This document shows positions 1-54,700 of a stretch of DNA of 54,700 nucleotides, one piece after another. The translations under genes were made by a program, and so were the position numbers. Source of the stretch: Leptolyngbya sp. Heron Island J (GTDB lineage Bacteria > Cyanobacteriota > Cyanobacteriia > Phormidesmidales > Phormidesmidaceae); NCBI RefSeq assembly GCF_000482245.1, contig NZ_AWNH01000030.1, forward strand, positions 1-54,700, written 5' to 3'. A model generated the notes under the pieces. It made no database searches, was not told the DNA's origin, and saw nothing but the letters and a program-made list of their open reading frames with translations. The stretch's first letter is position 1; each line of letters opens with the position of its first letter.

Positions 1-29
1 CTCGGAGATACTGTGTGCTCTTGTGAATG

Positions 30-1007
30 TCAAGCCTGAGCAGCGAGTGCTTTGTTGGCATCAAAAGGGTGCCCCGAGTGTAATACCCCAAAGACCCATC
101 GAATCAATTTATGCATAATTGCACCGACCACCTGCATTTTGAGCTTTCCGGCTGCCAGTAAACGGTCCCGAAACTGAGCAATCACAAGATTGTGATTAAT
201 GGACGCTAACGCTGGCATATATAAGGCTTTTCGCAATCGCGCATTACCCATTTTTGAGAGTCTAGGTTTCTTGTGGATAGAGCTACCAGAATCATGGTTT
301 TTGGGCGTTAAACCAGCATGAGCCGCCAGTTGTCGAGCACTTTTGAAGAACCGGATATCGCCAACCTCAGCCAGAATAATCGCCGCTGTTTTGTCGCCAA
401 TTCCGGGAATCGAGGTAATCAGATCGCGTTGTTTTTTTAGATGGTCGTGACGGTCAATGTGGTGTTTAATTTCTTCCAACAGCAATTTGTACTCGCCCTT
501 AAGAAATTCCAGATGTCGCTTGATAGCCTCCACCAGCTCCTCAGGGGTGGTTTCCAATCGATTTCGTTCTTGACTCATGATCTTCTCAAGCACATCCAAA
601 CGACGAACAAGCGCTTGCAATGCGTCCACCTCAGGAGCCGGTGGTGTCCATGCTCGCGGCTTGCGTTCGAAGCAGAACTGCGCAATAAGGCTCGCATCCA
701 CCCGGTCCGTTTTTGTCCGCACCAATAGGCTCTCGCCATAGGCTTTGATTTGTTTAGGATTAGCGATGGTGACCACATGCCCCTGCTCGTGGAGAGTGCG
801 AGCCACCGGATGAGCATAGGTACTGGTCGCTTCCACGCAGGCGTGAACACGCTCCACTTGATGGTATGCCAGCCAGTTTACTAACGCTTGGTGCCCTGAG
901 GCATCATTACTCACAGTCTTTCGTTTCGGCTTCTTATCAGCTCTCAGCAGTAAGGCCGCATACAGTTTATGCTTGCCAACATCGATTCCTAAGCACGGAA
1001 GAGACAT
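30..1007 (-). CDS. IS110-family transposase (DEDD recombinase)
   Basis: This is a serine-dependent DEDD transposase that moves an IS110 element by cut-and-paste through a circular intermediate. The N-terminal RuvC-like half shows the acidic residues in order: GIDVGK near the start, CVEATSTY, then KTDRVDASLIAQFC. The C-terminal Transposase_20 half has the helix-hairpin-like SIPGIGDKTAAIILAEVGD and the LAAHAGLTP...SGSS segment that contains the conserved serine. At 325-333 aa the length is normal, no frameshift is visible, and the gene looks functional. I prefer the start at 1007 (MSLPCLGID) because the family motif follows directly; an upstream in-frame start at 1031 is possible. It is unrelated in function to its neighbours and marks a recombination-prone edge. 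Confidence 0.93.
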   Translation of the reverse strand: MSLPCLGIDVGKHKLYAALLLRADKKPKRKTVSNDASGHQALVNWLAYHQVERVHACVEATSTYAHPVARTLHEQGHVVTIANPKQIKAYGESLLVRTKTDRVDASLIAQFCFERKPRAWTPPAPEVDALQALVRRLDVLEKIMSQERNRLETTPEELVEAIKRHLEFLKGEYKLLLEEIKHHIDRHDHLKKQRDLITSIPGIGDKTAAIILAEVGDIRFFKSARQLAAHAGLTPKNHDSGSSIHKKPRLSKMGNARLRKALYMPALASINHNLVIAQFRDRLLAAGKLKMQVVGAIMHKLIRWVFGVLHSGHPFDANKALAAQA

Positions 1008-1031
1008 GAGATAGAGGCTCCTATCGGACAA

Positions 1032-1300
1032 TCGTCAACTCCATCCACTATCGACTCTGTCCTTGTTAATTCAGGTTGCGTTGCACCGATGGCAACACCT
1101 TTGATACTGTCGAGGCTAGTCGTTGGATGGGGCAGGTAGCTCATCAGGCGCAATCCGCTGTTCTCCGACCGAGCTTGGTTAGCTCTAGGGACCCCCCAGT
1201 TTGGATTGCATGAAATGATGGCTATTACTAGCATCCCTGATGCGCTACCCAACATACAAGGGACCCCACGCAACCGGTTTTGCATCAAAACCAGTATCCC
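1032..1300 (-). ncRNA. Candidate bridge-RNA region of the IS110 element
   Basis: In IS110-group elements the noncoding stretch upstream of the transposase encodes a structured bridge RNA that pairs with donor and target DNA. This stretch has the right position and length. It contains a strong hairpin at 1273-1295 (arms ACTGGTTTTG and CAAAACCGGT read on the minus strand, one G-U pair, three-base loop). It also contains a repeated AGGGACCCC motif at 1187 and 1259, in both cases followed within 20 bases by TTGCAT. The RNA limits and loops are not demonstrated. Confidence 0.35.
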
Positions 1301-1348
1301 CAATATCTGAAGATACACTGTGGATATGGATATAAACTATCTCAAATT

Positions 1349-4300
1349 TCAAGACTCCTGACATGCATCCGCTTCAGGCAAAGGCTCTTGAGTTTCTAAG
1401 TGTTTGGCAAAGTTCTCAGAAATACGGATCGTATGAAAGCCGTCGTTGATGCTGCCCCGCATTGCCTGATCCGTGTAGCCTGATTTCTGAATCCAGCTCA
1501 TTTCATTGCTAAGTGGATCACGAACTGAGAGATAGATACCAGAGAAGTGTGCTCGAATAATAATTTCTTCATCCGGCTGGATGTTCAGCCCCTGTATTGT
1601 ATCTGCGAGGGGTTCTTGGACATTGTCGTTAAACCCGGTGAGGATACGACGACCATTCTCTTTCAACTCTCCTTCAAGGTTAGTAACTTCCCACCAATCT
1701 GTGCGTTGCTCACAACTTTTATCCGGAGTCTGAATAGTTGTCTTCACAGAGTATTGACCGGGCTGTTTGCCAGGTTGAGTATCAACCTTTAAAACGATCG
1801 GCCCTTCAATCAATTTTGGATTTTTCTCTTCTGCCAGAACTGTTATTATTTGGGTCAAACCAAAAGCTTTTCCGGTAGGTTCAGCTTTTCGTAAGGCGTT
1901 TACTGCTTTCCCCCACTGTTCTCGCTTTGCATAATAAGTAGCAATCGTCACCATGGGGCGATTAGCGTTTTCCTCTCTAGCAAAACGCAAGAGCTCTTCT
2001 AGTAAAGCTGTATCTACTGTTTCACTGAGTCTTGCTACAATGGCATGTAATATATCTGATTTAGATCCATTCTCCTGCACGTTCTTAGCGACAGCAACAG
2101 CGTTGAGTAAAACTTGCTTAGCCGTCTGCTTATCTCCTAAACCGCTGTATATATCTGAGATCTCGATCAAGGCTATTGATTTAGACTCATTGTCCTGAAT
2201 GTCTTGGGCAGCAGCAATGGCATCAAGCAAAACATTCTGGGCCATCTGCTTGTCTCCCAAACTACTGTAGGTATTTGAGATAGCACTTAACGCATACGTT
2301 CTAGACCAGTCGCCTTGAATGTTTTGTACAGTAGTAATGACATCGCGTAAGACCTCATTCGCTATTTGCTCGTTCGCTAGCTTACCAGTGACATTGATAA
2401 TCTCACGCAGCGTCCTCGATTTATACCATTCGTTCTGAATGTTTTGTGCAGTATTAATAGCATTGCGTAGGACCTCCTCCGCCGTTTGCTCATTCCCTAA
2501 ACTACTGTAAGTACTTGAGATTGCACTCAAGGCTATCGATTTGGACTCGTCGTCTTGAATGTCTTGAGCAGCAGCGATAACATCAAGCAGGGGTTCCTTT
2601 GCTGTCTGCTCATCTCCTAATCGGCTAATGGCGTTGGCAATCTCACTCAAGACCATTGATTTGGATACGTCACTTTGAATATCTTGAGCAGCAGTAATAG
2701 CATCGAACAAAACCTCCTTTGCCAATAGTTTATCCAGCAAGCTGCTAGTGGCATTGGCAATCTTACTCAAGCCCGTCGTTTTAGACCAGTCATCCTTAGA
2801 GGTTTCAATAACAGCAATGGCATCAAGCAAGACCTCCTTAGCTAACGGCTTGTCCACTAACCTGCTAGTGACGTTAGCGATCTCACTCAACACCTTTGAT
2901 TTAGACACGTTGTTCTGAATGTCTCGAGTAACAGCGATAGCATCTTGTAAGAGCTCCTTAGCTAGCAGCTCGTCACCTAAGCTTCCATAAGCGTACGCAA
3001 TCGCACTCAAAACTTCTGATTTAGATACATTGTTCTGAATGTCTCGAGTAGCTGCGATTGCATTGTACAAAAGCTCCTTAGCTAGTAACTTGTCGCCTAA
3101 GCTTCCATAAGCGTACGCAATCGCACTCAAAGCCTTTGATCTAGCTCCGTTGTCCTTAATTATCTTTGAAAATCCTCTTAGCCTGGAAAGTGTAACAGTA
3201 GAGTTATTTTCATCAGTCATGGGCAAGAAAGCTGCTATATCTCTGATGATGGCGGCTAACTCAGCATCTCTGGCTTTATTTTCTCCTTCATTCGATAATT
3301 TTTTAATGATTCTCTCTACCTTACGCCACTCATTGTTCTTGGCAAATGCCACTGCCGCTTCAGTCATCCGTGTCGTTGAAATATCATCCAACAGTCCCAT
3401 CAGCTGTCGCTTGGCATTCCAAATCTGTCCCTGGGGCGTCCAATACACCCAACCGCTGCCGCTGACCCCAATCAACACCACCAGTGCCAGCGCCAAACTG
3501 CCACGGTAAAGCTGTTGCTGACTCAGCTGCATTAGCCGCTGCTTTTGCTGCCGCTTACTACCCCACACCAAATAAGGCCGCTGCCGCTCCAGCTGCCACA
3601 GCTCCCGCATCCCAAACAAATACCGCCGACTGCAGTCATTCCCTAACCACTCATTTACCCGCCGGTCCAGTAGCTGATTTGCCTTGTCAACGTCCGACAG
3701 TTCCTTCCCTGCCAACCGCATCAACGCCGGTATCAATCGCTCATGGGCCAGCTCATATCCCGTCTGCCCATCCTGCTCCTGGGGCGTAACCAGCCGCACA
3801 TCCCCCCGCGCCAGCCAGGTCACCGCCTCGGTCACATCCTCCGCCTTAACCGTGGCCCTGAGCGTGTCTTTCAACATCGGCACCGTCAGCACCCCCGCCC
3901 GCACCTGACTATCCAGATCCGTCAGCGCCAGCAACACCTTGACCGCCGACTGCCGCTGACTAGGGATCACCCGTGCATCCAGAGTGCGCTCTAAAAAGCG
4001 GGTGAGCAGTCCTTCCACCCCACCAAACTTCTGAAACGCATTTTGGTTAAAGGCCCGCAGCTCGTCTGCTGTCTGCCGCTCAATCATCCAGGCCAGAATC
4101 TGCACATCCACGGGGGAAATCAGCCCGTCTTCCCGATTGGCCAGTTCCTCTTCCGCCAGCTCTGTAACAAACCGTTTGTTAAACTCCAGTCCCTCTGTCT
4201 GAGCAATCACCTCCAGCACATTGGCCGCTTCACGGGGGGTAAACTTCTCCAGCTGAAATACTTCCTGGGGTCCCAAGGCATAGCCCAATGCCTGGTGCAG

Positions 4301-5194
4301 TGCATTCAGCTGATGCAGCATATCCGACCGGATCGACACTAATATCTTGACCGGCAGCGGCTCTGGGTCGCGATACCAGGCGACAAGCTGATGGATAAAC
4401 GGCTCTCGATCTTCCTGCCGCCGTTGATGGACAAAAAATTGCTCAAACTGATCAAATAGCAGCACCAGCGGCTTTTCCTGACTCGCTGATGCCTGTTGTA
4501 GTACGACTAGCAACGGCTCCTGTGCCCCCTCCAACAGCGTTCCCAGGGGCACGTTCAGCTGTTCCGATAGCGCCTTGGCAATGGTCCGTGTGGGTCTTTG
4601 GTCGTTAAACCGGATATACACGCCCAGACAGTTTGACGTTTCTGCCATCAGCCGAGGCAACACCCCCGCTTGCAAAAATGATGTCTTCCCACAGCCCGAC
4701 TCTCCCATCAAAATGCCAAACCGGAAAAAGTTGCTGGTCAGTGAGTCCACACAGTCTCGCAGCTGTCGATGTCGCTGCAGCTGGGCATAGACTTCAGCAT
4801 CCCCCAGACTAAAGGGTCGCAGTCCTTTAATCGCCTTCCGCTCAATCGTGTCTGGTTGAGCAAAAACCGTCGTTTTAGGGATTGACTGCACCGCTATCAC
4901 CAGCGCTGTGGCAAACAGCCCCAGTTCCGTTGCCCAAAAGGCACCTTTATACCAGTCAGGCAAGGTTGCAACGTCTACGCTTAAAACCTTAAACGCAATC
5001 CCACTCCAGGGGTTAAACAGACAGGCAATCGTAAAGGCCACTAAGATACAGAGCTTCAGCCAGTTTTTACTCACGATTAGCTCAGCAATCCAGCGAATAA
5101 AACCGACAATCGCTTCGGTAGATTGCTTAAAAAAGTCACCGGAAAAGGGGGTGCCTGACATGACGATAGAAACGACCCGATTGCTGAGGAACAC
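1349..5194 (-). CDS. Membrane-anchored nSTAND1 NTPase with 40-residue helical repeats
   Basis: This 1281-aa signal-transduction NTPase of the STAND class is predicted to bind ATP and oligomerise when its sensor region is engaged. Two hydrophobic segments lie at about residues 47-60 and 88-103. The NTPase follows, with Walker A GESGCGKTS (164-172) and Walker B LVLLFDQFEQF (243-253), then a helical/winged region with YELAHERLIPAL. A third membrane segment is at about 565-585. Residues about 679-1080 are ten 40-residue TPR-like units of the type SKSxxLSAIAxxYSSLGD...AKEVLLDAIAxxxDIQ. The last 200 residues are an uncharacterised domain. Start is uncertain: a GTG at 5194 or an ATG at 5161, neither with a clear ribosome binding site. 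It lies 250 bases downstream of the NACHT gene on the same strand. The fold class is clear; the ligand and the output are not. Confidence 0.85.
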   Translation of the reverse strand: MFLSNRVVSIVMSGTPFSGDFFKQSTEAIVGFIRWIAELIVSKNWLKLCILVAFTIACLFNPWSGIAFKVLSVDVATLPDWYKGAFWATELGLFATALVIAVQSIPKTTVFAQPDTIERKAIKGLRPFSLGDAEVYAQLQRHRQLRDCVDSLTSNFFRFGILMGESGCGKTSFLQAGVLPRLMAETSNCLGVYIRFNDQRPTRTIAKALSEQLNVPLGTLLEGAQEPLLVVLQQASASQEKPLVLLFDQFEQFFVHQRRQEDREPFIHQLVAWYRDPEPLPVKILVSIRSDMLHQLNALHQALGYALGPQEVFQLEKFTPREAANVLEVIAQTEGLEFNKRFVTELAEEELANREDGLISPVDVQILAWMIERQTADELRAFNQNAFQKFGGVEGLLTRFLERTLDARVIPSQRQSAVKVLLALTDLDSQVRAGVLTVPMLKDTLRATVKAEDVTEAVTWLARGDVRLVTPQEQDGQTGYELAHERLIPALMRLAGKELSDVDKANQLLDRRVNEWLGNDCSRRYLFGMRELWQLERQRPYLVWGSKRQQKQRLMQLSQQQLYRGSLALALVVLIGVSGSGWVYWTPQGQIWNAKRQLMGLLDDISTTRMTEAAVAFAKNNEWRKVERIIKKLSNEGENKARDAELAAIIRDIAAFLPMTDENNSTVTLSRLRGFSKIIKDNGARSKALSAIAYAYGSLGDKLLAKELLYNAIAATRDIQNNVSKSEVLSAIAYAYGSLGDELLAKELLQDAIAVTRDIQNNVSKSKVLSEIANVTSRLVDKPLAKEVLLDAIAVIETSKDDWSKTTGLSKIANATSSLLDKLLAKEVLFDAITAAQDIQSDVSKSMVLSEIANAISRLGDEQTAKEPLLDVIAAAQDIQDDESKSIALSAISSTYSSLGNEQTAEEVLRNAINTAQNIQNEWYKSRTLREIINVTGKLANEQIANEVLRDVITTVQNIQGDWSRTYALSAISNTYSSLGDKQMAQNVLLDAIAAAQDIQDNESKSIALIEISDIYSGLGDKQTAKQVLLNAVAVAKNVQENGSKSDILHAIVARLSETVDTALLEELLRFAREENANRPMVTIATYYAKREQWGKAVNALRKAEPTGKAFGLTQIITVLAEEKNPKLIEGPIVLKVDTQPGKQPGQYSVKTTIQTPDKSCEQRTDWWEVTNLEGELKENGRRILTGFNDNVQEPLADTIQGLNIQPDEEIIIRAHFSGIYLSVRDPLSNEMSWIQKSGYTDQAMRGSINDGFHTIRISENFAKHLETQEPLPEADACQES
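1990..3165 (-). repeat. Tandem 120-bp repeats inside the nSTAND1 gene
   Basis: About ten in-frame units of 120 bases encode the 40-residue helical repeats. On the plus strand they can be followed by recurring strings such as CATCAAGCAA, TTGTCTTGAATGT variants and TCACTCAA at a constant spacing. The two units nearest 3000-3130 are almost identical at the DNA level, while the outer units are diverged, which points to repeated tandem duplication. Confidence 0.8.
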
Positions 5195-5446
5195 CTGCTG
5201 GATGCGTTACATCCTGAGTAAAGAATAATCGCATCAATCCTATTTGGTCAGTATCGTTTGATATTTCTCAAGCTTGTAGCTGACAGGCAGCCGCCAATGT
5301 TCGCCTGCTGCCAGCGGTTGGATCTATTCCCCTGTTTGGCTGCAGACGTTTAGGCGCTTGCGCTTAAATGATCCCTCATCACCCCATCACTCATCCACCC
5401 ATCTACAGCTTCAAGCTGGGACTTCATTTTTGTGCAATCCCCTTAT
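5195..5446. other. Intergenic region between the two STAND genes
   Basis: There is no credible gene here. The right-hand third (5354-5444) is one copy of a dispersed repeat described separately; it ends two bases before the stop codon of the NACHT gene. The rest is a leader region for the downstream STAND gene without a recognisable promoter. Confidence 0.6.
5354..5444 (+). repeat. Dispersed intergenic repeat, copy A
   Basis: About 91 bases align with copies B (13781-13873) and C (20332-20425, opposite strand). Conserved blocks are GCGCTTAAAT, CCCCATCACTCATCC, CCCAT, TACAGC, TTCATTTTTGTGCAATC and CTTA, all at fixed spacing. The centre reads as degenerate 7-base steps (CCCATCA, CTCATCC, ACCCATC). 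The flanks of the three copies are unrelated. Confidence 0.8.
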
Positions 5447-8400
5447 CTATGCGCTCTTGGCCTTTCGTAACATTTGGAACCACTGATGCAACAACAGTAG
5501 CCGAATTCGATAACAATCATAGCCATCTGGATGCTCTGTTTGCTCAACGATGCCAAAATTCTGTAGCACATGCACTGCGTCCAAACATTGAATCTCGGAA
5601 ATATTTAATTTCTTGGTCAAGAATCCCAATAATGTCCTAGCCCGCAGCCAGCCGTCCATGTTGTTAGAGGCCGCTGTCATCATACTCAACGCATTGAGAA
5701 CATGATGCACCTTGGGTTTTGAGTTATAGGCTCGCAGTTCGCCAATGATGCCATACTCAACATAGGTTTTGATGGCCTGGTCGCGGAAGACTTTTCGCAA
5801 GTGCAGCTGGGCAAACATATAGGAAATTTGACCGGCGGTGTCAGCCTCTGGCTGTGCGACTGCTTTTTTGATCAAAAATCCGGCTATCTTTCTGACCACA
5901 AAAGGATGCCCGCCGCTCAGTCGATAGATTGCTTGGATCGTCTGGCGATCAAATTCCCATTTCATCAGGCTACCCAAGCCGTTGATTAAGGATGCGGTTT
6001 CCTGGATGGAAAAAGGTTGCAAAAACGATTCTTTGAAAAATCGGTATATGGGATTTTTAGACACGTCCGAAAAATCCCATTGTTTAATGCGATTACACTG
6101 GGGATGCACGGCTGTTACCAATAAGGACACAATCTGTTCTTTTTGGTTTAAGGCGCGTAATGAACTAAATACAAAGTCAAATTCTTCTGCTTTCTCTTCA
6201 AATCGTTCATTAGAGCGAGGGAAAACCCTGTCTAGATTATCTAAACAACAAAAGATAGGTAACTCGTAGCCCACGCCTTCAAGATCCTTGGAGAGCTTTT
6301 TAAAGTGTTGGCCAAAGTCACGCGATGCTTCTTTGATCGGGGCACCGCTCTCCGACAACAGGGTTGGTTTCTCTAATAAAGGATTTCTGTTCTTGGCCAA
6401 GGTATAGAGGTTTTGCAAGATATCGTCTAACAGTTCAATGCCGTAACCAATGTCGCTGTAGGCTTGCAAATCTATGTAGATAATGGCATGGTCCTGGCAC
6501 ATTAGGGAGAGCTGATGGATGACGGATGTTTTGCCGGATTTACGTAGACCGAACAGTCCAACGCTCTGATTATTTTTTAAATCTGTTGCTAATTCTGTCA
6601 GTAACTCTGTACGACCAAAAAACAAGAGCTGGTCGCGAATCGGCTGCTTATCCCTAAAGAAGTCAATGGCACCAGTGTATTGATGTATATGGTTTAAGAA
6701 GACATCTTTACAATCATCGGCACTGGCCACAACGTTTTCTATCTCTGCTAGAGAAATGGGAATCACGTTGAAATCCTGATAGACCCTTAAGTCTGCGATT
6801 AGCTGTCTGGTGGCAACATCAGGTAGCTCCTTATAGAGCAGCACTCCGGCTAAATCAGGATTGTGGGCTCTAATTTCGTCAGATTTCTGGAATAATGTAT
6901 TAATGTCCTCTTCTGTCGGTCGTTCTGAGACGACGGATACGAAAAAGGGTGGCTTGAGGCCAAATTCTTCTGGCAGTTCGGAAATGAGTAGATTTTGTTC
7001 GTCTTCTTGTTTGGCAACGGCACCGACTTGATCTAAAAAACTTTGGCCAATCAGCATCGCTGGTCTGGCCTCACCAATACTCAACGAGAGAATGTGTTCC
7101 TGAACCGATTGCCATAACTCGGGCGAAATGCGTTTGGCTTCTTGTCTGCATTTCAGCATCAGCAGGGTGACATACAGGCAGTCTTGGCAGGCCCTGGCTT
7201 CTTCTCGTGATAATAATAGCCACGATTCGTCTACTTTGAGAATGCCAAGGCATACTTGCTTGAGTTCATCTAAAAACTTTTTGTGGATATGGCTGGGAAA
7301 CTGAGTGCCGGGTATATTGAGGCTTAATCGGTTCAGTTGTTCGAAGAGGGTGAGGAAGTCAGACCCAGAAAAGATTTCGTTTTGCTTTAAGTCCTGGTCG
7401 ATGGAAGCGCGCTGTTCATGACTTTTCAGATATCGCATACTGCGAACACTGGCGCGCTTGCGGATTTTGTTGGCGAGGGGTTTAGCGAGCTGAACGGCTT
7501 TTTTAAGTTCGGTCTGAGCTCGTTTTTTAGCTGATGGCTCACTCAGCTTGCCTGTTTTTTTGACCTGGATGACAACACTTTGAAAGGCGTTGATTAGGTG
7601 GGTGGTCAGGGTTAAGTCGCTGGAGGCTCTGAGGTTGTAGATAAAGGGTTGCAGCAAGGCCTGAACGATTTCTAGCTCTCCTTTGAGTTTGGAACTCTGC
7701 GCTAGAATCCGGCTGTAGTGGAAGGCGCGATAGAGAGCATTGGCTCGCTTTTCGATCAGTTTTTCGGGGGTGGGTTCATCGGCGGTGACTTGTGCGGCCC
7801 ACATCCATAATGAGCTGAGCTTTTCGGTATTGATGTATCCCTGGGCTACCTGGTGGAGATAGAGCAACAGGTTGATGACATTGCTTTCATCGTATTTGAG
7901 GCCAGCAATGAGTAAAAAGACTTCTTCCCAGCGTTTATCGTTGGCATATAGCCGCACCATCTCTGAAAGAGATTGGTTGCTGTAGTTTTCGTGGATGTAC
8001 TTGGCGGCTAAAAATTCCTGGAAGGTGAGGTGAGAAAAGGAATATATGCCTTCGGATTGTTCTACTAGGATGCCTTGCTGAATTGCGATCGCATCCAAGA
8101 TCGCCTCTCCACTTAAATTACTCGGCGCATTCAGCTCCTTTAGCAAAAAGTCTCGAATGTGCTCAACTAAACTAATCTTAGTCAGCAACAGCTTATCTTC
8201 CCTAAAAGCCTTATAGGCAATCTCAGCCAGCAGCTTCTCTTCTAGCTCAACATGCAGCCCTTCATAAATTCCCTCTTTAGAAACCCGTTTTTCATCAAAC
8301 CACTTCTCTAGCAGAATCCGTAGACCCTCATGGTAGAGGATACTGCGATTCCCTGCGAACGTAAAAGAACGACTATAAACCAGACATAAGAAGGTCAGGA

Positions 8401-9328
8401 GTAACGGCGTCCGAGCCAGTTCCCTAACGGCCACATTATCTGAGCTGCGAATCGACTTCCAACACTTTTCAGCCGCTTCAACCCCCTCTTCTCCATCCGT
8501 CGCAAACCAGCTGTAAATAAAACTTTTAATCTGGTCTTGACCATTACCCGCCAACGTAATTTCGCGAAAACTAGACGATGGGCTACGATAGGCCGCCGCT
8601 CGACAGGATATAACGTAACGATTTTTCTTGTAGCGTTCAACAAAGGCTTCAATCTTATCCAGTACCCGATGACGAACACTGGATGAAACCTCATCTAAGC
8701 CATCAAATAAGATTAAAAACTGTCCTTTTTTGAGGATGTTTTCAGTAATTTTGACACTCTCTGGAAAGTCAAACGATTCTAACTCGCTGGCAATATAACT
8801 CTGAAACCCAATTGGCCCCTCAGTGAGTTTCTTTAAATCAATCCAAATGGGTAGACAGACATGATGAAATTCAGCTTCATTGGCATCTTTAAGTGCCTCT
8901 AAACCAATTTTGCGAAGCAGTGTAGTTTTACCCACCCCTGGAGCACCAATGATTGATAAATACTGTTGCTCATCGGCAATACTAATAGCCGTTCTCTGAC
9001 GGGATGAACTTGACGATAGCCGACGCTCATTACGAGCCCGACAAACTCTTTCCATATCATCAATAGACATGGAATTATTGATTTCACTTTCTTCTAAAAA
9101 ACGTACCGGAACATAAACCGCATCCAGGTTTACGGACTTACTCATTCCTAATACTTTCAGCGTGCCGTGGCGTTCTCGAAAGCGTTGCACATATGCCTGA
9201 GAAGCAGACAGAACCATCTGTCTCGTCTGTTGATTAGGACGCTTTTTGAATAGCCCGAAGAAAAACCCTCTTCTGGTACCCAATGCGTCAATAATTAAGT
9301 TAGCTAACGATTGGGCTTGTGCAGACAT
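5447..9328 (-). CDS. NACHT NTPase fused to a second AAA/STAND NTPase
   Basis: This 1293-aa protein carries two P-loop NTPase modules. The first is a canonical NACHT: Walker A GAPGVGKTT (128-136), Walker B LILFDGLDEV (205-214), the RTPLLLTFLCLVY helix (about 306-318) and the family hallmark FSHLTFQEFLAAKYI (431-445). A mostly helical stretch follows (450-780), then an alpha/beta segment of about 100 residues. The second NTPase begins at FFGRTELL (903): Walker A GLRKSGKTS (927-935), Walker B PIFCCLDNLDRV (1024-1035), then LSGGHPFVVR (1137-1146) and a probable winged-helix tail. No membrane segment is seen. NACHT proteins of bacteria include antiphage proteins; that role here is inferred. It shares strand and neighbourhood with the nSTAND1 gene and may be cotranscribed with it. 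Confidence 0.88.
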   Translation of the reverse strand: MSAQAQSLANLIIDALGTRRGFFFGLFKKRPNQQTRQMVLSASQAYVQRFRERHGTLKVLGMSKSVNLDAVYVPVRFLEESEINNSMSIDDMERVCRARNERRLSSSSSRQRTAISIADEQQYLSIIGAPGVGKTTLLRKIGLEALKDANEAEFHHVCLPIWIDLKKLTEGPIGFQSYIASELESFDFPESVKITENILKKGQFLILFDGLDEVSSSVRHRVLDKIEAFVERYKKNRYVISCRAAAYRSPSSSFREITLAGNGQDQIKSFIYSWFATDGEEGVEAAEKCWKSIRSSDNVAVRELARTPLLLTFLCLVYSRSFTFAGNRSILYHEGLRILLEKWFDEKRVSKEGIYEGLHVELEEKLLAEIAYKAFREDKLLLTKISLVEHIRDFLLKELNAPSNLSGEAILDAIAIQQGILVEQSEGIYSFSHLTFQEFLAAKYIHENYSNQSLSEMVRLYANDKRWEEVFLLIAGLKYDESNVINLLLYLHQVAQGYINTEKLSSLWMWAAQVTADEPTPEKLIEKRANALYRAFHYSRILAQSSKLKGELEIVQALLQPFIYNLRASSDLTLTTHLINAFQSVVIQVKKTGKLSEPSAKKRAQTELKKAVQLAKPLANKIRKRASVRSMRYLKSHEQRASIDQDLKQNEIFSGSDFLTLFEQLNRLSLNIPGTQFPSHIHKKFLDELKQVCLGILKVDESWLLLSREEARACQDCLYVTLLMLKCRQEAKRISPELWQSVQEHILSLSIGEARPAMLIGQSFLDQVGAVAKQEDEQNLLISELPEEFGLKPPFFVSVVSERPTEEDINTLFQKSDEIRAHNPDLAGVLLYKELPDVATRQLIADLRVYQDFNVIPISLAEIENVVASADDCKDVFLNHIHQYTGAIDFFRDKQPIRDQLLFFGRTELLTELATDLKNNQSVGLFGLRKSGKTSVIHQLSLMCQDHAIIYIDLQAYSDIGYGIELLDDILQNLYTLAKNRNPLLEKPTLLSESGAPIKEASRDFGQHFKKLSKDLEGVGYELPIFCCLDNLDRVFPRSNERFEEKAEEFDFVFSSLRALNQKEQIVSLLVTAVHPQCNRIKQWDFSDVSKNPIYRFFKESFLQPFSIQETASLINGLGSLMKWEFDRQTIQAIYRLSGGHPFVVRKIAGFLIKKAVAQPEADTAGQISYMFAQLHLRKVFRDQAIKTYVEYGIIGELRAYNSKPKVHHVLNALSMMTAASNNMDGWLRARTLLGFLTKKLNISEIQCLDAVHVLQNFGIVEQTEHPDGYDCYRIRLLLLHQWFQMLRKAKSA

Positions 9329-10064
9329 GGTAGGACGATCATCCCTTTTTAAGAACTCATTAGTGATGATTTTTACACGGACTCTGTCGTGAGTCTACCG
9401 TGAACTAGGCGGAAACGGCATCTGCTTTTTGCTGACAAATGGTTTGATGATCTGGCTGGATACAGATGTCTACACAGCTGCTTTCTACGAATACTAAACT
9501 ATTTTAGAGCTTGACTTTATTTTGAGTCATGGGGTCACTATGATGACCCGACTTATGGCAGGTTTTTTGTTATGAAAACCCATAGGATTTATGAAATTGC
9601 TATAAAACCATCAATGCTGATGAGGGAGTTCTCAAAATAGTCTGCTAGGCCGGTTTTAACTAGGGCTGAGGAAGGTGGCGTCAGCTTGCCTGAGCCCCCA
9701 GAACATCAGACTAATCGCATCAGAGTCCCAGGCTGGTGCTAAGGACATCAGTACCCAGGCTATGACTGGTTTTGATGAGGCAGGCATACATAAACAAACG
9801 TGGAGCAATGCTGACAATTATTAAGCAATGCTTAAGCAGATGTAAAACAACGCCTACTTCCTAATTTTTGCTCGCTATCGTTACTCGTATCAAGTGATAC
9901 AACTTGACGTTGTGTTGACTGGGTGTTGTACCGCTGTGTCCCATTATCAAACCTTGAAGGAGAGCGACGTCAAAGGTTTGAGCAACACACAACCGATAGA
10001 CTAGGACGGTGGTGAGTTTTTGTCGCTTCCTCACCTTTATTGTTTCCCAAGAGGGCTTCAACTC
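9329..10064. other. Long intergenic region with hairpins, no supported gene
   Basis: This is the leader of the NACHT gene and the space before the small-RNA candidate. Two hairpins stand out. At 9525-9553 a stem GGGTCA/TGACCC is extended by AGTC/GACT. At 9948-9980 a stem CAAACCTT/AAGGTTTG is enclosed by GTTGTGTTG near 9909 and CAACACACAAC near 9983. An open frame of 66 codons on the minus strand (9861-10061) overlaps the second structure and has no recognisable features, so I do not call it a gene. Confidence 0.5.
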
Positions 10065-10065
10065 C

Positions 10066-10153
10066 CTGACAGAGCGGTCGTAGGAAACAGACGTCCTTAG
10101 TCACTTCTTCAAGTGAAAGTACCCTCCGATACAACAGAGGGTAGGATTTTTTT
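10066..10153 (+). ncRNA. Yfr2-like small RNA candidate
   Basis: Three consecutive hairpins end in a terminator. The first (10076-10096) has arms GGTCGT and ACGTCC and presents the loop AGGAAACAG. An unpaired GGAAACA is the hallmark I recall for the cyanobacterial Yfr2 small RNAs. The second (10101-10116) is TCACTT/AAGTGA with a four-base loop. The third is a stem ACCCTC/GAGGGT (10121-10142) followed by seven T (10147-10153), a rho-independent terminator. The size of about 90 bases fits Yfr2. No clear promoter is seen, so the 5' end is a guess. The alternative is the structured end of a lost transposon. Confidence 0.5.
10121..10153 (+). terminator. Rho-independent terminator of the small RNA candidate
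   Basis: A six-base-pair stem ACCCTC/GAGGGT with a ten-base loop is followed after AGGA by a run of seven T. It points rightwards, so it does not serve the minus-strand NACHT gene. Confidence 0.65.
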
Positions 10154-10261
10154 CAATTCTATTAGTATAAATTTTCCGTCGTCGGGTCGATGGAGGCTAG
10201 AACACTCAGTCCCTGGTCTGATGGAACGTTTACTTGCCGACTAATAGTTAGGAATTATTCT

Positions 10262-10484
10262 ATGGCTAAGTGCAAACCGCTATATTTCTCTCATCGCCAA
10301 ATTATACGCGCCCGGCTGGCTATGACTGCCTTTGGTGCAGTCACTCAGCTAAGTTCCTGGGCCTCGGCACCGTCCGGTGAAACGGCAGGTGGGGCAGCGG
10401 GGGGGTGAGGTCGTTGTCGGCTTTATCTATGTTGGCCCTCAGGATGACTTTGGCTATAACCAGGCCGATGCTGAAGGGGCCTAG
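10262..10484 (+). pseudogene. Remnant of a BMP-family ABC transporter substrate-binding protein
   Basis: The gene starts with ATG GCT AAG and a signal-peptide-like stretch, then breaks at a run of seven G (10399-10405). If one frame step is allowed there, the sequence continues as GEVVVGFIYVGPQDDFGYNQ, which matches the mature N-terminus of BMP-type lipoproteins that bind nucleosides or similar small ligands. It stops at TAG 10482-10484 after about 73 residues, against more than 330 in the family. The rest of the gene is gone. It stands directly before a permease fragment of the same transporter class. Confidence 0.7.
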
Positions 10485-10531
10485 CCATGGTTGCCATTTC
10501 TGGGCACCGTGTGGCTTAGGGGGCAGCTAGT

Positions 10532-10978
10532 ATGCCCCTGGGAGCTGTCCACGGCTGGCTGTCCCAGCAGCCTCGGGTAAATGAGCTGGCTATGGGCATT
10601 GCTATGACTATTTTGGGTAGCGGTCTGGCTTTTTTTCTGGGTAAGTCGTTTATTCAGCTCCAGGCCCCGCAGCTGCAGGCGGTGCTTAAGATCAGTCCGT
10701 TATTTTTAGGGGTTGCGATCGCGCTCCTGCTCCAATGGTTTTTTCGCGCCATCCACTGGGGGATATACGTGCGGGCCATAGGCGACAGTCCCGCAGCTGA
10801 CCGAGCTATGGGCAGTTCCATTTTCAATGTGGGGATGTCCAGCAGTATGGCCGGTAGCGTTCTAGCAGGCCTGGGCGGAGCCTGTTTATCGCTGTACTAT
10901 CCCAGCGTCTGGACCGAGCGCATCCTGTTTAATGCGATCCCGTATATTTTGACCTTGCTCATGATGATTGATGACTAA
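10532..10978 (+). pseudogene. Truncated BMP-type ABC transporter permease
   Basis: The 148-codon frame encodes part of an inner-membrane permease of the YufQ/BmpD type: the segment ANELxxGIAMTILGSGLA (here VNELAMGIAMTILGSGLA), several hydrophobic helices, and RAIGDSPAADRAMG. About 100 N-terminal residues are missing. Near the end SLYYPSVWTERI is joined directly to LFNAIPYILTLLMMI, so the conserved block between them has been deleted in frame. The ATPase gene that normally belongs to such an operon is absent. Its stop overlaps the start of the next gene, as expected for an old operon. Confidence 0.75.
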
Positions 10979-11354
10979 CACGATTAAGCTTGCGGTGAAT
11001 GGCACTCTGATGCGGGGGTTAGCGCTGAATCCTAATTTAATTAATGTGGATGCCACCTTTGAGCGGGAGACAAAAACAGTATCGACTTATCGGCTTTGGT
11101 CGATTGATGATCACTACCCGGCCATGATTAAGGTGCGAGAGGGTGGGGTTGCGATCGCGGTTGAAGTATGGCAGGTGCCATTGGCAGGGTTGGGTGTAAT
11201 TCTCTCGCAGGAACCACCGGGGTTAGCGATTGGTAAGGTGATGCTACAGGATGGAGAAGAGGTGTTGGGAGTAATTGGTGAACCGTTGACGGTTGAGGGC
11301 AAACGGGAGATTAGCCAGTATGGCGGCTGGCGAGATTATTTGGAGGCAAAATAA
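10971..11354 (+). CDS. Allophanate hydrolase C-terminal-domain-like protein
   Basis: This soluble protein of 127 aa resembles the stand-alone C-terminal (AtzF-type, gamma-glutamylcyclotransferase-like) domain of allophanate hydrolase. Key stretches are LAVNGTLMRGLALNPNL, the central YRLWSIDDHYPAM, EVWQVPLAGLGVIL, QEPPGLAIGK and the terminal SQYGGWRDYL. The conserved NGTLMRG loop and the GGW end are intact, so the gene looks functional although the transporter genes before it are broken. The ATG at 10971 is preferred over the TTG just upstream. The overlap with the permease remnant suggests it was the last gene of that operon, possibly linked to urea-like or nucleobase-derived nitrogen compounds. 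Confidence 0.75.
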   Translation: MTNTIKLAVNGTLMRGLALNPNLINVDATFERETKTVSTYRLWSIDDHYPAMIKVREGGVAIAVEVWQVPLAGLGVILSQEPPGLAIGKVMLQDGEEVLGVIGEPLTVEGKREISQYGGWRDYLEAK

Positions 11355-11405
11355 CTGGATAAAGTGGTCACCAGAGTTTAGAAAACAAAATGACTATCTC
11401 ATCCT

Positions 11406-13490
11406 TTAGTTTGAACGCTTGTATTCGAAAGATGCCATGCCAAAGACACCGATTGCTAAAAATAGCAAATGATTTAATGATGCCGAGTAGGGTAAGTAGG
11501 TTGTTAAGGATAAAATAAACATTATCAGAAGACGACTAAACCCTAAGCAAACAAATAGCCCCCAAAGATTTCTGTTACTCAATAATATATGTGGATAAAA
11601 TCTTGATATGAACGCAAAAGAAATTGCTGCCAACACTGCTGAATCAGAGAAAATTACAATAATTGTGCTTTCATCAGATAGATTGGGAACAAGATAGAAA
11701 AGACAAATAAATTCAAGAAAAGAGAATAGTGTTGTCAATGAAAAAGAGGTTAAAAAGAACGCTTTCCAGGGAATATACCTAAGTTTAAATAATAGATTGC
11801 CTTTTTCCTTTTTAAGGGTATTGGATGCTGCATTTTCAAGCACTTTATTTAAATATGCTTCGCAACGCTTAGCCTCAAGTGCTTCAATATGACGATTAAG
11901 GCTTCCTAGTAAAGTGCTACGAAGTTTCCATACAGTAGGATCATCGGGAGTAATTCTCTTAGCCTGGTCACAAGCTGCTAGCGCTTCCTCGTAACGGCCT
12001 AATATATTTAACAATTGGGATTTTTTCATCCAAGGAACAGCATCTCCAGAATTAAGCTCTGTAACACGCGTGGCAGCTTCGAGTGCTGCTTCGTAACGAC
12101 CTGATCTTTTTAGTAGATCACACTTTACATAATACGGCAGCCAATCATCATTGTTATTGCAGTTATTTTCTATAGCTTGATTACACGCTTCAATTGCTTC
12201 TTCATATCGACCTAATTTGTTGAATGCGTAAACATAATTGACCCACGCCTGCTGATTTTCGGGATTAATTTCTAAGACACGCTTAAAGGATTCAAATGCC
12301 TTTGGTAGAAAATTAAGACTCTCTAACCCAATCCCTCGATTTACCCATGCAATCTCATTATCAGGCTTAAGTTCAATAGCCCGATCATAAGCTTTGATCG
12401 CTTCTTCATATTGTTCTAAGTGTCCTAGGGCAAGCCCTCGGTTCGTCCAGACTGCATAGTCATTGGGGTTAAGTTCAATAGCCCGGTCATAGGCTTTGAT
12501 CGCTTCTTCATATTGTTCTAAGTGTCCTAGGGCAACTCCTCGAATACCTATGACTGCATCATCATTGGGGTTAAGTTCAATAGCTCGGTCATAAGCTTTG
12601 ATCGCTTCTTTGTATTGTTCTAAGCCCTCTAGAGCAATCCCTCGGTTTGTCCAGACTGCATAACTATTTGGGTTAAGTTCAATAGCTCGGTCATAAGCTT
12701 TAATCGCTTCTTCGTATTGTTCTAGACGCCCCAGAGTGACCCCCCGGTTTGTCCAAACCGTATCACTCTTCGGGTTAAGTTCAATAGCGTAATCATAAGC
12801 TTTGATTGCTTCTTCGTACTGCTCTAATCTATGGAGGGCAATTCCTCGATTTATCCAAGACTTATAACTTTTTGGGTTAAGTTCAATAGCTCGATCATAA
12901 GCCTCGATCGCTTCTTCATATTGTTCTAAGTTATCTAGGGTGAACCCTCGGTTCGTCCAGACAGCAGCAGCATTGGGATTAAGTTCAATAGCCCGGTCAT
13001 AGGCTTTGACCGCTTCTTTGTATCGTTTTAAGTTATTGAGAGCAAGCCCGCGATACGCCCAAGCCTTATCACTATTTGAGTTAATCTCAATAGCCTGCTC
13101 AAAGGAAAGAAGTGCTTTTTCAACACGGTTTAGCTTATATAAAGCTATGCCATTGCTACACCAAATATCGTCACTCTCGGGCACAATAGCTACAGCTTTT
13201 TCACAGACCGCTAACGCATCCTTGTAGCGTTCGAGACTCATTAACACATTTGCTTGTTCTCTCCAAGCTGAAGCATAATCTGGTTGAATATCTGTTGTTT
13301 GCTTGAAAGTATCGAAGGCTTCGCCATAAAGCTTCAAAGCTTTTAATGCGAGTCCTTTCTTATGTAAAACATTATGAGCTAAGGGATTCTTGTTAAGTAA
13401 CTTTTGATAAGCAGCGATCGCATCTTCGTATTTCCCTGACTCATATAATTGCTCACCTCTTTTGACCTCATTCTCGAATTCTTGATTCAT
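11406..13490 (-). CDS. TPR protein with four-helix membrane tail
   Basis: This 694-aa protein consists of about 15 tetratricopeptide units of 34 residues (8 to about 545), a scaffold for protein-protein contacts. Units between 144 and 381 are nearly identical and follow YEEAIKAYDRAIELNP..AVWTNRG. Residues about 577-687 contain four predicted membrane helices, so the TPR array is probably cytoplasmic and tethered to a membrane by its C-terminus. No signal peptide is seen. The start ATG at 13490 begins MNQEFENEVKRGEQLYE. It converges with the AtzF-like gene (51 bases between stops). The partner and the process are unknown; no enzymatic domain is present. Confidence 0.85.
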   Translation of the reverse strand: MNQEFENEVKRGEQLYESGKYEDAIAAYQKLLNKNPLAHNVLHKKGLALKALKLYGEAFDTFKQTTDIQPDYASAWREQANVLMSLERYKDALAVCEKAVAIVPESDDIWCSNGIALYKLNRVEKALLSFEQAIEINSNSDKAWAYRGLALNNLKRYKEAVKAYDRAIELNPNAAAVWTNRGFTLDNLEQYEEAIEAYDRAIELNPKSYKSWINRGIALHRLEQYEEAIKAYDYAIELNPKSDTVWTNRGVTLGRLEQYEEAIKAYDRAIELNPNSYAVWTNRGIALEGLEQYKEAIKAYDRAIELNPNDDAVIGIRGVALGHLEQYEEAIKAYDRAIELNPNDYAVWTNRGLALGHLEQYEEAIKAYDRAIELKPDNEIAWVNRGIGLESLNFLPKAFESFKRVLEINPENQQAWVNYVYAFNKLGRYEEAIEACNQAIENNCNNNDDWLPYYVKCDLLKRSGRYEAALEAATRVTELNSGDAVPWMKKSQLLNILGRYEEALAACDQAKRITPDDPTVWKLRSTLLGSLNRHIEALEAKRCEAYLNKVLENAASNTLKKEKGNLLFKLRYIPWKAFFLTSFSLTTLFSFLEFICLFYLVPNLSDESTIIVIFSDSAVLAAISFAFISRFYPHILLSNRNLWGLFVCLGFSRLLIMFILSLTTYLPYSASLNHLLFLAIGVFGMASFEYKRSN
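12350..13060 (-). repeat. Near-identical 102-bp TPR-coding repeats
   Basis: Seven consecutive units of 102 bases encode the central TPRs. Recurring plus-strand strings at this period include GGGTTAAGTTCAATAGC, TCATAAGCTTTGATCGCTTC and TATTGTTCTAAG. DNA-level identity is high in the central units and decays outwards, which indicates recent tandem expansion or homogenisation by recombination. Confidence 0.85.
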
Positions 13491-13780
13491 TTTCTGATTG
13501 TGGTTGTTAATTTTAGCCTTTTATAAAATGTTTGAACGTACCTTATAACGTGCTTCGTTCATTCTAGACATTCTTGCTGTAGTATACATAATGTTTATTC
13601 TTATCTGTTTGACTAGCCGCCATTGCTAATTTAGTCGAGCCGAGCAACTATACAAGACTTACCCTAAGCCGAATCTCTAGAACATGGAGAGAATTCAATG
13701 CAAACGATAAGTTGTTGCTGCGCAACAGTCGCATCGATTTACAACCAATCTTAAGCAAGAGCTGAGATAGCGCATTGTCC

Positions 13781-13873
13781 GGCTCCTGCGCTTAAATAAT
13801 TTCCCCGTTCCCCCATCACTCATCCGCCCATTTACAGCCTCAACCTGGGACTTTATTTTGGTGCAATCCTCTA
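13781..13873 (+). repeat. Dispersed intergenic repeat, copy B
   Basis: This copy is in the same orientation as copy A and about as long. It carries GCGCTTAAATAATT, CCCCGTT, CCCCATCACTCATCC, CAGCCTCAACCTGGGACTT and GTGCAATC. It lies in the 480-base intergenic region 13491-13972, which otherwise holds only the promoter/operator at its right end and no gene. Confidence 0.8.
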
Positions 13874-13885
13874 ACCGTGGGAAAT

Positions 13886-13943
13886 CGAATGTTGACAATG
13901 TCAACTTTGTCGATTACTGTTAAGTTAACGCTGTCAACATTCG
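13886..13943 (+). promoter_or_regulatory. Sigma-70-like promoter enclosed by a perfect inverted repeat
   Basis: TTGACA (13892-13897), 17 bases, then TACTGT (13915-13920) form a plausible -35/-10 pair for the gene at 13976. The -35 lies inside the palindrome GTTGACAATGTCAAC (13891-13905). A related site GTTAACGCTGTCAAC (13924-13938) covers the expected start of transcription, centred about 33 bases away. The outer arms CGAATGTTGACA (13886-13897) and TGTCAACATTCG (13932-13943) are exact reverse complements. The arrangement suggests a dimeric repressor binding on the same face of the helix at -35 and at +1. Confidence 0.6.
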
Positions 13944-13975
13944 TTGATGCACCTGCAGCTTAGGAGGGTTTAGTG

Positions 13976-14368
13976 ATGGCAATGGGTTACTCCATTGAGG
14001 AAGTGCAGCAGATTTTGGCCCAAGCGATGGAGCAAAGTCAGCAAGAAGGGTTCTCGCGATCGCAACTGGAAGAAATGGCTGCCGATCTGGGCATCTCTCC
14101 TGAAGCATTGACTCTGGCAGAACAACACTGCCAAGAGACCTCTGTTCAAACTACCTCAACTCCAGCTTCCCAGCGACCAGCGTTCTCTCAGCAACTAAGA
14201 ACCTATGTCGTGGTCAATGGCTTTTTACTCGCCCTGAATTTCAGCCTCTCTGGCACCATTACGTGGGCAATTTATCCACTTTTAGGTTGGGGCATGGGCC
14301 TACTGCTACCTAAGGAATTTTGGCACTGTGGCAAAGCCATTACTGATTTAGAGGATAAGCCGGTCTGA
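13976..14368 (+). CDS. Small 2TM-domain protein
   Basis: This 130-aa protein has an N-terminal helical segment (YSIEEVQQILAQAMEQ...SRSQLEEMAADLGISPEAL, about 5-45), a Thr/Ser/Pro linker, and a C-terminal pair of membrane helices (LRTYVVVNGFLLALNFSL and TWAIYPLLGWGMGLLLP). That is the layout of the 2TM family found in cyanobacteria and Bacteroidetes. The start is set by the ribosome binding site AGGAGG at 13962-13967, eight bases before ATG 13976; the GTG three bases earlier is too close. The gene stands alone behind the palindromic promoter, so it is probably tightly regulated. Its biochemical role is unknown; the N-terminal part could be a protein-binding or DNA-binding helical module. Confidence 0.75.
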   Translation: MAMGYSIEEVQQILAQAMEQSQQEGFSRSQLEEMAADLGISPEALTLAEQHCQETSVQTTSTPASQRPAFSQQLRTYVVVNGFLLALNFSLSGTITWAIYPLLGWGMGLLLPKEFWHCGKAITDLEDKPV

Positions 14369-14378
14369 ACGCAGTGCA

Positions 14379-14413
14379 ATCAGCCCACCGTCTCAAAAAG
14401 ACAGCAGGCTGAT
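14379..14413. terminator. Hairpin between convergent genes
   Basis: Arms ATCAGCC (14379-14385) and GGCTGAT (14407-14413) enclose an inner stem GTCT/AGAC. It lies 11 bases after the 2TM stop and about 45 bases past the end of the convergent Omp85 gene. It lacks a strong T run, so factor-independent termination is likely but not certain. Confidence 0.5.
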
Positions 14414-14456
14414 CATTTATGCATTTGGTAGAAAATAGGAGCTTAGCGTCGCACGG

Positions 14457-16091
14457 TTAAAACCGATCGCCAACGTTAAAGATAACTCTCGTATCCCCTT
14501 CATCATTGATACCAAACTCCAACCGGACCGGCCCAAACGACGTCAGCGCCCTCAAACCAAGACCATAGCCAAACCCATCACCCGGCTTATCTCGAACCTC
14601 CGCAGGCCGACCAATGACCTCATCACCTGTCCCTAAATCAGTTGCATAATCAAAAAAGAACGTGCCGCCCAGAGCCACGTCATCATCAAACGCATTGAAA
14701 GACAGAATCGGAAAACGATACTCAGCACTTGCCTGAACAAAACTCTCGCCAGTGCCCACTTCTCCCGAACCATAGCCCCGAACAGAACTCGAACCGCCTA
14801 AGCTAAACGCATCATAGGGAGGTGTATCGCCTAAAATGGTGCCCCCCTGAAGATTCAGCACTAACGTGCGTGGCCCCTCGGTAAAGCCAAACAGATTCAG
14901 CGGTAAAAACTGAGTATAGTTGGCGCTGAGGCGAGTAAATAAGATATCAGCATCGCCAATGGGAATCGACTGGTCCACACCAAACAGTAGCTTAGACCCC
15001 TTGGTCGGATTGCGAGTGCTATCCCGAGAATCAAAAATACCGGCCAAGTTAATAGTCAGCAGATCGTCTTCGCCATCATCACTCACGGTGAGAGCATTGC
15101 CCAACTCATCCGTAGGGGCAATATCGTCCGAAAACACATCCTCTCGCACCGAAATCTGCTGATAGGAAACGCCCAAGGCCGCTTCTAAATTGGTGGCCAG
15201 GGGCCGGAAATATTCAACACCGCCGCCGATGCGATGGACCCAGGGTTCATCACCGCTGGGGGTTTCTAACTCAGTATCACCCCCTGTAAATTCGGGCTCT
15301 ACAGCACGCTGATTGGCAAAGTTGATGCCGTAGCCGGACTCATCGTCAAAAACTTCTCTAAAGTCTAAATCCACCCCCAGAATGTTCTCACCCCCCTCAA
15401 TGCCCAGGGATAGAGTGCGATCGCTGCCGCCAAGGTTGGCGATTCCCACCCGTACACCTGCCGATATGCCTCTGGCACTATTGGATAAAGCGGGCACTGT
15501 TGAGGGGTGTGAAGGTCCCTGCAGCGCCGTTGGTCGGGATACCGTCAGGTCAAAGGTAAAGAAAAAGTCGTTGGGCTTGTCTACGTTGACAGCCATCAGC
15601 ACCTGGTCAGGGTCAGCGGCAGGCTCCAGGGTCAGGGTTGCTTGCTGGTCTGTGGCAAATAAACTCGCAACTCGCGTTAGCCCTGCTAAGGCCAGTTCTG
15701 GATCGTAAACATCACCTGGCTGTAGTGCAAATTCCTGGGCAATTCTCTGAGACCGGGCTGTTTCTTCAACTAAATTGCCATCCGGGTCGATATAGCGAAT
15801 TTGAATATCGGCAATCACCTCTCCATTGCCTGAGGGCACCGTCAGTTCGGGGCGTTCAGCAGCTGACAAGGTTGAGGTAGCTGGACTGTGGTCTTGAGCA
15901 CCTTGGAGTGCCACCAAATCTAAGACGGTTAGCTCTGCCGCCTCAGTTGACGAAGATAGAACTGAAGTATTGGTTTGCGCCCATCCCGGCAGTGCGAATA
16001 GCAAAGGACTAGCGATAATGCTTAATGGTAGTGATAAGGTCCACCCACGCTGCCGTAAAAGATGTAGTAATAACAACAGTTTTATCTTCAT
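14457..16091 (-). CDS. Omp85/BamA-like outer-membrane protein
   Basis: This is an outer-membrane beta-barrel of the Omp85 superfamily, used for protein or lipid assembly or transport across the outer membrane. After a signal peptide (hydrophobic stretch SLPLSIIASPLLFALPGWAQ) there is one POTRA-like unit (ELTVPSGNGEVIADIQIRY...TLTLEPAADPDQV). The barrel follows, with LGIEGGENILGVDLDF, the SLGGSSSVRGYG loop motif typical of Omp85 proteins and the C-terminal strand ending GDTRVIFNVGDRF. The last residue is phenylalanine, as expected for BAM recognition. I prefer the ATG at 16091 because it puts the signal peptide near the N-terminus; the frame extends to a TTG at 16181. With one POTRA it is shorter than BamA and closer to TamA/FhaC-like or small cyanobacterial Omp85 homologues. 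Confidence 0.8.
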   Translation of the reverse strand: MKIKLLLLLHLLRQRGWTLSLPLSIIASPLLFALPGWAQTNTSVLSSSTEAAELTVLDLVALQGAQDHSPATSTLSAAERPELTVPSGNGEVIADIQIRYIDPDGNLVEETARSQRIAQEFALQPGDVYDPELALAGLTRVASLFATDQQATLTLEPAADPDQVLMAVNVDKPNDFFFTFDLTVSRPTALQGPSHPSTVPALSNSARGISAGVRVGIANLGGSDRTLSLGIEGGENILGVDLDFREVFDDESGYGINFANQRAVEPEFTGGDTELETPSGDEPWVHRIGGGVEYFRPLATNLEAALGVSYQQISVREDVFSDDIAPTDELGNALTVSDDGEDDLLTINLAGIFDSRDSTRNPTKGSKLLFGVDQSIPIGDADILFTRLSANYTQFLPLNLFGFTEGPRTLVLNLQGGTILGDTPPYDAFSLGGSSSVRGYGSGEVGTGESFVQASAEYRFPILSFNAFDDDVALGGTFFFDYATDLGTGDEVIGRPAEVRDKPGDGFGYGLGLRALTSFGPVRLEFGINDEGDTRVIFNVGDRF

Positions 16092-16316
16092 ATTTTTAGG
16101 AGATAACTTTGCTTCGCTTAATTTTGACAGCTTTGAGGCAATCTTAGCCAATCTTAATGGAATATCTGGCGCAGTTGGCAAAAGATGTCAGATGCCTCAC
16201 CATAAAAATCTAAAAAACCTCCCAATGCTTTATTGAGTAATGGATAGCAATACACCCCTAGCCTCTGTAGCAGATACATGCGATCGCACCAACCTTGGTA
16301 ACAAATGCTACACACC

Positions 16317-18395
16317 TTATAAAAAGACGATCTGCTTACGACCTGTATCTAAATGCAAGTGAGAACTATAAATGAGAATTCCCCCTGGCCAGGAGGACCT
16401 CAGGGCGTTAGCGACCTGACGTACGCTAACGCCTGGCACATACATATCCACAGCACGTCCCGATAGGTGTTGGCTATTAGTAGCCCCTCCCACTGCTTCA
16501 TTAGACTGGGGATCGCGATACCAGGAATTGATCACAAAAGGCTGGCCGATAATATTCCGCGCATTCTGCAGTGCCCTGGCAAACGTGATAATGTTGTCAA
16601 CAATTTCAGGTGTTGTGGGAATGCGTGTACCATTCTTGGTGGCTTCTCCCCAGGTAAAGTTACTGTCAGTAAAGATCGGCTGTTGCGTATAAAATAGGCC
16701 CTCCTTGCCAGGCAGCCTAAAGGATTTGCCAGCAAAAGGAGGATACAGAACCTTACCATTCCAAGTGACCTGAGCATGCTGGTCATAAACATACCAGGTA
16801 CTAAATGACGAAATAAAGTCTGACTCTAGCTTTAAGGCAAACTTAATATGACCATTAAAAGACTTTCCTTGCTCGTCTTTATAAGCCCAGGAATCAAGGA
16901 TAAAAGAATTGCCTGATGGGATTGAGGCTTTTTCCTCAGTCGGGAGTTCTGATGACTGTAAAGGACGTCGTTTAATAATTGTGTTTTGGGTAAAGTTGAG
17001 GATAGGCGTAGGGGGATAAACAATGTTTTCGTCATATTCGACATAGGAGTGTCTATCGTAGACATACCACTGGCTTAGGCCCTTAAGAAAGTCTTTTGGG
17101 TCTTTGATGGAGATTTTAATATGGCTGCTAAAGTCTCCATGGGAATCCTGATAGGCATAGGAATGTAAGATAAAGTTGGTTTCTTTTTTAACTTCAACTT
17201 TTTCTGTGTCAGGCAGCTCGCTAGATGGCATCGGTCGCTGTTTAAAGATGGTATCGCGATACACCCTAAGCTGGAAAACAGTTTGTTGCTCTTCCCAAGG
17301 ATAAACAACTTCATCATCAATCTCAACTTGCACATACTGGCCTTCTATAAACCAGGTGTTGAGTCCACGGATGGTCGTTTCCTTTAAGGCCACTTTAATA
17401 TGACCGTTAAAATCGCCAGCGATGGGGTCAGCATAGGCATAGGAGTGCAAACTATAGGAGTCTCCTGCCTGCACAGGTTCTTTCTCGGCGTCACTCAGCT
17501 GAAGGGTTTCTTCTGGCCTGAGCTTCAAGACGGTATCTTGCTTGATCATCAAGCGGGTAACTGGACCGGGGGGCTCAGCGTCAGGGTCAGTGTTATCGGG
17601 AGGCTCTGGTGTATCGAGCAGGCTCTTCCAGGTGCCTGGACCCACTACTCCGTCAGCTTGTAACTCATTAGCCTTTTGAAAGTCTTTGACAATTCCTTCC
17701 GTAATCGTGCCAAAGAAACCATCGGCTGTTAACTTAAAACCCTTATCCACCATGGACTGCTGCATGACTTTAATGTCATCCCCAAACATAAATGGTTGGG
17801 TTAATGAGACTGTCCTCTGACCAGGGGAAAACGGACCTTTGAGACCAGTAAAATAGGATTGAGGTTTGCTTAAAACCCCCTTAAGAAACTGTTGCCCCGG
17901 TGATGACACATACAGATTGCTCTCACTGGTTAAAAATACCTCGGCTTCTGCCAGACGGCGCTTGAGTAAACCGGCTTCGACGTTGGTATTGGGGTTACGA
18001 TAGAGCACCAGTGCGGCTTCTATTTCGTCCCAGGCGGCGTCTTTCAGGACGCGGGTAATGGTTTGAAAGCCGCTATTGCCATAAAAGGCAGCGCCCAGAT
18101 TATAGGCAAAACTTAAAATGGCTCCCCGCTGGTCATCGTCCATGGTGTCCCAGGTGGGGATCTTGGTCTGCGGTGGTAGAAAACGGTTTTCTAAATCCCA
18201 ACTCAGGAGGGCTTCCGCCTCTGCTTGGGTGAGGCTTTCCCCCAGTTTGAAGGGGCTGCCATTTTGCTTACGGGTACTGCCGTAGCCAATGGTGATGGGT
18301 AAACCGTCCGCTGAACCAGGGTCTGGATAGGCGTCTAGTCGCAGTCCTTCAAATTTTTTGATCAGATCGATCGCAGCATCGGGAATAGCAGCCAT
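16317..18395 (-). CDS. Multidomain peptidoglycan hydrolase: GH24 lysozyme, PG-binding, three repeats, M15 peptidase
   Basis: This 692-aa protein combines two wall-cleaving activities. Residues 1-155 are a T4-type GH24 muramidase with the catalytic triad in register (E16 in KKFEG, D25, T35 in ITIGYG). Residues about 200-260 are a PG_binding_1 domain (DGFFGTITEGIVKDFQ, ADGVVGPGTW). Residues about 280-555 contain three copies of an unrecognised 85-90 residue module sharing RP..SSELP..EK, SYAY.D and HIK(V/I/F)..K...F...L..W(Y/F)(V/I). The C-terminus is an M15 carboxypeptidase-like domain with zinc ligands H643, D650 (SQHLSGRAVD) and H681 (HLHLD). There is no signal peptide, so it is either intracellular or released by another route, as phage endolysins are. 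Phage or tailocin origin is possible but no phage genes surround it. Confidence 0.88.
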   Translation of the reverse strand: MAAIPDAAIDLIKKFEGLRLDAYPDPGSADGLPITIGYGSTRKQNGSPFKLGESLTQAEAEALLSWDLENRFLPPQTKIPTWDTMDDDQRGAILSFAYNLGAAFYGNSGFQTITRVLKDAAWDEIEAALVLYRNPNTNVEAGLLKRRLAEAEVFLTSESNLYVSSPGQQFLKGVLSKPQSYFTGLKGPFSPGQRTVSLTQPFMFGDDIKVMQQSMVDKGFKLTADGFFGTITEGIVKDFQKANELQADGVVGPGTWKSLLDTPEPPDNTDPDAEPPGPVTRLMIKQDTVLKLRPEETLQLSDAEKEPVQAGDSYSLHSYAYADPIAGDFNGHIKVALKETTIRGLNTWFIEGQYVQVEIDDEVVYPWEEQQTVFQLRVYRDTIFKQRPMPSSELPDTEKVEVKKETNFILHSYAYQDSHGDFSSHIKISIKDPKDFLKGLSQWYVYDRHSYVEYDENIVYPPTPILNFTQNTIIKRRPLQSSELPTEEKASIPSGNSFILDSWAYKDEQGKSFNGHIKFALKLESDFISSFSTWYVYDQHAQVTWNGKVLYPPFAGKSFRLPGKEGLFYTQQPIFTDSNFTWGEATKNGTRIPTTPEIVDNIITFARALQNARNIIGQPFVINSWYRDPQSNEAVGGATNSQHLSGRAVDMYVPGVSVRQVANALRSSWPGGILIYSSHLHLDTGRKQIVFL

Positions 18396-18805
18396 GGGGG
18401 GTGACCTGAAGATAGGGTGCTGATAATAATGATGCGGTCATTCTAGTGCGAAAGGAGTCATTACACTATCGTCAACTATCAAATTTTAAATTCTGAAGAC
18501 TGGCCTACATAGCGTCTTAGCTAAGTGGTCTGACTGGATGGTCCATTGGCTGGCTGAGCATGCTGCGATCTCATCTAATACCGCTACGGTCACCAGAGGA
18601 GTGCAGGCTGGTTTGCAACATTGAATATTGGGAGTATTGCCCTGATTCTGAACATAGTATAAAGATAACAATGGGCTAAAGTCAGGTCAATAAACTCTCT
18701 CACAGACGCAGATTTAGTCTAACAACAATTGATTGTTTGGGTTGAGATCTGACGACTCAAACACTATTTTGTCATGTCAATGATTGCTCTACTGCACGGT
18801 TCTCT
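18396..18805. other. Intergenic region without supported gene
   Basis: The region holds the upstream region of the lysozyme gene and the 3' side of the EAL gene. A 61-codon minus-strand frame at 18486-18671 is rich in Cys and Thr, has no recognisable motif and no ribosome binding site, and is not called. No terminator or promoter is convincing. Confidence 0.4.
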
Positions 18806-19948
18806 CTAAACCCTGAGTAGTTTTTTTTGAATATGACTAAAATTCGCCTCAGGCAACAACTGAGAAAAACCACGAATAATCTGATTACAGCGTTGTATAA
18901 ATTCATGGGTCCAGTGCTGCAAATCTTTCTGTTGCCAGGTATTTAGCTGCTTATACAAGAGCGGCATTGTCTGATTTTTGTAGGGTTCAATTGAGGTTAA
19001 CCAAGGTTTAGTCGGTTTGGTTTCCTGCCAGTATTTTGTGACTAGCATCTTGCCTAAAAGCTCTTGTGCAAACTGACTCAGATGATGCATTGCGGTCAGA
19101 TAAAGGACAAGGTGTTTGTCCTGAAATGAAATTAACGATGTTACCTCGCGAGGACTGACCGGTTGGGAGACAAGATGACCTTGACCATAGGTGCAGCCAA
19201 GGGAGTTAACAGCTGCAAGTTGCTTATCGGTATCAATACCTTTAGCAATGACCTTGGTGTTAGCGTTTTGGGCGATATCTAGGGTCAGATCATAGGACTT
19301 TCTAATCTGACGGTTTGTGGATAGTTGATGGATACATGGAGTTTTCAACTTTACAGTGTCTACCGATAGACGTTGCAACCACTGAAGCCATGAAAAGGAC
19401 GGGGCAAAGTCATCGATGCAAATTGAGATTTGATGCTGATCGAGCTGTCTAATAATTGACTGTGCTGCTGACCAGTTTTGGATAATTGAGCTGCTAGGAA
19501 TCTTTACCTTTAAATGGTGGGGGGCTAATCCCGTCCTTGCTAAGATTTGTTGAATCGAGGTTATTAAATATGGCCATGATAGCTGGCATTTGGATAGACT
19601 GACACTCACATATAGAGGTTTGTCAATTATGCAATGGGTTTGCCATTGCTTCATCTGACGGCAAGCTTCGTAAAATATCCACTGATAAAAGAGATGATCC
19701 AGCTGAGAGTGTGATACTAGCTCGGCTATATTCTCTGTATAAAGCTGTGCGCGGTTTGGTTGCCAAAAAACCAGGGCTTCAAACCCATAGAGTTCTTTGT
19801 TTTGTAGTGAAATAACAGGTTGATAACACAGTTGTAACTCCTGCCTAAAGTGAAACGATAGCTCTGAGCACCGTTCGACAACATCTATATGTGACATAGA
19901 TAAAACTTGGAATAACGCTGAGGTAGAAGGAAAGGCTTGAAACTGCAT
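18806..19948 (-). CDS. Degenerate EAL-domain protein (probably not a c-di-GMP phosphodiesterase)
   Basis: The protein is 380 aa. Residues about 30-270 align with EAL domains: GFEAL (55-59), the DDF of the metal site (179-181), VDTVK (196-200) and GCTYGQGHLVSQPVS (251-265). Several catalytic positions are changed. The N of NVS is S (SVSLS, 115-119), the ExxE/LTE segment reads KVKIPSS, DDFG reads DDFA, KID reads KLK, and AEGVE reads AKGID, so the second catalytic glutamate is lysine. Loss of these residues normally abolishes hydrolysis, so a binding or scaffolding role is likely. About 110 C-terminal residues (270-380) match no domain I know. Start may be 19948 or the internal ATG at 19897 (MSHIDVV). 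It is the left member of the signalling block. Confidence 0.8.
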   Translation of the reverse strand: MQFQAFPSTSALFQVLSMSHIDVVERCSELSFHFRQELQLCYQPVISLQNKELYGFEALVFWQPNRAQLYTENIAELVSHSQLDHLFYQWIFYEACRQMKQWQTHCIIDKPLYVSVSLSKCQLSWPYLITSIQQILARTGLAPHHLKVKIPSSSIIQNWSAAQSIIRQLDQHQISICIDDFAPSFSWLQWLQRLSVDTVKLKTPCIHQLSTNRQIRKSYDLTLDIAQNANTKVIAKGIDTDKQLAAVNSLGCTYGQGHLVSQPVSPREVTSLISFQDKHLVLYLTAMHHLSQFAQELLGKMLVTKYWQETKPTKPWLTSIEPYKNQTMPLLYKQLNTWQQKDLQHWTHEFIQRCNQIIRGFSQLLPEANFSHIQKKLLRV

Positions 19949-19996
19949 CAGTCAAGACATAAGGAAAGACTTGAAGCTGCGTCAGTCAAGACATCA
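19928..19996 (-). repeat. 34-bp tandem duplication over the EAL start codon
   Basis: Two copies of a 34-base unit (AGGAAAGRCTTGAARCTGC, then RTCAGTCAAGACAT) lie head to tail at 19928-19961 and 19962-19996. The first contains the start codon at 19946-19948; the second has CGT where the first has CAT, so only one copy offers the ATG. The duplication sets the length of the 5' leader or N-terminus. Confidence 0.8.
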
Positions 19997-20564
19997 TAAC
20001 CATAGTGAGTTCTTTAATTAAAGATCTAATGAAATGAACATTAAAAATTACTCATCTTACCTATTAAATAATGATAAAAATTAGCCATAAAATAATTCTG
20101 TTTTTTGCGCTAAGCCGTGCCCATGATCTCAGGATTAGTCAGTGGTGTTTTATCTTTAGATACTTGCGCTAAGCTGTATGTTGGGTAGCATCTGAAAATT
20201 CTAAGGCCAGTGATATTGGCATCTGAGAGATAACAATATCCTCGTGAGTTCAAGGGAAGATTGCTCTGAGGTTACACTTGGATGTTAGCAAATGGATCCA
20301 ACAAGTCTTGAAATGTTCAAGTCTGGTCCAGTAAGGAGATTGCACAAAAATAAAGGCTCAGGTTGAGGCTGTGGATGGGTGGATGAGTGATGGGGTAACG
20401 GGGGAATTATTTAAGCGTGAGAGCCTAAAATAAGGGTGAGCCTTGGATGAAATGAAGACTATTCTCCTGTTGCAGAGCGACAGGCATAGAATGAGACTTT
20501 TGGGTAAACGGTAAGATTTTGTCAAGATTTTACCTTCTCTTCAAAAGTCTTTTCATGGCCAGTT
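19949..20564. other. Intergenic region with repeat copy C
   Basis: No gene is supported in these 600 bases. They contain the second half of the 34-bp tandem duplication, two copies of TTGCGCTAAGC about 60 bases apart (near 20105 and 20165), and the dispersed repeat copy C. The left part is AT-rich and probably holds the promoter of the EAL gene. Confidence 0.5.
20332..20425 (-). repeat. Dispersed intergenic repeat, copy C (inverted)
   Basis: The reverse complement aligns over about 94 bases with copies A and B: ACGCTTAAATAATTCCCCCG, ACCCCATCACTCATCC, CAGCCTCAACCTGAG, TTTATTTTTGTGCAATC, CCTTA. It is closer to B in the left half and to A in the right half, so none of the three is simply derived from another by recent duplication. 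Confidence 0.8.
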
Positions 20565-20921
20565 TTAGCCCAGTTCTACAACCATTTCAGGGAGCAATCG
20601 TTTGAGATTTACTAGAGACCTAGACTGCCAGGGAATTGAGTTAGACCCCCGAATTTTCATGGCAACGTTTGTCGCTCGACGTGCTTTGATGACAAACTTG
20701 GAAATAACGTTAATGCCAGAGCTATTTAGAAATTTAAGATCTCGTAAATCAAGGGTCAACTGACCCACCTCTTGGCTGGCTGCATACTCCAGGGACTGCT
20801 CTAAGAGCGCAGCAATTGGTGGATATTCTCCCATGCCCATCAGCGCCAGTTCGCCTTTAAATGTCACGGTTGACACCGCTTGATCATAAACGACCTCATA
20901 CTCTTTGCCTTTGATTTCCAT
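20565..20921 (-). CDS. Slr1659-like STAS-domain regulator
   Basis: This 118-aa cytoplasmic protein has the STAS/anti-sigma-antagonist fold. The signature is LTLDLRDLKFLNSSGINVISKFVI (about 63-86), where one of the two serines after LN is the likely phosphorylation site. It is followed by the NVAMKIRGSNSIPWQSRSL segment seen in cyanobacterial Slr1659 homologues. Such proteins are switched by a partner kinase or phosphatase. The start at ATG 20921 is chosen because GGAG lies seven bases upstream; a TTG six bases earlier would be too close. No partner kinase of the SpoIIAB/RsbW type is adjacent, but a histidine kinase and a PAS protein lie within 4 kb. Confidence 0.75.
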   Translation of the reverse strand: MEIKGKEYEVVYDQAVSTVTFKGELALMGMGEYPPIAALLEQSLEYAASQEVGQLTLDLRDLKFLNSSGINVISKFVIKARRATNVAMKIRGSNSIPWQSRSLVNLKRLLPEMVVELG

Positions 20922-21179
20922 GTACAATCTCCAACATGCTTACTTTTGGGCAGGTAGCCAACCAGTCAACCAATCATAACTGAGCCATTAAGCAATGGTA
21001 TCAGGCAATTTCTATCGCTAATGAGTGCTCCAAATATAGGGGAACCCAGACCGCCGTTTTAGGACTGGATGGCTGTGCAAGTTTTTTGAAGTAGCCAGCG
21101 CGGTAGGTGATTTTCCATTTTTGGAACGGATCTGAGGATCAGGTCCTCTAAAGTACCAGCAGTTATTCTTATCCAAGCC

Positions 21180-21788
21180 ATGTCAGATAGTGATCCAGTT
21201 CATCCCGCTGCTAATGCTAATGGCGTAAATTCTGCCGCCAGTCTCAGACATCGATTACTAGAATTGGAACAGGAAAAGGCTGATCTGCAACTGATGCTCG
21301 ATATGGCCCTTGAGCATTCAGATATGCTTTTGGACAGTCTACATCAGCAAAATCGCGATCTGATCCTGCAGCTAGAACAGACTTCAAACTTAATCACTTT
21401 TAGGGGAGAGCAGCAGGCTGGGGAGATTAAACCTTTGGCAGAACAATTTAAGCTTGTGACTGAAGCGCTTCCTATGGGTTTAATCATTGCTCGGATTGAG
21501 GATGGCCAGATTGTCTATGGGAATCCGGCTATCTGTCAGTTGTTGCGGGTATCTGCTGATCAATTAGAAAAGCAGAAGATAACAGATTTTTGTTATGGCT
21601 CAGTTGCTTGTGAACAGCTGGTTACGGCTATGCTTAACCGACAACCTTTTAATGGACAATTACGTTGGTCTCAGTCTGGCGGTAGGGTCTTTGATGCTAC
21701 GGTATCGCTACAGCCAATTGTGTTTAGAACGAAGCCTGCCCTGCTGAGTGTGATTCAAACAGCAGGACAGGCTGATGCAGGTTTCTAG
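21180..21788 (+). CDS. PAS-domain protein with N-terminal coiled coil
   Basis: This 202-aa soluble sensor has a coiled coil at residues about 20-75 (LLELEQEKADLQLMLDMALE...) and one PAS domain at about 95-195 (LPMGLIIARIEDGQIVYGNPA, QLLRVSADQLEKQKITDF, ATVSLQPI). There is no output domain, so it must pass its signal by contact. The motif around EKADLQLMLD...EHSD recurs in the histidine kinase at 23361-24350, suggesting that the two can pair through their coiled coils. It stands alone on the plus strand with 250 bases of leader. The ligand is unknown; no haem or flavin motif is obvious. Confidence 0.75.
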   Translation: MSDSDPVHPAANANGVNSAASLRHRLLELEQEKADLQLMLDMALEHSDMLLDSLHQQNRDLILQLEQTSNLITFRGEQQAGEIKPLAEQFKLVTEALPMGLIIARIEDGQIVYGNPAICQLLRVSADQLEKQKITDFCYGSVACEQLVTAMLNRQPFNGQLRWSQSGGRVFDATVSLQPIVFRTKPALLSVIQTAGQADAGF

Positions 21789-21890
21789 GGGTTTCTAATT
21801 TACGAGACTGTCAGGTGGGTCGTCATGTGTTGGTGACCAAGGCCCAAACGTGATAGTGCTCGATGCCAGGAGCGGGGAGTTGAACAAGGT

Positions 21891-22148
21891 TTAGTTGGCT
21901 TCATTCAAAAGCAGTCCAGCACGCCAGAGGTTGGCGCGGCAGACAAAGGCGCTGTAGTGAGAAATGAGCTGCTTTTGGATATCCTGGGGCTGGCATTGGG
22001 CGATGTCGTATTTGGCGATCGCAACTGCAATTGACCGAGCATCTTGTTTTGGAATTCCCGTATGCATCAACTGTTGCCAGTAGCTAGAGCCTACCTGCTT
22101 AATCTCAAGTACTTGCTTGCACTGCTCTATGGTCTGTGGCACTGGCAT
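21891..22148 (-). CDS. Small hypothetical protein
   Basis: This soluble protein of 85 aa, rich in Gln and Ala, begins MPVPQTIEQCKQVLEIK. The composition and predicted helices (YWQQLMHTGIPKQDARSIAVAIAKYDIAQ) look like a genuine folded protein, and the base composition matches neighbouring genes. I do not recognise the family. The ATG at 22148 is preferred; the frame extends to 22175. It converges with the PAS gene. The role is unknown. Confidence 0.5.
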   Translation of the reverse strand: MPVPQTIEQCKQVLEIKQVGSSYWQQLMHTGIPKQDARSIAVAIAKYDIAQCQPQDIQKQLISHYSAFVCRANLWRAGLLLNEAN

Positions 22149-22215
22149 TGTTGATTTTCCCCGTAAAAAACACACGTAGTTGAGTTAACAGTTAACTGGC
22201 TAACGAATCAGTGAC

Positions 22216-22386
22216 TTGGTTATCTCAGAAGAGAAAATCCCCCAGTGTAAATACACCAAGCCTAGCAGCGTCAACCAGTCTAGCCATTGGGAGACTCTAG
22301 TTTCTAATGGTGCCAACAATGTTGTTGCCTTTGTCGGGAACCATCCAGAAAAATATCCGCTGATTCAGTCCTATAACGGTGAGTGA
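22216..22386 (+). CDS. Possible 57-codon reading frame before the response regulator
   Basis: A frame without ATG, opening after a TAA at 22199 and closed by TGA 22384-22386, could start at TTG 22216. The residues (SSHWETLVSNGANNVVAFVG, then NHPEKYPLIQSYNGE) look protein-like, but no family is recognised. It may be a small gene with a rare start or the tail of a lost gene. The following 290 bases to 22676 remain open in another frame but look noncoding. Confidence 0.2.
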   Translation: MVISEEKIPQCKYTKPSSVNQSSHWETLVSNGANNVVAFVGNHPEKYPLIQSYNGE

Positions 22387-22676
22387 AGCACAAGTTCACC
22401 AGCCATCTGTTGAATTGCTCAGCCACAGTTTGTCATACAGTTAGCAATCGGTTCTTTCCTGATATGGCAACTAGAAAAGTAGTTTTTGCCAACTTTGGAA
22501 CGCTGTTTAATAGCATTCTCGGTGGCGGCTGCCCCCCCTCTGACATCATTCAGTCCAACAAACGGCAAGGTTTTCGACAGTTCGATGAGCGTAAAATTTA
22601 CTTTCAGATTTGTAGCTGTCGCAACGCTAACCAGTATGGTGATGCAAAAGCACCAGGCGCAATATTGCAGAAGACC

Positions 22677-23351
22677 ATGATGGATTTAGCCCAGGACGTT
22701 TCGAGCAAACAGTGTTTTTTGGTGGTCGATGATCATGAAGCCGTATTGCAAGGTACGGTCCCTGCTTTGCAGAAGGCTTATCCATGGGCAGATATTTTTA
22801 CAGCCCAGGACTATGGGTCAGCCATGGAAAGGATGGAGCAAGTTCAACCGGAGCTAATGGTGGTGGATCTAAGTATTCCTGAGCGGGCTGGGGCGGTGGC
22901 CACACCTGATGTGGGGTTAAAGCTAGTGGAGCAATTGCTGACTAGTCAGCTGGCTCCCAATATTGCCGTGTTGAGTACTGATGTTAATCCGTTGGTACGG
23001 CTCAAGGCCATTATCAAAGGCTATGAAGGGGGCTTTGCGGCGATGGATAAGTCCCTGCCGCTCCAGGAAATGCTGAACTATATTGATTTTGCCATGCGTG
23101 GGTCGGTGTACTTGCCGCAAAAGGTAAAGTCTCGACCTGAGTTTCATCCTAAATGGTTAGAGCTGCTGCAGCTGCGGTTTCAAGAAGGGCTCACCGATAA
23201 GGCGGTGGCTAAACGGATGGGTACGAGCGATCGCACCATTCGCAACTACTGGGTACGAATTCAGGATGCGTTGCTAATTGGGGATGAACCGGACAAAGAC
23301 TTAAAGGTGCAAATCGAAATTGAAGCTCGAAAAATTGGGCTGATCCACTAG
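22677..23351 (+). CDS. NarL/FixJ-type response regulator
   Basis: The receiver domain is at residues about 10-135. It has the acidic pair in CFLVVDDHE, the phosphorylation site in ELMVVDLSIPERAG, and the conserved T/S and lysine in AVLSTDVNP and FAAMDKSLP. The C-terminal HTH reads FQEGLTDKAVAKRMGTSDRT followed by IRNYWVRIQ, a LuxR-type recognition helix variant. It is 225 aa, normal for the family. The frame continues upstream to 22383, but that extension is Cys-rich and unlike a receiver domain, so the start at 22677 (MMDLAQD) is chosen. It is tail to tail with the kinase 23361-24344 (9 bases between them); that and the NarL/HPK7 pairing rule make the two likely partners. Confidence 0.85.
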   Translation: MMDLAQDVSSKQCFLVVDDHEAVLQGTVPALQKAYPWADIFTAQDYGSAMERMEQVQPELMVVDLSIPERAGAVATPDVGLKLVEQLLTSQLAPNIAVLSTDVNPLVRLKAIIKGYEGGFAAMDKSLPLQEMLNYIDFAMRGSVYLPQKVKSRPEFHPKWLELLQLRFQEGLTDKAVAKRMGTSDRTIRNYWVRIQDALLIGDEPDKDLKVQIEIEARKIGLIH

Positions 23352-23360
23352 CCCAGGGCC

Positions 23361-24344
23361 TTATGCCAGAGACATGGGCCACACTAATTCACATCGCACT
23401 CCCCGAGGGCGATTAGCCAGCCGCTGGAACTGTCCAGTCAGGGTTTTAGCCAGTCGCTGGGCCTGATGGGTGCCCTGCTGATCGGACAGGGTTGTACTGG
23501 TCGGACTGTCTGGGTTCAGGCCAGGTCCATTATCGACAATACCCAGGTAGTAGCTATGCTGGCGCTGTTCACACAGTACCTCTAAGCGGGTGGTACCTAG
23601 GGCATGTTTACCCACATTGCAAAGGGCCTCTTGCAAATAAAGACAAAGACCACGTTTATGATCTAACGATAGTGTCGTCGTTACCAGGGGGCTAAAGTCG
23701 GGGGTGATCTGAAACAGAATTGTCTTAAATCCAGGAAAGTCCCTTTCTAGGGTGTGTTCAAAGGTTTGCAATAGTAAACCCGGCAGGTCTTCATTGAGAT
23801 CCAACGTTAAACCGCCTTCTAAACACAGCACTTCATAGTGATTATTAACCGCGCCGCGCATGGATTGATAGATGCCCCGCAGGTCAGTGTTGATTTTTTG
23901 TAGTTGCGATCGCAGCTGTTGCGTTGAAAACGAACAAATATCCGTCCGCAATAGCACCGCCAGTTCCTGCAATGGCCCATTGTGCACTGCCTCATAGGTG
24001 CGCTCAATCGTCAAAGAACGTTGCTCCAAAACCTGTTGAGTCAACGCCAGCGCCTCCTCCTGTGCCTGCTTCCGCTCAGCAATTTCTCTAGCCAAATTCC
24101 GATTGGCCGCTTCCAACTCAGCGGTACGCTGTCTAACTCGCTCTTCCAACACACCATTCAATTCCCTCACATGGCGTTCAGCTAGCTGCAGCTCATGTTC
24201 CAAAATCGTAGAATGCTCTACAACCGTATCCAGCATGATCTCCGCATCATGCTTTTGCGCCGCCAAAACCTCCAGCTTCTGCGTTAGATCTTTAACCAGC
24301 GCTACCAGGTTGTCTCGGCTAGCATGCTCGAACGATGAAGACAT
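23361..24344 (-). CDS. HPK7-type histidine kinase
   Basis: This cytoplasmic kinase of 328 aa has an N-terminal coiled coil (residues about 15-110, including EERVRQRTAELEAANRNLAR). The dimerisation/phosphoacceptor box is RTYEAVHNGPLQELA with the accepting His at about 121-123. The HATPase domain has an N-box LQEALCNVGKHA and G1 box IVDNGPGL. No membrane segment or sensor domain is present, so it probably listens to another protein, plausibly the PAS protein with the same coiled-coil motif (QKHDAEIMLDTVVEHS). The ATG at 24344 has GAGAGG eight bases upstream; a GTG at 24350 is too close to it. The target is probably the adjacent NarL-type regulator. Confidence 0.85.
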   Translation of the reverse strand: MSSSFEHASRDNLVALVKDLTQKLEVLAAQKHDAEIMLDTVVEHSTILEHELQLAERHVRELNGVLEERVRQRTAELEAANRNLAREIAERKQAQEEALALTQQVLEQRSLTIERTYEAVHNGPLQELAVLLRTDICSFSTQQLRSQLQKINTDLRGIYQSMRGAVNNHYEVLCLEGGLTLDLNEDLPGLLLQTFEHTLERDFPGFKTILFQITPDFSPLVTTTLSLDHKRGLCLYLQEALCNVGKHALGTTRLEVLCEQRQHSYYLGIVDNGPGLNPDSPTSTTLSDQQGTHQAQRLAKTLTGQFQRLANRPRGVRCELVWPMSLA

Positions 24345-24447
24345 AAACACAGCCTCTCAACGGACCGATGGCACCCAACACCAATGCCCACGATACCAGC
24401 ATCGCCTAACAGACCGCCCTAGCCTCAACCCCCAAAATATTAAAAGC

Positions 24448-24480
24448 AAAAAAAATCCCCCAGCATTATCTGTGAGGGAT
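24448..24480 (-). terminator. Probable terminator downstream of the PPC gene
   Basis: Read on the minus strand, ATCCC pairs with GGGAT and an inner CAG with CTG, followed by eight T. It lies about 165 bases beyond the stop of the PPC-domain gene and before the kinase start, and so would keep the kinase transcript separate. Confidence 0.5.
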
Positions 24481-24645
24481 ATGTCAAGGTTCATCTACTC
24501 ATTCACACCTTCTTAAAGACTCACCAACATCCGGAAAGTTTTGATTATTGTGTAAAGAAATCGCCAATTTCCCATAAATCTAAAAACATTAATGCGTTTT
24601 AATGTTAGAGATTGGTACTGACTGTCCTTACTAACCAACCATTAA

Positions 24646-25419
24646 CTAGCGTTCAGGCGCTTGACCCGACCGCACAAATTCCGCCTGTTCTCGAATCAGT
24701 TGGGCAAACTCCTCTTCACCAGTAGCCGTATAAAGCTGAGCCGCTTTTTCGTAATTCACTACAATTTCTGACCGAATCTCTGCAGGCAAATCATTCGGCC
24801 CCCTAAAGGTCTCTCCTAGGATCAATGCCTGCTGGCGCAGCAGTGCATCAGCTTTGCCTAAATACGCATTGGGATCATCAGCTCTAAGTACAATCGCGGC
24901 TGTGTAAGCCTCAGCTGCCTCGCCATAGTCCTCAGACTGCATCAGCTCTAAAGCCCGGTCATACACCAGCTGATAGTCCGTAGCCGGTTTTACAGTCACC
25001 TGATAAGTGCCCCCCAGCTGTCCATAGAATGAACCGGCCAGCAACGTATACTCACCCGTCTCCGGCAATTCCATCACAATAGTCGCTTGAGGAGTCCCGT
25101 TATAGTCATCGTTTTGCTCTAGAATCTCCCCAGCCGGGTTCATCAGGGTGATAAACGTGTCAAACTCTTCGCTCACCATTTCAATGATGACCGCATCGCC
25201 TGCTTCCCCTGTGAAGGTATACGTATCCTGCTGAGGTTGAAACTCAACCTGTTCCTCAAGCAGGGCCTGAGCTGCAGCCGGAGCTGCCATAGGACTCCAC
25301 AGCCCTAAGACCGTTCCCATGAAGGTAAGCTGAGCAACGATAGCAAACTTGGCGAAGCCGCTATTTGGTCGATAATGCATCTGACGACCCATTAAACTGA
25401 GTAAAGAAAAGCTAGGCAT
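24646..25419 (-). CDS. Secreted PPC-domain protein with TPR-like helices
   Basis: This 257-aa exported protein has an N-terminal signal region with hydrophobic core FAIVAQLTFMGTVLGLWSPM and an AxA cleavage site (AAPAAAQA). Residues about 58-150 are a bacterial pre-peptidase C-terminal (PPC) beta-sandwich (DTYTFTGEAGDAVIIEM, FDTFITLMNPAGEILEQNDD, GEYTLLAGSF). A TPR-like pair of helices follows (YDRALELMQSEDYGEAAEAYTAAIVL). The start at 25419 has AAGGAG five bases upstream. No catalytic domain is attached, which is unusual because PPC is commonly an appendage of secreted proteases; it may act as a periplasmic binding module. It diverges from the next gene across only 42 bases. Confidence 0.75.
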   Translation of the reverse strand: MPSFSLLSLMGRQMHYRPNSGFAKFAIVAQLTFMGTVLGLWSPMAAPAAAQALLEEQVEFQPQQDTYTFTGEAGDAVIIEMVSEEFDTFITLMNPAGEILEQNDDYNGTPQATIVMELPETGEYTLLAGSFYGQLGGTYQVTVKPATDYQLVYDRALELMQSEDYGEAAEAYTAAIVLRADDPNAYLGKADALLRQQALILGETFRGPNDLPAEIRSEIVVNYEKAAQLYTATGEEEFAQLIREQAEFVRSGQAPER

Positions 25420-25461
25420 AAAACTCCTTAGCGCTGCCTACAGCAGCAATCATTAACAGCA

Positions 25462-25908
25462 ATGGCTCAAAATAGCGGAAAACTTCCATCTAAACCCATG
25501 GTGTCTTGGCCACAAGTCTCCTGGCCGAAACTCTTAAGCGTTAGCGTTGGCTGTATCGGATTGTGGTTCAGCAGCAGCAGCTGGGGACTGGCCCAACCCA
25601 TTAGCGATCCACCTGTTCCATCTAGCCATCAGCCCTTAGCTCCCGTTGCGACCCCAGCAGTCAATATAGATCAAATTTTGCTGCCTCCCGCTGATGATGT
25701 GCCAGAAGAAATACTGAGGACTGAAATCATCTTTGAGGCCCGTTCCCCCCTAGATGGCACTACCTTATCACCTGCTGATTATGCCCAGCTCCAGGCAGAC
25801 CTAGCCGCGTCTCAAACTACACCTACCCTAAATCTAAGTCCTGAATACGACTTCATTCTGCTTCTATTACAGCTGCGTCGTGCATTTAAGCCAGTGATTC
25901 CGTTTTAG
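25462..25908 (+). CDS. Conserved cyanobacterial exported hypothetical protein
   Basis: This 148-aa protein has a signal peptide (LLSVSVGCIGLWFSSSSWGLAQ, about residues 24-45), a Pro-rich linker and a compact C-terminal region. That region contains LPPADDVPEEILRTEII, ARSPLDGTTLSPADYAQLQ and the end LLLLQLRRAFKPVIPF. The C-terminal layout resembles a short conserved cyanobacterial family without known function. The protein is probably lumenal or periplasmic. It shares a 42-base divergent promoter region with the PPC gene, so the two may be co-regulated. Confidence 0.6.
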   Translation: MAQNSGKLPSKPMVSWPQVSWPKLLSVSVGCIGLWFSSSSWGLAQPISDPPVPSSHQPLAPVATPAVNIDQILLPPADDVPEEILRTEIIFEARSPLDGTTLSPADYAQLQADLAASQTTPTLNLSPEYDFILLLLQLRRAFKPVIPF

Positions 25909-26173
25909 CCAGACAACAGCAGCACTCTCAATTGCTAATGATCTGAGCAAGTTCTTCACCCGCCATATCCTCCCAGCCAGCCTTCAAATTTTCACACCAA
26001 GGCTGCAATTATCCGTATTCTCAAAGCGCTGATGACGGATGCCTGTTACCTTCCATGTTAAGGAACGTTCTGTTAACCTAAACTTCATGGTCTTTGCTCA
26101 TTTAAAGACAGCGATTTAGCGCACCACCCTTTTTAACAGCACTTTTATATACGGTTACTAGGTTTACACTTCT

Positions 26174-28477
26174 ATGGCACTAACAACGGCCCCAGAGCAA
26201 ATTGACCGGATTGTCGGTAACTATCACCACAATCCCTTTGACGTTCTCGGCCCCCATCGCATTCAGATAGAGGGTAAAGATGTTTGGACGGTGCGTGCCT
26301 ATCTACCTAAAGCTCAATCTGCTTGGGTGATTTTGCCCGATAGCCGCCAGGAAGTCCCGATGAGCAACGAACATCACGGTGACTTCTTTGAATGTGTGCT
26401 TGAGGTGAATGATCTAGCCAGCTATCAGCTGCGGTACGAAGCAGAAGATGGACATGAGCATGTTGTCTACGATCCCTATGCCTTCCGATCTCCACTAGTT
26501 ACCGAATATGATGCGCACCTGTTTGGTGAAGGTAACCACCATCGTATTTATGAAAAACTCGGGGCTCATCCCACCACGATTGACGGTGTAGCAGGGGTTT
26601 ATTTCGCCGTATGGGCACCCAATGCCCGTAATGTATCGGTTCTGGGTGATTTTAATAGCTGGGACGGTCGCCAGCACCAGATGAATATCGGTTTCGGCGG
26701 TATTTGGGGATTATTTATTCCTGAGCTAAGCGTCGGCACCCATTACAAGTACGAAATCAAAAACCACGCAGGCCACATTTACGAAAAGTCTGACCCTTAC
26801 GGTTTTCAGCAAGAGGTACGTCCCAAGACAGCCTCAATTGTGACAGACCTCGATAGCTATCAGTGGCAAGATGATGCTTGGATGGAGCAACGTCGCCATC
26901 AGGACCCGATGACTCAGCCCGTCTCAGTGTATGAGTTACATCTGGGCTCCTGGATGCATGAAGCTTCGGTCAAACCCGCTAAGCAACTAGACGGTACCGA
27001 TGCTCCGGTGGTGACTGTGGCTGACCTTAAGCCCGGTGCACGTTTTCTCACCTACCGGGAACTTGCCGAGAAGCTGATTCCCTATGTCAAAGAACTAGGC
27101 TTTACCCACATCGAGCTACTACCCGTGGCCGAGCATCCATTTGATGGCTCTTGGGGGTATCAAGTCACAGGCTACTATGCCGCCACATCTCGCTACGGCT
27201 CTCCTGAAGACTTGATGTACTTCATTGATCAGTGTCACCAAAATGGCATTGGTGTTCTAGTGGACTGGGTGCCGGGTCACTTTCCTAAGGATGGCCATGG
27301 TCTTGCCTTTTTTGATGGGACTCATCTCTATGAGCACGCTGACCCTCGCAAAGGTGAACACAAGGAGTGGGGCACCCTGGTCTTTAACTATGGCCGCAAT
27401 GAAGTGCGTAATTTCTTAGTGGCCAACGCCCTCTTTTGGTTTGACAAGTATCACATTGATGGCATTCGTGTAGACGCTGTGGCCTCGATGCTCTACCTGG
27501 ACTACAACCGTAAAGCTGGCGAGTGGGTAGCCAATGACTATGGCGGTCGTGAAAACATTGAAGCGGCTGACTGCTTACGTCAGGTAAACCATCTGATCTT
27601 TAGCTACTATCCTGGCGTTCTTTCAATTGCAGAAGAATCCACTTCCTGGCCCATGGTATCTTGGCCCACCTATGTCGGCGGTCTTGGTTTTAACCTCAAG
27701 TGGAATATGGGGTGGATGCATGACATGCTGGACTACTTCAGCATGGACCCCTGGTTCCGTCAGTTTCATCAAAACAACGTCACCTTTAGTATTTGGTACG
27801 CCTTCAGCGAGAACTTTATGCTGGCGCTGTCCCACGATGAAGTGGTGCATGGCAAGAGCAACATGATCGGCAAAATGCCCGGTGATGAGTGGCAGAAATG
27901 TGCCAATATGCGCTGTCTCTACACCTATATGTTCATGCATCCAGGCAAGAAAACCTTGTTTATGGGCATGGAGTTTGGTCAGTGGAGCGAATGGAACGTC
28001 TGGGGCGATCTGGAATGGCATCTACTGCAATATCAGTCCCATCATCAGCTTAAGACCTTTATGGAGCAGCTCAACGCCACCTATCGGAGTGAGCCAGCTT
28101 TGTATACTCAAGATTTTGATCAGCAGGGGTTTGAGTGGATTGACTGCAGTGATAACAGGCACAGCGTTGTTGCCTTTATTCGTCGGGCTAAAGACAGCGA
28201 TGAATTTATCGTCGCTGTTTGTAACTTCACCCCACAGCCCCACAGCCACTATCGTGTGGGTGTGCCCGCTAAGGGGTATTACCGGGAGATCTTTAACAGT
28301 GACTCCCGCGAATTTGGCGGCAGCAATATGGGTAATCTCGGCGGCAAATGGTCCGATGACTGGGCTTATCACAATCGGCCCTATTCGCTAGATTTAACCC
28401 TGCCACCATTGGCAACGGTGGTATTTAAGCTCGAACCGGCTCGAACAGCATCGGCGGCGCTATCTGGGTTTGCCTAA
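26174..28477 (+). CDS. glgB: 1,4-alpha-glucan branching enzyme
   Basis: The enzyme forms alpha-1,6 branches in glycogen by transferring cut alpha-1,4 glucan chains; it is cytoplasmic. The 767-aa protein has two N-terminal beta modules (the second, CBM48, with [13 protein letters not shown]), the GH13 barrel, and a C-terminal beta domain. The nucleophile is D434 in [11 protein letters not shown] and the acid/base is E487 in SIAEESTSW, 53 residues apart as in E. coli GlgB. The third acidic residue is in [10 protein letters not shown]. Length is slightly above the E. coli enzyme, as usual in cyanobacteria. The 265-base leader has no obvious operator. It is a single gene, followed by a strong terminator. 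Confidence 0.97.
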
Positions 28478-28487
28478 AATCAATCTG

Positions 28488-28530
28488 GTAGGAGCGTTCT
28501 ATAGAACGCTCCTACAAAGAAGTTTTTTTA
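28488..28530 (+). terminator. Rho-independent terminator of glgB
   Basis: A perfect stem with arms GTAGGAGCGTTCT and AGAACGCTCCTAC (28488-28515) is followed by AAAGAAG and a run of seven T (28523-28529). It is bidirectional in shape and also overlaps the 3' end of the convergent gene. Confidence 0.85.
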
Positions 28531-28788
28531 TTGCATTCCCATGGTCTCCCAGTCCCTCGACCTTGGACCAAACCTCTCAGCAGCGCTTTGTTCGGCAGCT
28601 TTTAGGGATGGGTGCCATTCACTTAGGGTATAGTCCCCATCAATTTCTGTAGCAAAAAAACAGTAGCCATGGCCGTCAAATTCTATGGCTAAGCGGACCG
28701 TTGCTCCAGGCACTAACTCAGTTGGTCGGCTTGGTAAGTTCTGGGGAACTTGCCAAGCACGAATTTGCTTAACCACCACAGAAGGCAT
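28528..28788 (-). CDS. Small hypothetical protein
   Basis: This 86-aa soluble protein has alternating beta-strand-like segments (TVRLAIEFDGHGYCFFATEIDGDYTL) and a helical end (SLKAAEQSAAERFG). It resembles small cyanobacterial conserved proteins of unknown function, but I cannot name a family. Its stop codon lies inside the T run of the glgB terminator, so the two convergent genes share a 3' boundary. Start ATG at 28788. Confidence 0.6.
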   Translation of the reverse strand: MPSVVVKQIRAWQVPQNLPSRPTELVPGATVRLAIEFDGHGYCFFATEIDGDYTLSEWHPSLKAAEQSAAERFGPRSRDWETMGMQ

Positions 28789-28912
28789 GAATTATGAATA
28801 ATTCGTCTTTAGATACAAATTATTGACACAACTTACCCTTATACGGGATTTAGCGGTTGATTCCGCAGCAATTTAGTTGGCAGCCCCTGACAACACTCAG
28901 CGACTAATTGGG

Positions 28913-30079
28913 TCAGTTTTCGCTGCGAATGTACGTCTGATTCTGCTCTGCAGGTGTCAAGTCAGCTAAAGCAATGTCGTTTCTTAGTACACGACCGGTG
29001 GGTCCAACGATCTGGCGAGGCAGTGTGTTTGTGTCTACTAAGTCCATGCGATTCATGTTGTAAGTGGTGTAGACGGTGTTTCCTGTATCAAAGAAAAAGT
29101 CTAGTACGGTCATCGTTTGCATGGCGGCGTCATTACGGTTAAGCCAGGTGCGGGGACCGCTTCCTAGTGCGCCACAGTGTAATAGTTCTAATTTGCCAGC
29201 ATAGCCAGGATAGTAGGCATGGTGGTGACCGCTCATGTAGGTATGGACTTTGTGGCGTTCTAATACGGTCTGGAGTTGGTCGGAGTTATTGAGAAATTCA
29301 CCGTTGCGATCGCGCCCCTGAGAAATCGCATACAGCGGCAAATGCCCCAACGCAATCCGGAACTTTGCCGTCTGCGCCATCTCACTGCCAAGCTGCTGAT
29401 CGGCCCAAGCCACCTGATCAGTCGCAACATTAGCCGATGACGCATCCCACACGATATAGAAAATATCGTTTTGCTTAAAGCTGTAGTAGTAAGGAAAATT
29501 GCCAGTATCCACATACTGCAGATCCAAATCATTTTGATGGGTCTGCCAGTAGCGCGTGGTCACCTCGCGATCAATCGGATAAACATAGCCGCCTCGATCC
29601 TGCAGACTAGACGCATCATGATTGCCAATAGTCAGCGCAAAGGGAATATCCGCTGCTCGAATGGGGCTGAGAACAAGATTATCAAACCCATTCCACATCG
29701 CTTCCACTTCAGCCCTATCTAGGGAGAGACTCTGACCGGCCACCATATCACCTACACAGAGCACAATATCCGGCTCCCACTGGGGCAGTATAGAGACCCC
29801 TTTCATCACCTCCTGGCGATAATCCACGGCTCCATAGCGGGCATTGAGGTCGCTGATGACTACCGCCCGCACATCGCCGCGTTTGGGGGCGAAGAGTTCG
29901 GCTGGGCCAATGGGTTGGCCGAGGTTGGGGTGGTGGCTAGGTGCAAGGGTGGCCGAGGGAACAGGAGATTCGCTGGCTGTGAAGTTTGGAGCGTTGGCGA
30001 TGGATTGGGCAATGGGACGGGCGGAGCAGGCTCCGATGGTTAGGCTGCTGAGCAGGAGAAAGCGACGCCGATTGAACAT
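28913..30079 (-). CDS. Tat/lipoprotein-type metallophosphoesterase
   Basis: This 388-aa calcineurin-like phosphoesterase is predicted to act outside the cytoplasmic membrane. The N-terminus MFNRRRFLLLSSLTIGACSA combines a twin-arginine-like RRRF with a lipobox (IGAC). Metal-site motifs in order are VISDLNARYG (DxH position reads DLN), CVGDMVAG, LTIGNHD, ALGHLPLY and MSGHHHAYYPG. The His of the first motif is replaced by Asn; homologues with SDLN in this position seem to exist in cyanobacteria, so it may be a family trait and not damage. Substrate unknown. It stands on the minus strand between two plus-strand genes and does not share an operon. Confidence 0.85.
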   Translation of the reverse strand: MFNRRRFLLLSSLTIGACSARPIAQSIANAPNFTASESPVPSATLAPSHHPNLGQPIGPAELFAPKRGDVRAVVISDLNARYGAVDYRQEVMKGVSILPQWEPDIVLCVGDMVAGQSLSLDRAEVEAMWNGFDNLVLSPIRAADIPFALTIGNHDASSLQDRGGYVYPIDREVTTRYWQTHQNDLDLQYVDTGNFPYYYSFKQNDIFYIVWDASSANVATDQVAWADQQLGSEMAQTAKFRIALGHLPLYAISQGRDRNGEFLNNSDQLQTVLERHKVHTYMSGHHHAYYPGYAGKLELLHCGALGSGPRTWLNRNDAAMQTMTVLDFFFDTGNTVYTTYNMNRMDLVDTNTLPRQIVGPTGRVLRNDIALADLTPAEQNQTYIRSEN

Positions 30080-30166
30080 GGAAAACGGAGGGTTAAGTTA
30101 GGTGTCTATGGGCAAGGTAGCGCAGGCAATGAAAGGAGTAAAGTCATGTAGATGTTGAGTCGTTAG

Positions 30167-30418
30167 CATTGGCAGCTAGTAAATTGGGCTGACAAGGATG
30201 GTTCTGGCCTGGACTTTGATTCATCTACGGAGTTTCGGTTACCCAATGGGGCGGTCAGATCGCCCGATGTTGCCTGGGTACGACGAGAGCGCATTGAAGC
30301 ACCGAATCTAGATCCAAGTCAATTTTTACCTCTCTGTTTAAGTAAAACGTGCTCCGTCTTGAGACAACGACCACTAACCCGCTACTATACAGGCGCATAT
30401 TTTGGTCGGCTGTTCTAA
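30167..30418 (+). pseudogene. Uma2-family (DUF820) nuclease fragment
   Basis: A start-less frame encodes WADKDGSGLDFDSSTEFRLP followed by NGAVRSPDVAWVRRERI, the central part of Uma2-type PD-(D/E)XK-like proteins, which are abundant in cyanobacteria. The N-terminal third and everything after DPSQFLPLC, including the conserved PDFVIEL segment, are absent or replaced by unrelated sequence. The frame ends at TAA 30416-30418, directly before ictB. It is a dead fragment. Confidence 0.75.
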
Positions 30419-31798
30419 ATGATTGACACAGTGCTACGTACCCTGACCTTTGGTCAGTTTTCGCTACATCAGTGGCGGCAGGTAAGCCTTATTCATCGGT
30501 TGCTATCGCCGCTGCGGCAGTGGCGTCAGGGGAGTAGCTTACTGGCCTATGGCGACCTGATAGCCGCAGCCATTATGGCGATTCTGTTGGTGCTTTCGCC
30601 CTACACCTCAACTACCCTGATTGGTATTTTACTGCTGGCTTGTGCAGCGCTATGGTTTTTGCTGACGGTCAGTGATGAGGCGAATGGCTGGCTGACGCCG
30701 ATTCATCTGGGGGTGACGCTCTATTGGGGCACCATGGTATTGGCGACGGCATTATCGCCGGTCAAGGCTGCAGCGGTTTCTGGTTTGATCAAGCTGACCT
30801 TAAATCTGTTGTTGTTTATGTTGATGGCTCGGGTGCTGCGACAGCCCAAGCTGCGCACAGGCATTGTGTCGGTCTATGTGCTGGCTACCTTACCGGTGGC
30901 TGCCTATGGGATGCGTCAGTACTTTTTTGGTGCTGAGGCGCTGGCCACCTGGGTGGACCCAACAACGAATCTATCTGGGGCGACCCGAGTTTATAGCTAT
31001 CTGGGAAATCCTAACCTGCTGGCGGCCTACTTGATGCCTGCTGTGGCCATGAGTGTCAGTGCGTTTTTGGTGTGGCCGCGTTGGACACCAAAGCTGCTGG
31101 CAGCGATCGCATTTTTCTTAAATCTTGCCTGTTTGGTATTGAGCTATAGTCGCGGTGGCTGGATTGGGCTTTTGGGCTTATTTTTTGTACTGACGATACT
31201 GCTGGTGTACTGGTGGAGTGAGTTGTTTCCACCGTTCTGGAAACGCTGGGCATTGCCGCTACTGTTGGGAGTAATGGCAGGGCTGGTAGTCTTTTCGGCA
31301 TTATTTGTTAGTCCTGTCCGCGAGCGAGTAATGACGATGTTTGCCTGGCGGGGAGATAGTAGCAACAACTTCCGGATCAATGTCTGGGAAGGGGCTATGG
31401 ATATGGTGCGGGCCAGACCTGTGCTTGGGATTGGACCGGGCAATGAAGCGTTTAATAAAATCTATCCGCTCTACCAGCGTCCTAATTACACGGCGTTGAG
31501 TGCCTATTCAATTTTCTTAGAAACCCTGGTTGAGGCAGGCGTAATTGGGTTTACAGCTTTTTTGTGGATGTTAGGCACGACCTTTTATCAAGGATGGCAG
31601 CAGCTATGTCGTCTGCGGATGGATATGGATAGCCAGGGATATTGGTTGATTGGCGCGATCGCAACCTGTTCTGGCATGCTGGTCCACGGTCTGGTGGATA
31701 CCGTTTGGTATCGCCCCCAGGTCAGCACCCTCTGGTGGCTATGCATGGCGATTATTGCCAGCTTCTATATCCCTCGCCGGGATTACAGCCAGGAATAG
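30419..31798 (+). CDS. ictB: IctB-family polytopic membrane protein (O-antigen ligase-like)
   Basis: This 459-aa protein has about ten to twelve membrane helices and the Wzy_C/O-antigen-ligase core (LVLSYSRGGWIGL..., RINVWEGAMDMVRARPVLGIGPGN, followed by YPLYQRPNYTALSAYSIFLE). Cyanobacterial members are annotated IctB. They were once proposed to transport bicarbonate, but the fold is that of a glycan ligase/polymerase and the true activity is unsettled. The start ATG at 30419 abuts the stop of the Uma2 remnant. GC content is high like the backbone and HIP1 sites occur inside it (near 31105 and 31656), so it belongs to the ancestral chromosome and not to the AT-rich polysaccharide island that follows. 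Confidence 0.88.
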   Translation: MIDTVLRTLTFGQFSLHQWRQVSLIHRLLSPLRQWRQGSSLLAYGDLIAAAIMAILLVLSPYTSTTLIGILLLACAALWFLLTVSDEANGWLTPIHLGVTLYWGTMVLATALSPVKAAAVSGLIKLTLNLLLFMLMARVLRQPKLRTGIVSVYVLATLPVAAYGMRQYFFGAEALATWVDPTTNLSGATRVYSYLGNPNLLAAYLMPAVAMSVSAFLVWPRWTPKLLAAIAFFLNLACLVLSYSRGGWIGLLGLFFVLTILLVYWWSELFPPFWKRWALPLLLGVMAGLVVFSALFVSPVRERVMTMFAWRGDSSNNFRINVWEGAMDMVRARPVLGIGPGNEAFNKIYPLYQRPNYTALSAYSIFLETLVEAGVIGFTAFLWMLGTTFYQGWQQLCRLRMDMDSQGYWLIGAIATCSGMLVHGLVDTVWYRPQVSTLWWLCMAIIASFYIPRRDYSQE

Positions 31799-31976
31799 AA
31801 CGGTGTAATTCAGCATTACGCATACTAGGGCAGGTACAAGGCCTGTATGTGTTTAGCGTACAGGTGCGGTAATCAACCAACACGTCTTTAGGATGGTGCT
31901 TCTAAGGTAAGGAACATAGTGTAATATTTGTTCTCGCTTAACCTTGGATCGCCCAGCATCTGGTCAACTCAGCGAT

Positions 31977-32026
31977 AGCTCAACGGCGATAGAGGTCGCC
32001 GTCAACCGTGCGGTTGGGCGTGAGCT
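31977..32026. other. Predicted compact three-way junction
   Basis: An outer stem AGCTCA (31977-31982)/TGAGCT (32021-32026) encloses two hairpins. One is ACGGCGA/TCGCCGT with loop TAGAGG (31983-32002); the other is CAACC/GGTTG with loop GTGC (32003-32016); GGCG is left unpaired. All stems are perfect. It lies about 180 bases downstream of ictB, inside a 1.5-kb stretch without intact genes. No known RNA family is recognised. Confidence 0.5.
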
Positions 32027-32076
32027 GTTAGAGGACTCTGTTGAGACAACGGGTATCTCGATTGGTTCGTAAGACG

Positions 32077-32224
32077 TTATCGTTCTCCAAAAAGCTCGAT
32101 AATCACATACCGATAATCCGAAAACTTACCAGGATTAGCGTGTTGTAGCTGTGTTTCTTCTATATCACTGGTGGGGTGAAAGTCTATCCTAACTGCATTT
32201 CTAAGAGAACACTTAATATTTAGC
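32077..32224 (-). pseudogene. Possible 3' remnant of an unidentified gene
   Basis: A start-less minus-strand frame of about 48 codons encodes RNAVRIDFHPTSDIEETQLQ and then NPGKFSDYRYVIIELFGER before a TAA at 32077-32079. The residue pattern looks like real coding sequence, but I do not recognise the family. It is cut at its 5' side exactly where the IS1-type remnant begins on the other strand. Confidence 0.35.
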
Positions 32225-32402
32225 AAGACCTACGTGATGCGACTAGATGGAGGAAATATCCGGTTACGACATTACCTCGCCCGGCTCCATAACAAATCCA
32301 TTGCTGTTCGAAATCCCTGGGTATGTTGAACATTCCATCCAACTACTAACCCACTATCCCAAGTTTGATGACCTGCCTTTGCGTTACAGGGGTATCCGCT
32401 AA
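32225..32402 (+). pseudogene. IS1-family transposase C-terminal remnant
   Basis: The frame reads TYVMRLDGGNIRLRHYLARL with HNKS, then needs a frame change, then continues VEHSIQLLTHYPKFDDLPLR before TAA at 32400-32402. This matches the C-terminal end I know from cyanobacterial IS1 transposases (NTRLRHYLARLHRKTLCYSKS followed by EMLxxSIRLLIHYLKF). The 5' part and the element ends are missing. It marks the left border of the AT-rich polysaccharide island. Confidence 0.7.
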
Positions 32403-33276
32403 CTGAGCGATATTATATGGATAAATTACTGAAAGGTTAAATTCAGGTTAACAGAACATTAAAGAAGGAAGCTTCTTGTAAGAGAAACATGTGAAGTTTC
32501 TCATTTTTGCTCTACATGAAAATTTCACCTATGTATACTGAACCACAGGACATCAACCATGCGTCTTCTCACCTTTTTGCAACAGATTTTAGAGATATTC
32601 ACATGTCGTTTTTTCCATATCGAATTAAGTACAAAATATGGCGACCATTCATGACATATTTTTTTGTGCTCAATCGGCATTTCAAAGCAAACGATATGGT
32701 CTAATTTTCTGATCGTAAATAGGTAAGCCTTCGCAATGAACAACAAACTAGCTGAACATAATAGTCATTACTGGATTTGTCGAAAAATCTTTCCAGGCGC
32801 TGTATGAAGATTTTCGCAGACATTTTCTCAAGAAGAAAGATCTCAATCAAGAACAAAGACATCTCTCTTGCCAAAAAGAGTTTATTTCCCTTAAGCTCCG
32901 GAGATAAAAACTATTTCTGGCAGATGTCTTTAAAGTATTGCCTTCTACATTTAGAGATCGAGTAGTTCTCTTTAGGAACATAGAACAATAATATTCTACC
33001 ATCAAAAGATTTTAATTATCTGAAGGCAGAGTGTTTTTCACACATTTTAGAGCTGTTGCGAAATAGATAGACAAAATAGCTCAAGTCCTTTCGTGTCAAT
33101 GGATTTGGGTTTTGTAACGCAAAATAGCCTGAAACCTTTATCTGACAAAGGTTTCAGGCCTATCAGATCCTTATATCGCAACAAGTCTTTTACTTGTGTT
33201 ACTCTGGCCAACACTTTATTAGTGCAACTCCACCCTCAATGGCTTTTCATAAGGCATCCTGTTATACACAATAAAA
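32403..33276. other. AT-rich leader of the polysaccharide cluster
   Basis: No credible gene is present in these 870 bases. Open frames of 60-70 codons on both strands (32507-32704, 32525-32746, 32777-32965) have no motifs and overlap each other. The one clear structure is the perfect hairpin at 33127-33159, listed separately. Confidence 0.5.
33127..33159. promoter_or_regulatory. Perfect 13-bp hairpin before the first glycosyltransferase
   Basis: Arms GCCTGAAACCTTT and AAAGGTTTCAGGC surround a seven-base loop, 117 bases before the first gene of the cluster. There is no T run after it, so it is not a standard terminator. It may be an RNA stability element, an attenuator part or a transposon relic. 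Confidence 0.45.
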
Positions 33277-34401
33277 ATGAAGATCTTAATAGCTGGCCCT
33301 AGTCTAAACGAACAGGGCGGAATAGGTTCTGTTCAGCAACATATTATTAAAGGTCTGTCTCCTCACGCACATTTAAAGCATATTGCTACCTGGGACGGCT
33401 CTTCAGGCAAGCCGTCTTTATGGTACACAATTATATTTTTCACAAAATCTGTTGTTCTCTTTATAAGAGAGTTATTAAAAACTAATATTGATCTAGTTCA
33501 TCTTCACGTTTCTGAAAGAGGAAGCGTTGTGCGCAATTTAATCCTCATGACCATAGCTCTAGTTTTTCAAAAACCTGTGCTATTGCATACCCATGGCAGC
33601 GAATTCCACTTGTTTTACAATCAATTACCTTGCTTTTTAAAGTCAATCATTAATTGGGGAATTCACAAGAGTTTTCTCATTAGTTTATCGGACAGTTGGG
33701 AGGCATGGTACATAGAACACTGTGGCCTAGATCCTCAGAAAAGTTTCGTACTCAAAAATCCTGTCAATTTTCCAGCTGAGATTCTACAACGAACAAATGC
33801 AGATGAAGTAAAAATCATATTTCTAGGAAAGATAAATCTACGCAAGGGAGTTTTCGATCTATTACATGCCTTTAGCCAATTGAAACCGCAATTACAAGCG
33901 CAGACAAGTTTGATTTTTGCAGGTTCAGGTGACAATGAGGAGCTTCTAGAATTGGCTCGTAGTCTCGATATTCATAGTCATATCAAATTACTTGGTTGGA
34001 TCAATGCGGTTCAACGAGACCAACTGTTAGCTGATGCTAGTATTTTCATCCTTCCATCTTACAATGAAGGACTTCCTATGGCTTTATTAGAAGCCATGGC
34101 CTTTGGTGTGCCTCCAGTAACTACACCTGTTGGTGGAATTCCTGAAGTTGTCATTGATGGTATCAATGGCATCATAGTTAATCCAGGAGATATTAAGGGT
34201 CTTACAGAAGCAATGGCAACTTTAATTAGTAAAGCAGATCTCCGAAATAAAATGGGCTATCAGGCTCGAGAGTCTGTACGTCCCTTAAGTACGCAGAACT
34301 ATGCGCAGTCTTTATTTGAAGTTTATTGCAAAATTACAAATTCGAAAACCACTGTTGATCAACATAAACCAAGCGTAGAAAATGAATCTATCAACATCTA
34401 A
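33277..34401 (+). CDS. GT4-family glycosyltransferase
   Basis: This 374-aa GT-B fold retaining glycosyltransferase uses a nucleotide sugar to extend a lipid-linked polysaccharide repeat unit at the inner face of the cytoplasmic membrane. The N-terminal half begins MKILIAGPSLNEQGGIGSV, with the glycine-rich loop typical of GT4. The C-terminal half has KIIFLGKINLRKGVFDLLHA and the donor-binding segment LPSYNEGLPMALLEAMAFG, where the two glutamates of the EX7E motif (E-G-L-P-M-A-L-L-E) are intact, followed by GGIPEVV. The length is normal. It is the first gene of the cluster; the start has no evident ribosome binding site. Sugar specificity cannot be read. Confidence 0.9.
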   Translation: MKILIAGPSLNEQGGIGSVQQHIIKGLSPHAHLKHIATWDGSSGKPSLWYTIIFFTKSVVLFIRELLKTNIDLVHLHVSERGSVVRNLILMTIALVFQKPVLLHTHGSEFHLFYNQLPCFLKSIINWGIHKSFLISLSDSWEAWYIEHCGLDPQKSFVLKNPVNFPAEILQRTNADEVKIIFLGKINLRKGVFDLLHAFSQLKPQLQAQTSLIFAGSGDNEELLELARSLDIHSHIKLLGWINAVQRDQLLADASIFILPSYNEGLPMALLEAMAFGVPPVTTPVGGIPEVVIDGINGIIVNPGDIKGLTEAMATLISKADLRNKMGYQARESVRPLSTQNYAQSLFEVYCKITNSKTTVDQHKPSVENESINI

Positions 34402-34753
34402 AAAACTTCTAAAATGCAAAAAAATATATAAAGGGCATGTAATAGATAACGTATCTAATCTAAATAGTAAAGCAAAAAAACAGTTTCTACTCTTTCTATA
34501 GAGCTTTAAAAACTCTCAAATAACAACAATATAGGCTTAAATGTCTGGTGAATAAGATTGCCTGAAAAACTTTCACTTCAATATATCCGAAACATTTTCT
34601 CCATAAAAAACGTCTCACTAGATAGTTGTTTTATATTATTTAAAATTCCTTATATTCTAAGATCAGAAATTATTTGTTTTTGCCAAATAGGCAAAAACAC
34701 TGACTATTTAATCAAACAGAAATATGATTTTTATATGTATTAAATGATTTGCC
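34402..34753. other. Intergenic leader of the Wzc-like gene
   Basis: An AT-rich stretch with no supported gene; a 61-codon frame at 34558-34743 has no features. It contains the hairpin at 34676-34698, 55 bases before the Wzc-like start. Confidence 0.5.
34676..34698. promoter_or_regulatory. Perfect 9-bp hairpin before the Wzc-like gene
   Basis: Arms GTTTTTGCC and GGCAAAAAC enclose the loop AAATA. No T run follows on the plus strand. Its position in the leader of the chain-length regulator suggests a role in translation or attenuation, or an operator. Confidence 0.4.
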
Positions 34754-36946
34754 ATGGAAACAAAAATGCATCCGGAAGATATAGATTTTCAGAAATACTT
34801 TCGAATCTTGAAGCAGTATTGGTTGCCAGGCATTTTAGTTTGGAATATCCCAATCATACTATCAATCATTACATTAGCTAATAGTGAAGATGTTTATCAA
34901 GCTTCTGGTAAACTCTTGCTTAAAAAGAGAGATCCAACACCTAGTTTAATCTCTTCTGGAAACACTAGTGAGCTGGGGACTTTAGAATCTCTTTCTAACA
35001 CAACAACTCCATTAGATACTGAAAAAGAGATTCTACTCTCAAATCCTATTGTTGAAAAAACCATTCAAGCGTCCAATCTAAATGATGAAGAGGGCCAACC
35101 GCTAACTTATGAAGATTTCATAGAAAACTTAAGTGTAAAAAATGAACCTGGCACAGATGTCTTGAGAATTCGTTATGAAAGTACTGATCCCCAGGAAGCT
35201 GAATCCGTTGTCAATAATCTCATGAGAAATTATATTGACAATAATATAACTACTAATCGAGCAGGCGCTGCAGCTGCTCGAGATTTCATCAACCAACAGC
35301 TTCCTATTGCTGAAGCTGAACTTCGTGGGGCTGAAAATGCCATTCGTCTCTTCAAAGAGGCCTATCTTATACTTGACCCTAATACAGAATCTACAGAAGT
35401 TACAAGGCAGATTAACAGCGTAAACAGTAGGGTAGACACTATCAAGGCAGAGCTGGTTAGGATAACAGGTCAAGTTTCAGCACTTCAAGGTACTGTTGAT
35501 ATTGATATCAATGAAGCACTGACTCTAAATATTTTAAATCAGGAAGATAGTGGAGTTCAGAAAGTGCTTACTGAACTCCAGTTGGTTGAAGATCAGTTGA
35601 TTGTCACACGTGCCGAGTTCACCGATCAAAGTCCTGTTGTTATTGACTTAGAAAATAAGAGATTAGCACTAGAAACTCAGCTAAACAATCGAATCTTTGA
35701 GGTCATAGGACGCTCGGAGGATGTACCTAGCCAAATTCTTCAAGCAGGCGATCTACAAAAAGAATTATCAGCTAATTTAATTAGATCAGAGATCAATCGT
35801 CAGGGTTTACTTGATGAATTAGCATTTCTAGAGAAGCAATTAGCGTTTCTAAATCTAAGAACTAGAGAAATTCCAAGATTAGAACAAGAGTATACAGAAT
35901 TAGTTCGACAATTAGAAAGTGCTCAGATAGCTTACAACACTCTAGCCACAAGCCTTCAAAGAACTAGAATTATCGAAAGTCAGAGTATTGGGAATGTAGA
36001 AATTATCAGCCCAGCTGTAATATCCCCTGACCCAATTTCCAGTGGAAGTAAAAAAATAGTCATAACTGGTTTTCTTATCGGTGGATTTCTCTATGTCATT
36101 ACAGCTTTTGTCTGTAATCTCCTAGATCCAAGATTAAGAACTGATAAAGAGCTCAGTCAGCTTTTTAATTATCCATTATTAGGCGAAATACCACTTGGTT
36201 CTAGAGGACTATATCCTTATAACTTAGATTCCGATTCAGATACAGATATATCAGATATTTTACGAATATCAACGATATCTTATTTAGATGCGGTATCCGT
36301 GGCAGCTTACAGAGAAATTAGAGATAGAATAAAAGACTTAATAGCAGACAAAAATATCAAAACTTTTGCAGTTACAAGTTTCTTAAATGATGAGGGAAAA
36401 TCTACTATTTCGGCAAACTTAGCTGCAGCAATTTCAGAACTTGGAAGTCGAGTTTTGCTAATTGATGGGAATCTTCATAATCCTTCTCAAAATAAGATCT
36501 GGAGGCAGCCCGTTTTAGAAGGTTTAGGAAATTTGCTTTTGGGAAATATTCAATGGCAACATACAAAACAAAAGATTAATCCAAATCTAGACTTACTTCT
36601 GGCAGGGCATTGCAGTCTCGATACATCTTTATTAATTGGATCTGAGCGAATGAATAAATTGATTCAGCATTTAAAGGGGGAATATGATTTGATTATCATT
36701 GATACTCCTCCAATTCATCAATATCCTGAATCTTTAAGTTTGGGCCGTATGACAGATGGAACATTGCTAGTGTCAAGACTGGGAATGATCAATAACTCAC
36801 AAGTAATAGCTGCAAAAGAGCTTCTTAAAAAAAGCAATCAGAACATTTTAGGCTTAATTATTAATTCTCAGAAAACCCTCAATGAAGTTGATGAGGATTC
36901 TCAATCAGCCGATCAAAATAGGCAAAAAATACTTGAATTTCATTAA
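34754..36946 (+). CDS. Wzc-like polysaccharide co-polymerase with degenerate BY-kinase domain
   Basis: This 730-aa protein controls chain length and export of exopolysaccharide at the inner membrane. The N-terminal Wzz domain has membrane segments at about 24-42 and 434-457 around a long periplasmic coiled-coil region. The C-terminal cytoplasmic domain is a bacterial tyrosine kinase fold: Walker A FLNDEGKST (543-551) and Walker B LIIIDTPP (646-653). Walker A' reads VLLIDGNLHNP (567-577), where active kinases have DxDxR; here the second Asp is Asn and the Arg is His. The C-terminal tail lacks the tyrosine cluster that is normally autophosphorylated. Kinase activity is therefore doubtful, while the structural role may remain. 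Start is ambiguous between ATG 34754 and ATG 34766. Confidence 0.88.
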   Translation: METKMHPEDIDFQKYFRILKQYWLPGILVWNIPIILSIITLANSEDVYQASGKLLLKKRDPTPSLISSGNTSELGTLESLSNTTTPLDTEKEILLSNPIVEKTIQASNLNDEEGQPLTYEDFIENLSVKNEPGTDVLRIRYESTDPQEAESVVNNLMRNYIDNNITTNRAGAAAARDFINQQLPIAEAELRGAENAIRLFKEAYLILDPNTESTEVTRQINSVNSRVDTIKAELVRITGQVSALQGTVDIDINEALTLNILNQEDSGVQKVLTELQLVEDQLIVTRAEFTDQSPVVIDLENKRLALETQLNNRIFEVIGRSEDVPSQILQAGDLQKELSANLIRSEINRQGLLDELAFLEKQLAFLNLRTREIPRLEQEYTELVRQLESAQIAYNTLATSLQRTRIIESQSIGNVEIISPAVISPDPISSGSKKIVITGFLIGGFLYVITAFVCNLLDPRLRTDKELSQLFNYPLLGEIPLGSRGLYPYNLDSDSDTDISDILRISTISYLDAVSVAAYREIRDRIKDLIADKNIKTFAVTSFLNDEGKSTISANLAAAISELGSRVLLIDGNLHNPSQNKIWRQPVLEGLGNLLLGNIQWQHTKQKINPNLDLLLAGHCSLDTSLLIGSERMNKLIQHLKGEYDLIIIDTPPIHQYPESLSLGRMTDGTLLVSRLGMINNSQVIAAKELLKKSNQNILGLIINSQKTLNEVDEDSQSADQNRQKILEFH

Positions 36947-37111
36947 AAACTATGGGTGGCAAATGGCTTAACGAAAAAATATCTGAAAAACAATATTTTC
37001 AACCTGATTAGGACATGAGATAAATGTATATTCAACTTCTCAAAGCGCTAGAATATGTTCCAATTATTTAGATGACAATTAATTATATTTTTATTTCATA
37101 TTTTCATTATC

Positions 37112-38035
37112 ATGATTAAACCTTTAGTTAGCGTTCTAATTAACAACTATAATTATGGGAGATTCTTACCAGATGCTATTAAAAGTGTTTTTGCTCAAAC
37201 TTACTCTAATATAGAAATTATTGTTGTAGACGACGGTTCTAGTGATGATTCTAGAGACATTATCAAACAATACGATGGCAAAGTAATTTCTGTACTCAAA
37301 GAGAATGGAGGGCAAGCGTCCGCATTCAATGAGGGTTTTTTAAAGAGTAAAGGAGAAATTATATTATTTTTAGACTCAGATGATGTGTTTTTAGCCAATA
37401 AAGTTGAGAAGATAGTTCAAGTATTTAGCGATAATAACGAGATTGACTGGTGTTTTCATGCACTTAAGTTTGTAGACAAAGATCTAGAAAACTTGGATTC
37501 ATACGCTTCTAATGTATCCAGTTCTGATAGGTCGGGTGTTTATGATGTTAGGTCTCACATTAATAAAGGCAATCTGAGAGGGAAAATGCCGCTGGATGGT
37601 ACTGCTACCTCTGGTCTTTGTTTTAGAAGAGTCTTATTATCTAAAATGCTGCCAATGCCAGAAGAAATTAGGATTACCAGTGATGACTATCTAAAATATG
37701 CCTCATTTTCTTCCGCACCGGGCTATATCCTCCTGGCGGAATTAGCCCTACAACGAATTCATGGCAACAATTTATATACCCTGAAAAAAGATGACCGAAA
37801 ACAATTTCTCAAAAACAAGATTGAGATTTTGACTGCCTATTGGTTAAGGAAAAACTTTCCATCTATCCGCAAATATGCAAATAATCTTTTTGCCATATCA
37901 ATCAATAATCATAAGCTCTTAGGAGAACAAGATAAGCAGCTAGGTGAGAGAATCGAGGGATATCAGTCTATGCTGAATATCTTCGAAAAGTTGGAACTAC
38001 ACCTGAGGTCTTTCTATTATCATCTCACACGATAG
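37112..38035 (+). CDS. GT2-family glycosyltransferase
   Basis: This 307-aa GT-A fold inverting glycosyltransferase has the classic N-terminus VSVLINNYNYGRFLPDAIKS, the nucleotide-binding VVDDGSSDDS, NGGQASAFNEG and the metal-binding DXD as LFLDSDDVF. The C-terminal 130 residues are variable and presumably choose the acceptor. No membrane segment is seen, so it acts as a peripheral cytoplasmic enzyme on a lipid-linked sugar. It is separated from the polymerase gene downstream by only nine bases, so the two are probably cotranscribed. Confidence 0.9.
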   Translation: MIKPLVSVLINNYNYGRFLPDAIKSVFAQTYSNIEIIVVDDGSSDDSRDIIKQYDGKVISVLKENGGQASAFNEGFLKSKGEIILFLDSDDVFLANKVEKIVQVFSDNNEIDWCFHALKFVDKDLENLDSYASNVSSSDRSGVYDVRSHINKGNLRGKMPLDGTATSGLCFRRVLLSKMLPMPEEIRITSDDYLKYASFSSAPGYILLAELALQRIHGNNLYTLKKDDRKQFLKNKIEILTAYWLRKNFPSIRKYANNLFAISINNHKLLGEQDKQLGERIEGYQSMLNIFEKLELHLRSFYYHLTR

Positions 38036-38044
38036 TCTTTCAAA

Positions 38045-39442
38045 ATGCGATCTTTATCAACTACTTTTCGCCAGCAAATATTGGGTTCCAGTCTGCTAAT
38101 CTGGTGCAGATTTGTAACATTTTTTACGTACATATCATCATTCAGTATCGTAAAAAATATTTCCAACCTTAAAGAGCATATATTTTCAGGTTTTGCACTA
38201 ATATTCTTTACCACCCTATTAGAATTCCAGAGCTTATTTAATGCATCAGAGGGAGAGCTTGGTTCGTCCTTATCTGTTTCCAGCCCTTTGGCTTCCATCT
38301 CCTCTCTTTTACAACATGGCATTTTCCTCATAGCATTGATGCTGCTGGTAATGCAATGGCGAAATATCTTGCGTGTACTTGTAAGAAATATATTTCTTTG
38401 GGGATTGGTGGGACTAGTAATGCTTTCATTCCTATGGTCACCTTTTCCAGATATGACTCAGCGCCGATCATTAGCTTTTCTTGAGACTTGCGTATTCGGC
38501 ATATATTTTGCATCCAGATTTCCTCTAAAGGAGCAGTTAAGAATCTTACTATATGCACTAGCTGCTGTAGGTCTCTTTAGTCTCTTATTTAGTTTGACCT
38601 TACCTGGAAGCGCTATAGAGGCTGGAGTTCATGCGGGTGCGTGGCGTGGCCCGTTTCTTCAAAAAAATCTCTTTGCCCGAGTCATGGTTCTTGGTGCAAC
38701 AGTCTGCTTGGCTATTACCCCAGAAAATAAGAAGGAGCGTTATGTGATTTGGGGCGCTTCCGCACTTTTTATTACTTTAGTATTTTTATCAACCTCTAAA
38801 ACTGCTTTGGGCTTAGCTATCTTTTTTATGCTTTTAAAGCAACTCTATAAAGTTTGTTGGTGGAGAGGCACAAAAGCAATCCCTTTTTTACTTACATTTG
38901 TCTTAATCGTAGGTTGTCTGATGACATTTGTAGTTGGAAATTATGAAAGTCTTATAATATCTGCCGGACGAGACCCAACCTTATCAGGTCGAACGCTCAT
39001 TTGGTCTGCGTTGATAGATAAAATTCAGGAACGGCCTTGGTTAGGTTATGGCTATGTTGGATTTTGGGCTGGCTTGGATGGAGAGTCTGCTTATATTGCT
39101 AAAGCATATGGTACAACCTACGTTCCTCCTCACTCTCACAATGGTTTTTTTGAGTTAATTCTGGCGTTTGGTTTATGGGGGGTGTTCTTTTTTGGTCTCA
39201 GCTTTCTAAGCATTGCAAGACGAGCAATTATCTCAGCACGGTTAAATCAAAGATTAGAAGGATTGTGGCCATTAATATACCTATCATTTATTGTCTTTTA
39301 CAATCAGACTGAATCTACGTTGGTAGAGCATAATTCTATTTTCTGGGTTATTTACGTGAGTTTAGCTTTATCAAGATTCATCCCAAATAGAAATTTAACT
39401 ACTCAGCCAATAAATCCAACACACCGATTTTCAACCAATTAG
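38045..39442 (+). CDS. Wzy-type O-antigen polymerase/ligase family protein
   Basis: This integral membrane protein of 465 aa has about ten to twelve helices. The Wzy_C hallmark is present: the periplasmic loop residues HAGAWRGPFLQKNLFARVM, then the GRDPTLSGRTLIWSALIDKI segment followed by RPWLGYGYVGFW, and the SHNGFFELILAFGLWG helix. These are shared by O-antigen polymerases and ligases. In a cluster with Wzx and a Wzc-like protein it most likely polymerises repeat units in the periplasm. It is unlike IctB at 30419 apart from the shared family core, so the two are not recent duplicates. Confidence 0.85.
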   Translation: MRSLSTTFRQQILGSSLLIWCRFVTFFTYISSFSIVKNISNLKEHIFSGFALIFFTTLLEFQSLFNASEGELGSSLSVSSPLASISSLLQHGIFLIALMLLVMQWRNILRVLVRNIFLWGLVGLVMLSFLWSPFPDMTQRRSLAFLETCVFGIYFASRFPLKEQLRILLYALAAVGLFSLLFSLTLPGSAIEAGVHAGAWRGPFLQKNLFARVMVLGATVCLAITPENKKERYVIWGASALFITLVFLSTSKTALGLAIFFMLLKQLYKVCWWRGTKAIPFLLTFVLIVGCLMTFVVGNYESLIISAGRDPTLSGRTLIWSALIDKIQERPWLGYGYVGFWAGLDGESAYIAKAYGTTYVPPHSHNGFFELILAFGLWGVFFFGLSFLSIARRAIISARLNQRLEGLWPLIYLSFIVFYNQTESTLVEHNSIFWVIYVSLALSRFIPNRNLTTQPINPTHRFSTN

Positions 39443-39471
39443 TCACTATATTTATTTTTTAGAACAATGTT

Positions 39472-40563
39472 ATGGATAAATTAGCTGTATTTCTATCTTC
39501 TCTTGATGGTGGTGGTGCCGAAAGAGTAATGCTTAATTTGGCCTACGGATTTGCGGAAAGAGGCATCCATGTGGATTTACTACTTGTAAAAGCAGAAGGC
39601 CCCTATCTTTCTCAAATACCATCGAATATTAACTTGATCAACTTCAACAAATCAAAGCTTTTTCAGAGTTTACCAACTCTAATTCGATACATTCGAAAAG
39701 AATCTCCGACAGCTTTAATATCTGCACTAGAAGATACTAACCTAGTTATGTTATGGGCTTGTCGTTTAGCGGGAGAAAATACCCAATCAGTTGTGACAGT
39801 CCATAACCATTTATCTATTGAAGCCAAACATGCAACCCAACTGAAACGTAAACTAACTCCTACTTTAGTAGGTTATTTTTATCCATGGGCAGATAAGGTA
39901 GTTTCTGTTTCCAAGGGAGTTGCCGATGATCTAGTACAGCTTGGTATTCCTAAAGATAAAATTGATGTTATCTATAACCCAATTCTTACCCAAGACTTAA
40001 TTACTAAACTACGACAGCCGGTTAAGCACCCTTGGTTAGAACCTGGAGAGCCCCCCGTCATTCTTGCAGTTGGTCGATTAACGGAACAAAAAGACTATCC
40101 ATCTTTGCTAAGAGCCTTTGCTCGTGTTCGAAAATCACACAATATTAAATTGATTATTTTGGGGGAGGGTGAGGACAGATCTACCTTAGAAGCTCTTGCA
40201 CAAACTCTTAACATCGCTAATGATATTGACTTTCCAGGGTTTGTTGCTAATCCCTATGCTTATATGGCAAAAGCAAAGACATTAGTGCTTACTTCTGCTT
40301 GGGAGGGATTTGGAAATGTTTTAGTGGAAGCAATGGCGGCGGGAACCTCTGTAATCGCTACCAATTGTAAAAGTGGTCCTGCAGAAATACTGGCCCATGG
40401 TGAGTATGGAAGCCTTGTCCAAGTGGCTGATGTTGAGGGAATTGCAGCAGCTATCACAAATGTTATTCATTATCCCTCTGAATCTCTCAAGCTCAAAAAA
40501 CGTGCATCCGATTTTTCTTTAGAAGTAGCGCTAGAGAAGTACCAAAAGGCCTTATCTCTTTAA
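39472..40563 (+). CDS. GT4-family glycosyltransferase
   Basis: The protein is 363 aa. It begins DKLAVFLSSLDGGGAERVML, the GGGAERV loop being typical of GT4 enzymes of capsule and exopolysaccharide clusters. The donor half has VILAVGRLTEQKDYPSLLRA, KLIILGEGEDRSTLE and the EX7E motif in SAWEGFGNVLVEAMAAGTSV, then CKSGPAEIL. All key residues are present. It follows the polymerase gene by 29 bases and is probably in the same transcript. It is only distantly similar to the first GT4 gene of the cluster. Confidence 0.9.
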   Translation: MDKLAVFLSSLDGGGAERVMLNLAYGFAERGIHVDLLLVKAEGPYLSQIPSNINLINFNKSKLFQSLPTLIRYIRKESPTALISALEDTNLVMLWACRLAGENTQSVVTVHNHLSIEAKHATQLKRKLTPTLVGYFYPWADKVVSVSKGVADDLVQLGIPKDKIDVIYNPILTQDLITKLRQPVKHPWLEPGEPPVILAVGRLTEQKDYPSLLRAFARVRKSHNIKLIILGEGEDRSTLEALAQTLNIANDIDFPGFVANPYAYMAKAKTLVLTSAWEGFGNVLVEAMAAGTSVIATNCKSGPAEILAHGEYGSLVQVADVEGIAAAITNVIHYPSESLKLKKRASDFSLEVALEKYQKALSL

Positions 40564-40660
40564 TGGTTTGAAAACTTTCGAGAAATAATGAATAGAATTT
40601 ACAACTTTAATATCAGGTGCGCAAAAGCCATAATGAATACTCTGTAGGTGCTGAAAGTTT

Positions 40661-41986
40661 ATGTTAGATAAACTGAACAAGATCATCTCAGGTCAACTTG
40701 GAAGTGACCAGCGGAAGATTTTAATTAATATCGGTTGGCTAGCATCTGAGAGAGTATTTCGGATGGGAGTTGGGTTTATCACCTTATCTTGGACCGCCCG
40801 CTTTCTGGGTGTTGAACAGTTTGGAACCCTTAATTTTGCGCTTGCCTTTGTAGGCTTATTCTCTCCTTTATCAAAGCTTGCCTCTGATCAAATTACTTTT
40901 CGGGATCTAGTTACTGACCCTGGAAATAAAGAGAAGATTTTAGGGACAGCTGCTACAATTAAATTTATTTCCGGCATAGTCATTTTTTTTGTTGCCATAT
41001 GCTCAATTCTGTTCCTGAAGCAAAATGAGTTTCTGATCTGTAAACTAGTTATTATTATTTCAGGAGCATCGCTTTTTAGTGGATTTAATGTTATTGAGAC
41101 CTGGTTTCAATCTCAAGTTGAAGTCAAATATACAATTTGGGCAAAGAACTGCATATTTATCCTAATTACCATATTACGTATAATATTTCTCCAGTTAGAA
41201 GCTCCTGTTGAGTTTTTTGCATGGCTAGTTGTTACGGAAAGCTTATTCAATATTATTGGCTTCATATTTGTCTTTAAGATAACGGGGAATAATATTTTTG
41301 CCTGGCGATATGATTGGCATCTAGCTAAAGAGCTACTGCGAATAAGTTTTCCCCTAGTATTTTCAACACTAGCAATTGTTATTTATATGAAAATTGATCA
41401 AGTCATGCTTGGCCAGCTTTCAAATCAGAAATCTGTTGGCATATATTCAGCAGCTGTAAGACTCTCAGAGATCTGGCCCTTTGCTTCAACAATGATTGTA
41501 CGCTCCTTGGCACCATCAATCATCTCTGCAAAGAAATTGAGTGAAGAAAACTACTACAGTAAGCTGCAAGGCCTTTGTAATTTGCAAGCCTTGCTAGTTT
41601 ACTGTATTGCAATTCCCATGACGTTTTTAGCCACACCCTTCGTAGTTTTAATATTTGGTCAGGAATATAGCGCTGCCGGTATTGTTTTATCTATCCATAT
41701 TTGGTCTTCTATGTTTCTTTTTTTAGGCTACGTCAAAGAGATTTGGATTACTACAGAAGAACTCACTTGGTTTGCTTTTAGCTTTACAGCATTTGGTGCA
41801 TTGATGAACATAGCGCTTAATGCTTTATTAATTCCTATTTATCAAGAAGTTGGAGCTGCACTAGCAACAGTGATTTCATATGGGTTAGCAGATTATATTA
41901 TATGTTTTGTGTATCCTTCTGCACGTCGATTTGGGTTGATAATGACGCAAGCTATGACTCTAGGTTTAATCAGGTGTGGCTCTTGA
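40661..41986 (+). CDS. Wzx-type flippase (MOP superfamily)
   Basis: This 441-aa polytopic membrane protein is predicted to flip lipid-linked repeat units across the cytoplasmic membrane. It has the N-terminal Polysacc_synt pattern LINIGWLASERVFRMGVGFI, then WTARFLGVEQFGTLNFALAF, and the mid-protein MKIDQVMLGQLSNQKSVGIY, followed by AAVRLSEIWPF. About twelve hydrophobic helices are visible. The C-terminus (QAMTLGLIRCGS) is slightly shorter than in many homologues, but no frameshift is evident. Together with the Wzy and Wzc-like genes it defines a Wzx/Wzy-dependent pathway. Confidence 0.88.
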   Translation: MLDKLNKIISGQLGSDQRKILINIGWLASERVFRMGVGFITLSWTARFLGVEQFGTLNFALAFVGLFSPLSKLASDQITFRDLVTDPGNKEKILGTAATIKFISGIVIFFVAICSILFLKQNEFLICKLVIIISGASLFSGFNVIETWFQSQVEVKYTIWAKNCIFILITILRIIFLQLEAPVEFFAWLVVTESLFNIIGFIFVFKITGNNIFAWRYDWHLAKELLRISFPLVFSTLAIVIYMKIDQVMLGQLSNQKSVGIYSAAVRLSEIWPFASTMIVRSLAPSIISAKKLSEENYYSKLQGLCNLQALLVYCIAIPMTFLATPFVVLIFGQEYSAAGIVLSIHIWSSMFLFLGYVKEIWITTEELTWFAFSFTAFGALMNIALNALLIPIYQEVGAALATVISYGLADYIICFVYPSARRFGLIMTQAMTLGLIRCGS

Positions 41987-42057
41987 ACATAAATTATTTG
42001 GGACTCTTATCTACTCAGAGGTAATAATATTTGAAAAAGTATTAGCTTTAATGATTA

Positions 42058-42696
42058 ATGATAACCATAATGAAATCTTCTAATGTCATAAAAGCTTTGC
42101 ATGCCTGGAAAGTAATGGCCAGTGAATTACAGAGTGATATTGACAGATTTAGCTCTAATCACTGGTTTCTAATTTTCTTAGGAACAAAAGGTATATGGGT
42201 TTGTACTCAATATCGGGTAAGCCGATGGATTCATTACTATGCCCATGCTCCTATTATTCGCCAAATACTCAAGATACTTTGTTTCTTTTGGCAGAAATTA
42301 ATTGAATCGATTACTGGAGCTGAAGTGCCTAATCGAGCAAAAATTGGTAAGGGGCTTTTAATCAATCACACCAATGGAGTCGTAATTCATGTTGACGCCA
42401 TAATAGGAGAATACTGCAACATAGGTCACCAGGTGACCATCGGTATTGGCGGCAGAGGTGAAAAGTGTGGCGTCCCAAAGATTGGTAATAGGGTATTTAT
42501 CGGACCAGGCGCAAAGATTTTTGGTGCAATTTCAATTGGCAATGATGTAGCAATTGGTGCTAATTCAGTTGTAACTAAAGATATACCAGATAATGCTATT
42601 GCTGTGGGTATTCCTGCAAAAGTAATTAGTTATCGGGGCTCTAGAGAAATCATTAATCTTCGAGAAAAAATCGAACATCAAGAACATGAATTCTAG
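42058..42696 (+). CDS. Serine-acetyltransferase-like left-handed beta-helix acetyltransferase
   Basis: This 212-aa transferase is probably for acetyl groups on sugars, with acetyl-CoA as donor. Residues about 100-195 form hexapeptide repeats (AKIGKGLLINHTNGVVIHVD, AIIGEYCNIGHQVTIGIGGR, KIFGAISIGNDVAIGANSVV). The VVTKDIPDNAIAVGIPAKVI end is the CoA-binding loop of the serine acetyltransferase/EpsH group. An N-terminal helical stretch (RYRVSRWIHYY-type; here QYRVSRWIHYY) resembles other polysaccharide-cluster members. Location among glycosyltransferases favours sugar O-acetylation over cysteine biosynthesis. Alternative starts lie at 42070 and nearby; the choice is not decided by a ribosome binding site. 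Confidence 0.83.
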   Translation: MITIMKSSNVIKALHAWKVMASELQSDIDRFSSNHWFLIFLGTKGIWVCTQYRVSRWIHYYAHAPIIRQILKILCFFWQKLIESITGAEVPNRAKIGKGLLINHTNGVVIHVDAIIGEYCNIGHQVTIGIGGRGEKCGVPKIGNRVFIGPGAKIFGAISIGNDVAIGANSVVTKDIPDNAIAVGIPAKVISYRGSREIINLREKIEHQEHEF

Positions 42697-42808
42697 AATT
42701 ACCTAAGATAAAGGCTCATGTTTTTATTTAAGTCACTGCTTATATAAGTAAAAGCATCAGCTCCATTCTCTATAAGGATGAACGATAAAAAATATTGGAG
42801 TAGCAAGT

Positions 42809-43858
42809 ATGAAGTTGACTATTAGCATCGGCATCTTAGCCTATAATGAAGCTGATTCTATTAATAAAACTCTGCAATCATTGTCCAATCAATCAATCTT
42901 TAACGAAACAAATTTAGATTGGGATATTGAAATTATTATAGTTCCTAATGGATGTACGGACAGTACTGCAGAAGTTGCAAAAAAAACTCTGAATCAGATT
43001 ACATCTAATCAAATTAAAAGAAAGCGATTTTCCTGGAAAGTGTGTGAACTCGCACAAGCAGGTAAAGCAAGGGCCTGGAATTCCTATGTTCATGATTTTT
43101 CTAATGCTGCTGCTGATTATTTAATTTTGATGGATGCTGATATCCAATTTATTGAAGAAACAACTCTTCAAAATTTGATATTAGCCCTAGAAACCAATTC
43201 TAATGCGAGTATCTCCACAGATAAGCCTGTAAAGGATGTACTCTTAAAACCAAATAAAAACTTGATTGAGCGTTTATCAGCTTTAGCTTCAGGCGTATCT
43301 GGAGCTTCAGTTGATGAAGTCTGGATCTGCGGTCAACTTTACTGTGCTCGGACACTCGTGCTCCGCCGTATCACAATACCTTTAGGTGTTGAAATGGATG
43401 ATGGTTATCTTTGGGAGATGACTGTTACTGATATGTTAACAACTTCTAGAAACCTCAAACGCGTTGTCCGTGCTAAAGATGCTTCGCACAGTTTCCAAGC
43501 ATATACAGACTTAACAACTTTGTTAAGTCATGAGAAATGGTTAATTGTTTCTGACACAATTAATTCATTCATCTTTGATTACTTAAAAGCCAGTAATCGT
43601 ATTGGCGAAGACTTGAGTTTGGTAATACAGAAAAACAATGATTCTAATCCAGATTGGGTAGCAAATCTAGTGCGAACTAGAGTATCTTCAATGGGTAGAT
43701 GGGTGATTCCAAACTGGTTTCTATATCGAAGATTTAAAAGCCTGAAGAATTATAGCCTATTCAAACTTTTTTGGATGCTTCCAATTGCTCTAATGGCTTT
43801 TCTTGTTGATATGTTTATCTCTACGCTAGCAAACTCAGCGCTGCATCGAAAGGCATAG
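42809..43858 (+). CDS. GT2-family glycosyltransferase with C-terminal membrane segment
   Basis: This 349-aa GT-A enzyme has the N-terminal SIGILAYNEADSINKTLQSL, IEIIIVPNGCTDSTAEVAK, the AQAGKARAWN loop and the metal-binding ILMDADIQF. Towards the C-terminus VEMDDGYLWEM supplies the catalytic ED-type acid. A hydrophobic stretch near the end (LFKLFWMLPIALMAFLVDMF) suggests attachment to the membrane. It is the second GT2 gene of the cluster and shows little similarity to the first beyond the fold. Gaps of about 110 and 200 bases flank it, so it may have its own promoter. Confidence 0.87.
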   Translation: MKLTISIGILAYNEADSINKTLQSLSNQSIFNETNLDWDIEIIIVPNGCTDSTAEVAKKTLNQITSNQIKRKRFSWKVCELAQAGKARAWNSYVHDFSNAAADYLILMDADIQFIEETTLQNLILALETNSNASISTDKPVKDVLLKPNKNLIERLSALASGVSGASVDEVWICGQLYCARTLVLRRITIPLGVEMDDGYLWEMTVTDMLTTSRNLKRVVRAKDASHSFQAYTDLTTLLSHEKWLIVSDTINSFIFDYLKASNRIGEDLSLVIQKNNDSNPDWVANLVRTRVSSMGRWVIPNWFLYRRFKSLKNYSLFKLFWMLPIALMAFLVDMFISTLANSALHRKA

Positions 43859-44060
43859 TCCTAACTCAAAAATAAAATGGAAGTTTAAATGCTCCATTCT
43901 ATTTTAGAAAAGTGGACGTTGCTGATCCTCGGGGTAAGTTTATCTGGGTAACACGAGTATATGAAATATCTTATAAATTGGTTTATTGCAAAAATAAGCA
44001 ACGATATAGAGCACCTTTATCGAAGTCCATTAATCACTTAGCTCTTCATTAAGTAGATAT

Positions 44061-45242
44061 ATGAAAACGTTAATTACAAGACTAAGAATCATACTTTCAA
44101 AAATTAAGACTTTATCCTTTAAGGCCTCAATTTTGATGCTTAGCTTGTTTTGGAGAAAAGCCCTAAATAGAGATCAAAGCATCGATGCCCTTAAAGAGGA
44201 TGTTGTATATAAAAAAGAAAACAAGCATATTAATATAGCCGATATAAGTTCCAATAATGGATCAAAAATATTGAACTTAGATGATTTTAAAGAGCCTCAT
44301 ATGCTCAACACAAGCAATATATATTTTGAACCTAGTTATGTTTGGAAAATAACAGAAGACAGTACGATCAAAAATCTTAGTTTAACCAGTTCAGGAATTG
44401 CAATTCTAAATCAAAAACTTCTCCTTGATTTGGATTATGGAAATATTTCTGGATATAAAGAGCTGCCATGGAAGTTTAATACTATTGAATATCCATTAGT
44501 TATAGCACCTTGGTCACACCCTACATCATTTAGTTATTTTGGATTTGTTGGATTAATACTTAGTAAGTTATGTCGAATAGAGCATGCGTTGAGTAAAAAC
44601 ATATGGAAAGACGCTAAACTTTGTTACCCACTATATAATACTCAGTACGAAAGAGATTACTTAAGTTACTTGGATATTCCAACAAGTTCAATAATTGATA
44701 CGCGAAATAAAAACATCCAAATAAAAGCAAAGTCTCTAATACTTGCAAATAATCAATCTAGGATAAATAGAATAAGTCCACAAGATATTAGCTTACTTCG
44801 TCAAAGATTTCTTCCACAGATTTCTATAAAAAGATCTGGTCGGCGACTATTTCTACCTAGGCGAGGAAAACGAGTTATTAAAAATGAATTAGAGGTTCGC
44901 AATTTACTTGAGAATGTTTTTGAATTTGAAACTGTAGAAGATGAGCATCGCAGTATTGAAGAACAAATTGCTTTATACCAAGGAGCATCAGTAATTGTAG
45001 CGCCCCATGGTGCCGGCTTAACTAATCTAATCTGGTGCCATCCTGGCACACAGGTTGTTGAATTATTCTATGGAGGCTACAGAAAAGCTGGTTTTTATTA
45101 CCTAAGTCAGGTGCTAGATCTAAACTACTCTTGTGTAATAGATGATGACTTTAGTGTTGAAAGCTTTGTTAATCAATATCATGATATGCAAGTTGACTTA
45201 CGCATTCTTAGGAATACTCTAGATAAGATTTTCAACCACTAG
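44061..45242 (+). CDS. GT61-family glycosyltransferase (DUF563)
   Basis: This 393-aa protein's C-terminal half carries the DUF563/GT61 signature: RLFLPRRGKRVIKNELEV, RSIEEQIALYQGASVIVAPH directly followed by GAGLTNLIWCHPGTQVVELF. The family transfers xylose, N-acetylglucosamine or similar sugars. The N-terminal 100 residues are poorly conserved and basic at the start. No signal peptide is convincing. It is the last recognisable transferase of the cluster and is AT-rich like the others. Confidence 0.85.
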   Translation: MKTLITRLRIILSKIKTLSFKASILMLSLFWRKALNRDQSIDALKEDVVYKKENKHINIADISSNNGSKILNLDDFKEPHMLNTSNIYFEPSYVWKITEDSTIKNLSLTSSGIAILNQKLLLDLDYGNISGYKELPWKFNTIEYPLVIAPWSHPTSFSYFGFVGLILSKLCRIEHALSKNIWKDAKLCYPLYNTQYERDYLSYLDIPTSSIIDTRNKNIQIKAKSLILANNQSRINRISPQDISLLRQRFLPQISIKRSGRRLFLPRRGKRVIKNELEVRNLLENVFEFETVEDEHRSIEEQIALYQGASVIVAPHGAGLTNLIWCHPGTQVVELFYGGYRKAGFYYLSQVLDLNYSCVIDDDFSVESFVNQYHDMQVDLRILRNTLDKIFNH

Positions 45243-45350
45243 CAATATGAGCAATAGAGTATTCTTAAAATTACAGATCTCTATCTTTTCTCTAATGGTT
45301 GATGTTTGATCGTTTCTCATCTAGCCAACAACATTCAAGAAATAGTCCCT

Positions 45351-46052
45351 ATGTTAAAAATTCCTCAATCTTTTTCGTCAAGAAAAGCAAGTTTTATTCT
45401 AGCAGGAATATATCTACTCGTTATAGCTTTAATAGTCTTAATATGGCTGCAACCACTAATCTCACCAGAAATATTATTGAGAGATGTCTTTACGCTTGCA
45501 GACGTCCCTCCATACTACGGTTTACTTTCAAATTGTGGTGTATTTCTGTGGTGCATAACAGCATCAGTTAATTTATTTAGCGCAGTTATCTTGTCTTATG
45601 CTAAAAGAGAGCGAGAATTTTCTCTGTTGCTACTATTTTTTGGCCTAATTAGCTTAATACTCATGCTAGATGATGGCCTTTTACTGCATGAGAGTGTTGT
45701 TCCAAAAATATTAGAGAATATTCTTTCTTATGACACAGCTGAGACGCTTTTACCTTTGGCTTATGGAAGTGCAATGATATATTCCTTGCTTAGATTCCAT
45801 AAAACGATTCGAAATACTGACTATAAATTTCTTTTTCTGGCTCTACTGTTCTTGTTTTCTTCGTTGGTTGTCGATCACCTCATACCCTTACCAGATGGGA
45901 GAAAGTATTGGTTAAGAGACGGAGAAAATTTTTTGATAGAAGATGGACTTAAACTGTTGGGAATTGTGACCTGGGCATTCTACTTTATTCAAACTAGTTT
46001 TAGTCGTATCGTGTCTCTGACAGGGCATATGAAAGCTGATAGCCTAAAATGA
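45351..46052 (+). CDS. Polytopic membrane protein of unknown function
   Basis: This 233-aa protein has about six or seven hydrophobic helices. It has paired acidic/histidine motifs near membrane borders: LDDGLLLHE, then SSLVVDHLIPLPDG and IEDGLKLLGIVTW. Intramembrane Asp/His/Glu patterns like these occur in membrane hydrolases, but I cannot assign a family. The ATG at 45351 is chosen; the frame opens at a TTG at 45306, and a second overlapping frame at 45299-45571 is a shadow. As the last gene of the island it may modify or help export the polysaccharide. Confidence 0.6.
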   Translation: MLKIPQSFSSRKASFILAGIYLLVIALIVLIWLQPLISPEILLRDVFTLADVPPYYGLLSNCGVFLWCITASVNLFSAVILSYAKREREFSLLLLFFGLISLILMLDDGLLLHESVVPKILENILSYDTAETLLPLAYGSAMIYSLLRFHKTIRNTDYKFLFLALLFLFSSLVVDHLIPLPDGRKYWLRDGENFLIEDGLKLLGIVTWAFYFIQTSFSRIVSLTGHMKADSLK

Positions 46053-46503
46053 ACTGTATCAAGAATAAGTAAAGAGAAGCTTAGCTAAATCGTCCCAACA
46101 CCACCATGGCTAACCCCCACCCCCACTCCTCACTCACGAACGCCTGCAGCAGATGATCGACACCAGCATCCAAAAGGCGATCGCACGGCATGAGTTACAG
46201 TTTTCACTCTATGGACGGGTATGACTAGATGTTGATGTGCACAAACAGCCCGTAAACTTTCCCTCATTGAATGTGATATCATTGGCGCTCAGCCAAAAAG
46301 TCACACGAAAAGCGAGCTGCATTTGAGCCAAATCGCTAGATGGGCGATTGTGAGGAAGCACAAAAACTCTCAGTAGCCCTTGGCGAGTTTGACTGACCTC
46401 AAACGATTTTGCAAGCATGCCTACAGAAGGCTGATGAAGCATAAAGCATAGAAATTTTAAGGTCAAGATCATGCTGCCTCTAGATGGGCAGACTTGCTTA
46501 TTC
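46053..46503. other. Right border of the island, decayed sequence
   Basis: At about 46100 base composition returns to the backbone type and a HIP1 site appears (46180). A short plus-strand frame ends at TGA 46221-46223 and reads LTHERLQQMIDTSIQKAIAR; ATG GCT AAC CCC CAC just upstream is in another frame, so this looks like a broken small gene. A minus-strand frame of 87 codons (46209-46472, RQGLLRVFVLPHNRPSSDLA...) is protein-like but has no family match and no ribosome binding site. Confidence 0.35.
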
Positions 46504-47172
46504 CTATGCCTGTTGCAAAATCGTTATAAACTCATTCGCGTCGAAGAGTCCTTGTTTGGGATAACGTCCTTGTTTGTGGGATTTAAGGTAAACGTATTTA
46601 CAACAGATTTCCTGAAAGAGCGTTATATCATCGATCTTCCAGCCCTGTAGACAAGCACCTGTCAGCTCAGATTTTGAGAAATTGCTTCTCAGTGCTTTTG
46701 CATGGCTGAGGTTAGCGTTTCTGAGATTGGCTCCCGTCAAATCGGTGTCACTCAAATTCGCAGACTGTAGGTTGGCCTCAATTAAATAGGCCCTTTGTAA
46801 GTTGGCGTCACTCAGATTAGCCTGACTTAGGTTAGCCCCGCTCAGGTTGGCAGCGTAAAAATTAGCTCTACTTAGATCGGCTCTACTGAGGCAAGTACCA
46901 CTCAGATTAGCGTCACTGAAGACAGTGTCCTTGAGATTGGCTCTGCGCAGATCCCCGTGACTTAGGTTTGCGGCATGTAAATGGGCTTGACTCAGATTAG
47001 CTCGACACAGGCTAGCCCGAAATAAGTTGGCTCCAGATAAATTAGCTTGACTGAGATGAGCGTCAGCGAGATTGGCTCCGCAAAGGTCTGGAGTCACATT
47101 GGGATGATTTGCCCGCCATTGATTCCAGGTTGATATGCCTTGCCGGAGTATTTGTATATGTCCTAATGCCAC
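46504..47172 (-). CDS. Pentapeptide-repeat protein
   Basis: This 222-aa protein, from about residue 28 to 175, is built of A(N/D)LSxA-type pentapeptides (GANLADAHLSQANLSGANLF and so on), about 30 units, forming a right-handed quadrilateral beta-helix. The N-terminus (HIQILRQGISTWNQWRANHP) matches the short helical cap often found in cyanobacterial members. The last 45 residues are non-repetitive (KQGRYPKQGLFDANEFITIL). The role is unknown; some relatives mimic DNA, and many cyanobacterial ones are of undefined function. No signal peptide is present, so it is cytoplasmic. It is a single gene on the minus strand. Confidence 0.88.
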   Translation of the reverse strand: MALGHIQILRQGISTWNQWRANHPNVTPDLCGANLADAHLSQANLSGANLFRASLCRANLSQAHLHAANLSHGDLRRANLKDTVFSDANLSGTCLSRADLSRANFYAANLSGANLSQANLSDANLQRAYLIEANLQSANLSDTDLTGANLRNANLSHAKALRSNFSKSELTGACLQGWKIDDITLFQEICCKYVYLKSHKQGRYPKQGLFDANEFITILQQA

Positions 47173-47838
47173 GGTTCTACTCCTCAGACCTACAATTCTT
47201 CTTTTTGAAACTTAGCAAAAACGCCCGGAAGCATTTCTTTCTTACGGCTAGTATCAACGAAATTTAATGTGCAGGTCTATTACATGTAAGCACCATAAAT
47301 TGGTGTTACTCATCTACCATATCTGAGCATTCTTAGCTCTTAGGTTGTTTTTTCTCCCATTCTTTAGGAGCAAGTGTAGGGTAGAAAAGGAGGACTCTCT
47401 ATTTGAAACCCGAGTTGACCAGCTTCTAATGTCTCCTAGACTGGCCCATGATGCCCAGTCTCAACAAGCAGAAAAAATCCGAAAACGCTTACGAAAACAG
47501 CAGGACCATCTATTCACCTCTTTAAACTATCCCGATATTGAGGCGACCAATAACCAGGCAAAGCGATAATTGCGACCGGCTGTAATTAGTCGAAAACTGT
47601 CCTGTGGCAATAAGACACTTCACGGGGCAGATACTTGGGCGAACCTTGACTCCTTGGCCGCTCTACCTGTACACAACGGGGCGACTCGTTTATTGAACAG
47701 GTAGCTCATGCCATGGTGCTTAAAAAAAGCGGCTTAGGCCACGCTAAACATATACCAAGGCCTGCCCTTACAGCTGGTTACATTCAGAACATGCTCAGAG
47801 GTGATTTTAAGCCAGGTTAACTCTCTGCCTGGCTCGCT
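47173..47838. other. Intergenic region with IS66 debris
   Basis: Apart from the IS66 remnant at 47345-47704, these 660 bases hold no gene. The left 170 bases are the leader of the pentapeptide gene; the right 130 bases lead to the 3' end of the E2 gene and contain no clear terminator. Confidence 0.5.
47345..47704 (+). pseudogene. IS66-family transposase 3' remnant
   Basis: The frame encodes LFETRVDQLLMSPRLAHDAQ..., LNYPDIEATNNQAKR, then an in-frame TAA (47567-47569) where homologues have Gln, then LRPAVISRKLSCGNKT and GADTWANLDSLAA. This is the catalytic C-terminal end of IS66 transposases, where the motif EATNNQAERQLRP contains the last catalytic glutamate; here that Glu is Lys. The 5' part, the accessory genes and the terminal repeats are missing. 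Confidence 0.8.
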
Positions 47839-49119
47839 TTAAAGGGTCAAAGATTGAGGATTGTTCTCAATCAGATCTGCTAGATCCTTGAGGAAGGCAG
47901 CCCCATCCGCACCGTAGATGATGCGATGGTCACAGGTGATATTGACAGTCATCTGCTTTTTGATCCCAAACATGCCGTTCGCGTCAGCGACAACAGTAGG
48001 TTTAGCCCCGCCGATGGCCAAAATAGAACCAGTGCCGGGGGGCAGAATCGCATCAAAGCTTTCCACACCAAACATACCCAGATTAGACAGGGTAAAGGTA
48101 CCGGTGGTGTACTCCTCGGGCTGTAGCTGCTTGCTGCGGGCACGGGCAACCAGATCCTTCCAGCTGCGGGATAGAGAATAGATATCCATTTGATCGGCAC
48201 CGCGTAGGACTGGGGTAATCAACCCCCCGTCGGGCATGGCCACAGCCACAGCCACATTGATGCTGCCGTTATACTGGGTACCGGCGTCGGTGTAGCTGGC
48301 ATTGACGATGGGGTGCTTAGTCAGGGTAACGGCTACAGCCTTGGCTAGCAGACCGGTCATGGTAACGCCCTTGGGTTTGATTTGCTTATACAGAGCATCC
48401 AGGGCATCAGTGGTAATCCTATAGCTGGCGCGGAAGACAGGCACATTGAGGCTAGCGTTCATGTTACGCACAACGGCCTGCTGCATAGTGTTGAAAGGAG
48501 TCACCTGACCAGGAACCGGCGGTGGGGCGGTGGGGGCGGCAGGGATCGCAGCGGCGGCAGCGGCTGGAGCTGGGGTAGGTGCCGCTACAGGAGCGGGAGC
48601 AGTGGGTGTAGGTGTTTGACCGGCGGCTTTTTCAACGTCCTGGGCCACAATACGACCGTGGGGACCGGAACCGACCAGGGTCTTGATGTCGATTTTGAGC
48701 TGTTTGGCGAGCTTTTTGGCGCGGGGGGAGGCGATTAGACGACCGCTGGTGCTGCCATTTTGTGAGGCGACGGGAGCAGCGGCAGCGGCGACGGGTTCAG
48801 GGGCAGGGGCGGCAGCGGGAGCAGGGGCAGCAGCAGGAGCAGCGGCGGCAGCCTGCTGTTTAGCGGCTTCGATTTCGGCTTCGGTTTCGGCTAGAAGTCC
48901 GATGGCGCTGCCCACAGGAGCCACATCCCCAGCTTCAACAACGATAATAGCCAGATACCCCTCATAGAACGATTCGACGTCCATGTCGGCCTTGTCAGAC
49001 TCAACGACGACAACGGTTTCACCTTTTTCTACCTTGTCACCAGGGGCTTTTGTCCAAGAAACGATTTTTCCCTCAGTCATAGTTGAGCTAAGGGCGGGCA
49101 TGAACACTTCGCGAATCAT
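47839..49119 (-). CDS. pdhC: Dihydrolipoamide acetyltransferase, pyruvate dehydrogenase E2
   Basis: This E2 core transfers the acetyl group from lipoamide to CoA in the pyruvate dehydrogenase complex. The lipoyl domain is at 1-77 with the lipoylated lysine K43 in ESDKADM. An Ala/Pro-rich linker follows, then the E1/E3-binding domain (RLIASPRAKKLAKQLKIDI, GSGPHGRIVAQDVEKA), a second flexible linker and the catalytic domain ending in CDHRIIYGADGAAFLKDLAD. The catalytic His is present, and the Tyr in HRIIYGA is the form seen in cyanobacterial and plastid E2. The ATG at 49119 is chosen because the lipoyl domain begins there; the frame opens at 49182. The other subunits are not in the window. Confidence 0.93.
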   Translation of the reverse strand: MIREVFMPALSSTMTEGKIVSWTKAPGDKVEKGETVVVVESDKADMDVESFYEGYLAIIVVEAGDVAPVGSAIGLLAETEAEIEAAKQQAAAAAPAAAPAPAAAPAPEPVAAAAAPVASQNGSTSGRLIASPRAKKLAKQLKIDIKTLVGSGPHGRIVAQDVEKAAGQTPTPTAPAPVAAPTPAPAAAAAAIPAAPTAPPPVPGQVTPFNTMQQAVVRNMNASLNVPVFRASYRITTDALDALYKQIKPKGVTMTGLLAKAVAVTLTKHPIVNASYTDAGTQYNGSINVAVAVAMPDGGLITPVLRGADQMDIYSLSRSWKDLVARARSKQLQPEEYTTGTFTLSNLGMFGVESFDAILPPGTGSILAIGGAKPTVVADANGMFGIKKQMTVNITCDHRIIYGADGAAFLKDLADLIENNPQSLTL

Positions 49120-49230
49120 TGGGAAATTCCGGGACGGGTGGACAACAAAATATGTTAACGAACCGTAGAGGCACGCCAGCATCTTATTCTAAAAGACTTT
49201 GGGTCATTAGATTAAATGGGAACTGAAATA

Positions 49231-49262
49231 AAAAGCCCGTCGTTAATTAACGACGGGCTTTT
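49231..49262. terminator. Strong bidirectional terminator
   Basis: A perfect palindrome with arms AAAAGCCCGTCGTTAA and TTAACGACGGGCTTTT is flanked by A and T runs on the two sides. It lies just past the stop of the ylqD-like gene (minus strand) and so separates it from the E2 gene. Confidence 0.88.
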
Positions 49263-49319
49263 TAAAATTGTGGAGGGTACAAATCTAAAATATTGATGAT
49301 TTACCCAGTTGCTGCTGGT

Positions 49320-49760
49320 CTACAGCTCGCCGCGAATTTCTTCAATGACGCCATCACGAAGCAGGATTTCTACCTGCATTTTTTTGACCAGGTTATCGCC
49401 AGTGGACACCTTAAAAAAGCCATCGATTTGACCCTGGCTAACTTCCTTATTAAGTTCTAGAGTTTGAACTTGCTGCAGCTGCTGCAGTACCTGATTTTTT
49501 TGCTGCAGTAGCTTATTTTTATCTTCGTTAATCTTATTTTGGACAGCCGACATTTGCTTCTGGACCGATTCGTTAGCTTCTTGCTTTTGTAGTTCGCTTA
49601 CCATTCGCTGGCCTTGCATTTCGAGCTGCTGCAAGCGGCTGTCAATATTGTTAATCTGCTTTTGTAGCTGGTTCTGGGCTTCTTCTTTCCAGAGGGGCGT
49701 AACGACAGCCTTAACGTTGATGACTCGTTTGAGGAGAAGTTGGGATTGCGAAGCGTCCAT
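49320..49760 (-). CDS. YlqD-family coiled-coil protein
   Basis: This 146-aa cytoplasmic protein has a short N-terminal beta segment (LLLKRVINVKAVVTPLWK), a long Gln/Glu/Lys-rich coiled coil (about 30-100), and a C-terminal beta part (GDNLVKKMQVEILLRDGVIE) that resembles a small barrel. This arrangement is that of the YlqD family, present in Firmicutes and cyanobacteria and of unknown function. It is transcribed alone; a strong terminator follows. Confidence 0.75.
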   Translation of the reverse strand: MDASQSQLLLKRVINVKAVVTPLWKEEAQNQLQKQINNIDSRLQQLEMQGQRMVSELQKQEANESVQKQMSAVQNKINEDKNKLLQQKNQVLQQLQQVQTLELNKEVSQGQIDGFFKVSTGDNLVKKMQVEILLRDGVIEEIRGEL

Positions 49761-49941
49761 AGAACTACAAATAGGAGGTTTTAGAAATCAATTTCAATAG
49801 GAATATACCCCTTTCCGGTCGAAAAAAATCGATTGCAAGATTTTCTGTACTTTTAAGGAGTACTGGCGGGGGTAGGCACGCAGCGCTACCCCTAGGAAGG
49901 CTTGCCCATTGTGAATGAGGTTTTCTGGATACGGCTGGTGG

Positions 49942-51867
49942 TTATTCAAACAATCCGTCAATCACATTTTGATAATTGCGGGTGACTACCGGACGCTTGA
50001 TTTTTAGGGTTTGGGTGAGCATGCCGTTCTCGATGGAAAAGGGTTCGCTCAGCAAAGTAAAGGGTCCGATACGTTCGTCGGGGCGGTGGCCAGGTCGGGC
50101 TTTGACTTCGCGGGTGAGTTCTTGTTTGAACAGGGTTTGGACTTTGGGATTGCTGAGGGATTCAGCGGGGTTGGTTTCGTTGATGGTGATGCCCTGGGTG
50201 GCGGCCCACTGACTGAGGGCTTCGAGGTTGGGGACAATCAGGGCTCCGAGCACTTTTTGGTCCTGGCCGACAAGCATAATCTGGTCGACATATTTGCTGC
50301 GGGCGCAGGCGTTTTCGACCGGTTGGGGTTCGATGTTTTCGCCGTTGGTAAGGACGATGGTGTCTTTGGCACGACCAGTAATAATCAGATCGCCGTTGGC
50401 GGTGATTTTGCCCAGGTCGCCGGTATCAAACCAGCCGTCGGGGTCAATGGCTTTGGTGGTGGCTTCCGGGTTTTTGTAGTAGCCCTGCATTACCTGGGGA
50501 CCGCGAATCAGGACGAGACCCTGCTGGCCTTGGGGAACGTCTTGCCGGGTTTCTAAATCAACGATACGGGTTTGGGTGCCAGGCAGGGGCTGGCCGTCAG
50601 CACCACGTAGGTTTTGCCAGGGGCGACGGACATGGGTGATGGGGGACGTTTCAGTGAGGCCGTAGCCGCCGAGGATGTCGACGCCGATAATTTCGTAAAA
50701 GTCTTCGAGGTGGTCGGCAATGGAGCCGCCGCCGCTAACAACAAAGTTAATGTTGCCGCCAGTGGCTTCACGCACTTTTTTGTAGACGATGGTATCCCCC
50801 AGCTTATGGAAAGGTTTGAGCACGGCACATTGGGTGCTGGCCATGGCGCGGTCAAATCCGCCAGGTGTGTCGTTCAAACTCAGGTTATCGGCAATGCGCT
50901 TGGCGGTAATGTAGCGCTGGCTCTGATGTAGGAAAAAGTTGATTAGCTTTTGTTTGCTATCGGGCTGTTCGCGAAACTGTTTTTGGACGCCCTCATAAAT
51001 GGATTCCCACAGTCTGGGAACGCCCACCATATAGTTGGGTTTGTAGCTTTTTAGATCGCTTTTGACGTGGCGAATGCTGGTGTAGATCTGATGAACGCCC
51101 TGGGAGAGGGTGAAGTATTCAAAGGTGCGCTCGTAGCAGTGCCAGATGGGCAAGATGCTCATTACCTTGGAGCCTGGTTTAGGATGGACAACGCTACAAG
51201 CTCCCGCAATTTGCGAAAGTAGGTTGGCCTGGCTGAGCATCACCCCCTTGGGTCTGCCGGAGGTGCCGGAGGTGTACATCAGGGTGGCCAGCTGGCCACG
51301 GCTATACTCCACCGTTTGTACCTCAACCCCAGCCCCCAGCTCCATCAGCTGCTTAAAGTTGAGCAGTTTAGTGGCTGTGTCTAGCTGAGGCGTTTCATCG
51401 GATAGCAAGGCAATAAAGCGCAGATCTTTATCAGCCAAGTGGTCCGCTAGCTTAGTCAGGGTAGCTTGATCCTGCACAATGATAGCTACAGAATCGCTGT
51501 GCTCCAGGATATAACCCAGCTCATCTTTGTCTGCTTGGGAACCGCGCACGGCATCCACGGCACCGGCAGTCATGATTCCCTGATCGGCCACTAGCCACCG
51601 GGGTTGGTTATCGGAAAATAGGGCAATTTTGTCCTGGGGTTGGATACCCAGGGTTTGAAGACCCGCTGCAAACTGTTGGATCTGCTGCGCCAGTTGGCCA
51701 TAGGTCAGAGTGATCTCAGGTGTCCCGTGGGGTTCTTCCACGGCGGTCTGGTTGGGAAACCTATCGGCTACGATGGGCCAGATCTCAGCAATTGACTGGA
51801 TGTGGCTGTAGTCAATTGCTTGGGCAAGGTTGCTTTGTTCCTGGGGTGTGAGTGTGGCAGCAGTCAT
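49942..51867 (-). CDS. aas: Long-chain acyl-ACP/acyl-CoA synthetase
   Basis: This 641-aa ANL-superfamily enzyme activates free fatty acids with ATP and loads them on acyl carrier protein (the cyanobacterial Slr1609 type) or CoA. The P-loop-like motif is LATLMYTSGTSGRPKGVMLS, followed by the GYGLTETSPI motif, the GWFDTGDLGKITANGDL motif and the hinge GRAKDTIVLTNGENIEPQ with the catalytic C-terminal part after it. The IMSILPIWHCYER-like stretch (here VMSILPIWHCYER) is shared with cyanobacterial and plastid homologues. Its role is recycling of fatty acids released from membrane lipids. Start ATG at 51867. Confidence 0.9.
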   Translation of the reverse strand: MTAATLTPQEQSNLAQAIDYSHIQSIAEIWPIVADRFPNQTAVEEPHGTPEITLTYGQLAQQIQQFAAGLQTLGIQPQDKIALFSDNQPRWLVADQGIMTAGAVDAVRGSQADKDELGYILEHSDSVAIIVQDQATLTKLADHLADKDLRFIALLSDETPQLDTATKLLNFKQLMELGAGVEVQTVEYSRGQLATLMYTSGTSGRPKGVMLSQANLLSQIAGACSVVHPKPGSKVMSILPIWHCYERTFEYFTLSQGVHQIYTSIRHVKSDLKSYKPNYMVGVPRLWESIYEGVQKQFREQPDSKQKLINFFLHQSQRYITAKRIADNLSLNDTPGGFDRAMASTQCAVLKPFHKLGDTIVYKKVREATGGNINFVVSGGGSIADHLEDFYEIIGVDILGGYGLTETSPITHVRRPWQNLRGADGQPLPGTQTRIVDLETRQDVPQGQQGLVLIRGPQVMQGYYKNPEATTKAIDPDGWFDTGDLGKITANGDLIITGRAKDTIVLTNGENIEPQPVENACARSKYVDQIMLVGQDQKVLGALIVPNLEALSQWAATQGITINETNPAESLSNPKVQTLFKQELTREVKARPGHRPDERIGPFTLLSEPFSIENGMLTQTLKIKRPVVTRNYQNVIDGLFE

Positions 51868-52335
51868 AAAAACGTCCTAAAAACGGTGTCTTCTGAAGAG
51901 GCGTTCCGGGGAACACCTGTGCGTCCAAAATAGAACCCAATTAAATCCTTATTTTTGAAGCTGGAGCTAATTGCTGCAGATAGGTATCAATGTAATTTTG
52001 GCCTAAACCGTCGGCAACATATCCAGCGGCTGAATTCATCACTTAGAACTCAAGACTAAAACTTGCTTGGCGTTACTGATCATCGGGATGGTTCCATTCA
52101 TCAAGTCAGGGCGAATTGCCCTAAATGTCAGATCGATTCATTCTCTTAATCAACAACGGTATGAATTCATTAATTTATGTGGATTTTATAGTCTTGTCGG
52201 TAAACTCTGCACCTGGGGATTTCCCTGGACCAGTCTGATAACTGTCAAATTAGACGATTAACGGCAGTAGACAGCCGTGGCAGGGCTTCAGCATCAGAGT
52301 TAAGTTAAGTAACGAACTTTTTGTTCCTGAAAACT
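51868..52335. other. Intergenic region between divergent genes
   Basis: It separates aas from the metallophosphoesterase. It contains a small minus-strand frame (51941-52039, listed separately) and a 64-codon plus-strand frame (52067-52261) without motifs that is not called. No promoter or operator is distinct. Confidence 0.4.
51941..52039 (-). CDS. Possible 32-aa small protein or upstream frame before aas
   Basis: The frame starts ATG AAT TCA at 52039 and ends TAA 51941-51943, 73 bases before aas on the same strand. It encodes NSAAGYVADGLGQNYIDTYL followed by QQLAPASKIRI, a mixed composition unlike random sequence. No ribosome binding site is seen. It may be a leader peptide, a small protein, or the tail of a lost gene. 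Confidence 0.25.
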   Translation of the reverse strand: MNSAAGYVADGLGQNYIDTYLQQLAPASKIRI

Positions 52336-53163
52336 ATGCGTCCATTGTTTGTCGGTCCGCTGACGGTTGATTCCCTGAAAGTTCCAATTCGAGATTTACC
52401 CGCCCGGCTCCGGGGTACGGTGATTGTGCAGCTATCGGATTTTCATTACGATGGCGAACGGCTATCGGAAACCTTGCTGGCGGATGCGATCGCAACCATC
52501 CCCACCCTTAACCCAGACCTGGTCGTCTTTACCGGCGATTTTATTACCGACGAGCCCGAACCAATCTACGACCTGGCCGCCCGGCTCAGCCCCATCGCTA
52601 AATCCTTTCCCACCTACGCCATCCTGGGCAACCACGACAACTACTGGCCCATGGCTCGGGGTATCGTCACCGCCGCCCTTACCGATAGCAACATCAACGT
52701 CCTCTGGAACCAAATCGCCTATCCCCTAGGTGATGACCTAGCTTTAGTCGGTTTAGCAGACTATTACACCGCAGACTATACCCCCACGGTATTAGACCAG
52801 CTGCCCAAGAGCCTGCCACGGATCGTCCTTTCCCACAATCCTTATACCGCCAAGCAAATGCTTCCCTGGCGTGTCGACCTGCAGCTTTCCGGCCATACCC
52901 ACGGCGGCCAGATTGTCCTACCCGGCATTGGCAGTGTCGCCCAGCACTGGTTTCGTTTTCGCAAACGGCTGCCCGCCATTATTCGCAAAAGCGGCATTCC
53001 CTATGTCAGCGATCAATGTGCCAGCGTCTTTGACCAATGGCAATGGGCCTTAGGCCTACATCAGGTGGGTCAGAATTTGCTCTACGTCAATCGAGGTCTG
53101 GGCACTTATGCCCCAGGACGGCTTTTCTGCAATCCAGAAATTACAGTGATTACCTTGGTGTAA
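52336..53163 (+). CDS. YkuE-like metallophosphoesterase
   Basis: This 275-aa calcineurin-like phosphoesterase has the complete metal set: QLSDFHYDG (DxH), VFTGDFITD (GD), ILGNHDNYW (GNHD), VLSHNPY (SHNP) and QLSGHTHGGQ (GHTH). The SHNP and GHTHGGQ pair is typical of the YkuE/LpxH-like group. There is no signal peptide; the N-terminal 30 residues form a short beta lead (VDSLKVPIRDLPARLRGTVI). The ATG at 52336 is preferred over a TTG at 52321. Unlike the other metallophosphoesterase in this window, the DxH motif is intact. The substrate is unknown. Confidence 0.87.
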   Translation: MRPLFVGPLTVDSLKVPIRDLPARLRGTVIVQLSDFHYDGERLSETLLADAIATIPTLNPDLVVFTGDFITDEPEPIYDLAARLSPIAKSFPTYAILGNHDNYWPMARGIVTAALTDSNINVLWNQIAYPLGDDLALVGLADYYTADYTPTVLDQLPKSLPRIVLSHNPYTAKQMLPWRVDLQLSGHTHGGQIVLPGIGSVAQHWFRFRKRLPAIIRKSGIPYVSDQCASVFDQWQWALGLHQVGQNLLYVNRGLGTYAPGRLFCNPEITVITLV

Positions 53164-53274
53164 GCAGGGTCATAAGCAAACCTTAAAGAACCCCTACATT
53201 CCCCAAACCGATTGTCCGTTTACCCAGGAACTCCTCTATCCTAGGTAAAACGATTTCGTGAAGCCGCCGGTCCA

Positions 53275-54189
53275 ATGCATAATTTTCTGCCGATTTCTTA
53301 TTTTGAGGGTCAGTTTTGTCCGTTTGAGGATGCCAAAATTTCCATCGCTACCCATGCGTTGCACTACGGTACGGGTGCCTTTGGCGGGTTGCGTGGCATT
53401 CCCGATCCTCAGAACGAAAATCGAGCCTTGCTCTTTCGGTTAGACCGTCACTGTGCTCGCTTGAGTGCCAGCGCGCGGCTGCTGAATTTTGATTTGCCGG
53501 CAGACAAGATTCAGCATGTGATTACGGAATTTGTTAAAAAGAACAGCCCCAGGACATCCTTTTATATTCGACCGTTTGTCTACACCTCCGATCTGGGCAT
53601 TGCCCCTCGACTACACAATGTAAAAAAAGACTTTTTTGTCTATGGTCTAGAGCTCGGGGATTATCTCTCACCAGAGGGTGTTAGCTGTCGGGTCAGTTCT
53701 TGGTATCGCCAGGAAGATCGTAGTCTACCGCTGCGAGGCAAAATCAGCGGTGCTTACATCACCTCTTCTCTAGCTAAAACAGAAGCCGTCGAAGCAGGCT
53801 TTGATGAAGCCATTTTGATGAACTCCCAGGGCAAGGTGAGCGAAGCCTCTGGGATGAATATCTTTATTGTCCGCAATGGCAAACTGATCGCTCCAGGATT
53901 TGAGCAAGATATCTTAGAAGGCATTACCCGCGATAGCGTACTACAGGTTGCAAAGGATTTAGGCATTGATGTGGTTGAGCGTCCGGTGGATAAGTCGGAA
54001 CTGTTGATTGCCGATGAGGTATTTTTGAGCGGTACGGCGGCCAAGGTAACACCAGTACGTCAGGTAGAAAACTATACGCTATCGACGGTGCGGCCCATCA
54101 CCGACCAGATTCGCGAGAAGCTGTCAGCGATTACGGAAGGGCGAGAGCCTCATTATAAGGATTGGGTCTTTGGTATTGATCTAACCTAA
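53275..54189 (+). CDS. ilvE: Branched-chain amino acid aminotransferase
   Basis: This 304-aa class IV PLP aminotransferase is likely to catalyse the last step of valine, leucine and isoleucine synthesis with glutamate as donor. The N-terminal FEGQFCPFEDAKISIATHAL, followed by HYGTGAFGGLRG, is the BCAT substrate region. The Schiff-base lysine is K156 in RGKISGAY. The glutamate of VSEASGMNIFIV and the phosphate-binding LEGITRDSV and SGTAAKVTPV are present. Start ATG at 53275 is chosen by similarity to IlvE N-termini. It is a single gene; the 110-base leader holds no attenuator that I can recognise. Confidence 0.92.
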   Translation: MHNFLPISYFEGQFCPFEDAKISIATHALHYGTGAFGGLRGIPDPQNENRALLFRLDRHCARLSASARLLNFDLPADKIQHVITEFVKKNSPRTSFYIRPFVYTSDLGIAPRLHNVKKDFFVYGLELGDYLSPEGVSCRVSSWYRQEDRSLPLRGKISGAYITSSLAKTEAVEAGFDEAILMNSQGKVSEASGMNIFIVRNGKLIAPGFEQDILEGITRDSVLQVAKDLGIDVVERPVDKSELLIADEVFLSGTAAKVTPVRQVENYTLSTVRPITDQIREKLSAITEGREPHYKDWVFGIDLT

Positions 54190-54283
54190 GCCCTAGGCTG
54201 AAATGCTGCTAAGCACCCGAGAGCGTGTCATGATTAGATAATTAAGTTCCTAGCGCTCTTTAATGACTCTGGCGAGATGATTT

Positions 54284-54700
54284 TCAAGGAGGACTCTCTT
54301 GTATGGGAACAGCTATCCCTGGAAACTGGTTCATCCATGCAATCAAACAATCAAACCCTTCTGTTAATTGGGGAATGGAAAAAATCTCTAACCAAGGCTT
54401 GAGTAAGTTAAAGCTAACCCAAGGAAGAAGAATTAAGCGTAGGTTGTTCAGCCAACTCTTCCAACCCTCTCCATCCTCCCAATAACGGTGTTTGAGAAAC
54501 GATGAGAACACTGTTGAATCAGCCTGTTCTGGAGGAATGATCCCGTCGGGGCGGAGGGGCGGAGTGTATAGCGTTACCATTAAGTAGGCACTCATAACCA
54601 GTTCCCACCACTTTTCAATTTGGGCATAGTTCGTTACTCGAAAATCTGCCCATCCCAGTTCATTCTTGCTTTGTTTCAAACCATATTCGACCCAATTCCG
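54284..54700 (-). CDS. IS701/IS4-type transposase, C-terminal part (runs off the window)
   Basis: The frame is open to the last base and reads EYGLKQSKNELGWADFRVTN, then YAQIEKWWELVMSAYLMV. This is the catalytic end of IS701-type DDE transposases, where the E of QSKNELGW is the third acidic residue. After it comes a tail of about 90 residues ending IAVPIQESPP. The N-terminal two thirds lie outside the window. The element's right end should fall between about 54200 and 54284, but no terminal repeat can be confirmed from one end. Confidence 0.87.
   Translation of the reverse strand, partial: RNWVEYGLKQSKNELGWADFRVTNYAQIEKWWELVMSAYLMVTLYTPPLRPDGIIPPEQADSTVFSSFLKHRYWEDGEGWKSWLNNLRLILLPWVSFNLLKPWLEIFSIPQLTEGFDCLIAWMNQFPGIAVPIQESPP

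Follow-up and report, generated by a model that had tools for sequence, protein, structure and literature searches.

The 54,700-nucleotide stretch of Leptolyngbya sp. Heron Island J analyzed here (the window, on contig C30) encodes a lysin of 692 residues that joins a GH24 muramidase, a peptidoglycan-binding region, three copies of an SH3b-like module and an M15 metallopeptidase. It belongs to a known kind, the endolysin-type hydrolases, in a variant form: two lysins fused in one chromosomal gene, with no leader and with a module that has no name. The gene looks functional. On balance, we consider it a double-activity peptidoglycan hydrolase that the host has retained, probably holds in the cytoplasm and uses after membrane failure. 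The features are as follows.

16317..18395, minus strand: leaderless GH24, PG_binding_1, 3 x SH3b-like module, M15_3 protein, ATG start (ORF call, Pfam, module alignment)
17916..18395, minus strand: GH24 muramidase domain, residues 1-160, E16/D25/T35 (Pfam, alignment of relatives)
17610..17783, minus strand: PG_binding_1 region, residues 205-262 (Pfam)
17286..17561, minus strand: module 1, residues 279-370 (repeat alignment)
17004..17279, minus strand: module 2, residues 373-464, the copy modeled, SH3b-like (AlphaFold model, structure searches)
16728..17009, minus strand: module 3, residues 463-556 (repeat alignment)
16317..16718, minus strand: M15_3 metallopeptidase domain, residues 560-692, H643/D650/H681 (Pfam, alignment of relatives)
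14457..16181, minus strand: Omp85-superfamily outer-membrane protein (Pfam), a neighbor that present evidence leaves outside the system

Pfam search revealed three families above their cut-offs, namely Phage_lysozyme (residues 13-150, E 5e-18), PG_binding_1 (205-259, E 1e-11) and Peptidase_M15_3 (595-683, E 9e-18), confirming the lysozyme and M15 peptidase that a preliminary description, made from the letters alone, had recognized in one protein. Residues 260-590 held no Pfam family with its best stretch there at E up to 1. Alignment divides this region into three repeats (281-368, 375-463 and 465-554) of 88-90 residues each, much as the same description had it, with three copies of a family-less module of about 85-90 residues; modules 2 and 3 are each 38% identical to module 1, with 22 invariant columns. 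The active-site residues, an E-D-T triad and H643/D650/H681, sit where they had been assigned and are conserved across relatives. E16, D25 and T35 are identical in 26 of 26 bacterial rows of the GH24 alignment, and the 76 viral rows contain no substitution, gaps alone being seen (10, 6 and 4 rows, respectively). In the M15 relatives, H643 is kept in 34/34 bacterial and 24/24 viral rows, D650 in 33/34 (one N) and 24/24, and H681 in 34/34 and 23/24 (one gap). As in endolysins, both peptidoglycan-hydrolase domains have intact active-site residues. A full-length structure model was poor (pLDDT 60.6) and set aside, promoter and terminator scans over the lysin region gave nothing decisive, and the papers listed on cyanobacterial GH24/M15 lysins had nothing on this protein in their titles and abstract openings.

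The AlphaFold model of module 2, based on an alignment of 19 rows from the window and related loci, has nine strands with a pLDDT of 90.7. Structural similarity search using VIA-align 2 placed putative dipeptidyl-peptidase VI chains at the top, with a rmsd of 2.5 over 65-66 aligned residues and a Z of 7.2, the maximum for this module and below the value of 8 under which a common arrangement only may be reflected. We take these chains to be of the NlpC/P60 type with SH3b domains. The next matches were NlpC proteins, bacterial SH3 domains and endolysin wall-binding domains (Z 4.8-5.7), the last including phiSM101 (5.7), LysPBC5 (5.4) and lysostaphin (4.8), and eukaryotic SH3 domains also matched (Z 4.1-4.5). 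In BFVD, the best match came from the cultured Synechococcus phage S-CBWM1 (E 7e-4, TMq 0.69, rmsd 6.2); it is annotated as a “putative peptidoglycan-binding protein” and was also found by tblastn with the module of the phage locus L250 (E 3e-3) and by the module HMM. Of the preliminary description, the possible ligand-binding repeats gained a predicted SH3b-like fold for module 2; the structure-database search proposed with them was productive in VIA-align 2 and BFVD, but Foldseek of module 2 against the PDB gave no match at E ≤ 0.001. By sequence, the module found nothing convincing in the PDB, and 30 members scanned against Pfam hit 17 stray families at E ≤ 1, the best at 0.014 and none SH3. 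Module 2 looks SH3b-like in its modeled fold.

Of the 386 cyanobacterial genomes sampled, 59 matched the module profile (A2); they represent 35 of 143 genera. Searched against 72,556 plasmid records, the three window modules matched four, all cyanobacterial (Leptolyngbya three, Oscillatoria one). The partners observed are M15_3, C39_2, VanY, PG_binding_1 and GH24. By eye, an amidase-like region lies beside the module in L027; L033, L034 and L042 are large proteins of three to six modules with a repeated unnamed domain between them, and the C-terminal domain of the former two looks C39-like. As far as sequence comparison tells, these matches define a wall-binding-like module that is common to cyanobacteria and phages and absent from Pfam.

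The kinship with phages is clearest in the GH24 half. Among the phages collection, 1,570 records match the window protein, none covering 80% of it; among the 20 listed, the lysins from Synechococcus phages share 50-60% identity with the GH24 domain, S-CRM01 (37%) excepted. The three window modules found no match in this collection at E ≤ 1. In IMG/VR, the whole window protein found no relative, A3 found one and the L091 protein only itself, whereas the profile scan with A4 gave 43 loci, 20 of them with the module (L135 and L136 encode one and the same protein, and L137 is a repeat of the contig of L091); L133 has three modules plus M15. PHROGs comparison of one or two neighbors each on seven module-M15 phage contigs revealed portal, terminase or minor head genes at L091, L133 and L135. 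At L134, the neighbor tested encodes a metallo-phosphoesterase and matches terminase-small weakly, and the single genes tested beside L138, L145 and L152 had no phage structural match. L250, a GH24-module-C39 protein and one among at least 80 GH24 viral loci, adjoins a virion structural gene (PHROGs). The phage-type character first suggested for the enzyme is therefore borne out, and the search for phage homologues proposed with it succeeded, by the Synechococcus phage lysins, the module-M15 genes on IMG/VR phage contigs and the GH24-M15 lysozyme of phage S-CBS3. In addition, an 88-residue hydrophobic ORF abuts the module-M15 gene of L091 directly upstream, and phage DSL-LC02 has a C39 peptidase gene separated from its lysozyme gene by a single other gene. 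One phage-contig ORF (L152:5581-6717) combines a holin-like hydrophobic N-terminus, the module and M15, possibly as a holin-endolysin fusion. In the portions cited here, a survey describes extensive endolysin gene transfer between phages and bacteria and favors bacterial origins (PMC12596118).

Genes matching some part of the window protein at E ≤ 1e-20 are found in 61 of the 63 genomes of the order, in keeping with the chromosomal setting that had been proposed. The module-M15 half is present in 31 of the 63 at E ≤ 1e-55, and the GH24-PGB half in 47 at E ≤ 1e-15, of which 31 at ≤ 1e-55; at the stricter limit both occur together in 24 genomes (31 each, odds ratio 12.2, a statistic that ignores kinship). 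The halves are separate genes in all ten genomes in which both loci were read (G426, G417, G422, G405, G215, G444, G427, G406, G392 and G410). The fused form exists in four genomes, namely that of the window, G400 (L035), G432 (L101, 789 residues) and G431 (L100, frame broken), and was not found in six of the eight genomes from its genus, the six including two incomplete ones (75% and 70%). The G431 gene is split over two reading frames (L100:6181-8495). L035, from a Leptolyngbyaceae MAG, is a full-length homologue of the same layout, 81-82% identical; one named genome record with a full-length homologue was found.

In the GH24 tree (44 rows), the four fused copies form one clade (SH-aLRT 97). 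In the module-M15 tree (38 rows), the window protein, L035, L101 and a contig-truncated copy of G443 also form one clade (99), the broken G431 copy being below the M15 score limit and present in the GH24 tree only. Since the fused forms cluster in both trees, one fusion is the simplest reading, by which the lysin would have arisen from two lysins that are separate genes in other genera of the family. The GH24-PGB proteins group together (95); phage L250 is their neighbor (80), and 14 cyanophage-type rows follow (89). Unlike the GH24 half, the M15 half is not close to phage copies: the window clade lies inside an all-bacterial group of 23 rows (97), six of the eight viral rows group with a bacterial paralogue of the type found on contig C15 (82), and the other two are long, unplaced branches. 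Both trees come from quick searches with SH-aLRT support only and no root between phage and host, and the direction of transfer is not proved by them. The GH24 tree includes 13 viral ORFs, left from 75 after removal of near-identical sequences, and four phage records; the module-M15 tree includes 38 of 48 rows, with near-identical viral rows removed and the repeats L003, L005-L008, L032, L132 and L137 left out beforehand. The gene is under purifying selection, with a dN/dS against L035 of about 0.07 overall and 0.03-0.15 per domain, values that are rough because dS (1.5) is near saturation.

An in-frame stop is located 14 codons upstream of the lysin ATG, with one rare-start codon (ATC) in between. 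Because GH24 begins at residue 1-13 and the stop is so close, no signal peptide fits, Sec or Tat, as in endolysins; a signal peptide from an alternative start is likewise ruled out. The absence of an export signal noted at the outset thus holds for the window gene and, by start and stop positions and hydropathy screening, for the near relatives examined. In 24 chosen loci the upstream stop lies 1-27 codons before the start, and as the ORF rule already takes the first ATG, GTG or TTG, this distance alone is informative. The hydropathy screen of 73 N-termini, of which two belong to additional copies of the window gene, reached a maximum of 1.81, which overlaps the controls (2.28, 3.0 and 1.81) with no clean separation. 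Firmer evidence for a leaderless state is that in 37 of 71 relatives a domain begins no more than 10 residues after the first start codon; the remaining 34 have longer N-termini, including L095, of uncertain start, with 302 residues before GH24. Two more distant GH24 relatives of 836-839 residues have a hydrophobic N-terminus, L110 (5437-7956) by the screen and L111 (5287-7797) by eye; Pfam SH3_3/SH3_4 domains follow GH24 in L110.

These N-termini bear on the alternative that the lysin is an ordinary wall-turnover enzyme exported by a leaderless route. Such an enzyme would agree with matching genes in 61 of 63 genomes, strong purifying selection, several copies per genome and the hydrophobic starts of L110 and L111; nevertheless, we regard it as unlikely, given that the near relatives examined have no signal peptide, that GH24 and the domain combinations resemble phage lysins, and that six of the eight genomes of the genus, two of these incomplete, yielded no fused gene.

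The 8.06-Mb assembly has GH24 in four genes: the window gene, a jacalin-GH24-M15 gene on C98, and genes for a 460-residue protein on C32 and a 232-residue protein on C106. A separate 3 x module-M15 gene is on C15. The C98 protein (L036:8545-10122), which places a jacalin lectin ahead of GH24 and M15, has no evident leader. In the C32 protein (L045:9410-10792), GH24 lies behind an M23-like region among plasmid-like genes (both by eye). The lectin-bearing paralogue, together with the two predicted activities and several wall-binding-like modules of the window protein, would suit an antibacterial that is freed by lysis of the producer and kills neighbors. Gram-negative neighbors would be shielded by their outer membrane, and no immunity gene was recognized among the neighbors scanned; accordingly this role is improbable.

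Pfam or PHROGs scans covered 29 of the 40 window ORFs of 120 residues or more (three by PHROGs only) and revealed STAND NTPases, TPR, Omp85, EAL, PAS, GlgB, polysaccharide genes, a transposase at the edge and others. Among the 28 neighbors scanned there was no phage structural or injection-system gene and no phage or prophage lysis cassette; a TPR protein has a weak terminase-small match (phrog_74) in which no stretch passes by itself, and this was read as a cross-match of TPR. No holin-like partner was recognized next to the window gene, and a small hydrophobic ORF lies beside the lysin in 5/21 phage versus 7/44 host loci, a count that does not separate phage and host. The Omp85 gene is adjacent to the lysin in two genomes, those of the window and L035. 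Five further genomes of the genus carry an Omp85 relative (60-81% identity) with no lysin beside it, two on short contigs (G402 3.2 kb, G401 7.5 kb), and the eighth, G398, has an Omp85 match of 46% only; with adjacency in only two of eight genomes, Omp85 was ruled out as a conserved partner. Two adjacent large STAND/NACHT NTPases (nSTAND1-TPR and NACHT) occupy positions 1349-9328 of the window; NTPases of this kind are often tied to cell-death or defense systems. At 10532-11354, a short permease-like piece precedes an allophanate-hydrolase C-terminal domain, and the two may be remnants of genes.

Phage-sheath-family genes are found elsewhere in the genome, one above cut-off on C8 and a second below cut-off on C14; the lysin lies on neither contig, and the window proteins scanned include no injection-system gene. 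Module and sheath genes co-occur: a sheath gene is present in 24 of the 59 genomes with the module and in 48 of the 327 without it (odds ratio 4.0, p 1.4e-5, confounded by kinship). The sheath genes and this association would favor a lysin that serves, or is carried by, a contractile injection system or tailocin, yet we consider this very improbable, as neither kinship nor genome size is accounted for in the association, 35 of the 59 module genomes have no sheath match, and no injection-system gene is present among the window proteins scanned. The tailocin or toxin type suggested in the preliminary description, and the injection-system (type VI) link to be looked for with it, likewise found no support. 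A recent prophage remnant without host function, as the endolysin-like domains might indicate, is hardly credible beside an 82% identical homologue with a dN/dS of 0.07, related genes across the order and neighbors scanned that include no phage structural gene.

We propose that the retained lysin works as follows. GH24 would cut the glycan, and M15 would act on the peptide stem or crosslink; the enzyme would be kept on the wall by PG_binding_1 and the three SH3b-like modules; the fusion would tie two lysins to one job. Because it has no leader, the enzyme would collect in the cytoplasm. It would reach the wall only when the inner membrane fails, be it through cell death, a holin of a phage or some pore of the host itself, and would then strip the wall of the dying cell or, once released, that of a neighbor. 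Points against this reading are the distance of the M15 half from phage copies, the lack of a recognized holin-like neighbor and the exported look of the L110/L111 kin.

Cyanobacterial cell death offers possible settings. In Anabaena ghost cells, as described in the parts of the report cited, the outer membrane and peptidoglycan are missing in 88 of 88, whereas the inner membrane seems intact in 41 of 88, and no wall-removing enzyme is named there (PMC8894136); given these seemingly intact membranes, a purely lysis-released enzyme fits only if it came from other cells. Necridia are dead cells that free hormogonia, and the main text of the paper names no endolysin or holin (PMC9415839). As a conjecture of low probability, leaderless lysins of the cyanophage style may form a standing set in cyanobacteria that removes the wall in regulated cell death. 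All would be built around the one SH3b-like module that has no name, partnered by M15, C39, VanY or GH24, and they would be the activity that strips stressed Anabaena ghost cells of outer membrane and peptidoglycan and opens necridia. These lysins would then be a candidate enzyme set for the disappearance of cyanobacterial walls in cell death.

Among the closest known systems is the lysozyme gp23 of Synechococcus phage S-CBS3 (ADF42481.1), which similarly has GH24 and M15_3 in one protein with no evident leader. Its GH24 domain is 54% identical to that of the window over 147 residues; however, gp23 has 359 residues, no PG_binding_1, no module found and an M15 of only 33% identity over 100 residues, and it is nearer to the GH24-M15 part of the C98 paralogue (47% over 341 residues) than to the window protein. 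The module-M15 genes of uncultivated phage contigs (L133, L134, L135, L138 and others) share the module and M15, found by the same HMM, but mostly have one module and no GH24, and their M15 groups with the C15-type paralogue. S-CBWM1 gp160 possesses the module without M15, and the region after it is C39-like by eye only, with no Pfam family at E ≤ 0.01. Elsewhere in the family, other genera have GH24-PGB and 3 x module-M15 as split chromosomal proteins, each matching one half of the window protein; they are encoded by two genes at separate loci and usually have two or three PG_binding_1 copies. Pseudomonas aeruginosa Lys, presumably of a different sequence family, sits in a pyocin cluster, unlike the window gene. 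Nevertheless, in the portions of the report cited, Lys is a chromosome-kept endolysin that lyses its own cells in explosive cell lysis (PMC4834629), similar to what we propose for the window lysin. Cytoplasmic storage and action at membrane failure would fit both the logic of phages and this self-lysis precedent.
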